The translations under genes were made by a program, and so were the position numbers. A stretch of DNA of 64,000 nucleotides, from the NCBI GenBank assembly GCA_003116875.1, contig BCKT01000002.1, positions 248,001 through 312,000 on the forward strand, written 5' to 3'. A model generated the notes under the pieces. The model had not been told where the DNA came from, did no database searches, and worked only from the letters and a program-made list of their open reading frames with translations. This document shows, piece by piece, positions 1 through 64,000 of the stretch. Source of the DNA: Takashimella koratensis. Its lineage: Eukaryota > Basidiomycota > Tremellomycetes > Trichosporonales > Tetragoniomycetaceae. Numbering within the stretch: the first letter of the stretch is position 1; every line of letters starts with the position of its first letter.

Positions 1-678
1 CATTCAACGCCCGGCTTGCATCTCCCATCTCCCATCATTCATCGCCATCTAGATTCCTTTCAACGTTGCCACCCTCTTCGCATCGCACCACCTCCCCCTC
101 CCTCCCCTTCTCATCGAAACAGCGGGGGCAAGCGCACGGGCACTGCAATACATTAGAAAGGATCTAACCTACTGTCCCCTTCCCCTTGGCTTCCGTTCAC
201 AGCCAGAGCTCGTTGCTCGTTTCGACCACCGCTCGACCCCGACCGCGACCAGGACCACCCTACCCACCGGCCGGATCGCAACGAGGGGCAAACACCGTTC
301 TTGCTCTCTTCCTTGCCTTCAACCATACGTACTCTGCGCCCTTGCATCTGCATGTCTACGCCCCGAGTCACGCCCCGTCCTTGCTGCCTCAAATAAACGA
401 GCCCGATCTGCAACCCCGCTGTGTTGACCCCGTTCTCACCCCTACCTTCCTGCACATTACACACGACTGCACTGCTACGCCCCTTGTTTCTATTTCCATC
501 CCCTTCTCGTCTCATTGCCATCTTCACCTCGCCCTCACCTGACCACCACCACCACCACCACCGCTCATCTCCTTCCCACCCTTGATTCATCCCTCACCTA
601 CTCTTCACTCTCTAACCTCTTCTCCATCTCTCTCCCTCTCCCCTTCACCCTTTACCCCCACCCTCACCCACTCCCACC
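1..678. other. Promoter and leader of the GH5 gene; no gene seen
   Basis: No reading frame here looks like a real protein on either strand. The DNA is strongly C/T-rich, with a short CAC/ACC triplet run near 541-563 and long pyrimidine tracts up to the ATG at 679. Such a pyrimidine-rich stretch before a start codon is common in basidiomycete leaders. Confidence 0.6.
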
Positions 679-3600
679 ATGTCGGAGCCAGAATACCACC
701 CAGTCGGCCGCTCCTCGCCCGACCTCTCCGCTCCCTCTCCCCAGCTCGACAGCCGATCATCACCCTCGCTTCTCTCCCCGGACCAGGCCGACTCGGCGCT
801 CCTCGGTCGCACAGGCACTCCATTCCGACCAGCACCCTCCGTCCGCGACTCGACCTACTCGTCGCTCGCGGCACCCTCCGTCCTCGGTGGTGAAGGCAGG
901 AGGCAGAGTTGGGGTAGTGCGGCGCCGTTGGACCCAGACGCTGCCTCGGAAACTGTGAGTTGCGCTTTGACTGATTTCTCACAACCTGGAACCTGCACCT
1001 TCTACCTATAATTCCTCCCCTTGCGCCCTACTCTTACGCCCCTCTCCCTTCTTGTCCCACGACTTTCCTTTTGTTCTGCAATTAACCACAACCAAAATCC
1101 AGTCCCCGCGTGCTCGCGCTGCTCCTGGTCAGAGCAACCTCGCCCACTCTTCCTTGGGTTGGAACAACACCTCAAACGAGCGGTTCTCCGACGATGACGA
1201 CGGCGAGGGCCACATTGCGCCCGGAATCGTACCCGCCGGCGGAGCGGCAGATGCGGCCGTCGGTGAGAAGCCCGCATGGGCGGAAGGTGCAAGTCGAAGC
1301 AAGGGGCGAAAGTGGCTCTGGATCGCATTGGCGGCGGGAGGTATCCTCATTGTCGGTCTCGCTGTGGGCCTGGGTGTAGGGTAGGTCGTACCGTCTTCCA
1401 TGTCTCCATCGATGAGTTGCTCTTGTCCACTTAGCTGACACTCTACTCAGTCTCACACGCCACTCGAACAAGACCACCTCTGGCTCGTCAGCTCAGGACT
1501 CGAGCGGTCACACCACCTCGGGCGCCTCGGGATCCTCAGGGACAGCAACTGCCACCAGCTCGGGCGCGACACCAACAGCCACCACTGGTGGCCAGGGATC
1601 GCTCATCACGTTCGAGGACGGCACGACGATGACTTACCAGAACTCGTTTGGAGGTCGATGGGTGTACGACGCGGCGAACCCTTTCAACGTGAGTGTTTCC
1701 TGCTGCCTTTTGTTATAGCCAGAGGATAGCGGGAACATTCAAGACTGATGACTCTCAGAACGGTGCTCAATGCAACTCGTGGACGCCTGCTTTGAACCAG
1801 ACCTGGACCTGGGGTATCAACAAGATCCAAGGTGTCAACCTCGGCGGATGGCTCGTGACTGGTGAGTGGCTTCGAATCTTATAGTCCTCAAGCCATTGAC
1901 ACCGTCAGAACCTTTCATCGTTCCGGCAATGTACGAGAAATACGCTACGGGCGCCAACAACCAAACTGCGATTGACGAGTACACTCTCAGTCAGAACATG
2001 GGCAGCAACCTCACCGCCGCCATGACTGAGCACTACGAGACATTCATCACCGAGCAAGACTTTGCTGAGATTGCGACGGCGGGTTTGAACTGGGTTCGCA
2101 TCCCGTTCCCGCACTGGGCAATCTCGACTTGGGATGGGGAACCGTACCTGGAAGGTGTGGCTTGGACTTATTTCCTCAAGGCGATTCAGTGGGCCCGCAA
2201 GTACGGACTTCGTATCAACCTCGATCTCCACACCATGCCCGGAAGTCAGAGTGAGTTTATAGCTGTCCGAAACAGGGCAAAAGCTGATAGATCGCAGACG
2301 GATGGAACCATTCAGGTCACTTAGGTCTGATGAACTGGCTCAACGGTGTCATGGGTCTCGCCAACGCCCAGCGCGGATTGGACTACATCCGCACCCTTGC
2401 GCAGTTCATCAGCCAGGAAGAGTACTCCCCGGTCGTCATGATGTTCGGTTTCGTCAACGAGCCTTATGCCGGGTCGCTCAGCAAGGCCCCTGTTGCTAGC
2501 TTGTGAGTAGCTATGGGGGTGGTTGTGGAAGAAACAGCTACTGACAGCCCCAGCTACCTCGAGGCGTACAACCAGATCCGAGCGGTCACTGGTATCGGCG
2601 CAGGCAAGGGTCCCTTCCTCTCCATCCACGACGGCTTCCTCGGTATCTCCGATTGGTACGGTTTCCTCCCCGGTGCGGACCGCCTCGCGTTTGACCTCCA
2701 CCAATACATGGTACGTTTTCCTGCTGCCTGTGATTGTAAAGACATAGCTGACCCCATCACAGGTGTTCCAGGCACAGCCTCAGGGCACGCTTTCGGCGAT
2801 CTCCACCACACCTTGCGGTTGGTGGGCGGACACGATGAACCAGACCTCGGAGCAGTGGGGTGTCAACTTTGCCGGCGAGTTTTCTTCCGCCACGAACGAG
2901 TAAGTCGGCTGAAAATAAGCATATAGGATCCGTCAGCTGATGAATTTTTCAGCTGCGGTCTGTGGGTGAACGGTGTCGGAGATGGAACCCGTTACGAAGG
3001 GCAGTATGGCGGTATTACTGCAGTCACGGGCTCTTGCGATTTCTGGAACGACTGGACGCAGTGGAACCAGTCGACGATTTCGGATCTGCAGCACTTTACT
3101 CTCGCGAGCATGGACGCTCTCCAGGTGAGCCGAGCAGAGTGAAATGCGTAAGCAGTCAGCTGACTTGAATTCACAGAACTATTTCTACTGGACGTGGAAG
3201 ATTGGAAACAGCACGAGCGGTGTCGCCCAGGTCAACCCAATGTGGCACTACCGTCTCGGCTGGCAGGAGGGCTGGGTCCCGAAGGGTGAGCTAGTTTTCA
3301 ACGTTTGATATGGACAGCTAGAACTGACACTTCGCAGACCCTCGCTCGGCCGTCGGTATTTGTGCCGGTGACGGAGTTTCGGATAACCAGTTCTCGGGCA
3401 CTTACTCGTCTGCGTGGATGACTGGTGGCGTGAGTATCTAAATCCAGCTTGAATTTGATCACCTTCCACCTCAGTTTTATCAAGCTAACGTGACATAGTC
3501 TGGCGCTGGAACCATCGCTGCGGCTCAAACCTCTTCGTGGCCCTGGCCTCCTGCCTCATTCACCGACATGCCCTCCGCCTCTATCTCTTTGCTCCCTCAA

Positions 3601-3864
3601 TACACCCAAACTGGCACTCCGGTCACTCTCAGTGGACCGACCTATACTTCCCCGGGATCCACCGCGACCATTGCTGCAGGTAACGGGTGGGCGAACCCTT
3701 CGGACGATTTGAGAAAGGCCTATGCGGCCATCTCGGGTTGCGCATACCCGTCAGAGTACTTTGCAGCGACGTTGAGCGTGACGGCGGGCGAATGTGGAGC
3801 CGGGTTGAGTCAGCCGACGAAACGCGCGGTAGGAGCGGAACCGACTCCTCAGGCCAGGGCCTAA
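679..3864 (+). CDS. exgD: Membrane-anchored exo-beta-1,3-glucanase (glucan 1,3-beta-glucosidase, GH5)
   Basis: Predicted to release glucose from beta-1,3-glucan in the cell wall. The gene has roughly ten exons. The N-terminus is a cytosolic Ser/Pro-rich tail, then one membrane segment (KWLWIALAAGGILIVGLAVG, about 1315-1380), then a Ser/Thr/Gly-rich stalk, so it is a type II anchored enzyme like Aspergillus ExgD. The GH5 domain follows: INKIQGVNLGGWLVT, WVRIPFPHWAI, NLDLHTMPGSQNG, the acid/base Glu in FVNEPY (codon 2459-2461) and the nucleophile Glu in FAGEFS (2877-2879). The start follows a pyrimidine-rich leader. The stop TAA lies in the first copy of a 17-bp tandem duplication (3852-3885). 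Family call is firm. The symbol is by analogy with the membrane-anchored type and less certain. Confidence 0.9.
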
Positions 3865-3885
3865 GGTCGGCCAGGGCCTAAGGTC
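3852..3885. repeat. 17-bp perfect tandem duplication over the GH5 stop codon
   Basis: Two adjacent identical 17-bp units at 3852-3868 and 3869-3885. The stop codon at 3862-3864 lies in the first unit, so the second copy is 3' UTR. Confidence 0.85.
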
Positions 3886-4954
3886 GGCCTTTCACCTTTC
3901 CCCGGGCCTTGACGGTTTGCTCGATCCCTCACTTCGTTTGTTATACTTTACCGGCTCATTACCTCATTTCACGGACTTTTGACGTCCTGTCTGATCGATC
4001 AGACTCACGCACACGCACCTACTATCGTCACACCTCGACTAGGGTAGAGGTCATGCTCGATAACTGGGATTCACGTATACGGACGCTTGCCTCCTCTCTT
4101 ATAATCCCCAGCATTCACTGGACTGTTCTTCTCCCTCCCTTGTTTCTATGTTCATGTTCCTCACTCACGAAATTCACGAAATTCGTGCTTTCTTTATCTT
4201 TTCTTTTCCTTTCGGTTACGTTGACATTGGCTCCTGTTCCCTCACACACCGCGTTAACGATGTTTTGTTTCAACCCTCTCTTCATTCACTCTCTTTTTCT
4301 CGTACTCTACGTACGCCTTGCGTCATAGTTGTGTATCAAGTACTTTCCCCCCCCCCCCCCACCCCGACCTACCACATGTTGAGCTCCCTCCTTGTTTTTC
4401 TCGTGATTTCCATTTTCAGTATTCGAGTCACATAATTGCACTCTCTTTCCTCTCGGTTGCTTAAACGTATGCAAACGTCCCATGGTTGGTTGATTTCAGA
4501 CCTACTGATCTAGGCTTTGATCGCCACAGACGCGAAGGGGACTGACTGGTGCATGACCTCGTCTCTCGTTTGAAAGACTGGTAGGGTAGTCGTTTTACAC
4601 GTCGTAATAGGCAATTATCGAAGACGTATCTGGGGGTCGTACGAACAAGTTGAGAGTAAGGAATCAACCACGAGCCCGGATTGTACGGGAAGAAGGGACT
4701 AGGGCCTATGTATATCACACCTTTGAACGCATGAAACCGGCGCACAGCCAAGTGCTTTTTTTTCTACTCTGCCGTTTCAGAAGACGTCCGAGAATGAAAA
4801 GAGAGAGAAGACCTATGAATTGTAATAATCGCCTCCCGACTACGCTGAGCGAGTGTACGTACGCTTGAGCCTTTTGAGCTCCTTGAGCTTGAGAGACTGA
4901 GAGACCTGAACATCCTGAACCCACCTACCCACGGTCCCATTCGATCTCTCGACT
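3886..4954. other. Intergenic region between convergent genes; no gene seen
   Basis: 3' flank of the GH5 gene and of the FAD protein gene, which converge here. It holds a run of 14 C at 4347-4360. Frames crossing it are short and have no recognisable protein features. Confidence 0.55.
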
Positions 4955-7387
4955 TTACTGAACCTTCTTAATTCTCTCACTCTGACTCACTTCGCCAATC
5001 CAGTACTTCCTAATCCTGTTCACCTCATCTTTCACTCTCTTCGCCTTGAGTTGGGCCGCCAATCTCTGTCCAAGTGCCAAAACCAATACGATCCCCCAAG
5101 CTACCCAACCCCAAATCACTGTGGTCCCCCACCACCTCCTTGCGACCTGCACTAATCTCACCGCAACCCGGGCCAGCTTCTCCTCTGTCGAAACCGCCGG
5201 GATCCCCCGTTTCGTTGGAAGGTAAGGGAATGGCGGGTCCACATTGAATGGAGCCTCAGTGACGAGTTTCATACCCGACGCGAAACCATCTTCGTGGAAG
5301 CCATAGTTGGTCCAAGCACCGACAAAGCTGATACCCCGCTGGTTCTGGATAGAAGGGAGGAGTCGTTGAGCAGAGATGGAGGAGGACGTCATCATGGGGT
5401 GGTGGTAAGTCCATGACCCGATGATCTTGGTCGAGTCGATAGGGGTAGGTGGGTTAAGCGTGACGAGAACGGGACCGTGTTCCTCCTCGGGAAGGTGTTG
5501 GAGGATGTTCATTCCGTATGTCCTGTGTGTGTTAGCTAGGGGTTTATGTCCAGGATGGCTCGAGACAACTCACAGAGAGACAGAATCAATGGTGGAAGAA
5601 GAGGTCTGGGTGTCTAACGGCTCCTTCGAGCTCGAAGTGAGGTAGTTCCAGGCTGTGAAAGTCAGCAGGAGCATTTGAAGATGTTGGGCTTCACCCACCC
5701 GAGTAAGCCTTTTTACGAATCGGGATAAACTGCGCTATTGTCAGTGGGTAATCACTTGATGGAAGATAGCTGACCCACCTTGTCGTCCCAATGCAGCACG
5801 GCCTCGTTCTTGCTCCATTGGCTCGGGATCAACGCCTTTTCCTCGGCCGTCGAAATCCCCCCGCCTCGCCGAAGCATCTCCAACGTGGTATCCGCGTGAG
5901 TCCTGGGTCGTTTCAGCTCTCTTTCTTGATCATATGGCGATGAGCTGGGACTCACGCCAAGATGACATGGTCGTAGCCGTGTTTAGTCCCCGAGGCCTCC
6001 TCCAGTGTCACCCCGCCATCATGGGTACTGATCGCCACGATCTCAGTGTTCAGGTGTAGGTTCTCCTCGGGCAACTTGCTCAAGATTGCATCAACGTATT
6101 TCTTTCTGGGATCGCGAGTCAGCTCTATAGGAAGGGTCTCCGGATCCGGTCACAAAGTACCACAAATCGACTACTCGAGTACTCACGCGCCACCGTTAAC
6201 CGTGAGCCATTTGGGTTTTCCAGTGATTTGGAGGAGATGGTGGTTCCAGAAAAACCGGATCAACGTGATCGCTGGGAAATCGAGGGCGCATTTATCCTCG
6301 GGCGTTGACCAGATCGCCGCCGTCATAGGCTTGGACAGTCAGCATGGATTCGCAAGATCGGAAAGCATTCGAGCTCACCAAGAGATAGTCATCTTTGAAA
6401 GCTTGCGAGTATCCCTCTTTATCCAGGTACTCGCCGATACTGATCTCTCGCCCTCCTTTGCCCTCGGACTCACGGAGCAGGTCCAGCGCGAAGAGGTTGA
6501 ACCGAACCACGTCCCAAACCATTCGGTACAGCCGGGGGTTGAACCTATCCCAGATCAACTATCAGCTCTCATTGGATATAATCGCGTAGAGAGCTGTAGT
6601 CCTCGACCTCTGGGTGGAAGTGAGACGACAAAGCCCACTCACACGTTACCGAGCTGGCAGAAGACACCTGAAAGACCTTCACCACACCATTCGAACGCCC
6701 CTTGGTCTCGAGAGATGGAGAAGGTCATCTCGGTGGGTAAGAGTGGGATGTGGAGGTGACGAAGGAACCGGAGGAAGTTGGGGTACGTGTGTGGGTTGAG
6801 CACGATCTGAGGGCAGGTGGAAGAGGGAGCGGGAGGAGGACAAGGAAGGGTGGGGAGAAGTGGAAAGTACCCAAGGAGGGGAGGAAGAGGTCAATCAGCT
6901 TTTGAGTTTGTCCTAGCAGCACAAAGATCACTCACAAAGCCCCTATCTACTGTCAGCTAACTTAATGTGTATCGAAGCGGAACACTCACGTATCTACCAT
7001 GCAGCTCTTCTTTCCCTCTCCTGAGGGATATTCAGCTCTTTTGCGTCAAATACAACAGCTTATAGACTCACGATGGAACTCGACGGTATGCGTATGTCCA
7101 CCTGGGTAATCATTCTTCTCGTATATATTCACTTCGTGCTCCGAGTACTCGTTGAGCAGCTAGTCGGGTGGATCAGAGGTGGGAAGAGATTAGATTAGCG
7201 CTCAATGTTCATTGAGTGAGATGGTTCGCTTAGCGGGTACTCGGTCGGATGAATATCGCCCGAGCAAGAAAGAGTGAGGAAGTGAGGTGACTTGTTGGAT
7301 GGGGAAGAAGGACGAGATCAGAGTTGGGTAACGTACCCATAGCGCGGAAAGACCCGAGACGCCTGCGCCGACGATGGCGACGCGCAT
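4955..7387 (-). CDS. FAD-dependent amine-oxidase-like protein (COG2907 type)
   Basis: The N-terminus, MRVAIVGAGVSGLSALW, is a Rossmann GxGxxG dinucleotide-binding motif and fixes the start at 7387. Later exons give YEKNDYPGGHTHTV, NPHTYPNFLRFLRHLHIP, SFSISRDQGAFEWCG, NHHLLQITGKPKWLTVNGG and, near the C-terminus, GISFVGAWTNYGFHEDGFAS. These match the predicted NAD/FAD-binding protein family COG2907, which in bacteria often sits beside cyclopropane fatty-acid synthases. The C-terminus has a hydrophobic segment (VIWGWVAWGIVLVLALGQ, about 5060-5130) and a basic tail, so it may be membrane-tethered. There are many short introns. The substrate is unknown; a lipid-modifying role is only an inference from bacterial relatives. 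Converges on the GH5 gene. Confidence 0.8.
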
Positions 7388-7601
7388 GGTAGGTGTGTGT
7401 CGGGGTCGGGGTCGGGGTCGAGGGTGAGGTAAGTTGGTGTGTACGAGGTTGTGAAGAGGAGGGGGGAGTGGGAATAGGGATGGGCGGAATGTACTGTAGA
7501 GAGGAGGAGATGACGAGGGCCAAGGGCTGGGTAAGGGGAGGAATCTGGACGGTGGACTAGGTACAAGGAAGGAAGGTAGTACAAGGAAGGAAGGTGATGG
7601 A

Positions 7602-7634
<33 letters not shown>

Positions 7635-8264
7635 TCCAGCAACTACCCCGTCGTTGTCAACGTGCCCGGCCCAGTCATCGCACGCGGGCATCTCATCGTT
7701 GCCCGTGTCCTAGTCCTCGCTCACGCCGTTGACGCACCAGTCCGGGGACCCCACTCACCTAACCAGCAGCGATCGGGATCGGATCCAGATCCATCGCGCC
7801 GTATAGGCGTGCGACATGTTCCCAAATAGCCGTGGTGAGCGAGTAGGCGCGCGGGAGGGGGAGGACCAATGAAGCGGTCCTGATTAGAAATAAGCGCGGT
7901 GGAGATCTCAGGGCCCAAGTCTCGGGGGATTTAACAACCAAGTACAATGTAATTAGGATTTCCTTTGTTGGGGCGTAATCAACCCGTGTGATATTCCTAA
8001 TCCTCGGCGGGATTTCCTAATGTTTCGGTTATCGGGGCCGACACGGTGACGAGGCGACATGTGTGTGTGCTGATGCAGCCTACGTACGGTGAGTGACAAT
8101 CTAAAAAATTCATCCTTTGTTCATCCTTTTATCACTGACTCATCTCAGACACTCTCCCTTGCTCTCTTTACTTTTACTCACACCCACTTACAACCTCAAC
8201 CTCTCCCTCACCTGTCTATCCCTTCTCTCATCCTCACACTTTCTCCCACCCACACCTCTTCGCC
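7388..8264. promoter_or_regulatory. Divergent promoter region between the FAD protein and CCC1 genes
   Basis: Two genes start outward from this 880-bp gap. It holds a GA-rich block (about 7400-7600), a 16-bp duplicated GTACAAGGAAGGAAGG unit near 7560-7593, an AC dinucleotide run (7603-7633) and a pyrimidine-rich leader before 8265. No coding region seen. Confidence 0.5.
7603..7633. repeat. AC dinucleotide microsatellite
   Basis: About 15 uninterrupted AC units in the divergent promoter gap. Confidence 0.9.
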
Positions 8265-10069
8265 ATGTCGTGCTGCGGCGGCAAAAACTGCTCTTCCTCT
8301 TCTTTTCCCGCGCCTACCTCCGCGTGCGGGTCCGGCTCTGGCGCGTGTTGCGGCGGGTCCAAGTGTGGACGCGGTACCACTGCCACGGCATCTACCAGTC
8401 TTCTCAACCGGGCGGCCACTAATGGCGCTTCCACCCCCACATCCGATGCCCCTTCGTACGGCGCTGTACAGACGACGAGCGGCGAGTCCGTTAAACTTCG
8501 TGGTGGCGCGAAACAGCACGCGCCCAAGGGCCAAGCCAAATCCATGGGCTCTATCTGGCCAGTCAACGCTATCTTAGCCCCCACGACGCCGGGGGCTATG
8601 CGCGTTGAGGATTTGGTCTCACACGAGGATCCATTGGGGACCAAATGTGGAGCAAATCACAGGACCGATGGACAGTGCTGTGAGTGACGAATCGCAGAGA
8701 TAAGGGTAGAGAATCGAGATTGATTGTGTGGTCGAGACGTTGGGCGATTTGGCTGACGTTACTAGGTAAAGACCTCAAGGGAGACGACGAGCGCCACCTG
8801 ATCGACCCGGACATTGTTCGCGACATGTAAGTTGGAGCTAACTTGTATGAATCCTCCTCCTCCTCTCATCACTGACATTCCCAGCATCATCGGCCTATCT
8901 GACGGACTCACCGTCCCATTCGCACTCACCGCGGGCCTCTCGTCCATCGGTTCTTCCAAGCTCGTCGTCACTGGTGGTCTTGCCGAACTCTGCGCGGGCG
9001 CTATCTCCATGGGCCTTGGAGGGTTTCGTGAGTTTCTCCTTTGTCACATACTCTACGACTTTAAGTTAACATTGCTGACAATGTCGCTTCTTCTGCTACA
9101 CCTTGCCATTGCCGTCGCTCTTGATCTCCCTATTCCTTCTTCTTACCTCGCTCGCATCACCCCTGCTCTCGTTACTCCTACCTTGGCTCCGGTCGCTACG
9201 CTCGCGATGATCGAGTAGTCGCCTCCCAAGCCGAGCTCGACCACTTCCACTACCTCCGTAAACAGACCGCGGCGCGTGTCCTCCGTTCCTGCGCAGGCGA
9301 GATGGAACGTGAAGTGCATGCGATCCTCGGTCCTCTCGGCGTCAAGGAGGCTCTGTCGCGTTTAATCGCCGGCGACTTGAGGTCGATCGAGGACGAGAGT
9401 TATGCACCCCAGGACGGAGTAGGGAGCGAGGGCGTTGTCGCGTCCACGAGAAGGGCAAGGAGCGGAGCAGGAGGGGATGAAGAGGCCGGTGTTAAAGGAG
9501 ATCCGAATATGGGGTTGACTGCGTTCTTGTTGAAGTTTGGAGAGGGTTTGGGTGAGTCTTTGCTCTCCGTATCGGTGCCTTTCCGTCGCTCTGGTAGTTT
9601 ACGTTGAGGCGCTGTTATCGACTACCAACAAAAGTACACAGCTGACATCTATCTTCCCTCTTTCCAATACCACGACCACAGAGGAAGTCCCCCGATCCCG
9701 CCTTTGGGTATCCGCTCTCACCATCGGCCTATCGTACTTTATCGGTGGTCTTATCCCTCTCGTTCCTTATATGATGACATCAACAGCCAACGAGGGTCTT
9801 CTCATCTCGGCCGTAGTAACTTGTGTCATCTTGCTCATCTTTGGCGGTGTCAAGACGTACTTCACGTAAGTGATATACTGGCTTCAAAGGCATAATTCGG
9901 GGAGGAGGGAGGGGGGGGGAATTGACAAATTGTGCTGATGATGATACGCAGCGGAGCAACGGGAGGGTACGGAGGGTATCTCTGGGGATCGATCAGTACC
10001 ATGGTCGTGGGCGGTCTCGCTGCCGGTGCAGCATACGGTCTCGTCAAGCTTCTCGACGTGCAGGAATAA
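8265..10069 (+). CDS. CCC1: CCC1/VIT1-family vacuolar iron/manganese transporter with Cys-rich N-terminal tail
   Basis: Members of this family carry Fe2+/Mn2+ from the cytosol into the vacuole. Helix 1 is IIGLSDGLTVPFALTAGLSS, with the conserved Asp and the PFALTAGL core; SKLVVTGGLAELCAGAISMG forms the next helix. A charged cytosolic metal-binding stretch follows (ASQAELDHFHYLRKQTAARV, then EMEREVHAILGPLG). Three more helices come after it (LWVSALTIGLSYFIGGLIPL; LLISAVVTCVILLIFGGVKT; SISTMVVGGLAAGAAYGLVK) and the protein ends LLDVQE. The odd part is the roughly 150-residue N-terminal extension. It begins MSCCGGKNCSSSS and holds seven Cys in the first 34 residues. A second cluster (KCGANHRTDGQCCKD) lies just before helix 1. 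Five introns or so; the ATG at 8265 follows a pyrimidine leader. Confidence 0.9.
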
Positions 10070-10665
10070 TTTTGCACGCGGTGCACTTTACCAACCCGCG
10101 TATTGGATACTGTAGAACGAAATCAAATTCAACGACGATATCAACATTGAAACGAGATCAAACTCGACGTTTCACAAACAGAGAGTTATCACTCTACCTC
10201 CTCATTCGACCTGTTACTTTTCGCACTTTACTCGATACGAGCGAGTGTAGTGATTCTTTGAACTCTGGTTTAGCGTGTTTCTCTGCCAAGTGGGTTTTGT
10301 CACCTCAATGTTCGTGCTCAACTTTAGAACTCTTCCCCCTTCTGGACTTTTGTATCACGAATGTAACTTTTTTTATATAAAAACTACGTCTCACCCAACA
10401 CAACGAGGGGTCATTTGCTTTCGGGGCCGTTCGCTTTCGCCAGTTCCATACCAAGTCCCATATTGTGTAACGTGGAAAGGAAAAAAAGGTGCGATTGCAT
10501 CTGTATCTGATCTGATCCAGGTATAGTGTAAGGCGCATAATAGTGCAAGAGGAATGAAGCTCTGTCTCTGTCTCCATCTCTCCCTCTGACTCTCTCTCTC
10601 TCTCTCTGTGCCTCTCTCTCTGTGTCTCTGCGCGACTCGTTAGATCTCTCTGCATGTGTCTCGCT
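10070..10665. other. Intergenic region between convergent genes, with a CT-rich microsatellite
   Basis: 3' flank of CCC1 and of the GT90 gene. It holds a T/A-rich stretch near 10368-10385 and an imperfect CT/TCTG repeat at about 10555-10640. No coding region seen. Confidence 0.5.
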
Positions 10666-13600
10666 CTACTCGATATCAGCAACGATGGCAGCTGCGATAT
10701 CTGGGTCGAGACCACCTGCCGCCGCGGCAACACCAGCGGCGTGTGAGGATCCCGTCTGGGCGTGAACTGGGTCACGGTGCCATTCTTGCAAGACAAAGTC
10801 CTGTTCAAAAAAAAGAAGGATCAAGAGTTAACAGTTACGCAGAGTTACGCGAGATTTGAGGTTCAAAGGTAGCCAAGTAACCAGGCTAGAGAATGACCTA
10901 TCTTGGGAAAGGAAGTCAAGGGACAAAGGACTACTCACCATCTTGCCGTTATCGCGATCAGGCGAAACGAGACGCGCGTATTCGAGGTAAAGACGGAACA
11001 TGTAAATCTGGATATCCTCTCTTCGCCAAGCTATTTGTGCCAAAGGGTTGCAAGGGAGGAGGAAAGAGTTTATCAGTTGATGAGTACTATGCAATTCACA
11101 GACCAAGCTAAAGAGGTAGGGGAAGGTTGGTTATACGAAGAGAAGATGGGGCTGGACTTACTTCGCTCAACCCAGCATTGACCGTTCAATGCTATTCTCC
11201 TAGCGACCTCGTCGTGCGATCCCTTGCCTGACGGAGTCCCTCGGAAGCTATCCAATTGATCAGCCCGGTCCATGATCCTTCTTCTCTCTACCACTTACAA
11301 AGACATGATCGAGTAGAGTTCCGAATAGTCGACTTTTGAAGGAACGTATGCGAACCATTCCGGGAGGTATTGAGAGTCTGCAGATGGAGAAGGAGAATGG
11401 GATTAGTACTGAATAGATGAACAGTTCGACAAGCCACGCAAGGGGACGACGGGGGGTGGGAGGTCGGACTCACTCCATTCGGGGAAGATGGTGGCTTTGA
11501 CGACGACATTGAGACTAGCCATGAGTCTCGGGAATCGCGAACTCCAAGCGTTTCCATCAGTCTGTGTCGTTTTATCAGCAACGCAAATCGACTCGTAATC
11601 CTTCCAACCTTGCGACCACTTATCCCTCCCCCTCTCTTGCCTCTCCTTCCTTGCCTCGTGTTTACTCACGTCAAAGACATATTTGAACTGATTGGACCTT
11701 TCCGAATCATCTTTATCCGCAAAATCAATTTCTTTCTCCATAGCATCACAAGATCCATCTCCCCAATCGCATTGCCAATTCCCACCCGCGAGTTTCGTGT
11801 CCATGTAATATTCGCCCAATTGTCGCATGGAACCTCGAGTGAGTTCAGCTTCACCTGTCGCTCCGATCGGGTTGAGGACATCAATCATCTTGCTAGATTT
11901 GTCGTTGGTTAAAAAGTGTAGACGTTCACGGTGGTTCTCGCGCCATCGTTTACCGGCCCCTTCGTTGTGGTTCATCCCCGTAGCCAAGCCGCGCTGAATA
12001 CCGAGTCAGCACAACTTTCAGAGCCCGAGAGCCAGCGTTGGATTGACCCCCAGTTCACGTCTTGCTGCAGGCAACCCGCTCCGACTCGTACTCACCCAGT
12101 AGAGCTTGCCGCTCTTCCTGCCCCACTCCGGGTCGTGGCCCACATCGTCGCGTCTACCATCACGCCCGACCGGAGTGATGGGGATATCGCCGTGCAGCGC
12201 CGTCTTGGACGGAACGAGAATCGGGAAGAGTTTCGTGTGTGGCTTGGGGTGGGTGTTCTCGTCCTTCTCCTCGAGGAACATGCCATGCAAGTCCATAAGC
12301 TGGATGGTGGTCAGTGAGGGACTTTAAAGGCCGGGTGAATTGCTGGCTCACCGAAGGGTGGTCGCAAACGTTCATCGCGGCGACGTGTGCAGAGATGAAA
12401 GTATCGGCAGCAGCTAGAGTCGGGGGTCAGCGGATGTCCTGAGGCGACGAAGAATTCAAAAGTTCCCGTCGTTACTCACTCTCTTCTTTGATGCCCTTGT
12501 TGAGAGCCGAGTTGGGCGAGCAAGCCTTTGTGTAGTCGTTCTCCGGGCGGTCCTCCTCGTTGGGGTGAGCAACGACTGTCAAGGTCAGCTCACTGTTCGG
12601 TTCACGAGACTGTGGAACCAAGACCAACTCACCCTTGCCAGTGACAGCGGCATGAAGGAGCTCCACCTGTCGCTGGAAATCCAGCAACATCGTTGGCTGA
12701 TCATGGATCGTAAATGTTGCCCTAAACGATGGCAACATATTGATGAATGGTTCCAAGAGGTTGATTTGAGAGTCCGCACGAGGTCGACTCGCCCACCACG
12801 TGTCGCGAGAGTAGTCGTCATTCCACTGCAACTCGACTCGACCGTCGTGGACGATCAAGGTGAATGTCTCAGGGATGGTCTCGGCTTCTTCGGCGCGCTC
12901 TTGCATCGTGTTCACGGGGAGTGCGTAGAATGGGAGAAGAGCGGTCATGATGCTGCGGAATGTAAGCGGAGTTCAGGCGAGCAAGGAGTGGGGGAAAGGA
13001 GGTAAGAGACGTTGAAGAGCAAAGAATGACTCACGCGTCGTACTCGTCGGGGAGGAGGACGTTGTGAGTGCGAGCAAACTCCCACCTGCGCAGTGTCAGC
13101 GAGATCAAAGTAACCTGCCCGGAGTCCACTGACCAGTCGTCAAAGCCCTTGGGTGGGGGTCGTCCCCATTTCTCCTTGTAATAATCGACTGCCTGCTCAA
13201 GAGTCTTACTCTGCCTTGCCAACCTGTCGTTCCACTTGCGTTCCCCGTCCCTCAAGAGCCCGAGAATCGGGTGTGTAAAACCTGTCGGCATCTTCCTAGT
13301 AGTGTTGCTTGCCTCGGAGAACTCGTCGTCAAAGTCCGGATCGGCGTCACCGCCCGCTGGAGGTGCTCGGGCAGTCACGACTCCCGGTGAAACTTCGACG
13401 AGGTCGACGAGGGATGCGCGTTCTTGTTCAGCCGCAGAGAGTGCACCGAACGCAGAGAGGAAAAGGCAGTTCCCATCTTCGTCAAACTCCACCGGTCGAT
13501 CGGGGACGTTTGGGTCCAAGATAGGGGGAAGCCATTTCGATGGTGAGAAGTAGGACGAATCAGGTTCGTGGTGTGGGTACTGAGGAGTGAGAGCGGGAGG

Positions 13601-13723
13601 AAGGGTGGAAGGAGCGAATGTATGGAGGAAGAGGTAGAGAGCGAAGATGGAGAGGAAGAGGACGATCACTCGACGAGGGAGTGGGATCTTGAAAGGTAAT
13701 GAGAACGGAACGTTCAACGCCAT
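10666..13723 (-). CDS. Glycosyltransferase family 90 protein (CAP10-like)
   Basis: Family GT90 includes Cryptococcus Cap10 and xylosyltransferase Cxt1, which build capsule and wall glycans. The start at 13723 gives [18 protein letters not shown] followed by one hydrophobic segment ([19 protein letters not shown]), the usual type II Golgi anchor. A disordered stem and a region with PKGFDDW and [17 protein letters not shown] come next. The catalytic domain includes [25 protein letters not shown], then [45 protein letters not shown] and [13 protein letters not shown]. This is the classic CAP10 C-terminal order. The protein ends AAAIVADIE. About nine introns. The donor/acceptor pair of the sugar reaction cannot be read from the sequence; capsule or wall glycan and glycolipid are both possible. 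Confidence 0.88.
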
Positions 13724-15166
13724 CGCGCACGCGAGGCCAGTAGGCTAAGGCGAAGGACGAGGGAGGAGAGAAAGGGTTGAGATGGAGGTGGAAGGGCGAA
13801 AGGGCGAAAGCCAGTGGAGAGAGCGCGTGGGGAGTAAAACGACGGCTCTGGAGGGTCGATCGTGTGTGAAGAGCGTATCGACGCAGTCTAGTGTACAGAC
13901 GGGGCCAGCAGGGGTACTAGGCTGTCACCAAGGAAGATGACGACAACGGTGAGAACGAGGTGTCGGTCGTGTGGTCGGTGGGTAGAGTAGGTTGGGCCAA
14001 GTGTCAAGTGGTTTCTCAAGGTGGAAAGGTGAATGGAGTGGTGAGATCCTCGCGATGGGGGTTTGATTTTCGCTTTGCACGTATTCACGTATCGACGGAG
14101 TGAGGGAAGGGAGGTAGAGGGTAAGGGGTAGAGACAAGGGGGCGAGGGAAAGGAGAGGGGTGGGATTTGGGTGATGGGTAATGGGTGATGGGGGAGGAGG
14201 ACTGGAATGCCGGTGCCAAGTTGCAAGTTGACGACGGATCCGCAAACTGCCGCACGACACAGCTTGGCGCGGTTTGAGCAGGACGCCAGTGACTCGGGCG
14301 TGCTCAAAGGCAGGTAGGTGGAGGTGAGGGTGGGTGATGGGATAGGACGAAGAGGTGGGTGGGGTGGGGTGGGATGAGGAACGAGGGATGAGAGTGAGAT
14401 GGGATCAGATGTAAAGAGTGGACGGGACTGCGGCGAGGGGAGTGAGTGATTGAGCGACACGGCAAGTACAAGCAACACTGGGCCGTGGGGTGGTCCTGGG
14501 GTGGTATATGGTGTGTGACTCTGTCCTCTGCTGCTGCGCCTTGTACCCAAACCGGACTTTTTTCACACAAGAGGTACAGGTCTAGCGCCAGCCAACTAAT
14601 TATCAATTACCAAACCGTGTATCAACCTTTGCATTTTAAGCTGAGATTTGTATTGCTAATGGAGGGTGTAATCCCTCAGGGCGGGCCTGGCCACTGACAC
14701 TGGCACTGGTACTGGGACTTCACTGGAGGGGAGATGGGAGACGGGACGGGGGTCGGGAGGGGAGGTGGGGATGCACCCGATCTTGGATTACTCCGTCGTC
14801 AGAGGCGGGCCAGGGGGAGAGGCCAGGGGAGGGAAAAAAAAAACAGGACAAACAGCGACACGTGGATTCCGCGGAGGGATCTCGCAACATCCAGAAACAC
14901 GGGGTCGCACAGCAGTCCCTCTCGTCCCTTCATGTAGTAATTCCCCTATTACACATCAATTAGCATCAGCCATTAGCAACCCCCTCATCTCCCATTACGT
15001 TTCCCCCTCTGGGTCTATTACAACCTAGGTACATAGGTTACCCGCCGTTTCTCCATCTATTGCAAACTCTTTCACACTCGACATCTTGCTCATCTCGTCC
15101 TTCTTCCTCGTCTCGTCTCGTTCACTACCTCAACACCTCTATCGCAACCCCCAACCTCAGCCCACC
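13724..15166. other. Divergent intergenic region, GT90 / RPB9; no gene seen
   Basis: About 1.4 kb. The first half is rich in GA/GGTG runs, as expected for a reverse-strand pyrimidine leader of the GT90 gene. The second half is mixed and ends in a C/T-rich leader before RPB9. Long frames here are low-complexity Pro/Ser/His/Leu strings without domain features, so I do not call a gene. Confidence 0.5.
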
Positions 15167-15929
15167 ATGCCCTCGCTTCGGTTCTGCGGCGAATGGTGAG
15201 TACCTCCTCCATCACCCGTCATCCCTTGTCCCACTTCCCCGCATCTCCTGTCTCTTCTGGCCGCTGTTCACTGCTGACATTTGCTTAGCAACAACCTCCT
15301 CTACCCTCGGGTACGTCTCGCCTCCTTCCCATACCTCATACCCCTCACCCACTCCTCTCCCTCTTCTCACTCTCTGGAACCTACTAACCCCCTTGTCCAG
15401 TCTGACAACGTCTCCAAAGTCCTACTGTATCAATGCCGGAACTGCAACTACGCCGAGAACGCGGTCCCGGATCCTGGAGAAGCCCCATGTGTATACCGTA
15501 ACGACTTGTTGACCGTCGCTCGGTGAGTCTTGGCCCAGGCGTATATTTTCTTTGCACCTTATAACCCAACTGCCCATCTCCCCTTTACGCGTTACCCTCT
15601 CTCCCACGTCTCGTTTTAACTTGAGCAGGACTAACTATTCTACAGGGAACAATCAGGCGAGACGAAAGACCTCGAGACTGATCCCACCCTTCAGCGATCC
15701 AACATCCAGTGTCCCTCATGCCACAAGCAAGGGTAAGTCATCTCCCACCTCTCTTTCCCCCCAAGTCGACCCATTTCGTATCGTTGATTGGTTTGCTCTG
15801 CTGACTAATCAATTCAGTGCTGTGTTTTACCAAGACCAGGCAAAGAGACATACCACCAATATGACTCTGTTTTATTACTGCATCCACTGTAAACACCTGT
15901 TCCGTGACCCGGCGGTAAAGCACCGATAG
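15167..15929 (+). CDS. RPB9: RNA polymerase II subunit RPB9
   Basis: A small two-zinc-ribbon subunit of RNA polymerase II that affects start-site choice, elongation and proofreading with TFIIS. Exon 1 encodes MPSLRFCGE plus two bases; the spliced codon makes Cys, giving the first ribbon CGECNNLLYPR and then YQCRNCNYAE. The C-terminal ribbon is NIQCPSCHKQGAVFYQ, a short link, then MTLFYYCIHCKHLFRDP. All eight zinc ligands are present as four CxxC pairs. The length, about 120 residues, fits the family. Introns lie after CGE-, after LYPR, after LTVAR and after CHKQG. It converges on UTP11. Confidence 0.95.
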
Positions 15930-16278
15930 GCTCGAAGCAGGTTGGAGAAGTGAGAAAGGGGAAAGCCAGATGAGGGTGTGTAGAAGTTGAGACGGCGTGC
16001 AGGTCGCAGAAGATTCAGATAAAACAGAAGGCTCAAAAGCTCTCGTCGAGCATAGGTTGTAGATAACCAGCATTGAATATACCCCCACCCTGCCTTGAAC
16101 ACAGTTTACATGTACATAGCATATGCATCGTGATCACATACACGTCCGCATGTTACTCTAGCGTCTCGATACAAACAAGCAATATCTATCATCCGGTATC
16201 GCATACCCAACCTGCCCAACTCAACTCGCCTTCACTGACAGGCGACACCGATACACCTCACCTCCGATTCGATTGGCC
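15930..16278. other. Short convergent 3' flank, RPB9 / UTP11
   Basis: Between two stop codons of convergent genes. No coding potential recognised. Confidence 0.6.
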
Positions 16279-17717
16279 TCACTTCCGCCTCTCAAGTTTC
16301 CACTTCCACATCTTCCCTTCAAACCTCTTCCTCTCCCCATTTCGATCCTCTGGCTGACTCTCGTCCTCCACGAACCCTGCGTCCCTAACTTTCCGCGCCG
16401 ATCCTTTCCCCATGAGACCTTTGGTCGTTGCGAGGCGGGATTCGGCTTGGCGTAGGAGACGAAGACGCGCGAGGAGGGAGGAGAGCTCGGTGAGTAGTTC
16501 GAGGCGGTGAGCCTGTGTAGTGAGGACAAGACGGTTGAGATAGGTTGAAGGAAAAATTGGTCAGCCCGTCTCGTCTTATGAGATGTATTTGGTTGTGGAG
16601 TGTAGACTTACTCGGTTCTCAGTTTCCTCGGCGTCAAGGTCAGTCTCAGCGACATTTGGCCTAGGAACCTCGGTGACCTTCTTCGACTTGCGCCGTTTCG
16701 TATCAACCGGCTCTGCCCATCCCAGATCCACGACAGCGGCCTCTTCCACCTCCGCCTGCACCTCTTCCTCGGCTCCGTACGTGTCAACTGAACCACGCGA
16801 GGTCTTGTCAGCACTGACTCCATTTTCCCTACCAGGCCTCCTCTACCCCACGGAGCTACGTATTTGCCACCGGCGAGGTTAACTCACACTCTTCTTTCCC
16901 ATCGACAAAGACGACGTGACTCGTCAAACTCTCCCTCGCCTTCCCCTTGCCCTTCCCCTTGCTCGAGGTCGAGGTCTTGCCGCCCTCCGAGTCGATAGGG
17001 CGCACGACAAGACCCATTTTCGCAAGTCGCTCAACTTCGGCGAGTTCAGCGGCGGCATCCCATTCAGAGGACGAGGAGGGGCCGGAGGTAGGTGCAGAGA
17101 CTTCAAGTTCGGCGCGGATACGAGTGATCCTCTGATGCAGTTGTCAGTGTCTCTCACTACTACAAGGTCGCAGCACACCTAGCCTTCATCGTCCGCTCCA
17201 TCACTCGTCCCCCTCCCACACCCAGTCTTCAACCAACACCCCAACACGTTCAATCACATACCAACACTTACCTTCTCATCCTTTGCGATCTGCACTCTAA
17301 CATAACCGGCATCCTGGGTTTTCAAAATCTTAACCACATCCGTATCCAAACTCTCATTCCCCCTATCTGCAATTGCGACACCACCACTTGTCCTTCCTTT
17401 AACCATCCCCCAATAAAACTCATCCTTGTTCCTAAACGCTGCTTTCTCACGGAGTTTACGAATTCGATCTTGTTTCGATTTATAATCGCGAGCTCGGTGG
17501 ACGTAGTCTTTGTGTTTCTCGAGAAGACCGAGACGTTGCCGGTGGAGAGGCTGGGCACGTTCTTTGTGGTTCCGCCGAGCCATGGCGTCTAACGCGAGGG
17601 AAGCGACCGAAGGGGGCAGGGAAAGAGACGAGGAGAGGATGGGGAAGCGAAGTGATGGTTAGCGAAGAACAAGGGAGCGAGAACGTGAGACTCACTGCGC
17701 AGAGACGAGTTGACCAT
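16279..17717 (-). CDS. UTP11: UTP11, U3 snoRNP / small-subunit processome protein
   Basis: Needed for early 18S rRNA processing in the nucleolus. The conserved N-terminus is [10 protein letters not shown], then [40 protein letters not shown]. The C-terminus ([10 protein letters not shown], then [10 protein letters not shown]) matches the family end. I place the start at 17717 in a 22-base first exon. Splicing it (donor at 17695, acceptor just before the codon upstream of 17583) gives [20 protein letters not shown], which resembles the usual Utp11 beginning. The ATG at 17583 is the alternative and would cut off this part. The middle is extended by acidic and Lys/Ser-rich low-complexity sequence. 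Divergent from the ABC-COX10 gene. Confidence 0.9.
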
Positions 17718-18225
17718 GGTGGATGAGATGTAGGAGAGTGTAGCGATGAGGTGTGAAGACAATGTGGGATAGACCTGATGCTGGAAGTTGGATCAACCAG
17801 ACCAGACGTTGTCAACAGAAACCAACTCTCAACTCTCATCTTGCAACTTTTCTTAGCCGGTGCCGCCACTGATAAACCCTTTTGCGACTCCCGTTCCTCT
17901 CCCGCATTAATGACGTGTCACCCTATTCCCCCTTCCCCCATTCAACCTTCCTTTGGCTCCCCCATCTCTACGCTTGTCCCGAAAAAGTTCGTAGTGTCCG
18001 TCCTTGTCCGTGTCTCCTTACCCACCTCCATCTCCATCTCGACTCGACACGACCTCCCCGCGGACGCGATCGACACACATCTCGCTCACGGGCGAGTCCG
18101 TACGCGGCTCTTTCGCCTCCTCCTTCGCCTCCTCTCACCGCCCGCGACCGCCGACCACCAACCACCTTCGTCTATCGCCCCTCGCCCTTCGCCCGTGCTG
18201 CTCCGTACCCTCGATACCCGCAGCC
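17718..18225. promoter_or_regulatory. Divergent promoter, UTP11 / ABC-COX10
   Basis: A 500-bp gap between two outward-pointing start codons, with a C/T-rich leader toward 18226. An in-frame upstream ATG at 18004 would add 74 low-complexity residues; I treat this as leader. Confidence 0.5.
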
Positions 18226-21200
18226 ATGGCCGCGCCGAGCGGAGTTGTGCTCGCCTCGTCTGTCTTCCGCTCCCTCCGCACTCCCCTCCCCAACGCTCTT
18301 GCATCTTCCAGCTCCTCGCGTCCTCTCACTGCCCAGCCAGGTCCGAGCCGAGCCTACGCTAGCAGCTTGAGATCTCTCCACACCCTCCCGATCACATCAG
18401 GACCTCGTGCGCCCCCCATCTCGAGCCCGTCAGCAACTCGATCGTTTAGTCGGACACTGGCTGCCTCTGCTTTCGGTCGTCCTACCCTGCCTTCGCCTGG
18501 ACCGGCCCCGGTCCGGCTACCATGGACACTTCAGGCTTCTCGGCGCCCCAAGTCGACCGACGCGGCGGAGGAGAAGAAGCCCGTCTCAGCTCCCTCCACC
18601 ACCGTTACTAAACCAACACAAAATTCAGACTCCTCACCACCACCACCTTCCTCCTCCTCCTCACCTTCCACCACCTCCTCTTCCGCTTCACCCCCCGCTG
18701 TCCTCCCAGCCGGTTCCGTCCCCTCGGCGCCTCCTAAATCTACCACCCCACCCAAGACCGACACCGCGTCCGTCTACAAGCTCATCTCCCTCGCTGCTCC
18801 GCAATGGCGGCTGATGAGCATCGGCGTTGTCTGCTTGTCGATCGGGACAGGAGTTAGCTTGTCTGTCCCCTGGGCAATCGGAAGAATTATCGATTTCTTC
18901 GCACCAGGTTCGGGCCAGACTCTCTTGTTTGGTTTACCGCTGGAACAGGCAGCAGGTGCCTTGGGACTGTTGTTGTTCGTTGGCGTCGTAGCGAATGCAG
19001 GGAAGAGTATCGCCCTGCGACTTGCGGGGCAAAAGACCGTCGCGCAGATCAGGTAAGCAGGGCGCTGTTTGTGTTACCAATGTTGGGTTAGTGCTAACTC
19101 GGGTTCATGTGTAGGAACAAGACCTACGGTAAATACCTCGCACTCCCACCTGCGCACATTGAGCAAGCCGGCGTCGGTGATGCTCTTTCCCGGCTCGGTC
19201 AAGACTCTTCCATCGTTGGCCAATCGCTCTCCGAGAATCTCGGCGAGGGTCTCAAAGCCGTAATCGGTGCCGTCGTCTCGGTTGGAGCGATGTACCTAAT
19301 CTCTCCTAAACTTTGCGCTGTCATGCTCTGTCTCTTCCCACCCATCTCGATCGCGTCTTACTTTTACGGTCGATACATTCGAAACCTATCCCTCAAGACC
19401 CAAGAGGCACTAGGGAACATGACAAAATTAGGCGAAGAACGACTCTCGGCACATAGGACGGTCACAGCTTCTAATACACAGGCAGCGGAACGGAAATTGT
19501 TTGCAGGGAAAGTTGAAGGAGTTTTTAGTCTTCAGAGGAAAGAGACTTGGGCAAACGGGATATTTCAAAGTGCGAATGAATTCGCAGGTGATATCGCCAT
19601 GATCGCGTTGTTGATCTATGGAGGTTTTTTGGTGAAAAGAGGGGAAGTGTCTGTAGGTGATATGACGACTTCGTTGATTTACGTCAACTGGATCGAGTAT
19701 AGTTTGAACAGTGAGTGGACCTGGGCAAGGTAGAGCATGAGCCTCGTGAGGACGGGGTAGCATTGATACTGCGATGCTTGAGGGCATGACATCCGCTAAC
19801 ACACACACCCAGCTCTCGCCGGCTTCTTTACCGGCCTCATGCGAGGTGTTGGCGCCTCGCAACGAATTATCAGCCTCCACTCGATGCCTTCGCCTATCCC
19901 GCTCTCCATCGGCGCGCCCGTACCCGGTACGACTTCGGGTGCGATCGAACTCAGGGACGTCTCGTTTGCCTATCCTTCTCGACCGGATGTCAAGGTTCTT
20001 GATGGTGTGAACATGCGTATCGACCAGGGCGAGCAGGTTGCACTTGTGTACGTCTTTCACCCCCCTCACCAATTGAGTTTTGCTGACCCCCTGTAGCGGA
20101 GGCAGCGGTAGCGGAAAGAGTTCCATCCAACTCCTTCTTCTGCGGTTCTACGACCCGACCAGTGGTAAAGTCCTCTTCGACAACCACTCGATTGTCGATT
20201 TTGAGCCCGAATCCTGGCGCGCTCGAATCGGTTACGTTCCCCAAGATCCCGTCCTCTTTGGCGGGACGATCGAGGAGAATATCAAGTACGGACACCCGGA
20301 AGCGTCAAGGGAAGATGTGGTCCGTGCTGCGAAAGTCGCGCATTGCGATTTCATTGAGAGGTTGCCAGAGGGGTACGAGACGGTCATTACCAAGGCGAGC
20401 TTGTCAGGTGGACAGAGGCAGAGGATCGCGATTGCAAGGGCGTTGGTGGGGAAACCATCGGTGTTGCTTATGGATGAAGCGACCAGTAAGTGGACTAAAT
20501 CACGTTGGGGTAAAGGACGTTTACTGATCGATTCAGGTGCTTTGGACTCGGAATCTGAGCGAGCGGTAAGTATCGCTCAGTCTCTCATTGAGATACCTGT
20601 CCCAAGCTTATTCTTCGCCTGAGCACTTGCTGACCCAATCTTCAGGTGAATGCCGCCCTCGAAGCCCTCTTCGCTGATTCTGAAATCACCGTCATTCTCA
20701 TCGCCCACCGTCTCTCTTCCATCGCCCAAGCCGACCGCGTCATTTACCTCGAGGCTGGACAGGTCATGGAGGATTCAACGTATGACGATCTGATTTCCCG
20801 ACCGCATGGGCGGTTCAGGAAGATGGTTGAGGGACAGATGGCGACGCTCGAGCCGGCAACGGAAGAGGAGCCGCACCATGATGAGCAGAATGGGCAAGGG
20901 CAGAGTGGGTCTGAGGGTGAGAAAGATAAAGTCGACCAACCAGTTGTCAACGTCACGACCCAGGGCCGAGACGCACCACGCCAAATCAGCGCCTCGTCTT
21001 CCCCATTCAGTGTCCACGGGCAACGTCGATCCGCACACACCCACGCCCTGACCAACTCCTCTACCTCTCATACCCGCCCGTTCTTCTCTTCCCACTCCGC
21101 ACAGCACCCCGCACTCCGCTCGGCACATACGACCGACGACTTTCGTACTGTCGCCGAAGCATCGAGCGCACCTGGGTCCCCTCTTCTCAACCTTGACCTC

Positions 21201-22322
21201 GGCGCCCCTTCTCCCCCTTCGGCGCCATTCACAGCTTACCGTCCTCTCCCGCCGCTCACCCTTCGCCGCCTCGTCGGAGTCTACTCTCAACTCTCCAAAC
21301 GCAACTTGTCCATCCTCATGACTCTCACCGCAACCACTGGTCTCGCGCTCTCCCCTCTCCCCCTCTCCCTCCCTCTCCTCCTCAACCTCACACTCGGAAC
21401 CTTCCTCACTTCCGCCGCGGCGAACACGTTCAACCAGATCCTCGAAGTCCCCCTCGACGCACAGACCCCACGTACACGGACCCGCCCACTAGTGGCTCGT
21501 CGCGTATCACCCTTGCACGCCGCGTGCTTTGGCGTCGTCTGCGCGCTCATCGGCGCCGTCGTGCTGTGGTACGGATGTAACCCGACCACCGCGGCACTTG
21601 GGGTCGGGAACTTGTTACTTTACTCGGCAGTGTATACACCGATGAAGCGGTTCTCGGTGGCGAATACGTGGATAGGTGCAGTGGTTGGCGCGATTACCCC
21701 GCTCATGGGTTGGACAGCGACAGGTGGTTCGTTGTGGCCTACTCCCGACCAACCAATCATCTTCCACCTCCCCTTCTCCTCCACCTATTCCAACACTTCA
21801 CCTTCTCCCTCCACCCCCTACACACCCATCCCGTCCTCTCTCGTCTCGATTGGCGACACCACCCTCGACCCTCGTCCGAACCCCCTCACTCCACTCACCC
21901 TCTTTGCCCTTCTCTTCTCCTGGCAATTCCCCCACTTTAACGGTCTATCACACATGATTCGACCCTACTACGCTCTTTCCGGCTACCCAATGCTCTCTGT
22001 CCTCTCTCCACGACTCAACGCTCTCGTTTCCCTCCGACACGCGATCCTCCTCATCCCTATCACCCAGGTCCTTGCTCCCCTCTCGGGCTCAGTCGACTGG
22101 AGCTTCGCCATCACTTCCGCCATCCCCAATGCGCTGTTCCTCCAGGCCGCATGGAAGTTTAGACAACAGGTAAATGAAGTCAACGCGAAGAAAGTTTTCT
22201 TCGTGAGCTTGTGGTATTTGCCAGTGGTATTGGGGTTGATGTTGGTGCATAAGAACGTAGCGGCGTGGGTGAGGTCGAGAAGCGAGAAGGAAGAAGATCG
22301 GATAGAGGGGAAGGTGGCGTAA
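18226..22322 (+). CDS. Fusion: mitochondrial ABC half-transporter (MDL1/ABCB10 type) + COX10-type heme O synthase
   Basis: The start at 18226 has strong context (GCAGCCATGG) and gives an Arg/Ser-rich, acid-poor N-terminus typical of mitochondrial import. Exons to about 20565 encode a full ABC half-transporter. Its membrane domain includes YKLISLAAPQWRLMSIGVVC and NKTYGKYLALPPAHIEQAGV. Its nucleotide-binding domain has Walker A GGSGSGKSS (about 20098), signature LSGGQ (20401) and Walker B VLLMDEATS (20461), then SALDSESERA. The last exon (20646-22322) starts with NAALEALFADSEITVILIAH (H-loop) and finishes the domain. It then runs without a stop through a linker of about 135 residues into a complete protoheme IX farnesyltransferase: NTFNQILEVPLDA, RTRTRPL, YTPMKRFSVANTWIGAVVGA, SWQFPHFNGLSHMIRPYYAL, VNAKKVFFVSLWYLP. 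No in-frame Met lies between the end of the ABC domain and COX10 helix 1. Both partners are inner-membrane proteins with compatible matrix-side ends. Confidence 0.82.
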
Positions 22323-23672
22323 AGGTTGGGACGTTGGTATGAGAGGACGATTTAGTGCAGTGCACATAGAAATCACAATCACAAAGTGTCTTGTCTTTCT
22401 TGTCAAACACATACATATATACCCACGAGAATAAGAGGAGAGAGCAAGAAGAGGTTTCCTTATAGTGACGCCAAACAGACACATCTCAATTCATCCACTC
22501 ATTTCATAGCTTTGGTCTTACAGATGCAGACAAGCATACTATTTCGATATTGCGACATGGTTAGTCCGTCACTTCCCCGCCACACTCAAATCCGTCAGCA
22601 AAGCCAGTTTCGCTTCATCATCTTCAACTACCGACCGACCAGCTGCCGTATCTCCAACCGCTTCGAAATCAACCGACAATGATCCTCGTCCAGGACGTTA
22701 GGGGCGAATTTATCTTCTCCTCCTCTGCCTCCGAGCCGGTTCGACACCCGAGCCTGCGTGACGCCTCAACCACGACTGACGACCCCGACTCCCCAAAGCC
22801 TCCCTGTACCGCTTCGCACTACGAGTACCACGATCGCTCAGCCAGCCGTCCTCTTTTCATTGTTGAGGTTCCTTGCCGTTTGGCATAAGACCTTGGAGTG
22901 AATGCGTAGACTCAACCCTGGCGCTGACTAAGCCTGAGCAGAGCAAACCAAGATTCACACCCAGCTGTACCGCCGCCTTCGATTACTCTCCTTTTCGCTG
23001 TTGGCCGATTGCCGTCCCGACCGCCTAAGAGCCTACCAGCCAGGTAGTCAAAAAGTTTTACCTCTCCTTTGATAGGCTCGACACGGTCGATCCCGGGAGG
23101 TAGACAGGGAAGACGCGGGGGGAGGAAGAGAGGGCAAGGGCGGGACTTCATGTTCATGTTGTTTACTTCATCCTTTGTACTATGGCGTGCTCAGATATGT
23201 AGCGTCCTCTTTGCTAGCCTCTTGGAGGATATGGAGGGGGGGGGGGGGGGGGGGGTAAGAAGATAAATTGGTGACTTTGACAAGCGCCACGAACTGGAGG
23301 TTTTGCAACCCTACGGCTTTTCTCAATAACCAATACGTCGCGGCTAAGGAATCAAAGCTGTGTGCAACAAATACTTGTCTGGCGACCACGCCTGGGAATC
23401 GCTCGAACCTTCAAGAGAGGGAACGCTATCGCCCGAAGCATGGACATATCTCGCCGAAGTCGTTGAAAGTGCGAAATCGTATAGTACTGAAACTGATGTG
23501 CATATCCTCGTTATCGGCTATTGAGCCTGGAAGCTCGATTCCCAAATTCCGCCGTGTTTCATGACTTGACCGCCACACCGAACACGCCGGCAACCAAGTT
23601 TCACCTCTTTCACTTCATTACACCTCACCCAACTTTCGACTCACATACCACCTCTTCCTTGTCGTCTGCACC
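22323..23672. other. Intergenic, 1.35 kb, with a 20-G run; no gene seen
   Basis: No frame on either strand has recognisable protein features. A homopolymer of 20 G occupies 23236-23255. A C/T-rich leader precedes 23673. Confidence 0.5.
23236..23255. repeat. Homopolymer of 20 G
   Basis: Uninterrupted G run. The length may be unreliable in sequencing. A G-quadruplex is possible on the + strand. Confidence 0.85.
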
Positions 23673-24756
23673 ATGGCTATCGTCGAGGACGTCACCGACG
23701 AGCCCGGTCTCGCTTCCTCTTCCGCCCGCCCGTCCTCTTCATCCTCTTCTCATTCCAAATCCACTCGAAACCGTAAACCGAAATCCAACTCCCGCGTCCA
23801 ACCACAAACGGCTACCGACATTCCCCTCGCCCGACCTCCAACTTCGTCCCGATCGCCAAAAGGGGATAGCACACCCGGGGAGCCATTCATCAAACTCGTG
23901 GATGCTGATACGGACCCTGAAGTAGCGCGGATCTTACGAGCCAGCGGAGCAGGAGGGGTAGACTCTGATGGGGTAGAGGCTGATGATGAGGACGATGTAG
24001 GATTAGACGCTGGAGATGGAGACGAAGAGGGCGAGGTGGATGGGACGGAATGGGACGAGTTTTTCGACTCGATGGTGTTGACGGTCCCATTTGGGTTTCT
24101 CTACCTCATGCTGGACATGTGAGTACGCTGACCCACCAAGTTCCCTCGCTCATCGATCGAAAGGCGGAGCTGACTTGGGAATCCTTGGGACAGCTTGACA
24201 AATCTCTCGTACTCGCGTCATCCGCCGTGGGACCATTTCGCAAAGAACTTTCTCGTCGCGCTTCCAAGTGAGGACAAGAGCTGGCTGGATTTGATAGAGG
24301 CTCGACAACTTGAGCATACATGCTGACAATCCTAGCCATTGGCATCATCATCTTGTACTGTACGTCTCATCCTGCCTCCGCATTACCCCTTCTCCGCTCG
24401 GTATCTCCCGTGTCTGTCCTCGTATGCTAACTCAGACCCACAGCAAGCCGGTACATCACTTCCGAGATCGTGCGTCTCGTCCTCATCCTTGCGTCGGCCG
24501 CATCAGGTATGCGTTTGATCTGGCTCGTCAACAAGGCGTCCTACCTTACCGTGATGGAGCAGGTACGTTCACTCTCAACCCGCTCTCAAGTCTCAGCGAC
24601 TGGGGATAGCGAGACATTGACGGGCATGTGTAGGCACCAGCCGTAGGAACGTTGTGGATCATCACAATTGTCCAGCTCCCGCTCGGTCGGGCGGTCCTTG
24701 CTCTGGCTGTCGTCGCAGGGTGGAGTTGGTGGGCCAAGATGAAGTTCAGACCATGA
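23673..24756 (+). CDS. Conserved multi-pass membrane protein, function unknown
   Basis: I do not recognise a named family. The N-terminal half is disordered: Ser-rich, basic, then very acidic (EADDEDDVGLDAGDGDEEGE). It is followed by WDEFFDSMVLTVPFGFLYLM, a hydrophobic segment. Splicing by frame joins this to LDILTNLSYSRHPPWDHFAK, then NFLVALPTIGIIILY, SSRYITSEIVRLVLILASAA, MRLIWLVNKASYLTVMEQ and APAVGTLWIITIVQLPLGRA with a final VLALAVVAGWSWWAKMKF. That gives about four membrane segments with invariant-looking Trp/Pro/Asn residues, as in fungal ER or nuclear-envelope proteins. The last residues (KMKFRP) are basic. Four introns of about 50-80 bases, all resolved by frame. Localisation is an inference. 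Confidence 0.75.
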
Positions 24757-24926
24757 GCTCGTCTTCGATCACGCAAACGCTCAGGCATGGTTCTCTCGTT
24801 CATATTCATCATGTTCATGTTGACGTGTAGAGGGTATGATGCTACAATGCTGAAGAATGTTTGACTTGTGCTATTACTGCGATGTACAACCAAACCGAAT
24901 GCGAAATCACAACTACTTTGCTTTCT

Positions 24927-26080
24927 CTAGCTGAGGGCCATCGGGCTAGCGGTAGCCGAGGTTTGGACCTGCTGCCCTTTGCGCTTGTACGGTCCCCTCT
25001 TCACCCTCAGCGTCGGATCTCTCTTGAACCCCTTCTTGGGTCCCGGCTTCTTCCTCTCCTTGCCTTCTTTGAACACCCTCTTCTTCCTCTCACCAGGTTG
25101 GCCCGGTTTCTTCTTCTCCCCGCCCGCAGCATCTCCAGCCGCAGCCTGCTCGTCCTCGATCCCGAGAAAGTCCTTGCCGACGGAAGCGATTAGGTCCTGG
25201 TGACTAGGAACCGTGACACGACGGGACGCCGCAAGCTCAGATGACATGTAGGTCATATGGTCCCATCGGTGCAGGTATTTCCGGAGATGAGAGTGGGAGG
25301 AGAGTCGGTGTCGCACGATCTCGGCAGAGAGGGGAATAGCCTGGTGCGCGGCGGAGGAGTTGGGTCGGAGAGGGCCGACAGGCCGACACAGGTCGGAAAG
25401 GAATTCGACTACCAGGTCTTCCATGTAGTCAACCGAGTCCAGGTCGGGATTCGCAACGTCGCCGGCTGCGTACATGATACGAGCGACTGCAAATGTTGTT
25501 AGTCACAATGCACTCTCGACTGCCCGTAGCATCACTCACCCTCGCCGCGCATGGTCCCTCTAAACCCTTCATCACGCCGCCGCCGACTTTCAGCACCCTC
25601 ATGCGCGCCTACTGCACCGACCGCTCGTAAAAACGTCGCTGACGGTGCTGCTCCGAATGCGGGTTGCCTTGCTGTCGTTGGTGTTGAGCTACCCGAAACG
25701 TTTGTCGACAGTGCAGTTCTCACTGGAGTCGATGCAGCCGAGTTAACATTGGCGCTAGGAGCTGAAGGGGTAGGAACCGCAGCTGGGGGTTTCGGGGAAG
25801 GCTGAGCCTGGGCGATTTGGGCACGACGAATCGCGGCCTGCTGCTCGATAATCTGCTTCTTCGCAACCGAATGTGCGGCCATCCGCTGTGCATTGAGCGC
25901 TTGCAGCGCCGCATGCTGTTGCTGAGGTGGTAAACCATCGATGATTTGCTTGATTGCACCTGGGGTTTGAGCGGCGATGAGTTGCTGCAAAATGCTGTGC
26001 GAGAGGGGAGGGGTCGATGGCGACGGCGCTTGTTTGACGGGCGACGTCGACCCGATCTGGCCGTTGAGTGGTTGCGCCAT
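24927..26080 (-). CDS. TAF13: TAF13-like TFIID subunit (TFIID 18-kDa histone-fold family)
   Basis: TAF13 pairs with TAF11 in TFIID through a histone fold. Exon 2 begins VARIMYAAGDVANPDLDSVD, then YMEDLVVEFLSDLC, which is the TFIID-18kDa signature (MYxxGD, then a helix ending in a short acidic/hydrophobic run). Helix 3 follows (LSAEIVRHRLSSHSHLRKYL). The family is usually about 130 residues. This protein is about 365: a Pro/Gln/Ala-rich N-terminal half (LPPQQQHAALQALNAQRMAA) and a Lys/Pro-rich C-terminal tail with two AT-hook-like patches (KKPGPKKGFKR and KRGPYKRKG). The ATG at 26080 is the first in frame; I see no supported upstream exon. One intron at about 25488-25541. SPT3 has the same domain and is the main alternative. 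Confidence 0.7.
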
Positions 26081-27089
26081 CACGACTATCCGAAGCCATC
26101 AGCATCGCACATTTCGTAAATCAATCATATTCAAAGAATGAAGAACGGTTGAATCATAGAAGCCAGATAAGCACGTCCACACCCATCTCACAACCACCCC
26201 GAGCACACACTCGCATCTGCCCCCGAATCGCAGAACGCGACCGGAGAGCGTCCGCAGAGCCTCGCGTAACCAAACCACCTCCCCCAAGGGAGAAGCGGGC
26301 GTGCCGGGACAGAAGGGTCCGGGATAGGATCAGAGAATGGATTGAGCTAAGAGTTGAATCCTGTCGAGGAAAAAGGGGCACGAAATTGCATATGCGCGAT
26401 ACGTGATACGCAAGAGAAGAGCTAGACACGATGACTTACATTTCGTGGGTGAGGCGGGTACGGTTAGGCGAGGGAAACCAAGCTTGAGATTAGGACGCTG
26501 GATTTGGTTAGCCAGATGTTCACGCCAGAGGGAGAACAAGCGTGACGGAGTAGAGTAAGATCTCAGAAAGAGTTTTTGGTAAAAAAGGGTATCGCTCATG
26601 ACCTCTCGGAAGCAGAACTGATAAAGTTTCTCATCATAAAGACGTGGATGGAAGGGGAACAGCAGATGGGGTACAATTAGAGGACCAACAGGAGCCCAAC
26701 TTACGGTTGCTGTCCTCCCAATCGATGCACTGTCCAGTAAGCTGAACGATCCCTGCTCGAAGCCTGAAGCGACGATGGGTCGTTTTCTCAGCTGCAGCTG
26801 CTCTTGGCTTTAGTGCAGCTCATCGAGCTCAACTGGGGCGAGCTGTCGAGGGAGAGGCTGGAGGATGGGATGGGATGGGATGGGATGGGATGGGATGGAG
26901 GATGAAGCAATGTCAAGGTTCGAGATCAAGTCGAGCAGAATTTGCCCTTCGGATATAACGCCGCTGCAACGGTGATGGTCTATAACTCCGGATGTGGCAC
27001 TGGTCCTTCTCCAGATGTTGACTATTTGCCACCCAACGGCTCTGGTTATCCATCGTCCACTCTCTCACCCCATTCTCACTCATACCACC
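26081..27089. promoter_or_regulatory. Divergent intergenic region, TAF13-like / RTF2, with a pentanucleotide repeat
   Basis: About 1 kb between divergent starts. It contains a perfect GGGAT-type repeat (26864-26898). No coding region is supported. Confidence 0.5.
26864..26898. repeat. ATGGG pentanucleotide tandem repeat
   Basis: About seven consecutive ATGGG units, about 190 bp upstream of the RTF2 start codon. Confidence 0.85.
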
Positions 27090-28288
27090 ATGGGTGCCGA
27101 CGGCGGGTCCATCCCAGACAGGCGCGACCTCGTCAAGACAAAGGCCAAGGCAGAGCAGACGGACAAGGCGTTGCTCCGCGAGCTCTTCTTCCTCTGCGCG
27201 CTTAGCAAAGTGAGTGGATCGGTCAACCCAGTGTTACAGTCACCCTTTGTGTTCCTGAAGACACCTGCTGACCCACGCAGAAACCTCTGGCTAAACCCGT
27301 CGTCGCTGATCCCCTGGGCAAGCTGTACAACAAGGACGCTATTATCGAGTACTTTCTCGATAAGTCCAAGTACGGTGATGGCGACCGAATCTGTGGCTAC
27401 CTCAAGGGCGTCAAGGTGAGCCCTAATCGGACCGCTACTTCTCCAGACGCAAACTAACCTTCGTACCCTCTTAGGACCTCTTGACCCTCAACCTCTCCCC
27501 GAATCCGACATACGAGGCCCCTACTGCCTCCTCTACCGCGAACGTTCCCGCCCGCGCTCCCTTTGTCTGCCACCTCTCGCTCAAGGAGATGTCCGGTGCG
27601 ATCCCATTCATCGCCCTTCGTCCCTGCGGTTGCGTCTTCTCTGAAACTGCGCTCCGATCCGTCATTCCTTCCCTCACCAAGGGCCTCGCTTCCTCTCAGT
27701 CGACTAACGAGAAGGACGGAAACAAAGAGACAAGTCCCGACGGCAAAGACCAGACTGTCGCTTGCCCCAACTGCGGAACCTCCTTCGATCCCACTCTCGC
27801 AAGCAATGTCCTCTCCATTAATCCGCCACGAGAAGTCCAAGAGGTCCTCCTCGAAAACCTCCTCACTGCCCGTGCTGCTGCCAAGTCCAGCAAGAAGCGC
27901 AAAGCGGCACCCACGACCACCGAGACCAAGTCCACCGCTGACTCGGACGCGACTCCAACGACTACCGCCCCGCCCGCTTCCAAGGTCGCACGGAACGGCT
28001 CGTCCGCTTCCCCCGCGCCACGATCAAGTGGCAGCCCCGCCCCGTCAGCCAACAGCACAGCAGTGCCTACATCCCTGGCTCGGTCGGTGCATGACAAGCT
28101 GATGGAGCAAGAGAAGAAGCGGCTAGCGGCGCAAGCAGGAATGAGCGATGCTGTCAAGTCGATGTTCAGGGCCAAGACTGAGCAAAAGACTGGTGCAGAT
28201 GACTTTTTCGGCAGAACTTTCAATCGAGTGAGTGAATAGCTAGCTCTCTTGAATTCTGGAAGCTGACGTATCATCCCAGTACGCGTAG
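27090..28288 (+). CDS. RTF2: Replication termination factor 2 (RTF2)
   Basis: Rtf2 acts at stalled replication forks and, in fission yeast, at the RTS1 barrier. The beginning, MGADGGSIPDRRDLVK, is the family hallmark. Next come LCALSKKPLAKPVVADPLGK, LYNKDAIIEYFLDKSK and a RING-like region: FVCHLSLKEMSGAIPFIALR, PCGCVFSETAL and, after a spacer, VACPNCGTSFD. Cys/His ligands therefore appear as C-H, C-C and CxxC. The C-terminal half is a disordered, Lys-, Thr- and Ser-rich tail, then a conserved-looking helix (SMFRAKTEQKTGADDFFGRT). The last intron leaves a tiny final exon encoding only FNR-YA and stop (28280-28288). The ATG at 27090 follows CCACC. Confidence 0.92.
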
Positions 28289-28458
28289 ATGGATATGTCA
28301 GGCGCTCAGACTCGGCGATACGCCTGTGGAGGACGAAGAAGTTGGGGGTTTGTTGAGTCGTTGGTAGAGGTAGGCGTTTTTTGTGTACTGTAAGAGCTCT
28401 TTCCGGGCCGTTGTAGCGATTCATATACATCATGTTGGTCATGTTCACCTCTGCATCG

Positions 28459-28497
<39 letters not shown>

Positions 28498-28624
28498 TGT
28501 GTTTGATCGATCACTACTGATGGCATCAAATCCATTGTCATTTCCCATCTCATCGCATCTTCATTCCACTCCATTCCCGTCTCCATCTCTATCTCTCACT
28601 CACCTCTTCTCCCTCGCCACTACC
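28289..28624. other. Short intergenic region with a GT microsatellite
   Basis: Holds 18 GT units at 28461-28496 and a C/T-rich leader before the next start. No gene seen. Confidence 0.6.
28461..28496. repeat. GT dinucleotide microsatellite
   Basis: Eighteen uninterrupted GT units about 130 bp upstream of the next start codon. Confidence 0.9.
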
Positions 28625-30771
28625 ATGCATCCCTCGTCCCCCACCCCCTTGGCCCCCAATCTCTACCCCACCTCCCTCCTCCCTTCTTCCCCCCACTCAG
28701 CCACTTTCCGCCGTCGAGAGCTCGAAACCGGCTCAGCCTCGGGCTCGAGAGGCTATGTGACTGCCGCAGGGCTATCTAACTGGCGGAGGAGACCCAGGAA
28801 GGGGTCGGCATCAGGCTCGGAAGCAGGTGTGGTCGAGAGGGCGGGGAAACGTTCTGGGTCTGGCTTGAGTGGGTTGGGAATGGGGATGGAAGGTACCCCG
28901 GCAAGGAAGAGGAAGGCTAGCAATGCGTCCAAGGTGGGTCTTTGTTTTACTCACGGCGACTTCCTCTGGCAGCTGCGTGCATAGCTTGAGCACTCAGCTG
29001 ACGTTCGATTCACGATCAGAGTCTGGGCAAGCAAAGCACCCCTCGGCGACACCCTTTGAGTGGCAAATCCACATCTCACCTTCTAGACACGGCAAACACC
29101 ACATCCTCTTCCATTCCCTTGTCTGATCTGCCCGACACCCTCGACACACTCTCCACCGACAACGAAGCACCCATTGACCAAACGCTCATAGACCGTATCC
29201 CGTCCCCGGAGATCCCACCCATCCCCAGGACCATGGATACACATCTGCTGCGCACCCGAGCACGGGCATCTCCGCCCAGAAGAGACGACCGCGAAGACGA
29301 AGCCGGTGAAACCACTTCCATCCCGAAGCTCAGCCTCGGTAGCCGCAGCGATGAGTTGGTTGGCCAAGCACGCGACTTGGTGGTACCTCTCAACGACGCA
29401 TCCGAGTTCAGCTGGTCGGTGTCGGAAGACGCCTCCCAGACGTTGCGAACGATGTATCAAGATCTCACGGTTCCCCTCAACGAACCGACACTCGCGTCCA
29501 TCCAGGCTGAGAGGGAGTTGTCCTCCAGCCATTGCTCCAACTCAACGAGAAGCAAAGTTTCCTCCTCTGTGCCCACGCTGGACGAAGACGATACGGTGAC
29601 CATCTCCAAGCTTGACCCCACCCATCTCGACCTCACTGTGCCTCTGAACGACATATCCCTCACCGACCCGAACGCCACACCTAGGGTGTCAGAGACCAAG
29701 CGCCGGAGTATTGAAAGCGACGGGACTAGCAAGATCTCCAGCCGCGTACTCACCCCTTATCGTGCTCTTCGCTCGGTCGACCGACCCCTTCTCGAGCCCG
29801 ACGACGAGTCGCTCGAGTACGCACGGGCATTCGTCACCCCTCCACCGGTCCATCGAGACTTGAGGGCCGTCCACCCTGTGCCGTACGACTTGTCGCCTCC
29901 CTTCAATCTCTCCAAGACCGAGCTGGACGAGTCGGTCTTCTACGTCGAAGAAAATTGGACGGACTGGAGGTTGGAAGAGGCGCAGATGGAGGAGATGGAA
30001 GCAATCCACCAGAAAATGGACATCGATGAAGAATTTGATCCGGGTTTGGAGTTGGATTGGGAGTCGAACGACGAGGGAAGACCGATGAGGTCACCGATGG
30101 ATACGGTGGAGAAGACGGCATACCTTACTCGTTGGAGCCCACCACCTCAACTCACCATCCCCTTCGAGGCGACAATGAACGAGATGGACGATGATCAAGC
30201 CATATACAACATCGAATATGCAAGCGACGACCCGTATGGTTTCGACTGGATGCAGAGAATGATACGAGGTCAGTTGGCTTGATGCTCCTGTTGACATGAG
30301 CTGAATTTTGATTCAGGCAAAGAACCATGCGCGTTCGAACCCTCCGACATCGCCACGCCGCCACACCATAAACGCACTCAATCGCGGTGGTCCACTGTCT
30401 CATTCTCGCCAACGCCCGAGCTATCAATCACGGGAAACGACGACGAATCAGTGTCTGAGGCTGGACCGTTCACCCCGCGTCGTCCAGGTGCCTGGCGCGG
30501 TGAACACGTGCTGGCTCGAATGGAGGGAGAAGAAAAGGCTGTGTCGCGGAGCTACCCTTCTCTTCGTCGGAGCAAGGGAAATAAAAAGGGCCGACCGTAC
30601 TCGAGGGCAACATACCTTGACCAACTTGACGAGGTGGGTACCTCTCTCAAAATAGCAGTGGACCAACTGACGACCCAATAGGCGGCTGCGGCGGCTCGAC
30701 AAGCGAGGATCGCATTCTTCAAGGGTCTGGATATGGACTACAAACTTCGTGTGGAGTTGGTGTGGACCTGA
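28625..30771 (+). CDS. Unknown disordered protein with three D-L-x-V-P-L-N repeats
   Basis: Not a family I recognise. Four exons: 28625 to about 28934, about 29020 to 30268, about 30317 to 30632 and about 30682 to 30771, each junction keeping frame. The N-terminus is Ser/Pro/Arg-rich (WRRRPRKGSASGSEAG). The middle carries three copies of one short motif, DLVVPLNDASEFSW, DLTVPLNEPTLASI and DLTVPLNDISLTD, at about 29375, 29462 and 29629. Each is set in Ser/Thr/Asp/Glu-rich sequence. An acidic stretch follows (WRLEEAQMEEMEAIHQKMDI). The C-terminus has a helix (TYLDQLDEAAAAARQARIAF, then FKGLDMDYKLRVELVWT). No membrane segment or signal peptide. The repeats look like docking motifs in a regulatory protein; that is inference. 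Confidence 0.65.
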
Positions 30772-31118
30772 ACGGGATTGAGGTCGCACGAGTTGCTGTG
30801 GTTGTCCGGTCGTAAGGCCAGTCCCGATGTGTGTTTCTTTAACTCCAAGCTATCCCGTACCTGCGGAGGGGCTGTCCTAGGGCTCATTCAGCGTATTTAC
30901 TTTCTAACCCGACGGAAACTTCTCAACCATCGAACAACATGGATGTTGCTCGGAAAAATTAGGTTTTCAGATAAATTGGCAGTTTCAGCGACCCTCGTGG
31001 TGTGCCTGGATCCTGACTGCACAACCTTGTTACGTCCGGTGGACAAGCATGACTGTGGTATGCGACATATTTCCATGTGTACCTACAGAGCCGGAGACCA
31101 TCTGGCGTCCTCTCCCGG

Positions 31119-31150
31119 GCTGTCGGATAGCTGAGCTGTCGGATAGCTGA
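31119..31150. repeat. 16-bp perfect tandem duplication
   Basis: Two adjacent copies of GCTGTCGGATAGCTGA, at 31119-31134 and 31135-31150. Confidence 0.85.
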
Positions 31151-31294
31151 AGTTATTCCTGACCGATGTACCTGACCACTATCCATAGACCGCTGGCGGA
31201 CCATGTAATGGAGAGAGATAACTAGTGGCACGTTGACCGACCGACCCTTGGACATGCGGACCTACTACCGGACCACCGGAGGACGCATGTTTTA

Positions 31295-31325
31295 AAGACC
31301 GTCGTGTTTGTTTCACGACGGTCTT
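31295..31325. promoter_or_regulatory. Perfect inverted repeat (12-bp arms, 7-base loop)
   Basis: Arms 31295-31306 and 31314-31325 are exact reverse complements around TTTGTTT. It lies about 155 bp upstream of the first CPL1-like start codon. It could be a protein-binding palindrome or a cruciform; its role is unknown. Confidence 0.6.
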
Positions 31326-31480
31326 GTTTACTCCCTATGGCTCTGGGTGAGCCCCATGTGCTCTTGCTTGTTGATTGTCCTCACGAGAGGAGCCGCTTCA
31401 AAAACACATAAGAAGAAGGATTCTTCGCATCAAACCTTCACTCCAACCTTTACCCATTCCCAGCATTGAGAAACACAGCC

Positions 31481-32770
31481 ATGGTCGCCTCTCCCTTCTT
31501 TCAATCCGTCTCTGGCTCTCACATCATGTCCTCAATCATACCTTTCCTTCTCCTGTCACTTACAGTGCTCACTCCAGTCCTCGCCGACTACAGCCCACCG
31601 TTCGGCTGCTTCAACTCCGCCTTCATGCCTTCCGGCCCATCCACAACAACAGCGACCACGGGACAAGAATGTGCCAACTATTGTTTCGGCTCAAACCCTA
31701 CCAACCCAGCCTACACCAACTCGTACTTCACCCAAGTGAGCACAGCGATCACACCCAACGGCCCGCTTTGCGTCTGCTCCAACGACTTTGCGGGAGCCAC
31801 TCTCGCCAACTACGCGTCGGACGGAAACGTACACTCGACTTGTGATGCAGCCGATGAACAAACAGTGAGATGGTTAAACTCAGCTTCGATTTCTGAGGGC
31901 AGCCTCATCCCGTTGATCATCGTGCTGACAATTGATTGAACGATAGGGCTACATGACCGTGTCTAGTTATATGTTTGTGTATTGTTTCACCATCAGTAAC
32001 GGTGGGCTGCTCGCCTACTCTAACACCGTCACAGACCTTGAAGCCTGTCTTGCGGTGAGTTACATTTGCCTCCTCACCAGATGATCTTGCCACCTTCGTT
32101 GCCCAATGTAAGGCTAGCTGACATATAACTGGTCACTATCCGAAGCAATGTGACGCCGGCATGTTTGCCATTGCGCAGCCTTCGGCAAACGGTTTCCTTT
32201 GCTCATGCAACGGCGCCCAATCTGCCGCCGTTAATCAGGTTTGCGGAAGCGGGGGCGGCGTCGTGTACCAACATGTCCCCAAGGCAGTGTCATCTGGGAC
32301 CATGTCTAAGCGGAACCTTCGACTCGGCCGCGAGATCGCTGTAAGGGAGAAAAGGGAACACGCTTATTGCCCGGTACCGATGAAGGCTTGTACTGTCCCC
32401 GGGCACGAGGACAACTACGAGGTGAGCAACGCGATCCTCGTCTCCGACGAATTCGGCTGACGGCTTCATGTAGTGCATCGACACACAAGAAGAACTTGAG
32501 TCGTGCGGAGGCTGCATGAACGGAGAGTTTGGCGCACAAAGCACGCTGCAAACCCCGCTCTCCCAAGGTGTCGAGTGAGTACGAACCCCTTGACTCTCGT
32601 CAACCGCATGAATGAGATTCTGATTATTGCCTTTCATCCAAAACAGCTGCACAACAATTCCGGGTGTCAGAGCCGGTTCGGCCTCGTGTGTTGATGGTCG
32701 ATGTGTTGTGTCCCAGTGTCAAGCGGGATGGCGGCTGGCTGTGAACAACGGAACGTGTGTGGGTGTCTGA
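31481..32770 (+). CDS. Secreted Cys-rich protein with CPL1-like domain, copy 1
   Basis: First of four paralogs. A signal peptide (SSIIPFLLLSLTVLTPVLA) is followed by DYSPPFGCF. N-terminal Cys-rich module: FGCFNSAFMPSG, C-x3-C (CANYC), PLCVCSNDF. Exon 2 gives MTVSSYMFVYCFTISNG and exon 3 ends in the dibasic site SKR (32305-32313), then EHAYCPVPMKACTVPG. The CPL1-like end is CIDTQEELESCGGC, CTTIPGVRAGSASCVDGRC, CQAGWRLAVNNGTC. This matches the CPL1/PriA family of secreted basidiomycete proteins; Cryptococcus Cpl1 is a known secreted effector. Five exons. A second in-frame Met at 31526 would give a shorter, tidier signal peptide; I keep 31481 because copy 2 also has a long pre-signal stretch. 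The true ligand is unknown. Confidence 0.85.
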
Positions 32771-32850
32771 ACTGCCTGCCCTGGAATCATACTACTTGAC
32801 TTGAGGCCATGGAGGAAAGCAATTAACGGACAATGATGCATGTTTACATA
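32771..32850. other. 3' flank of copy 1 up to the inserted element
   Basis: Short A/T-rich 3' flank ending in the TA dinucleotide (32849-32850) that borders the element. Confidence 0.6.
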
Positions 32851-33793
32851 CAGTGCCCCCGAAAAATAATTTGTGCATTGCAATTCTTGCCTGGCAAACA
32901 TTGAAAGCTGCTGTCTCCCCTCAACATGGGGTCAATGGGTGCCAAACTCCCTTGGAGTAACATAATAGACTCTGAGAAGAAGCTGCCNACAGGTCTGATG
33001 CATANNGTCAATGTTACNTCTACAGCAGCATGACAATGACACTCTGAGTTTTGAGCAGGGAGATGTCAGCAATCTCTCATGACCGCTTGGTAACAACACT
33101 ACTTGTGCATGCTGTGCTATCTGAGTCTCTTNCATTGNCTCTTAAAAGTGCNCATGCGCAATCCCAGCCTTCTAGATGGTCTGAAGCTGGAGGTAACCAA
33201 CCAAAATGTTGATCCACCCAGCTTTTCCNCCCATACAAAAAAAAGCCACCAAGTGGCATTTATGAGAATCATGAGCTGGAGACCAAGCCATGAATGGTCA
33301 TATCTCATGCATCCTTGAGCCAATCTACTTCATTCTTTCCATTGATGTCATTTTTGCACTCAATGCGCATATTCAAGCAAGAATGAAGACAATTGATGCA
33401 TGATTGAGATAGCTACAGCACACTGCTTAGTTGAAGTCCCAAAATGATCATCTTCACTTCACCCCATCCCACAGGACAGCTCTAGAATCAGGCTGATCAC
33501 TGCACAGCATCCTTTAACGCTGTAACTGATAGGAATGGAGCAAAAGAGGCATGTTTCTAATTTTGCTCTCTAGATCTAAGATGACATTTAAGCCCATAAA
33601 TGTACCAAAAAGAGACCATACCATGGTATTGGCATGAGGTATAGCTTACCTTCCTACACCTCAGGCAGACATCCACCATGCTCAAAACATGCTACAGGCA
33701 ATGTATCAAAGCTTTTGGGGTTGCATGAAAAGTAGCATCTCAAACTTGCCTGCCAGCATTTGCAGATGCACAAATTATTTTTCGGGGGCACTG
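32851..33793. mobile_element. Short DNA-transposon-like element with terminal inverted repeats, TA-flanked
   Basis: The ends are inverted repeats. The outermost 28 bases starting CAGTGCCCCCGAAAAATAAT at 32851 are repeated exactly, reversed and complemented, ending at 33793. Similarity continues imperfectly for about 30 bases more. TA dinucleotides flank both ends (32849-32850 and 33794-33795), as expected for a Tc1/mariner/pogo-type TA target duplication. The interior (about 890 bp) is more AT-rich than its neighbours, has no recognisable transposase, and holds all the N bases I noticed (from 32988 to 33229). At 943 bp it is too short for a full transposase gene and looks like a non-autonomous copy. 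The superfamily call rests on the TA and CAGTG termini only. Confidence 0.8.
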
Positions 33794-34425
33794 TACAGTA
33801 TCGCGTTGTTGCGGTTAACCTTGTTCTTTTGTATCCGGAGATATGGACCATCCGACCGCCCTCCGTTCCAGTAACCTCTGTATTGTACCTTGTGGCTACG
33901 TGTCCTGGTTGATCCCTTTCTTGGCTGTGGGAAGGACCGTTCCTCCGGGACTTTTTTTGGAATCGAGCCGGCCCGACGAGCCCGGTGTACAACGACAATT
34001 CACTGTGTACAGGGCATCTGTCAACGCGCCGGTGTCGTCTACATGAATCTGACGCCATGGCGCTTTTGGTGACCGGCGAGTGGTACCGCACTGATCGACA
34101 TGCGCGTTTTTGTTTCTCGAACTTGATCTACCCGATGGTATGTAGTAAACATCTGTTTGTTGACACTCGTTACCACCAGCTGCTTGTTGTCACGGACATG
34201 ACAGATAAGCACTGCAGTATATAGATGGCTTCAAGATTGAGTAGCAATCTTGAAAATTCAAGCCTTTTTGGACGTGCGATTTAAGACCATCTACTTGAGC
34301 CGTGACACTTGAACATAAAAAGCATGGAAAGCAGTTCCCCGCAACACCTCATGCTTTATACTTTCCCTCACAAGATTCCCCTTTAAAGTCTGTACTCACT
34401 CGGGGTATCCGAATCAATCCGAGCC
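33794..34425. other. Intergenic region upstream of CPL1-like copy 2
   Basis: No gene supported. An A-rich TATA-like stretch (CATAAAAAG at about 34314-34322) lies about 105 bp upstream of the copy 2 start codon. Confidence 0.45.
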
Positions 34426-35734
34426 ATGGCAGCTACAACCTTCCGGTCATCGACCTCTTCGCCGTACGGTGTCTCTACAACACTCGTCATTCTATTTCTT
34501 ACCTTCGCCTCGCCCATACTTGCCCAGAACAGCCCTGCGTTTGGCTGCCTCTCTTCTTCCTTCGCACCGACTGGCCAGTCGTCGGCCACTCCGACTACAG
34601 CAGCAGCCTGCGCAAAAGACTGCCAAGGCTTGAGTACTGATCAGCCGTATTCATACTTCACGGCAGTCAGCACCGCCGTCACTCCAAATGGACCACTGTG
34701 TGTATGCTCAAGCGACTTCCCAGCCGAATCTGACTACGCTTCGGACGGGACTATCTTTGCGACTTGCGGCTCCACTTCTGAGATACAGGTATGCACCCCT
34801 GGGTCGACGATACCTTCATACCAGCTCCAATGCTATACAAGTGCTGACACTATGGCTCTCGTGACGACGACCTCATTTCATTATGATCATTGTTTTACGC
34901 CAGACACGTATGGTGGATTCATCGAGGGCCCCAGCCCAGTCACGGATCTTGAGGCGTGCTTCACGGTGAGTGACCGGCTATCCAGCACTCCTCACCTCAC
35001 CCTTTAGTTCAAAGCCTTCCTAGCAAATCTGCGACTTCATTCAACGCATCAAGGCGGTTCTTCTTCTTCCCCATCTTCTCTCTTACCGTACGAAGACTGA
35101 CAAGCTTTACCTCTCATAGCAATGCAAGGTAGGCGGGGTTTTGACAATTCAGTGGTTCTCCACTGGCTTTCAGTGTTCGTGTAGTCCAAACCAATATGGC
35201 AACGGCGGCGCTTGCAGCGGATCTGCAGCCTACATCTTCAAGCACACCCCTGGAGCCGTCGCCTCTGGGACTTTTGTGAAGCGGGGACTCCGTGCAGCTT
35301 TAGCGCTGGCTGAAGAGGAAGCAGGAGAACATACATATTGCCCTGCTCCCATGAAAGCTTGCAGCATCGCCGGACATCCTGAAGGATACGAGGTAAGTCT
35401 GGCCATTGATGCTGAGAAGCCTTTCAGCCGCAAAATGCTGACTCCAGGTAGCGTCTTAACATCCAAGAGGAACTCGAGTCCTGTGGCGGTTGTCTGAACG
35501 GCGAGCTCCTAGGCGAACGGCAGGCGAACTCGACGCTCACCTTGGGCGTGGAGTGAGTCATGACGGTTCCAAAATTTGGATCTAGATGTCGGTCACTGAC
35601 CACGAAAGAGCTGCACAGCGCTTCCTGGGATCAAAGACGGATCAGTATCTTGCTTGGATGGGCGCTGGGTGGCGTTCCATTGCGAGGACGGCTGGCAGCT
35701 GGCTGCCAACAACGGAACTTGTGTCGGTCTCTGA
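34426..35734 (+). CDS. Secreted Cys-rich protein with CPL1-like domain, copy 2
   Basis: Signal peptide (VSTTLVILFLTFASPILA) then QNSPAFGCLSSSFAPTG. Aligns with copy 1 throughout: YFTAVSTAVTPNGPLCVCSS, TDLEACFT, QCKVGG, the dibasic VKR (35276-35284), HTYCPAPMKACSIAG, QEELESCGGCLNGE, CTALPGIKDGSVSC, GWQLAANNGTCVGL. Two oddities. First, where the other copies have intron 1, the 3' AG is missing (34789-34854). The 66 bases, with the GCTGAC branch-like site still present, stay open and in frame, so they are probably coding. Second, at the intron before QEELESCGG the last usable acceptor makes the first codon CGT (Arg) where copies 1, 3 and 4 have Cys. The last exon may start after AAGAG so that the junction codon becomes Asp, as in the other copies. 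Otherwise intact. Confidence 0.8.
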
Positions 35735-36446
35735 TGAGCTTACGGAACAAAGACACACTTTTTTTTCAATTCCGACAATATCGACTGGTAGAAAAGGTAG
35801 TACATGGTGATCGAGTATCCTTCAATGCTCCTAGCGGCGGGGTAACAGAGTATTGATTCGGCCAGCATGCATAAACGCTCGACTGAATACAGAACACTTG
35901 ATAATGAATAGTCACGTGCAAGCCGGACCATCTTATTGAAATTGTCCCAATCAAAAAGACCCTGAACCGAAACCAGGGAGAATTCCTGCCAACGACCAGC
36001 CATTCCTACTTGACTTTTCATAAACTGCCTCTGATCTTGACCGACGCTCACCAGCCATGGTCGACGAAAGAAGAAACTCGGTGGCCGTTGTGCATATCCG
36101 CAGAGGATCGACGCGAGGATGCTTGCTGTGTCTCAACTCCATGAATGCCGCTGTGGGCAAGAAAAGTGTCGATCGGATGGGCACAGTTCCAACGAGATGA
36201 GCTTTTCAGGAGCATGGCTGGGGATGTCTGTCTCTTGCAGGTGGACGAGCTGATGAAACACAGGTCGCCTCCTACTCTTTGCGGCGCGTTCATGTCCAGC
36301 CTACTATGCTTGGTCTTACGCGTCTCGAAGTCTCTCTGGGCTTCATAGAGCCCTACTGAAAAGCTGACCTCTCGCCATGCTGAATCGTTCTCCCCGCACC
36401 TCATCTTTTCATTCTCTTTCCACCAGCTCTCATCCTCGCGAATACC
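35735..36446. other. Intergenic region between CPL1-like copies 2 and 3
   Basis: About 700 bp without a supported gene. Spacing matches the roughly 2.0-kb period of the array. Confidence 0.55.
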
Positions 36447-37582
36447 ATGGTCAGAACGTTGGACACCTTCAAGTTGTCGTTGGCGGTTCTCGCAGTACGA
36501 GCTCTTGCAAGTCAAAGCTCTCAAGCCTTTGGCTGTATGTCGTCAAGCTTTACGCCATCCGGATCCTCCTCAACAGCGTATACGTCGACAGCTACCTGCG
36601 CCGATTACTGCTTCAACACCTATCAGACAAATTACGCATATGCCGCCGTCTCGACGGCACAAGTTATCACCAACTGCATCTGTTCAAACGACTTCCCTGC
36701 TGGAGAGTCTGAGTACATTGCGTGCAACACCGTCGACGCTCACTACTTGGCAAGTCGTTCAACGAGCTATGAGTACCTGTTCTCTAACTGACAATGCGCA
36801 GGGACTAGTGACAGAGACGACGTACACAATTGACACCTGTGGGACGACAACCGGCTTCACTGGAGATTCATATTCCAACGTCGAGCAATGCTTCCAGGTA
36901 AGCGAGCGGCTGTCCTCTCCCTTGCCTTTTCCGGTAGGAACACATCGTCGTAAACTGACCTGCTCTACTTCCTTTCCACTCCAGGCCTGCGAGAATACCG
37001 CAGCCGCCTACTACCAGCCGGCGTCTAGCGGCATCCTGTGTTCTTGCGGTACCTCCTACTCCATCACCCCAGATACGGCTTGCTCGGGGACCAGTATTTA
37101 CTACTACAAGCACACTGCGGGCGAGACAGTGACTGGTAGCCCGGCTACTGGGTCGGCTTGGGCTAAGCGTGCATACCGCCAAAAACTTGTTCAAGCGGCT
37201 GAGAAGGTCGACGCCTACTGCCCCGACCACCTCACTGCTTGCGCTACTGACGGTAGCGGCATCAGCTACGAGGTAGGCTAATTATTTGCAAGCGGCATTG
37301 CTAACGATATGCAGTGCCTGGACACTACTCAGGAGCTCGAGTCGTGTGGAGGATGCGTCTACGGCATGTTCAACAGCACCCAACCCGCTGTCGGCGTTGA
37401 GTGAGTGATGCTTTCCTCGGTTGAAGGTGAAGGAGCGTGGGCTATGCTGACAATGTAGCTGCTCTTCGCTTCCTGGTATCGCCGAGGGCGCGGCGACTTG
37501 TTCGTTGGGCAAGTGCGCTGCCTTTGAGTGCGAGGAGGGCTGGACCCTGGCTACCAACAATGCAACGTGCATTGCCGCTTAG
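36447..37582 (+). CDS. Secreted Cys-rich protein with CPL1-like domain, copy 3
   Basis: Signal peptide (LDTFKLSLAVLAVRALA) then SQSSQAFGCMSSSFTPSG. Modules in order: CADYCFNTYQTNYAYAAVST, NCICSNDFPAG; LVTETTYTIDTCGTTTG; NVEQCFQ; ACENTAAAYYQ, LCSCGTSYS; the dibasic AWAKR (37159-37170); DAYCPDHLTACATDG; CLDTTQELESCGGCV; CSSLPGIAEGAATC, CEEGWTLATNNATCIAA. It is the most regular of the four copies: all splice junctions are canonical and all expected Cys are present. The N-terminal module is distantly like a WSC-type glycan-binding fold (aromatic, spaced Cys); that is a guess. The gene is a good reference for reading the damage in copies 2 and 4. Confidence 0.86.
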
Positions 37583-38392
37583 ACATCTCTCAAACCTTAG
37601 GGCGGGACAGTCTTCATCCCCACGTAGATATCACTAGTCTTCCGCTCAGCCCTCCAGACTAGCCGAGCGGCTATGCATTCCTACTAAGTGTAGCAAGAAC
37701 CAACCACGTGGGTGTTTGGATGTACTGTTCCTTCCGATGAACGTCTCTTAGCAGAGACCAAGGGACAACAACGGTTTGAGTCGACTTGTTTCTTGCGGCC
37801 CGAGAGGGTTATGTTTGATAGCATGCATGGTTCCTGTTAGGGTCTTTCTTGTGTGAAAGGAAGAGACTGGGGCTGACGCCCAAGCTGTCCTACTGACCAA
37901 CCAGTTGTTGTCCCAGTTAGTGAACCCCGACGCCACGTCAAATACACAACAGGCGTGATATGTATCGGCGAACCTAAAAGTTTCCACTTGGGTGCTGCTT
38001 TCACCGGAACCGCCTCAGGACAGGGATATAACCCTGTCGGAGAAAGTGGTCATCACCACCATGACATGTCAGTTTGTGTAGGCACGCCTCGTGGTAGTGG
38101 CGGCTGGGCGTTTTGTCACCTTTACTCAGTCACATTGTTCACACTCCCATCAGTACTGTTACATATACTGTTACATACTGTATTATTAACCCTCTCGAGG
38201 CGGAGAGGCGCCCGTTCCTGTCGCCACGAGCGGTGGCCGCTTGCAAGAGCCGAGCGTTGACGTCTGTCGCCGGGGGCCAACAATGGCGACCAAACAAACA
38301 ATGGCCTGCTTTCTGAGATATAGAGAACTGAGCACTGCCTTGCTCAGCTTCATCCCTCTTTCCATTCCACCTAGTGTAGCTCTCGCCCAAAA
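37583..38392. other. Intergenic region between CPL1-like copies 3 and 4
   Basis: About 800 bp without a supported gene. A short direct repeat of TACTGTTACATA occurs near 38153-38180. Confidence 0.5.
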
Positions 38393-39559
38393 ATGACCGT
38401 TTCATCACCACTCCTACAGTTCGTCCTTGTCTTGGGCTGCCTCGCACTGTCGGTCACTGCCCGGGCATCCGAATACAGTGCGCTATTTGGTTGCTTCAAC
38501 CCCAACATGTTCTCGCCGGGTGTCATTTCGCAACCATCCGGCACCTCTGTCACTCAAAGCACCTGCGGTGGCTTATGCTATACTGGCCCCGGTACCATGT
38601 ACGCATACTGGAACGTCGAAACTGCCACTTGCACGTGCTCGAATACCGCTCCTGTTGCCGTTGACTGGATTGATTCCACCACATCGACGGGCTGCTCGGC
38701 TGGAACTCTCGCTGTAAGTATCCCACGAAGGAATCTGACAGAGCAACGCTGACCGCATTTATCCCAGGGATACGTCACGGACACGACGTACGGATTTGAG
38801 GGATGCGTTTCCAAGGACATTCCTACTACTTCTACCGACACGGACACGTGCACAACTGTTGACACCCCAGAGTTGTGCTTCCAAGTGAGTATTCACGTCC
38901 AATTATTATGGTAGGAGACGATGGCTGATCCGTCCAGGGATGCGTAGCTGGTAGCCAAGCACTTCTGCAATGGTCAGCTCCGCATAGCTACAATTGCTTC
39001 TGCTCCACCCAGTACTCGACTGTCGCGGCAATCTGTGGGCCTGAGAATTTCTTCTCGTACCTACACAGCCCGGCGGCAACTGTCGTTACCAACCCCGGTG
39101 CTGCGTCCAACTAGGCTAAACGAGCACTGCGCGAGCGCCTGGAGCGTGCCGGGGAAGACCAAAGGGCTTATGCGTTCTGCCCTGCTCCCCTCACCGCTTG
39201 CAAGACGGGTATTAGCAGCGAGGCATACGAAGTGAGTCGTGGATTACCTATGGTCGAGCGATCTGAGCTAACCCATATACTCAGTGTATCGATATCGCGC
39301 AAGAGCTCGAGTCGTGCGGTGGTTGCACTGCCGGCAGGTTCAACGACGACTCGGCGCCGGCCGGGACTGAGTGAGTAAACGTTGCTTTGGTGCCTCGAAG
39401 CAATTTGAAAGGGGCAGAACACTGACCAGAAACAGCTGCACTTCGATTCCCGGAGTCGCCAGGGGAAGCGTGACATGCTTGTCAGGCCGGTGTGTCGCCT
39501 ACGACTGTCTTCCCGGGTGGACGCTTGCCGCGAGCAACGCAACCTGCATTGCTGCCTGA
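38393..39559 (+). pseudogene. CPL1-like copy 4, interrupted by an in-frame TAG
   Basis: Signal peptide (LLQFVLVLGCLALSVTARA) then SEYSALFGCFNPNMFSPG. Conserved modules: CGGLCYTGPGTMYAYWNVET, TCTCSNTAPV; YVTDTTYGFEGCVS; PELCFQ; GCVAGSQALLQ, NCFCSTQYS. In exon 3 the frame runs GAASN then TAG (39112-39114), then AKRALRERLERAGEDQ and YAFCPAPLTACKTG in the same frame. Downstream modules are still good: CIDIAQELESCGGC, CTSIPGVARGSVTC, CLPGWTLAASNATCIAA. Copy 3 has Trp (TGG) at this site (AWAKR), so the stop is a single G-to-A change. The stop sits one codon before the AKR dibasic site, so the N-terminal chain would end near where a Kex2-type protease would cut. It may be a recent pseudogene, an N-terminal-only product or a readthrough gene. 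Confidence 0.7.
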
Positions 39560-40308
39560 ATCCGCGGCTTACTTCAAAATTCAAATTTCTAAATAAACTC
39601 TCTCTTTCGTTCTCCTCTACGAACAATGGTACCATGCACTGGCATGCTTTATTGATACCCAGCTTGGGCAAGCATCTGCGCTGTCGCTGAGCGACCCGTG
39701 CGGGCCTTCGGTGCGGCCTGGTGTAACATGACATGTTGGACCGAGGGCGCAGATGCCATGTGCATCCGCGTTTGCTGCGGGATTTAAGCGAGCTGCTTGC
39801 TTGTCCAGCTGACTGACTGTCTCATCCTTGAATGCCCGAAAAACGCGCGATGCTGGCGGAGTAGACCTAACGAGGCGAGACTAGCCAAGTCGTGTCGTCG
39901 GCCGTCGCAAGTGTGCGTGCGTCACACGCTTCCCCGGGTAAAATGACCTGCGTCCCGAACCGGAGACCCGCGCTAGCCGCCTTGATCCCAGGCACGGATA
40001 AGTGATGACAGACCCGATTTGACTGCGCCGTTCTTGGCGAGAATATGAGGAGGCTCTGGTCTCTGGTCCATTGCATGGTGACACCCTCGCACGTCCGATT
40101 CATCCTAGTCCAAGCTATCAGCTGGTCAGCGTGAGAGCAAGCGGGACGCACGCGAGTTGGGGCAATGGGGATGAGACGGGGCCGAAGTCGACCACGTGCC
40201 GATGGGGACTGGCGTGAGATGACGCACTCATGTATCCTCACTTCATATAGATCCAACTTCGCGGTGACACCTGTCTCTTCACCCATCGTCGGTCTGGATA
40301 CTTGCACC
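39560..40308. other. Intergenic region between CPL1-like copy 4 and the GH1 gene
   Basis: About 750 bp. No gene supported. Marks the downstream edge of the array; no fifth copy is seen. Confidence 0.55.
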
Positions 40309-43300
40309 ATGATGGCTCTCTCCAAAGCAGCAATGCTTCCCTTCTTCCTCCCTCTTCTCGCCATCGCCTCCCCCGTAGAGAACCTCCACTCTCGCGCCAA
40401 CTCTACAGCCATCACTACCGCTACCGGAACCGCCGTCAACGCCTCTCTTGTCAGCGGCGCTACAGCGACAGCGACTGCTACGCTCGTGGGGACTACCACC
40501 CGCCTCTACAGCCTCTCCAGCAGCGTGAGCACCAATGCGACAGGTACTACTGCTGCAGCTACGGCAACTGCAACCACGCATCCCGTGAGTAGCGGGTCGG
40601 CATCGACCAACGCGACCGTTTCGATCTCTTCGGGCGAAACGACCGACCTTGGGTGGATCCCGACAGCAGCGTTGGCCACCCCCGCGACACTGTTCAGTAC
40701 CAATCTCAACCGCATCACCCCGACGGCTACGGCTACTGGAGTCCGAGGGGGCGACCCCAACTACCTTGGTGGTAACTATAGCAGCTCTGCGCTCGAGTCA
40801 CTCTGGGACAAATGGGTAGGTCGGGGCGTCATCGCCCGCTCAGTAATATTTCTCGTACTGACTATCGTGTCTATTTTGCAGGTTGGCGCGGTCCGACAAC
40901 CACCCATCACTGTCGTTCCCTCCCCTCCTTCGCCGTACCCGCTTCCCAACTCGCCACCCCCGCTATTCCCGGACTTCTACAGCCCCGCGTACTCTGACAT
41001 GTTGCCGGGTTACTCGTATCCGGAGGGGTTCTTGTTCGGCTTTGCCACCGCGGCGCAGCAATACGAGGGTGCGGTCAAGGCGGATGGCAAAGGTCCCTCA
41101 ATCTGGGTATGTGACTGTCTAGGGAGATCCCCAGTGGGGTCCGAATCATCTTCGCTGGCACTGGCGGTGGGACTGTAGAGCTGATAACGGTTGGATAGGA
41201 CTGGGGAGCAAGATACCCAGGTTTCATCGCGGACAACACAACCTCTGGTAGGTCCTATTTCTGTCCATGCGCTGATACACTAGACGTCGGGGATCTCGGG
41301 TACTATCTGTACAAGGAAGGTGAGCAAGACCGATCAGTCGATCCACACCAAGACTCAACAGCTGACCCGGTGCTCTCAGACTTGGCTCGCCTCGCAGCTC
41401 TCGGCGGGAACGTTTATTCCTTTTCGACCTTCTGGACTAGGATCTACCCATTCGCAGCCAAAGGCTCTCCCGTCAACCAAGCTGGTCTCGATTTCTACCA
41501 AGACCTCATCGACTATGCCTGGAGCCTGGGCGTGGAGCCGGTTCTGTGAGCGCCAAGCGTCGGGGAGTGAGAGTAGACGCTGATGTCATCCAAGGACACT
41601 GTTCCATTGGGATACCCCGTTGACACTACAGCTCAAGTACGGTGGTTTTGCGAGCGACAACATCGTTGATGATTATGTCAACTATGCCGTGAGTGAGACT
41701 ACCATTGACAGTTGGCGACGAAGCTGACAAGCTGTGAACTCCAGGAAACCATGTTCAGGCAGTACAATGGTTCCATACACAAGTGGATCACCTTCAACGA
41801 GCCGGTCGTGTTCTGTAGTCAGGTATGCTGAAAGGTGGAGCGAGGCTGCTTGAACGGTAGCTGACATGCCTTCAGATGGCCTTCCCTGTCAACGTTCGTG
41901 TCAGGTCATTGGATACGGAAGGATCCTACTGATCTCCTGCAGTCCACATTGCCGATGGGGATGAACAGCACAACCTACCCATATACTTGCAGCTACCACC
42001 TCGTCCTCGCCCATGCCAAGACAGTACAGCGGTTCCGAGAACTGAACATTGGTACGCACACACTCGAACATATGCCTTATTCACCTGATCTTGCTGACCT
42101 GCCAAATCCAGCTGGTGAAATCGCGTTCAAGTCGGACAACTTCATGTGAGCACTCGCGGGTAACTCCGGATTGCGTTTCAGCGCCACGAGCTGACCAAAA
42201 TGATAGCGGCGTGCCGTGGAGGAACAACAGTGCCGAGGACCAAGAGGCTGTGAAGCGACACCATGTGAGCAGACTGCCCGGCATGATCACTGACCTAGTT
42301 TCCAGGCATACCAGATCGGGATCTTTGCCGAGCCCATCTACAACACCGGAGTAAGTCTCACTCAAGCAGCGTGTTCTTTTGCACAGTAGGTCAATTCCTC
42401 TGGCTAACGACCATTAGGACTGGCCCGAGCTTATAAAGAATGATCTCCCGGCTTCTATCCTCCCTCGCTTCTCTGCCAACCAGTCAGCCATGATCAAGGG
42501 TACCGCCGACTTCTTCGCCATTGATGTAGGTCTGCACGAGGAGGAGCGCAACTAGGAATATTCGGTGCTGATATGCTCTAGGGCTACCGAGATGGATTCG
42601 TCACTGATGTTCCCGGTGGAGTGGCAGCTTGCGTCGCCAACATCTCCAACCCCAACTGGCCTGTATGCAACCAGGTCAAGTGAGTTTGTTTTCTGCTTCA
42701 GGTGTCTATTTACGGAGCTGACTCTTGTTTTACTCAGCTTCTGTGAGCAGACGAGCAGCTTTCATGGCACCTCGCCAAACTGACAACCGACTCTACAGAC
42801 GACTCCAGTATTGGAGCTTGGGGGATTGGAGACTTTGCAGATGCCGCTGTTCCGTGGTTGCAGAACACGTGGCGCTTCCTTCGCTCTTTCTTGGCTGAGC
42901 TGGTCGCGACGTACCCGACTTCAGGTGGTATCTATCTAAGCGAGTTTGGGTTCGCCCAGCCGTACGAGAACCAGTAAGCCCATTCCGACTTCATTAACAT
43001 GTTGCATTCATTGAGACACCACGCGAATTTGCCCAGCTGACAAGCTGCTGTTGTGCCATAGACAAGAGTTTATTTACATCGTAACAGAGGATAGTGGTCG
43101 GACCGCCTACTTTATGAGTTACATGGGCGAACTGCTTAAAGCGATCAACGATGATGGGACGCCCGTGAAGGGTGCGTTTGCTTGGAGTCTTGTGGACAAG
43201 TAAGTGGGCGAAGCAGGGTCGATAAGGTAGTGAAGGGTGGACAGATGCTCATGTGGATATCAGTTTCGAGTGGGCGTCAGGTTTCAGTACCCGCTTTGGT

Positions 43301-43590
43301 ACACAATACGTTGATTATAACAGGTATGTTTGGCGTTGCCCACATTTGAAGGTGGAAGTGTGTCGCTAACGGCGACTTGATCGATGATCTCGCCCACACC
43401 TTGAATGATCGTGCCCACACTTTCATTGATCACGACCACACCTTGCTTGTTCTTGACAGCCCTACGCTTCAGCGCACCGTGAGTAGATGTGGAGGAAAAA
43501 TGTCATAGGAGGGAGGAGCTGACCATTGTTCAGTTCAAGCGATCCGCCCTCGCTCTAAGCGAGTTCTGGAACGCTCATCGATCAAGCTGA
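40309..43590 (+). CDS. Secreted family GH1 beta-glucosidase
   Basis: Hydrolyses beta-glucosides outside the cell. A signal peptide ([20 protein letters not shown]) is followed by about 150 residues of Ser/Thr/Ala-rich, N-glycosylation-rich sequence, then [20 protein letters not shown], which opens the GH1 barrel. Next are [59 protein letters not shown], the acid/base Glu in ITFNEPVVF (41799-41801), DFFAIDGYRDGFV and the nucleophile Glu in [14 protein letters not shown] (42942-42944). The protein ends [39 protein letters not shown]. About eighteen short exons, one probably only 5 bases long (42738-42742). Two Met codons in a row at 40309; the first is used. Sits directly after the CPL1-like array, with which it shares only a secreted destination. 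Confidence 0.88.
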
Positions 43591-44414
43591 GGCTGTGGAC
43601 AAGCTCACTTGTCTTGTCCTGGACTTGCCCTTATCCAAGAGCCTCGTCCACGTGTCTTGAGTCGAGCCAACTGTGGGCAGAAGCAGCAATGTACTTATAA
43701 TTCGGCTGTAGTCTGAGCCGCTTGCTCCGTCATGTATAATATTGTCGGCTGGTGTGGCCGTCTACTGCCGACTTGTAGGTCTTCACGGGAACCGTTCCGG
43801 GAGGAACGCCCCGATGGAACCATTCACGGAATCTCAACTTCCAAAACGCGTCTTCTGATTGGTCCAACCTTCCGAAGCGGCCGAAAATGGTGGTTCGGCC
43901 GACAAAGGGTGACCCATGAACGAGGTGAAAAAATTGCCCAGACCGTGAATACCGTGAATTCGATGCGGCCATTGCAAGGGCGACCAACCAGGTTCTCTGG
44001 GTTCTCGGGATCGCATCCTGAGGTTTGACGAGTTTGCATCATGGGCCGTGGGTCGATCAGGGGGTCGTCGGACTTTCCCGAAAAGCCAGGAAAAACAACA
44101 CCAAACGGCAGTCACGCTCAAAGATTCCAGGCCGCCGTGATACCTCGCCCGCAGTGCGTGATGAATTCCGTCTCTCGCTAGAAGAAGGCTGTAAAAGTCC
44201 TTGACCCGATGTCAAGATCGTTACCTCATAGATATATCCACACTGTTAAGCGCTTTGAGGACGAGTTCCCATCTTATCCGCATATACATGGTCTCGATTA
44301 CTCGTCAATCGTCCACCACTCAGTCCCAACATCGTCCATTCCCCCTTGCCTACCCACCACCACCCACCCGCGGCGCTCACCCGACCACCCACCCGCTCCT
44401 CACTCTCTCCCACT
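43591..44414. other. Intergenic; no gene seen
   Basis: About 820 bp between two genes on the same strand. A C/T-rich leader precedes 44415. Frames crossing it are short and unconvincing. Confidence 0.5.
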
Positions 44415-46941
44415 ATGAACGCTACCGACCGAGCTGACGCCCCGATCGAGGGCTCGCTTGTCCGCGCGCCATCCCACCAACCTGGCCTCGAGCCTACCCC
44501 CTCCACCCTCCCCCCCATCGCCGCCTCCTCTGCGCTCGAGAGCGACAACGAAAAGTCGATCGAGTCACCGACCATCCCACTCGCCCGGTCACCTTCACAC
44601 CACCCGCACTTTGAGGTGCCCGAAGGCGAGCCCAACGAGCACGCGCTGGAGGATAGACCAGTCGTGGATATCGAACATGTACCAGTCGACGACGATCCGA
44701 GATCGTGGAGTAATACGAAGAAAAACTTTGTCATGGGTCTCATGATCAGTTCAGTGGTGAGTGGCAGCAGGTCGTGCGAGCAGGAGTCTGCGGGAATGGA
44801 CTTTATTTTGAAGTAGGATGGCTGTGCTGATATACGCAGATGGGTCCGATGATCGCACCGTCAATCTATAACCCCGTTATTGACCAAGTCAAGTCGGATT
44901 TGAACGGTAACGACACACAAGTCGGCCTCACAATCAGTCTATTCATTCTGTAAGTAGCTGTTCCGCGTTCTTCATCTCCGCCACCGGTGATTTGTGGTCC
45001 TTTGGGTCATGTTATATCCCACTAACGCTCCTCAGGTTCCAAGGAGTGTGTCCGCTCATCTGGGCTTCCAGCGCAGAGATCATTGGTCGAAAAGTGAGTC
45101 TATCCCTTCTCCTTTCCAAATCAGACCGTCACGCTAACTTCACATTTAGCCCATCTACCTTACTTCTTTTGTCGTAGGTCAAAGCTCTTCCACCTTTCTC
45201 TGTCCCCATTGACTGTGCGCCGGCTGACGTTTCGCTAGCTTTACATGATTGGTTCCGTCGTTGGATCGAGAGCAACAACGATGAGTGTCCTCGTCGGGAT
45301 GCGATGTGTCCAGGCAATGGGCAGTTCAGCGGTCCTCTCCGTCGGAGCCGGGAGCTTGGCAGACATGTACGAGGTCCACGAACGCGGTAGTAAAGTGGGT
45401 CTCACGAGTTCAATCGACATATGAGGCTTATACTGACTGTGCTTAGCTTGGACTATACTACGGTATGCCTATGATGGGACCCGCTCTTGGCCCGATCATC
45501 GGTGGAGCACTAGGTAGTGTGAGTTCAAGCACAGCAACTAGTCTGAGGAGGCATGCTGACGAGAACGCAGGCGTATGGGTGGCGAAGTACCATGTACTTC
45601 CTCGCATGCTTCTGTGCCGTCGAATTTGGAATGTTCATTTTCTTCCCCGACACTTGGCGCAAAGAGGTTAGTCCCCGTACTACTTTTGTCCTACCTGCAA
45701 GATCTATCGCTAATGCCCTCTGCAGCGATCAAGGGTGTACCAAAAAGCGACTCAAGAAGCTATCAAGCGCGCGTTCAAGGACGAAGCCTCTAAAGAACGT
45801 AAACGCCAGCGTAAACTCTCTCGAGGACTCGATAGCACCGCCGCGACTCCACCTACCACCGGCCCAGGTACCCCATGGTCTACGGGCGCGCAAACCCCCG
45901 CTCGACCTGGGTCGATGCACGATGCGTCAGAGGGTACGACCCAGGTTGATGTCGAGGTTGATTACGAGAATAGAGAGGTCGTGGTCAAGAGGAAGAAGTG
46001 GATGGTTTGGAAGAGGCAGAAGGAACTGGACAATGAGGGACACGCGAAGATTAAACCATCGATTAGGGACGTGAACCCGGTTCCGACGATGATTAGCATT
46101 TTCCAAATCCCGACCAACTCCATCATCCTCGTTTGTTCCGGTAAGTTGGAAACATCGAGACTCTCTGATCAAATCTGATCATTACTTTGAACACGTCGAT
46201 AACACTCACCTCCAGGCCTGCTCTTCGCTGCACAATACACTATCGCATACACGGGCAGTTTGACTTTCGCAGAGGCTCCTTACAACTATGACGCGCTCAA
46301 GATCGGTCTCGTCCTTCTCTCCTTTGGGATCGGTAACATCGCAGGCAGCGTTCTCGGTGGTCGTTACTCTGACTGGATGCTTCGTCGACTTCGAGCCGCC
46401 AACGGTGGAATCGCTGTTCCCGAGATGCGCTTGAAGTGCACCTTTGTCGGAATGCCATTCATGATCGCTGGTTTCCTCACCTACGCCTGGACAGCCAATT
46501 ACAAGACCAATATCGCCGGACCCGTCGTCGCTCTTTTCTTCTCGGGAACAGCGATTACCCTGGTGTACTCATCGACACTGGCATACCTCGTCGATGCGAA
46601 CCCGGGCAGATCGAGTCCCGCGGTAAGCTGCAACTCGTTCTGCAGAGGTGTATCGGCGTGTATCATGTCCCAGGTCTCGGTGCCGATCAGGAACGCGATC
46701 GGGGACGGTGGACTGTATTCTTTGTTCTCGGGTATTCTTCTTCTCTCGTCTTGCGGACTGCTCTTTGTTGCTAGTGAGTAGGATCAGTATACTTGAGGCG
46801 CGTTCTTCGCTGACCCCCTGTACAGCCTATGGAGAGCGGTGGCGAGCGAGCATTGACGCCAAGCACAAGGCGAAGAAAGATATCGAGTCCAAAGCTGGGT
46901 CTAGGACATTAACCGAGAAGGCACCGACCCCGACCAAGTAG
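44415..46941 (+). CDS. Major facilitator transporter, DHA1 drug:H+ antiporter type (Dtr1/Qdr-like)
   Basis: Likely exports a drug, polyamine or dityrosine-like compound by proton antiport. The N-terminal tail is about 100 residues and acidic (NEHALEDRPVVDIEHVPVDD), then DPRSWSNTKKNFVMGLMISS starts helix 1. Family motifs: FQGVCPLIWASSAEIIGRK (motif A position), VVGSRATTMSVLVGMRCVQA, GSLADMYEVHERGSK, LGLYYGMPMMGPALGPIIGG. The central loop between helices 6 and 7 is long (about 110 residues) and basic then acidic. Helices 7-12 include SIFQIPTNSIILVCSGLLFA, IGLVLLSFGIGNIAGSVLGG, RYSDWMLRRLRAANGG and YLVDANPGRSSPAVSCNSFC. Nine or so exons. The long loop and YSDWML motif fit the Dtr1/Qdr branch; the substrate is unknown. 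Confidence 0.85.
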
Positions 46942-47346
46942 AGCCAATCATCTCCTCGATCGGCAAGTTTGACCTGCCGCTTGTCCTCTTACCATTTCCA
47001 TAATCACTGTACATCTAGCTATCGTGTCTTTACATCTAGTTCATTGCATCTTCACTTTCCATAGCCACGGACATACTCCATACGCCTTCATCATGCATTA
47101 CGACTCATTGCCGATTCGCCGAGCATCGTGTCGACGTTGCCTATCCCACCTTCAGCCTGGGTGCCACCCAATCCGGTTGGACGGAATTGCCACATGCGGA
47201 AGCAAATTTCAGCATCAACAGAACATCACCCATGACATCGCTGCAAGCCACCGTCCATTGCATCTCCTGCCTATTGCCACCTTACCGGTCTCCGTCTCTA
47301 TATCTATCTCTACCCCTCTCATCACCATCCACCTCGGGCCACTACA
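46942..47346. other. Short intergenic region; leader of the HMG-box gene
   Basis: About 400 bp. No gene seen; C/T-rich from about 47240. Confidence 0.55.
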
Positions 47347-48283
47347 ATGCTCAGCATAATTCAGCCCTCGTTCGCGAGGCAGTCCGGTGTCTTCACAATC
47401 AATGCGGTCCGGTGTGTCTCTTCGAGCTCGGTGCTCTTGGCCAAGAAGAAGATTGGTGAGTCGATCGAGTCGTTAGTGGAGCCTGTCAACAGTCAGAGGT
47501 ATCGCGTGAGCAACCGTAGCGGTCGTTCAACAAACTCTTCAGCTGTTTGGACTTAGCCATCCTTATCTCTCTTTACGTTGTTCCCCGGCTGCGTGCGCAA
47601 ATGGAAAACAACGTAATTTAATAGCGCTCACCAAACCTTTCAGACCCCTCGCTCCCCGTCCCTCCAAAGGGCGCGCAATCCGCATACACCCTCTTCTTCA
47701 AAGACTACTTCCTCCGCGAGAAAGACTCGTACAACAACCCAGAGACAGGGAAACTCCAAGTGGCCGAGATCGCCCGTGCTGCTGGAACTGCGTGGCTCTC
47801 ACTCGCCGAGGCCGACAAGGAGAAGTACACTCGTGAGGCCAAGTCCCTCAAAGCCGCTTACGACACCGAGTACAAGGCTTTCTTCTCTTCGTTGTCGGAT
47901 GAGACGCGGCGCGCGATCGAGAAGGCCACGGGGAAGAAGTTGCATGTGCCTGGTGGGAAGTTGAATGCGAAGAAGGCGCAGGATAAGGAGTTGGCGAGCC
48001 GAGCAGGATTCCCAGGGAAACCGACGACCAGCTTTTTCACGTTCTTGAAGGAGGTCAAGGAGGAGATGAAGAGTGAGATCGAGGCGTCAGAGGGATTGGA
48101 TGCGTATAAGAGGATGGCAACGGTCGCTGGGGAGCGGTGGAAGGCCATGACAGAGGAGCAGAAGCAGGTGAGTGCAATCCAGTTGGTCGACCGGGTCAAT
48201 ATGCTAATGTTGTTGTTCAGGTCTACAAGGAGAAGTCGGAGCAGGCAAAGAAGTTGTACGACGACTGGATGAAGACGCAGTAG
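47347..48283 (+). CDS. Mitochondrial two-HMG-box DNA-binding protein (Abf2/TFAM-like)
   Basis: Probably packages mitochondrial DNA. The N-terminus, MLSIIQPSFARQSGVFTINA then VRCVSSSSVLLAKKK, has Arg/Ser/hydrophobic residues and no acids, a good mitochondrial presequence. HMG box 1: VPPKGAQSAYTLFFKDYFLR, then AGTAWLSLAEADKEKYTREA. HMG box 2: KPTTSFFTFLKEVKEEMKSE, then ERWKAMTEEQKQ, VYKEKSEQAKKLYDDWMKTQ. A Lys/Ala-rich helix links the boxes. Three exons (47347 to about 47455, about 47644-48165, about 48221-48283); both junctions keep frame. Converges on the COX4 gene, another nuclear gene for a mitochondrial protein. Confidence 0.85.
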
Positions 48284-48609
48284 AAGAGATAAGAGGGACA
48301 GGTGGCGAGTGTAGTTTGTTTATATTTGGATGCTGTTCTTGGGATGATCCAGAGAAGAGGCGCCGAGGACGCGAGTTCGTCCTCGATAGCAGATTGCTTT
48401 GCTCAGCATCGAGATCTTGTGCCTGCTTGAATCACGAATGAACGATGCAACTCTTTTCACTTCTCACGCCGCCCTCAACCGGGGTATTTGGACGCCTTAT
48501 TACTATCTCTCAAGAGCGGAGTGTCAACGAGCCGGTGCTATGCGAAAGAATTCATTTCCAACTCCTTCTTTACCCGCTCCTAGATTGCCATACAAACAGT
48601 CCCGGAAGT
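48284..48609. other. Convergent 3' flank, HMG-box gene / COX4
   Basis: About 325 bp between convergent stop codons. Nothing else seen. Confidence 0.6.
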
Positions 48610-49431
48610 CTAGTGGTGGTGAGCGTGGGGGTCGCCCTCGAACTGAAGGGTGTAGACTGGGAGGGGTTAGCTCAAGTTTGAGTTGACAAGAATATTCGAA
48701 TTTGCAACTCACCAGAGCCGCACTCGGGGCATCGGTGGTTCTTAAGCTCAGTGTTGAGGTGGAGCCAGACGGTGTCGTGCGAGTCGGCGGGGTAGCCAGT
48801 GCAGCCGACGTGACGCTCGGGGAACTGAAAAGTCAGCAAAGGTCTCAAGTACCCAAGGCCCTCCTCTTAGAAAGTCGACATGAGTCGAGGACACTCGAGA
48901 ACTCACGAGGGAGTAGATGGGGATCGGGTCGGCCATGGTGCCAAGACGGGTCATCTCGAGGGGCTTCATGTCGAAGACGTCAATGTCCTCGAGCTTGCCG
49001 AGGAGCTCGAAACGCTCAAGACCAGTAGCCTGCTGCTCGCTGCGATCACCATCAGCATATGTTTCAGCCTTTCCGAATTTGTCCGAGTCTTTATGAATTC
49101 AGATGACGGCTCCGACGCAACTCCCCGCGCTCAACAATGACAGCAAAAATAAACACCCCCAAACCCTTCTCCACCTCCGCGTAGTTTGGAGACTTCTCGT
49201 AGCACACTGGACTACAGGGGGAGCCAAGGAGGAGATCCATACGCACTCGGTGGGGACGGTGCCGGCCTTGGCGCCCTCGCCGAGGAGCTGAGGGGGACCG
49301 TGGCCAGCGGGGCGGATGGCGGAGACGGTGAACGCGCGCTTAAGGGCGGCCGGGGCGAACGCCGGGCGAGCGGCGACGAGCGGACGCGAGACGGCGACGG
49401 CAGAGCGAAGGGAGCGGAAGACGGCGGCCAT
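48610..49431 (-). CDS. COX4: Cytochrome c oxidase subunit 4 (COX5b homolog)
   Basis: Nuclear-encoded, zinc-binding subunit of complex IV on the matrix side. The N-terminus, MAAVFRSLRSAVAVSRPLVA, then AARPAFAPAALKRAFTVSAI, is a strong mitochondrial presequence. The mature part is DEQQATGLERFELLGKLEDI, DVFDMKPLEMTRLGTMADPI, PIYSL, then the zinc site FPERHVGCTGYPADSHDT, VWLHLNTELKNHRCPECGS and VYTLQFEGDPHAHHH. All four expected Cys/His-region ligands are present (CTGYPxxSH, then CPEC). Length about 160, normal. Four exons with canonical junctions. Divergent from the SIM/PIP-motif gene. Confidence 0.94.
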
Positions 49432-49908
49432 GGTGGAGATGAGTGGGGAGGGAGGTGAGGAGGAAACAAGGTTGAAATTGTGCAAAGGTGATTTTAGACC
49501 ATCCAAGATGCGACTCCAGCCAATAGTGGTGAGGTAATAGGAAGGTATTTGAAGGCAAGAAGCGGGGATTAGGAAATGGAACGAGGGGATTAGGAAATGG
49601 TCTAGGAAGGAAGGCAAGTGCGTGGACGCCCGAGGTAGGTGCGAAAACGGGCGAGAGTCGGGATGGGACGTAGGGAGCGGAGTTTTGAGATAACGCCGGG
49701 AAGGGGGAAGGGTGGGTGATCAGGGTGTGGTGATGTGGCACTTCCGGCTTAATGTTTGGCTCGGACGCGTGTAACTTTGCAATCTCAGATGAGGTGTGTC
49801 GGGTCGGTGTGTGTGTGTGCGTGTGTGCGTGGGATCGTCGCTGTTGCCGCTCACCAGTTTCTTGCCAGTCCTCATTGTCATCTCCACCACCCACTTTTCG
49901 AGGGTACC
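49432..49908. promoter_or_regulatory. Divergent promoter, COX4 / SIM-motif protein
   Basis: About 480 bp between outward-pointing genes. Contains a GT/GC-type repeat at about 49807-49830. An open frame upstream of 49909 (through this repeat) has no Met in good context and is taken as leader. Confidence 0.5.
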
Positions 49909-52849
49909 ATGTCCCGCACGCCCTTTGCTCCTGACCCATCCAAGTGGATGTCGGCCAACAAGGTCGATCGATCAGCTCAGAAACAACGCCCACTCATCGA
50001 CCCACGGTTCCGCGCACACGTCGGGATCCCCACTCCGCCGCCTTCCACGGCTCGCCGCAAGCCCACCACCTCAAACTCGACGCCTACACCTGCCGCAGGT
50101 GGTCGGAATGCGTCGTCGTCCACACCCTCGTCGTCGTTGAAGAAGAAGGTGGGAAGAAAGAACGACGCGACACCGGCAAAGGACGGAGGGATCGCAAATT
50201 ATTTCACCCCGCCAATGTCGAGTGCGAGGGAGGCGGTGGGGAAAGGGAAGACCGCGGTGAGCCGGCTAAGAGAGAGGGAAGAGGCGTCGACTCGAGGAAG
50301 CCCACTTGCCCGGAATACGGATTATCACGACGTTGAAAATTTCAATGTAGCTGGGACATCGACGCCGGGATCATCGACCGCTCGGCCGATACCAAGCTCA
50401 AAGATCGACGACGATGCTGCGAAGTTCTTTGCCGAGATGGAGAGGAAGAAACCCGTATCCTCACCGCGATCACATACCCCAGACGTTATCGACCTTTCAT
50501 CGCCATCGCCCGAACTGGATCCTGCAGTATGCAAGCGCCGATCCGCTATCGACTCTGTCACCCCGCCCCCGGCGCCGCCGATCATCTCCTCCACCTACAT
50601 CCGTCCATCCAACGTCATCGCCTCTCTTCGCCACACCTCCCCTCGCCCATCTTCCTGCGTCGCCAGTCCCTTATCCACGCCGCACAGACCGTTTCCCGAG
50701 TCGTCCTCTCCTTACACCGAGCGACATGCAACCCAAGTCCCGGCAGACATCGTACGACAGCATCGCCGGTTATGCGGACACGAGAGTACCAAGAAGCGTG
50801 TAAAACACGGGCCGGACGAGAACAACCTTGACGAAGAGGCGAAGCTGCGGAAGCGGGAGGAAGAGAAAGTCAGGCGGCGCGAGAAGATCGCAGAGAAAGA
50901 GGAAGTTGCACACCGAGCGATCTCGGCGTCAAGGGAGAAAGTGGTGTTGGGGAAACGACATAGGTCGTTAGTCCATCTCTCGAGCTCGTCAGGAGGCGAC
51001 AGGTCATCGTCACCTCATGCACCGGGGAAAGGCGAAGGCGAAGCCACGCCATTAGCGGCATTACAAACAAACGTGGTACCGTTACGTCGATACGCTTCCG
51101 AATTCGATCCAAGGTCCCGCAAATCGGCCGCAGATGAACACCAAGAGTTTCGACCTACGAAACCGTTCTCTCCGATCCGAGGTGCGGCGAGGAAGTTTAC
51201 CGTGTTCGAAGACGACGCCGATGTTGCGCCGTTACTACCCACTCCGAAGAAACGAGCCGTCCCTCCTCTCCCTCCCAGTTCCCCCCCTCGGTCGCCCGTC
51301 CGATCACCTCCAATCGCATCCGCCATGCCCACACCGCGTAAACCAAGGTCGCCGCACCACAAAGTCACACCTCCTAAATCCCGCTCGCCCCGATTCGGTG
51401 CCAACCAGGAGACTCTGTTCGAGTTTCTGCCTGCACCCCCGCCTCAACCGGTCTTCCAGTCCAAGGCTGAGGAGGAAGTGAAGGAGGAAGTGAAACGGGC
51501 GGACTGGGAACCGCTGGATATGCAGCCGGAGACGCTGATGACATGGAGTCTGGGGCCAAGGGCCGAGACACTTCTTCAGAAGTCGGTGGCTAGCGTTGTC
51601 GACGCCCTCGAGCTCGCAGAGCATGGCGAAGAGGAGGAACATTCCGAGGAGATCCCGCAGATCGACCAGTTCTCGCCATCCCCCAAGAAGCGCAACCGGT
51701 CATCTGATGAATTGCGGTCCGACGACGTGAGTATCAATCTATCGGGAAGCCGCGCATCGAGATAGCTGACGATACCACCAGTTGGGTCAAACTCCACGAT
51801 CTCAGTCATTCCCCCACCTCGTCAACTCGTCACCTAGCAAGATCAACCGACCCTCAACCAAGCACGTAGCCTTCGCCACCACCGACTCCGAGTCTCGTTC
51901 TCATTCCCGGTCTAATCCTACAGGCGAACCTGAACCTGAGGCAGATTCTGAAGAACGCGTTCTCATCCCAGAAACGTTAGGTACGGGTTTACGGATGCCT
52001 CAGAGCCGAGGAATCACCCGTCAATTTAGCGATTTTGCTCCCGAGTCTGTCATTACTTCGCCAGCGAAAAAACTCGTCCGCCGGGCAGGTCAACAGCCTG
52101 CTCGTGATCTTGACCATGCCCTCTTCTCATCCATCACGGACGATTCGCTCGCTCTCCCGCCAGCATCATCCCGATCTGCTCGACGACAAGCAGCCACCAA
52201 CCAACCTTCTCAGTCGAGCGCGTCGCAGTCGCAGAAACGTAAAACCCCAACCGCGTCACAGAAACCACGAACGAGGTCACAGCGTTCAAGCCAGGCCAAA
52301 CCCGATCCCCAACAGTCTAAGCTAGAAGTGTTTGGGTACTTTCCCGAGTCGAAGCGGAGGGAATCGAGAGGGTTCGAGACAGCCTTCGAGGACGAGGAGG
52401 ATTTGGCATTTGAAAACGAGGCGGAAGAAGAGGTAGGAGAGACACCCGTGCGTAGTAGTGAGAGAGGACTAGGACCAGTCCCCGCGCCTCCACCACATCC
52501 ATCCCTACGACCTGCGGGTATCCGAGAACTGCGCCGACGTGAACGAGAAGCCGAAGCTCGAAAACAGTCGAAGATGGCATCAACACCTTCGTCGTCATCA
52601 ATGTCTGTTCCAAGCTCAATCCAGCGGCAGAGCCCGCGCTTGCTCCAACGCCGCCGCCAGCAAGAACAAGAGTCGACCCAGTCTTCGTCTCCGTCGAAGC
52701 AGGCGGCACCGAGTACAGACGCGACGACAGACTTGTCGAGCTCGTTAATGACGATAGGACACGCTGGAGGACATGCAGATGAGGCCGCGAGAGAGTGGTG
52801 GGATGCTATTGACCATCGGCGGTCAGACGAGTTTGAGAGTTTGTCGTAG
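49909..52849 (+). CDS. Large disordered nuclear protein with SUMO- and PCNA-binding-like motifs; function unknown
   Basis: No known domain recognised. Two exons, 49909-51726 and 51782-52849, about 960 residues, almost wholly Ser/Pro/Lys/Glu-rich. It begins MSRTPFAPDPSKWMSANKVD. Two short motifs stand out. KDGGIANYFTPP (about 50183-50218) looks like a PCNA-interacting box with the first Gln replaced (I-x-x-Y-F-T-P). HTPDVIDLSSPSPELD (about 50473-50520) is a textbook SUMO-interaction motif (V-I-D-L followed by phospho-Ser sites and acids). A charged coiled coil (EEAKLRKREEEKVRRREKIA) and several SP/TP sites follow. Many basic patches (SPKKRNRSS) suggest nuclear import. The C-terminus (EAAREWWDAIDHRRSDEFES) is the only other conserved-looking piece. 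Possible DNA-repair scaffold; that is inference. Confidence 0.65.
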
Positions 52850-53123
52850 ATGTTGGTCTGGTCTGGGTTCAGTAGGGCGTTCTCGTCTTGTTAAGATGAG
52901 TTAAACGGCCACTTCTATTAACTTGTTCTGGTAGTGTTTAATTACCAGTGTATAGCCTGTATCGAATAGTTAACGACCCATCAACGCTTGAATGTGAAAC
53001 GACGAGCATGCATAGCACTGTACAGCACACGGTAGCAACCCGCTTTGTGGACATGAAGGAGGTGGGGATTGCCAGAGAAGGAGCGACGGCGTGAGGGGCC
53101 AGCCCCGGGTGGGTGAGGATCTC
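52850..53123. other. Convergent 3' flank; no gene seen
   Basis: About 270 bp between convergent stop codons. Nothing else seen. Confidence 0.6.
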
Positions 53124-53688
53124 CTAATAGACCGATTTGTAGTAGCCGTGCGGGTATGATCGACCGAACGGGTTGAGCTTGCCAACTGGGCCGGATCAGC
53201 TACCTCCTGTGTTACTTCAACGTCGGACTCACCAAACCCTCCGAGCTCTGGTTTAAGCGGCATCTGCGAGGAATCAGCAATATCCTTCTTATCTCCACTT
53301 TCTCTTCTCCTTTCACGCTCATTCCACTCAGTCACATCATTACCCCATTGATCCGCCTACACAGTTCTAGTCCTACCCCATTGATCCGCCTACACAGTTC
53401 TAGTCCCCAACTCACCGGTCCATACTTTGGCCAACCATACGGAAAGCTCTCATTCCCACTGCTCGGTGTCAAACCGTACACGCCTGTCCCTCTCCCTTCC
53501 ATAGCAGCGACGATCGCCGGTGGAGGACCCCACTGAGGAGGCGGAGGGAGGTCCCAGGGGACGTGGCCCCAGTAGCCAGCAGAGTGGCCGCCGGACGCGA
53601 TGCCCAGGTGCGGACCGTTCAGGTTGCCGTTGGGGACGAAGGAGGCCCCAGGGTAGGTGCTGGAAAGTGGGTGGAAAACGAAGGCCAT
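53124..53688 (-). CDS. Small Trp/Pro/Gly-rich protein, function unknown
   Basis: Predicted, not recognised. Exon 1 from ATG 53688 gives MAFVFHPLSSTYPGASFVPN, then HSAGYWGHVPWDLPPPPQWG, NESFPYGWPKYGP. Exon 2 gives NERERRRESGDKKDIADSS and MPLKPELGGF. Exon 3, using the acceptor at about 53185, gives VGKLNPFGRSYPHGYYKSVY and stop. The total is about 143 residues. The final FGRSYPHGYYKS and PYGWPKYGP look constrained, which supports this model over a frame that runs on through intron 1. Intron 1 contains a perfect 33-bp tandem duplication. No signal peptide or membrane segment. I cannot give a function. Confidence 0.5.
53341..53406. repeat. 33-bp perfect tandem duplication inside an intron
   Basis: Units 53341-53373 and 53374-53406 are identical. 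They lie in intron 1 of the small minus-strand gene. Confidence 0.9.
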
Positions 53689-54242
53689 GGTGGTGTTGGT
53701 GGTGTTGGTGGTGGTGGAGAGTTCAGGGTTGATGGAGTGAGTATGCTTGAAGTTGGAGGAAACCGAGGACCTGGACGTCGGAGCCGCATGGTGGTGGTCC
53801 TGGTAAGCGTTGGGAGAACAAAGGAGCACAGGCAGCACCTCAGCGGAGTCCTTTGATGTCGTCACCGGTGCACGACCAAGCCATACTGTACCACTTTGTT
53901 TAAACTTGCACAAGACGAGCAACCGCTCGTCCATTCTCTGCCTCAAGCTTAGCGTAGACCTCGTCTCATGAATCAGCCGGGGATTATGCATGGTCACTCG
54001 CTCTCCCTCTCTCGAGAGATCTTGCCGATCGCCACTTTTCCTAGACCCCCCCCCCCTTTGGCGCCACATTTTTCGCTCGCTGATCGGCCGGCCGGATCTT
54101 GCAGTCAAAAGTCAACCGGCCTGAATGGAACCGACTCCATTCATTCTTTCGCCTTCGACACTTTCACCATCGTCCATACCGCGACTCTAAACCACATCCA
54201 TATCGCCACCAGCACACCAACACATCAACATAGCAACATATC
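53689..54242. promoter_or_regulatory. Divergent promoter, small protein / ornithine aminotransferase
   Basis: About 550 bp between outward-pointing genes, with GTGGT/GGT-rich sequence near 53688-53720 and a short C run near 54048-54056. Confidence 0.5.
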
Positions 54243-56291
54243 ATGTCGCCCGTAGCTACTTCCGAGACCGCCAGCACAGGCCCGGGCAAGGTCAAGCTCT
54301 CGTCGGTCGATATCATGTCCCTCGAGCACGAGTACTCTGCGTAAGTCTAGTCGCGAGCGGAAAACCTTGTGGAATGTCGATGTACACATCGAGGCGCGGG
54401 TAACTTGCTATCGCCTGTCAATATGACCTTTGGTTACTCCGGTTCATGCTCGTTTTCATGCTCAGAGCTGACGCTGCACTGCAGACACAACTACCACCCG
54501 CTCCCTGTGTAAGTCGCGCCCAGCACACGTGGGCAGGTCGGGATGTCCAGCTAACAATGTTCAGCGTGTTTGATCGAGCGGAGGGCGCGCATGTCTGGGA
54601 CCCCGAGGGTAACGAGTACCTCGACTTCTTGGCGGCGTACTCGTGAGTCCAGCTAGATAGACGTGCTTGAGGCTTGGCTAAAGCTGATCACTCTGCAGAG
54701 CTGTCAACCAGGGCCATTGCCACCCGGACATCCGTGGGTTTCTCCTCTCCTCTGTTCTTGAGCTCTGTCCCTGCGCTGACCCCACCACTCTCAGTGCAAA
54801 CCCTCGTCACTCAAGCCTCGCGCCTGACCCTCTCCTCTCGCGCATTCTACTCCTCCCACCTCGGTCCCTTCGCCAAGAAGGTCACCTCGATGTTCGGTTT
54901 CGACATGGTCCTTCCTATGAACACTGGTGCCGAGGCCGTCGAGACAGCGATCAAGCTCGCGCGCAAGTGGGGTTACATGGTGAAGAAGATCCCCGAGGGC
55001 AAAGCGAAGGTCCTCAGTGTGGACGGAAACTTCCACGGCAGGACGATCGGGATCATCTCCATGTCGACCGACCCGGAGAGCAGGAACGGGTTCGGACCGT
55101 TCTTGGAGAACGTGGGGCCGATGTGGGATACGGGGTTGATTAGGTATAACCACCCTGAAGACCTTGAGAAGGCACTGGAAAAGTACGGAGATGAAGTCGC
55201 GGCGTTCTTAGTCGAGCCGATCCAAGGCGAGGCCGGGTGAGTAGTTCATCTACCGAAGCACGTAGTCGGGACAAGCTGACACGATTTGTTTGGGATTCTA
55301 GTATCTACGTCCCTGATGACGGGTACCTCGCCAAGATCCAGGCAATCTGCAAGAAATACAACGTTCTCTTGATTTGCGACGAGATCCAGACCGGACTCGC
55401 ACGAACAGGCAAGATGTAAGTGTGGAGGGAGCTTTTGTGACTCTTGAGTTACCGAGTTACCAATCTGCTAACTCCGACAGGCTGTGCTATGAGTGGGACA
55501 ACATCAAGCCTGACATGGTTATCCTTGGCAAGGCGTTGTCTGGAGGCAGTGAGTCGGGGTCTATGTGCCTCTCTTCATTGGGTGTCAAGGTTGTCTCGAA
55601 TCATGGGCTGATCATCGCCTACAGTGTACCCCGTCTCCTGTGTCCTCGCCAACAAAGAGATCATGCTCTGCATCAAGCCCGGAGAGCATGGCAGTACCTA
55701 CGGCGGGTACGTTTCCACACTCTCAACCAATCTCTGTTCCATACGCCCTAGTCAAGCAGAAGCTGACCCAATTCAACCTGTAGCAACCCCCTCGGCTGCG
55801 CCGTCGCAATGACCGCACTCGACGTGCTCGAGCGTGAAAACCTCGTCGAGCGCTCGCAACGCCTCGGCGAGATCTTCCGCGACGGTCTCCGAGAACTCAA
55901 CAGCCCACTCATCAAGACCATCCGGGGTCGAGGTCTGTTCAACGGTGTGGTCATCGATGAGACCAAGAGCAAGAAGGGGAGGACCGCGTGGCAGTTGTGT
56001 CTGCTCATGAAGAGCAAAGGGTGAGCGGTCAAGCTTGTCTAGCTTGTATGGCTGGTTGAGCTGGTTGAGCTGGTTGAACTGAAGTGTTGACCTACGATCG
56101 CTTTCAGGTTACTCGCCAAGCCTACTCACGTCAACATTATTCGATTCGCGCCCCCGCTCGTGATCAGTGAAGAAGATATCCGACGCGCAGTCAAGATCAT
56201 TGGCGAGTCGTTGGCCGAGATCGACGAGTTGGATGTTATCCCTGGAGACGAAGGAGAAGAGCACGGCGTGAGCATTGATCTGGAGGATTGA
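54243..56291 (+). CDS. CAR2: Ornithine aminotransferase
   Basis: Converts ornithine and 2-oxoglutarate to glutamate semialdehyde and glutamate, in arginine breakdown and proline supply; PLP-dependent, fold type I class III. Start [20 protein letters not shown], then [57 protein letters not shown]. Core: [66 protein letters not shown] (PLP ring Asp in CDE), and the Schiff-base Lys in LGKALSGG (55530-55532). Then [20 protein letters not shown] and [18 protein letters not shown]. About nine exons, the first ones very short. No mitochondrial presequence, so cytosolic as in yeast. The ordered motifs make it OAT rather than GABA or acetylornithine aminotransferase. Confidence 0.92.
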
Positions 56292-57111
56292 GCCAGGGCG
56301 GGGAATAGGGACTGGACATGGATATGAGTATGGGTATGGGCATGGTTGAAGGTTTGATTGTCGCATTGAAATTTGACAAGTCTAGTTTGAGTTGCACGAT
56401 CTGGGGTGTTGATACGATCCATATCGATGCTTGTCACTTGGTCTGCTCAATCATGAACGCTGAATACGAGTGGTCGTTGCAGCCAGTGACCCAAAACCAA
56501 GTAAGGGGCAATCCCATACGTGCTTGCTGGGTTCGGGTACGTGACGCCTCGCCGTGGTCATCCCTCTTTCGCCACCTGACTTGCCGGTTGAGTTGCAGGT
56601 TGAGCGAGACGTTGAGTTTGTCGAATACTAGTTATCTTTGGCCGCCAGCCGCAGCTCAGCAACCCAGCAGTATGCGTGGATGTTGTCCGATGGAGGGAGT
56701 GAGGAGCAACTGGACGAGGCTGCGAAAAGTGTCCGTATAATGGCCCGGACATGTGATTGGGAAGGATGAGACGCCAATACCAGAGGCGTTCATACACGCC
56801 GTGATGAGTAGAGATCAGGCTATCAAGTATCGTCCAGATCCTGAAGCACCGACTCAAAGTCTGTATTTGGCAAATCCTTTGTGTGGTCATGATTCGTGCA
56901 GATGTTCATGCCGTGTTGTTGTTGATAATCTTGTGTGGTAAGCATGTAGATAGAAGTAGGACTGATAGGTCAGAGATATCCGCCACCAGCTGCAGGCCTG
57001 CCACGTGGTGTGCTATCCGGGACAACAAGCGTCATTGCTGAATTGAATTGTGATTTGTCTCCTCTTGCATCCTCCATCGACCCCTCCACTCTCTCTATTG
57101 AGTCCTTACTA
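56292..57111. other. Intergenic; no gene seen
   Basis: About 820 bp between two same-strand genes. Frames are short and lack features. C/T-rich leader before 57112. Confidence 0.5.
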
Positions 57112-60100
57112 TGACTACGGCCCGGCAACGCAATGACAAGGTGTCGCCTGTATCGCCTGAGACACAGACAGCTACCGCACCGTCCCCATCTCTATCCCAT
57201 GCGTCATCAACCTCGGAGTCTTCGTCTACTTCGACTTTGCGCAAACGGGTCCGAAAGTTTGAGCAGGCAATCCACGACTTGCCCCGTGAGCTCGACGTCA
57301 AGCTCAAGAAGAAGGTGAGTAAAGGTGCCGGTTGCCAGCTCGGATCTATGATGGAGAGATTGGCTGATAACCTTACTCGTGCTACTTGTGATGCTCTAAA
57401 GGCGGATGGAAAGTTTCAGGTGAGACTTACTCAGTCCGCTAGTTTCCATATCAGTTGACCTTGCTGAATCTCATCTTATCTCTTAGGTCTACGGTGCGTC
57501 TCGTCAACAAGGATCTTTCAGACTGGGTCGGACCGGCGATGGGAAGTGACGCGGGATGGTGGTGAGGACGGAACAAACGACGAGAAGGAGAGAGCGCAGA
57601 GGTCGAGGCGAAGACGGAGAATGATTTGGGCCAGGGAGAACGATAGTATGCTGACGTTGACACTTCTCGTCGTCTCGCGGATAGCTCCCGGAACGCCGTT
57701 CAACGAGATTGGTAGGTGTCTTCAGCTTGACCGAACAGGCAGCGATTCGAGCGACGGCTGATGACTCTTTGTGTCCTGGACAGACCTGAGCGAGTCGACA
57801 TTCTTTCGACATCACGAGTATGCCATTGCCAAGGCGCAAACCTGGAAGTCATGGCTCTTCGGCCGCAAGTTCTTCTTCCCTGCGTAAGTGCAAGTTGCCC
57901 ACAACCGCTGTGACTTTGCTGATGGTTCTCTTAGGGGTGTACTCCTTGGCGCGCTACTCTGCATGTTCTTCATGAAGGACATGACCGACCTGCCGAACGA
58001 CGTTGCCGAAATCTGGGCATCAATTCCAAACACATTCGACCCCCGGGACCTTCTTACCAATCTCACGCTCATCGAAGGTGCCCGCAAGGCGCTGGAGAGC
58101 CGCGACTTCACCGTCGGCGAAGAATTGATCGAGCAGTACGGGCTGGAGAAGAAGCACCCGATTATCTTGGTCCCGGGCATCGTCTCGACAGGTTTGGAAA
58201 GCTGGGGTACGGATGCAATTGCTCGACCATTCTTCAGGAAGCGACTATGGGTGAGCACTTTAGCGCGGTAGATACAGAGCGAGCTTTCAGCTGACGAAAT
58301 CAGGGAACGTCGACGATGATCCGGGCCGTTCTGACCAACAAGGAACGATGGATTCAAGCACTCAGTCTCGACCCAGAGACCGGACTCGATCCGCCCAATT
58401 TCAAAGTCCGCGCCGCGCAGGGCCTAGACGCCGCCTCTGAGTTTATTCAAGGGTATTGGATTTGGCAGAAGATCGTGCAGAACTTGGCGACACTGGGATA
58501 CGATACCAACTCGATGGACATGGCCGCGTACGATTGGCGGCTTGCGTACTACAACCTCGAGGTCCGAGACGCGTTCTTCAGTCGACTCAAATCGAGAATT
58601 GAAATCCTTCACAGAACAACGGGCCAAAAAGTCGTCCTCTGTTCACACTCGATGGGCGGCACGGTCGCACTGTACTTCCTGAAATGGGTCGAAGCACAGC
58701 CGGATGAATACAACTTTGGGGGTGGCGGTGGACCCCAATGGGTCGAGGATCACGTCGAGGCATGGGTCAACGTCGCTGGGACCTTGCTCGGCGTCGCAAA
58801 GGCAATGACGGCCTTCCTGTCGGGAGAAATGCGAGATACCGTTGAACTGCATCCAGCGGGCTCTTATGTCTTGGAAAAATTCTTTTCGCGGAAAGAGAGG
58901 GCAAAGTTGTTCCGAAGGTGGCCAGGATCATCCTCCATGTGGGTCAAGGGCGGAAACCGAATCTGGGGTACCGAAGAATACGCTCCAGACGACCCTACCA
59001 ACGCGACCGACACTTACGGCCGCTTCTTCTCTTTCCGTCACCCTGGCGTACCGAGCGACGAAGTGGCTCTTTCAACTCATACCGTTTCCCCAAACCTCAC
59101 GATCGACGCTGCAAGCGCGTACGTCTTGACCCATACGCCGCCCGCGTTCCAGAAGATGCTTCAGAACAACTACAGCTATGGATTCGAGCTCGACGAAAAG
59201 CAGCTGAAGGAGAATGCCAAGGACCATACCAAGTGGTCCAACCCGCTGGAAGTCGAGTGAGTCCCTCGAAGATCGCTGATGGTACTGTGCGGGTTGTAGG
59301 GTTGTGCTGACGCTTCACAGGTTGCCCAACGCGCCTTCAATGAAGATATACTGCCTGTACGGTCATGGCAAAGAGACAGAGGTGAGTCTGGCGAGTCTCG
59401 TTATAAGGAGCGGTTCAAAGTCTGACTATTTTTCACCTCTGCAGAGGTCGTACTGGTACATGCAAGGAGAGTACGAGCAAGACGAGTCGCGATCCGACGC
59501 TGTGAACGAGGAAGCATTCGTACGTGGCTTCCGTTGGCAAAATAGCGCATATAACTAACCATTTACTTTTCAGTGCGACGCGGCGGACCCGTCTAACGAA
59601 TGTATCGATGCTCCGACAACAAACCGAACAGCTCTCGACTTCCCGCTCGCTCGGAAACAATGGATCGATGCCGAGGTCACTGTCAAGGGCTCCATTCCCG
59701 AGGTGGGTACTGCTTACACCCTACACCCTCTACTTATCCATTGATCCGACGTAGACTGACGAGGTGAACAGGTGCGGTCAGGGGTCAAATTTGGAGATGG
59801 TGACGGCACGATTTCGACCATTAGTCTTGGATCAATGTGTGTCCGCGGCTGGAAAGGAAAGACGAGATGGAACCCCGCCGGTATCAAGGTCGTCACGCAA
59901 GGTAAGTCATTGGGCGGCGTAATTTCCACTTGATAGGCCTGGATTTCTGATTGCAACTTTACGCCACAGAGTACAAGCACCAGCCCGACAGCCTCGATCT
60001 CCGCGGAGGCGCGTTGACAGCAGACCACGTTGATATCCTCGGCGCTTCCCCTCTCAACTCGGCCATCTTGAAAGTCGCAGCGGGTCGAGGAGACTTGGTA

Positions 60101-60157
60101 GAGGAACAAATCGAGTCTAAGATTCTAGAATACACGAAACGAATGGTTTGGGATTGA
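57112..60157 (+). CDS. LRO1: Phospholipid:diacylglycerol acyltransferase (PDAT, Lro1)
   Basis: Makes triacylglycerol by moving an acyl chain from phospholipid to diacylglycerol at the ER. A cytosolic basic tail (LRKRVRKFEQAIHDLPRELD) precedes one membrane anchor (GVLLGALLCMFFMK, about 57933). The lumenal LCAT-like domain has HPIILVPGIVSTGLESWG (oxyanion region), the salt-bridge Trp, AYDWRLAYYNLEVRDAFFSR, the nucleophile elbow CSHSMGGTVALYFL (Ser codon 58649-58651), AGTLLGVAKAMTAFLSGEMR, YCLYGHGKETERSYWYMQGE and, near the end, TADHVDILGASPLNSAILKV with the catalytic His. Between exon 1 (to about 57314) and the DLSESTFFRHHEYAI exon the phase requires 3n+1 bases. An 18-base exon (57403-57420) plus a 7-base exon (57487-57493) would supply them; this part is uncertain. 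Confidence 0.88.
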
Positions 60158-60432
60158 TGTCTTTGTTGGGTTTCTTTTTCTGTTCTTTGGATCGAAGATG
60201 GCTAGTTCAAGATGATTGAACATTATAGATGCAACGATTACATGTGACCTACGAGGCAAGGAGAAAGTCAAGTGAGACCCAAGCTTGTCCTTGGCTCACG
60301 ACACTGATCAAAAGGAATGAGTCTGTCTAAGCCAACTAAGCCAAACCTTTATTGATTTGAGACATATATGGTAAACATTTGCTGCTGTCATGGGGTTCCT
60401 CTTGGTTATTGGTTATTGGTGATTAGTTAGGT

Positions 60433-63400
60433 TCACTTCTCCACAATCTTCTCGGCCATCAAATCTCCCCGGCGCACGGCGTCTTCCGTGACGTTGCTCG
60501 CTGGGACAGGCTGAGCGAGGTGTCGCTGAGCCGCAGAATCCTGTTGCTGGACCTCGGCAAAGGCTTCGCGCAGTCGGTCGGTGGCTATCCGCCGAACCTG
60601 CAAGAAACAACTGTCAACGGAGTGTATCTTTGAGTATGAAAGGATTGAGATGAATACCCACCTCGTTGAAAACGGTGCGAGTGATTTGCAGAATTGGGCC
60701 TGCCAATCCCAACTGGAGGACAATGTAGCTGAAATAATGTTAGCAATTGATTTCGTTTCTCCCTCCCCGAGACTATTGCACCGCAACTGTCGCAAATCAC
60801 TCACCCTGATGCGGCGATCACGAGGAGAAGCGCAAAGTACAACGGGTTGAACAAAACCGCCATTGCCTCATTCCAACCCAAAACCACCAACGCGCCATAC
60901 ATCCACATCGGGATCTGGGCAACCGACGAGACCATGCTCCGTTTCGCTTCAACGTACGCAGCGTCAGCCTCGCGCTTGAACCTAGATTCGAGCGAGAGCA
61001 GCTTTGTTCCTGTGAGCAAAGTGAACGCGGTGGAGGGGTCAAAGGCGGTAGGGGAGTCGGAGGATGGGTCGACGAGGTCAGGGTGGTCGTCGGTTGACGG
61101 AAGGGTAGGGAGGAGGGAGGATTCAGAGGGAGAGATCTGCGCGAAAAGGGGTAACAAAGCGAGAGTCTGTTTAAATGTAAATGCAGATCCAGCAGTCAGC
61201 ACACACTCTAATAATCTCGATCGACGCCAGAGCAAGCCAAGACCCTTACTCACCTCATCTTTCGCCTTCTTGAACGCGCCTTCCAGATCATCCTCGGGCT
61301 TCCACACTCTCGGCACACCCGCATCATCGTACCTGAACCTCTCCTCAAACGTCCCTCTGAGCGTCGACAAGACCGCCGCGTCTGAAGTCTGCTCTTCGAG
61401 CTTTTTCCGGAGGACGAGCCATGCCCGAGCGTGTAGCGATCTGAGCGCGACCTCGTTTTCCTCGGCGCTGCAGTTATAGCCTAAGTGGAGAGATTCTGTC
61501 AGTACAAATACTCAAACGCTTCGATCTTCAGAGGGTTGAGGCCGCGAGGATGTGGGAAGCATAACCGGTCATGGAGTTGGAGAGATGAAGGATAGGTGAT
61601 GAAGAAGAGCTTCGAGAGTGCATCAATCATATACTCACTCTTGGCTTTCGAGAGGTACGCATCCTCGGCGGACTCTGAGACCTCGCGATACGTCGAGAGC
61701 ACCGTGTCCCACATGTCTGGCGCCGGCTTGCTCAGCGCAATCTCCACAGGCTCCAACAACTGTCGTCGAATGTTGCGCTGGGGAATATCACGTCAGCATC
61801 AGCGCAGTGATAGCCCCCTAGCCACCGGCTTTTGTTTGTTTGAAAGATAAAGTCCGCCATGTTGCTGGACTCACCTCAATCGCGTTCACCATCTTCTTCG
61901 TCTCGTCGGCTCGACACTTGTCCGCAATCAACTTGAGATCCTCATCAAGCAGGCCCAGCTCATGTTCATACTCCCAGTCGGTACCATCAAGTTTGACCTC
62001 TGTGGAAGACGATGGTCAGCAAAGCACTGGTTGGATATTCTCAATCATCATTTCTCCTTCCTCTGGTGCAGCTTCTGCGGACAGGAACACACCTTTGGCA
62101 CCTGCCAGAAAAGTGTCCCTCGCGACTTTCGTGCATCGTTGGACGACCTCTCCAAAGTCATACGTTGGCTCCTTGAGCGACGCCGCGATGTCTTTCGCGA
62201 ATTTGGCGGTTGATGCTTTGTGCAAGTTCTTCAGCTGGCCGAGGAAGAGGGGCGAAACAGCCGCGTGGAGTTGAGCGAGCAGGTCGATGCGTTTCCGCTG
62301 GTACACACCCGCGTGATATCGGGATGCGTCACGGTCGAACTTGCCTGTTTGGAGAGGTTAGTCAGCATTTTACAAGGGGCTTGAGCAGTGAGAAAGAGTG
62401 TTGGAACGGAACATACCCAATGCTGTGGCAAGCCAGTCCTTCATGAGCCCACCCAAACCCTCAACGGTCGATCCAGCCTCCACCGGTCGTCGGATTGGCT
62501 TAACGCTGGAAAGGAATGTCTCGGTGACTGCCGTCGCGATTTCGTCACATCGGAACTGGGCGAGGAGCTCCTGCTGCGTAGGCAAGTCAAGGTCCTTGTT
62601 GGTGAGGACTTGTTGCTAGAAGTGCCCATCAGCCACGGTTCTCTTCCACATGCGATAATGTGACCACATCTACGCACCCATATACCCTCCATGTAGAAGC
62701 CGACACCGTCAGCCGGGATCCGCTTGTGATACGCTGGCTGGAAAACATAGTCTGCCCTTGACCGGTCGGTGAACCGCTTTCGCAGCTCGATAACGGACTC
62801 TTCAAACTTGTCCGGCATCAAGATCTTGTGCGGCAGCGCGGCGAACGAGAGGTCAAAGTACGATGACAGGGTTGCGTCGGCCAGGTTTGCAGGCTAAGTC
62901 GGCGGTCAGCGTTTCAGTATGAAGCGCACCTGATGGTAAAACAGCCCAGTCAACTGTAACGCACCTTTGATAAGCTCGCCCAGATCTTCTCCATATCCTG
63001 AGTGAGCGTTGCGGTGAGGTTGGACAACGGAGTTGCGCCGACGTGGTCACGGATCACGAAGAGGATGAGCGTCTTCTCCTGCGGCTTGGGCTTGCTCCCT
63101 TCTCCGCCGCCCCCGAACAATCCAAGATTGACTTCAAACACCGTCTTGAGCAGACCCATGTTGGCGCCTTGGTACAATCCGATCTGGTGCTCCCTGTCCC
63201 CTTTCAGCGATCATCCTTTGTGACCTTCTCGCTTGATGAAGCAAGCAAGCGGCCTGCTTATACTCACCACAAGTTGACGATCAAGACCTCTGTACTCGCG
63301 AGGGAGAACAATGCACTCTTGCGTTCAAAGTCCTGGTCCTCTCCCCTTTCTCGTCCATCCGTTCCCTCGACATCCATCACCAAAGTCGAACTGTAGGCGG

Positions 63401-63949
63401 AGGGACACATCCAGATTCCCTTTGTCGTCTGTTGTCGCTTGGACTCGTCCATCACATCGAAGGAGGTTCCGAACAGACGGTTGAGCAATGTCGACTTTCC
63501 GGTCGACTGGGATCCGAACACGGCGACTACATCGTAGGCGAAGCCCTTGTCGAGCATCCCCCATTTGTTGAGGTACGGTGAAAGGTCTTTGCTGCAGGAT
63601 TCAAGGTGGTGATCAGTTACATTCCTCGAAGACAGGAAAGAAGGAGCAAGGGAAGGGGAAGGATGAGAGAAAAGAGGAGAGAGAGAGGGGGCCAACAGAG
63701 AAAGGAGCTTGAAGCATTCGCTCACGTAAACTCCTGGTTCTCATTGACCACCTGCAACCTGCCATCGCCAAGCCTGTTGGTGTTTGTAGGTTGTTGACCG
63801 CTTTGGCCCCCGTTTGCCGGCTCGGCAAGCGCCGTGGCGTCCATCGCTGCTCTCGCGGCGTCCGATGTACGGGGGTCGTTGATGAGGTCTACGAGCTGTG
63901 TAGGGGGGTTGGCCAAGAGATCTGTCGCGATCTGCGGGGTCTGGTTCAT
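60433..63949 (-). CDS. SEY1: SEY1, ER-fusion dynamin-like GTPase (RHD3/atlastin-type)
   Basis: Drives homotypic fusion of ER tubules. The start at 63949 gives [20 protein letters not shown], a low-complexity tail, then [20 protein letters not shown]. GTPase motifs: G1 [18 protein letters not shown]2 in [10 protein letters not shown]3 [21 protein letters not shown]4 LFVIRDH. Middle helical domain: [76 protein letters not shown]. Two membrane-hairpin segments near the C-terminus: [20 protein letters not shown] and [17 protein letters not shown], then a further hydrophobic stretch. The C-terminal tail ([20 protein letters not shown]) is amphipathic, as needed for fusion. Many introns. A lumen/cytosol loop rich in Ser/Asp/Pro (about 61030-61110) is longer than I expect and may vary by species. 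Confidence 0.93.
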
Positions 63950-64000
63950 GGTTGGTGTGTGATGGGTGAGTAGGTGGGTGGTGGTGGATGAAGAGCAAGA
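63950..64000. promoter_or_regulatory. Start of the SEY1 upstream region
   Basis: Only 51 bases remain; GTGG/GGTGG-rich on the + strand, i.e. a C/A-rich leader for SEY1. Nothing else can be said. Confidence 0.4.

What the first reader, a model, noticed from the sequence alone, without database searches (positions are those of the whole stretch)
18226..22322. ABC half-transporter fused in frame to COX10-type heme O synthase
The last exon (20646-22322) is one open frame. It completes the ATP-binding domain (H-loop HRLSS) and then encodes a whole protoheme IX farnesyltransferase with all its signature motifs. There is no stop and no in-frame Met between the two parts. In other fungi I know these as separate genes. 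A mitochondrial ABCB10-like exporter is linked to heme biosynthesis, and COX10 makes heme O, so a single polypeptide could couple heme supply to its farnesylation. Topology fits: the ATP domain and the COX10 N-terminus both face the matrix.
Basis: partly seen in the sequence, partly recalled or inferred. Interest (0 to 1): 0.87.

Follow-up and report, generated by a model that had tools for sequence, protein, structure and literature searches.

The report
Yeast transporter–COX10 tandem mitochondrial protein
In a large group of basidiomycete yeasts the enzyme that makes heme O is encoded as the second half of a mitochondrial transporter, apparently as one long precursor that is probably cut in two inside the mitochondrion.

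Summary
Six exons (18226-22322) encode 1250 residues: an ABCB10/MDL1-like half-transporter followed in frame by a complete COX10 (heme O synthase), the only COX10 found in the 25 Mb genome. The fusion is not peculiar to this assembly: of 63 long COX10 relatives found, 47 also carry the ABC ATPase domain, and the named ones belong to Tremellales or Trichosporonales. COX10 of Naganishia, Phaffia and mushrooms is standalone and lies outside that clade. The ABC half is not the ordinary MDL1, which is separate on contig C8, but a diverged duplicate.

Coupling in one lasting polypeptide is not the best reading. The linker keeps what looks like the rear of the ancestral COX10 presequence (GQRRxxHT, one R and the H identical in 50 of 50 non-redundant linkers; often RPFFS after it) in a predicted disordered stretch, while the amphipathic targeting helix is mostly gone. 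This fits a tandem precursor cut in the matrix, like Arg5,6. In the pathogenic Cryptococcus clade the halves are annotated as separate proteins, the COX10 with a start resembling that of the ABC protein. Cleavage is inferred, not shown. Five searches of open-access papers found no description of this fusion.

The parts
18226..19052 (+). Exon 1: N-terminal presequence-like region (RAYASS at residue 42, RSLHT at 49), low-complexity stretch, start of ABC membrane domain
19115..19710 (+). Exon 2: ABC membrane domain
19813..20047 (+). Exon 3: stretch after the membrane domain and start of ATP-binding domain
20097..20485 (+). Exon 4: Walker A GGSGSGKS (residue 554, begins at the exon junction), LSGGQ (655), Walker B (676)
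20537..20565 (+). Exon 5: 29-base exon of the ATP-binding domain
20646..22322 (+). Exon 6: end of ATP-binding domain (HRLSS at 20706-20720), linker and whole COX10, one open frame to the stop
20841..21017 (+). Linker, front part (residues 758-816): variable tail of the ABC half, 11 D/E against 4 K/R
21018..21041 (+). Linker block GQRRSAHT (residues 817-824), read as the retained end of the COX10 presequence; candidate processing region
21075..21092 (+). Linker motif RPFFSS (residues 836-841), aligned with the [FY]F motif near the N-terminus of standalone COX10; second candidate processing site
21324..22211 (+). COX10 (UbiA) domain, residues 919-1214

Best explanation
The gene encodes a mitochondrial tandem precursor. 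The N-terminal presequence of the ABC half brings the whole chain to the mitochondrion. The linker between the halves is the tail of the ABC protein joined to the rear of the ancestral COX10 presequence. A matrix protease, most likely the mitochondrial processing peptidase MPP (possibly with Icp55), cuts in the disordered linker at or near QRRxxHT / RPFFS (residues 817-841), releasing an ABCB10/MDL1-like half-transporter that dimerises and a mature COX10 that makes heme O. Shown here: the in-frame fusion, its conservation, one clade of fused COX10s, the retained presequence-end block, and a helix score that drops in the linkers. Inferred: one transcript, import, cleavage, the protease, and that both products are active.
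For: Fusion conserved: 47 of 63 long COX10 relatives carry PF00005, 28 of them full length with PF00664 (only the 7990 best candidates were scored); 70 of 79 sequences with a COX10 anchor have the ATPase tail upstream. The 31 fused COX10s of the tree and two unfused ones form one clade, 100/99. [KR]R.{1,3}H[TSN] in 68 of 70 linkers (200 rounds of shuffles: mean 0.8, maximum 5); R-x-[FY]-type motif in 52 of 70 (mean 4.4, maximum 11). After removing near copies (70 to 50), R820 and H823 are in 50 of 50, while residues 757-804 average 0.29. In an alignment with 20 chosen standalone COX10s the block and RPFFS fall on the presequence end of several and on their [FY]F motif. R.{1,2}H[TS] is 13 times denser in the first 100 residues of 211 proteins of the set (31 of 211 have it) than in the rest, 1.61 against 0.12 per 1000 residues. 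Best amphipathic helix score above 0.45 in 5 of 68 linkers, 26 of 45 standalone COX10 N-termini, 20 of 27 ABC N-termini; window N-terminus 0.49, window linker 0.20. Both linker sites lie in the stretch 581-642 with pLDDT under 50 of the model of P0028. Precedent: MPP cuts Arg5,6 internally (passages of PMC8847149).
Against: No transcript or protein data. The RPFFS-type motif is missing in 18 of 70 linkers, including Cryptotrichosporon argae, the relative nearest by identity. The rear of the linker (about 860-907) is conserved too, so the block may be kept for another role of the COX10 N-terminal region. No internal targeting helix was found by my score. Motifs and thresholds were chosen by me after seeing the alignment, and the sequences are related, so shuffles overstate significance.
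Confidence: 0.66

Rival explanations
1. The chain stays whole: an uncleaved bifunctional membrane protein in which the transporter and COX10 are held together, for example to hand heme b or a related substrate to COX10.
For: In-frame joining kept in many species; ABCB10 is reported as a partner of ferrochelatase, and how heme b reaches Cox10 is described as unknown (passages of PMC7140478). Matrix-side placement of both ends of the linker fits (recalled topology).
Against: Retained presequence end in the linker; two separate annotated proteins in the pathogenic Cryptococcus clade; the ABC half is a diverged duplicate of unknown substrate.
Confidence: 0.2
2. The genomic frame is joined, but the cell makes two products at the RNA or translation level: alternative splicing, a second promoter, or internal initiation.
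For: A GT...AG pair at 20917-20963 (47 bases) would shift the frame and end the ABC half at 21196. A Met at the very start of the linker (757 in the window) is shared by 0.68 of 50 non-redundant linkers. The annotated Dioszegia COX10 starts with a Met right at RPFFS.
Against: No in-frame Met at 758-916 in the window; a start at 757 would begin with the acidic tail, unlike a presequence. The 70 linkers hold 129 Mets where 191 are expected, a weak deficit. The 47-base pair is shorter than all five introns of the gene (49-102) and would give no COX10. A COX10 begun in the linker would mostly lack a targeting helix.
Confidence: 0.12
3. The fusion is an assembly or gene-model artefact.
For: Gene mergers are common in predicted fungal proteomes (recalled).
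Against: The last exon is one open frame in raw DNA, and of the 70 joined sequences 45 come from jgi, lgn or ena contigs, 24 from NCBI records and 1 is the window (sources as listed).
Confidence: 0.02

Closest known systems
Mitochondrial tandem precursors: Arg5,6 of S. cerevisiae, cut internally by MPP; Rsm22-Cox11, Etp1 and Atp25, in which the same types of motif were found in silico (passages of PMC8847149 citing Friedl et al. 2020; that paper itself was not held)
   Same: Two mitochondrial proteins in one nuclear frame, an N-terminal presequence, and a processing-site-like block between the parts; Cox11, like COX10, serves cytochrome oxidase assembly (recalled).
   Different: Here both parts are many-pass inner membrane proteins, the partner is an ABC half-transporter, the targeting helix before the block scores low, and one lineage appears to have split the parts again.
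COX10 / CtaB-CyoE heme O synthase (TIGR01473)
   Same: Complete UbiA-type domain above the curated cut-off; only copy found in the genome.
   Different: Has no start of its own in this gene; what looks like its presequence end lies inside a longer chain.
MDL1 / ABCB10 mitochondrial half-transporters
   Same: One membrane and one ATPase domain with Walker A, LSGGQ, Walker B and H-loop; among the half-transporters in the best 60 solved-structure matches the highest is ABCB10 (404 bits; ABCB8 284), below two-part ABCB1-type chains (up to 484).
   Different: Lies in its own long-stemmed clade, apart from the MDL1 genes of the same species.

Membership tests
Internally processed mitochondrial tandem precursor | Two complete proteins in one uninterrupted frame | tested here: met
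Internally processed mitochondrial tandem precursor | N-terminal presequence | tested here: met
   By sequence only: RAYASS and RSLHT in the first 55 residues, helix score 0.49 in the first 45; 20 of 27 ABC N-termini above 0.45
Internally processed mitochondrial tandem precursor | Presequence-like processing site between the parts | tested here: met
   By sequence only: block in 68 of 70 linkers, RPFFS type in 52 of 70
Internally processed mitochondrial tandem precursor | Internal targeting signal (iMTS-like), reported for known cases | tested here: inconclusive
   Only 5 of 68 linkers pass my helix score, but the score is crude, is not the published predictor, and covered only the 45 residues ending at the block
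Internally processed mitochondrial tandem precursor | Cleavage by MPP observed | not testable with these tools
   needs import assay or N-terminal proteomics
COX10 heme O synthase | Match to TIGR01473 above cut-off | tested here: met
   224.7 against 210.3 bits
COX10 heme O synthase | Groups with COX10 of relatives | tested here: met
ABCB10/MDL1 half-transporter | ABC_membrane plus ABC_tran with Walker A, LSGGQ, Walker B, H-loop | tested here: met
MDL1 (orthologous gene) | Groups with fungal MDL1 proper | tested here: not met
   Separate clade, 100/100 support; the C8 gene is the one in the MDL1 group

The most novel reading that the evidence does not exclude
The chain is not cut, or only partly: a duplicated ABCB10-type transporter has been recruited as a built-in partner of COX10 and channels a substrate (heme b or farnesyl diphosphate side) to the heme O active site, a transporter-enzyme unit of heme A synthesis kept since the ancestor of Tremellales and Trichosporonales.
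Probability: 0.13. Interest if true: 0.88.

Novelty: new variant of a known kind. Interest (0 to 1): 0.62.

Why it matters
COX10 is needed to make heme A for cytochrome oxidase, and how heme b reaches it is described as unknown (PMC7140478 passages). A conserved joining of COX10 to a duplicated ABCB10-like transporter points to a transporter whose supply is tied one-to-one to COX10, whether or not the chain is cut. It is also a natural experiment: joined in species of seven genera of Tremellales and Trichosporonales, annotated apart in one nested clade, so the need for joining can be tested. Many of the database entries seen here are named after only one of the two halves.

Tried and rejected
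Considered and rejected: assembly or annotation artefact; a second COX10 elsewhere; the C3 UbiA gene as COX10 (its pieces match the 4-hydroxybenzoate model best); the ABC half as plain MDL1. A Met deficit in the linkers was weak (129 seen, 191 expected) and I do not lean on it. The age of the ABC duplication is unresolved: grouping of the fused clade with Tremellomycete MDL1 plus Naganishia has support 70/29 only, and with the MDL1 paralogs alone p-AU 0.045. Whether the split in pathogenic Cryptococcus came by duplication with complementary loss or by use of a shared first exon could not be settled; no DNA of those species was at hand. Dioszegia is unclear: its annotated COX10 is short, its sister sequence P0068 is joined. 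No joined protein of Papiliotrema, Saitozyma or Tremella appears in the listings, although MDL1-type proteins of theirs do; those listings are capped, so this is open. Searches for gene numbers in C. neoformans led nowhere. One search was a script that failed and was repeated, mended.

Full report
Gene. Exons 18226-19052, 19115-19710, 19813-20047, 20097-20485, 20537-20565 and 20646-22322, all with GT-AG introns, give one frame of 1250 codons. Pfam finds the ABC membrane domain, the ABC ATPase domain and UbiA in that order, each above its cut-off. The second half passes the heme o synthase model TIGR01473. The first half holds Walker A, LSGGQ, Walker B and the H-loop.

Own genome. A COX10 query finds the window locus and one chance-level hit, E 3.19. 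The other UbiA gene, on C3, is of the 4-hydroxybenzoate type. An ABC query finds, besides other transporters, a separate gene on C8 whose exons are up to 62% identical, and which groups with the MDL1 genes of other basidiomycetes.

Relatives. Searching with residues 740-1250 among proteins of 0.55 to 1.75 times 1250 residues gave 63 proteins (the 7990 candidates sharing most words were scored); 47 have both UbiA and the ABC ATPase domain and 28 of these also the membrane domain. The other 16 have UbiA without the ABC domains. The 24 named ones are species of Cryptococcus, Kwoniella, Naematelia and Kockovaella and one isolate named Tremellales sp., and of Vanrija, Cutaneotrichosporon and Cryptotrichosporon; one species of each genus was looked up and lies in Tremellales or Trichosporonales. 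Using a COX10 anchor on the proteins in hand, 70 of 79 carry the ATPase tail before it; COX10s without that exact anchor were not counted, among them P0047, which is joined as well and has GQKREMHT in its linker. Of the 70, 24 are NCBI records, 45 come from jgi, lgn or ena contigs and one is the window. A search with the linker and COX10 part (860 hits, 120 listed) adds standalone COX10 from Naganishia (Filobasidiales), Phaffia (Cystofilobasidiales) and mushrooms. A search with the ABC part (7478 hits, 120 listed) shows the joined proteins first, two unjoined ones of the same kind (P0165, pathogenic Cryptococcus clade; P0166, Tremella mesenterica, marked partial), then MDL1-type proteins at about 53% identity and below. 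Papiliotrema, Saitozyma and Dioszegia show up there only with the MDL1 type, so whether they have the joined protein is open.

Trees. On the COX10 tree (44 rows chosen by me) the 31 fused rows and two unfused ones, from the pathogenic Cryptococcus clade and from Dioszegia, form one clade with support 100/99; Naganishia, Phaffia and mushrooms lie outside; the label needs three changes, which may be one gain and two losses. On the ABC tree (44 rows) the fused rows with P0165 and P0166 form one clade with 100/100 and a stem of 2.28 changes per column; the standalone genes of the same species group with Naganishia (92/93) in the other part of the tree, which also holds mushrooms and S. pombe mdl1. 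The joined transporter is thus a diverged duplicate. How old the duplication is remains open. In the ABC tree the window pairs with Cryptotrichosporon argae, weakly (82/41), inside a well supported group of eight rows whose named members are Trichosporonales (100/100); in the COX10 tree its place is not resolved.

Linker. Residues 757-804 are poorly conserved (mean 0.29 over 50 non-redundant linkers). Then comes GQRRxxHT, in which R820 and H823 are the same in 50 of 50, and RPFFS with R836 at 0.78; the stretch between them is variable, and the part from about 860 on, leading into COX10, is conserved again. [KR]R.{1,3}H[TSN] is in 68 of 70 linkers against a shuffled mean of 0.8; the R-x-[FY] type is in 52 of 70 against 4.4. 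Aligned with 20 chosen standalone COX10 N-termini, RPFFS falls on a shared [FY]F motif, and the arginine block falls near the presequence end of several, as in QNRRHSTAASALPLTYFTS of P0105; in others (for example P0102, P0115) the alignment is loose. R.{1,2}H[TS] is a presequence-zone motif in this set: 1.61 per 1000 residues in the first 100 residues of 211 proteins (31 of 211 have it) and 0.12 in the rest. The amphipathic helix that many standalone COX10s have at their start (26 of 45 above 0.45) is mostly absent in the 45 residues ending at the block (5 of 68; Mann-Whitney p 3e-9, rows not independent); ABC N-termini pass in 20 of 27. So the processing end of the presequence seems kept and the targeting part lost, which is what an internally cut precursor would need. 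AlphaFold2 on the Vanrija humicola protein P0028 (66 sequences, mean pLDDT 81.9, pTM 0.45) gives two mostly confident domains and a stretch 581-642 under 50, which holds QRRHAHT (619) and RRAYSS (631). The answer gave no error estimates between domains, so it says nothing on contact between the halves.

Split lineage. In the pathogenic Cryptococcus clade the COX10 (P0070, 485 residues, 66 member sequences) and the ABC protein (P0165, 725 residues, 49 members) are annotated apart. P0070 keeps the linker block (QKRSSHS, RPFFSAH). Its first 14 residues match those of P0165 in 9 places; the score 49 is the highest among 248 N-termini compared (next 39, mean 22.5) and was reached by 1 of 5000 shuffles. 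This suggests that the separate COX10 took over the start of the joined gene, by duplication and complementary loss or by use of a shared first exon. The two representatives may come from different species. If the annotation is right, the halves can be made apart, which speaks against an obligate single chain.

Literature. Searches of the open-access library for COX10 with ABC transporter, fusion and basidiomycete (none), Mdl1 with Cox10 and Cryptococcus (2 papers, listing seen only), COX10 with Tremellomycetes (none), a mixed query (577 papers, 20 listed, listing seen) and polyprotein with COX10 and others (none) gave no description of this fusion. In the Cryptococcus-Kwoniella comparative genomics paper PMC11185503 the terms cox10, heme, gene fusion and farnesyltransferase do not occur in the main text; in PMC5666163 cox10 does not occur. 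Subscription papers and preprints were not searched. Internal cutting of a tandem precursor by MPP is described in passages of PMC8847149.

Verdict. A real, conserved fusion gene, not noted in the papers searched, most likely working like a mitochondrial tandem precursor. Membership in that class is not proven, since cleavage was not observed and no internal targeting helix was found. The coupling idea remains possible but second.

Noticed in passing
G000:C8 about 9032-11147 (L048): Separate MDL1-type half-transporter with many short introns, grouping with the Cryptotrichosporon, Vanrija and Cutaneotrichosporon MDL1-type genes.
   Followed up: partly
P0070 and P0165 (pathogenic Cryptococcus clade): The halves are annotated as separate proteins whose first 14 residues resemble each other, a possible secondary split of the fused gene.
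   Followed up: partly
P0074 (Dioszegia hungarica): Annotated COX10 starts with Met right before SRPFFSAH, while its sister P0068 is joined to the ABC tail; truncated model or second split.
   Followed up: no
P0049, P0060, P0063: COX10 domains joined to other domains (PF02668; PF00569, PF13405 and others) in Ustilago loliicola and two MAG entries; may be merged gene models.
   Followed up: no
17254-17583, minus strand: Upstream open frame on the other strand whose start ([44 protein letters not shown]) looks like UTP11 (recalled, no search made).
   Followed up: no
23236-23255: Run of 20 G downstream of the fusion gene.
   Followed up: no
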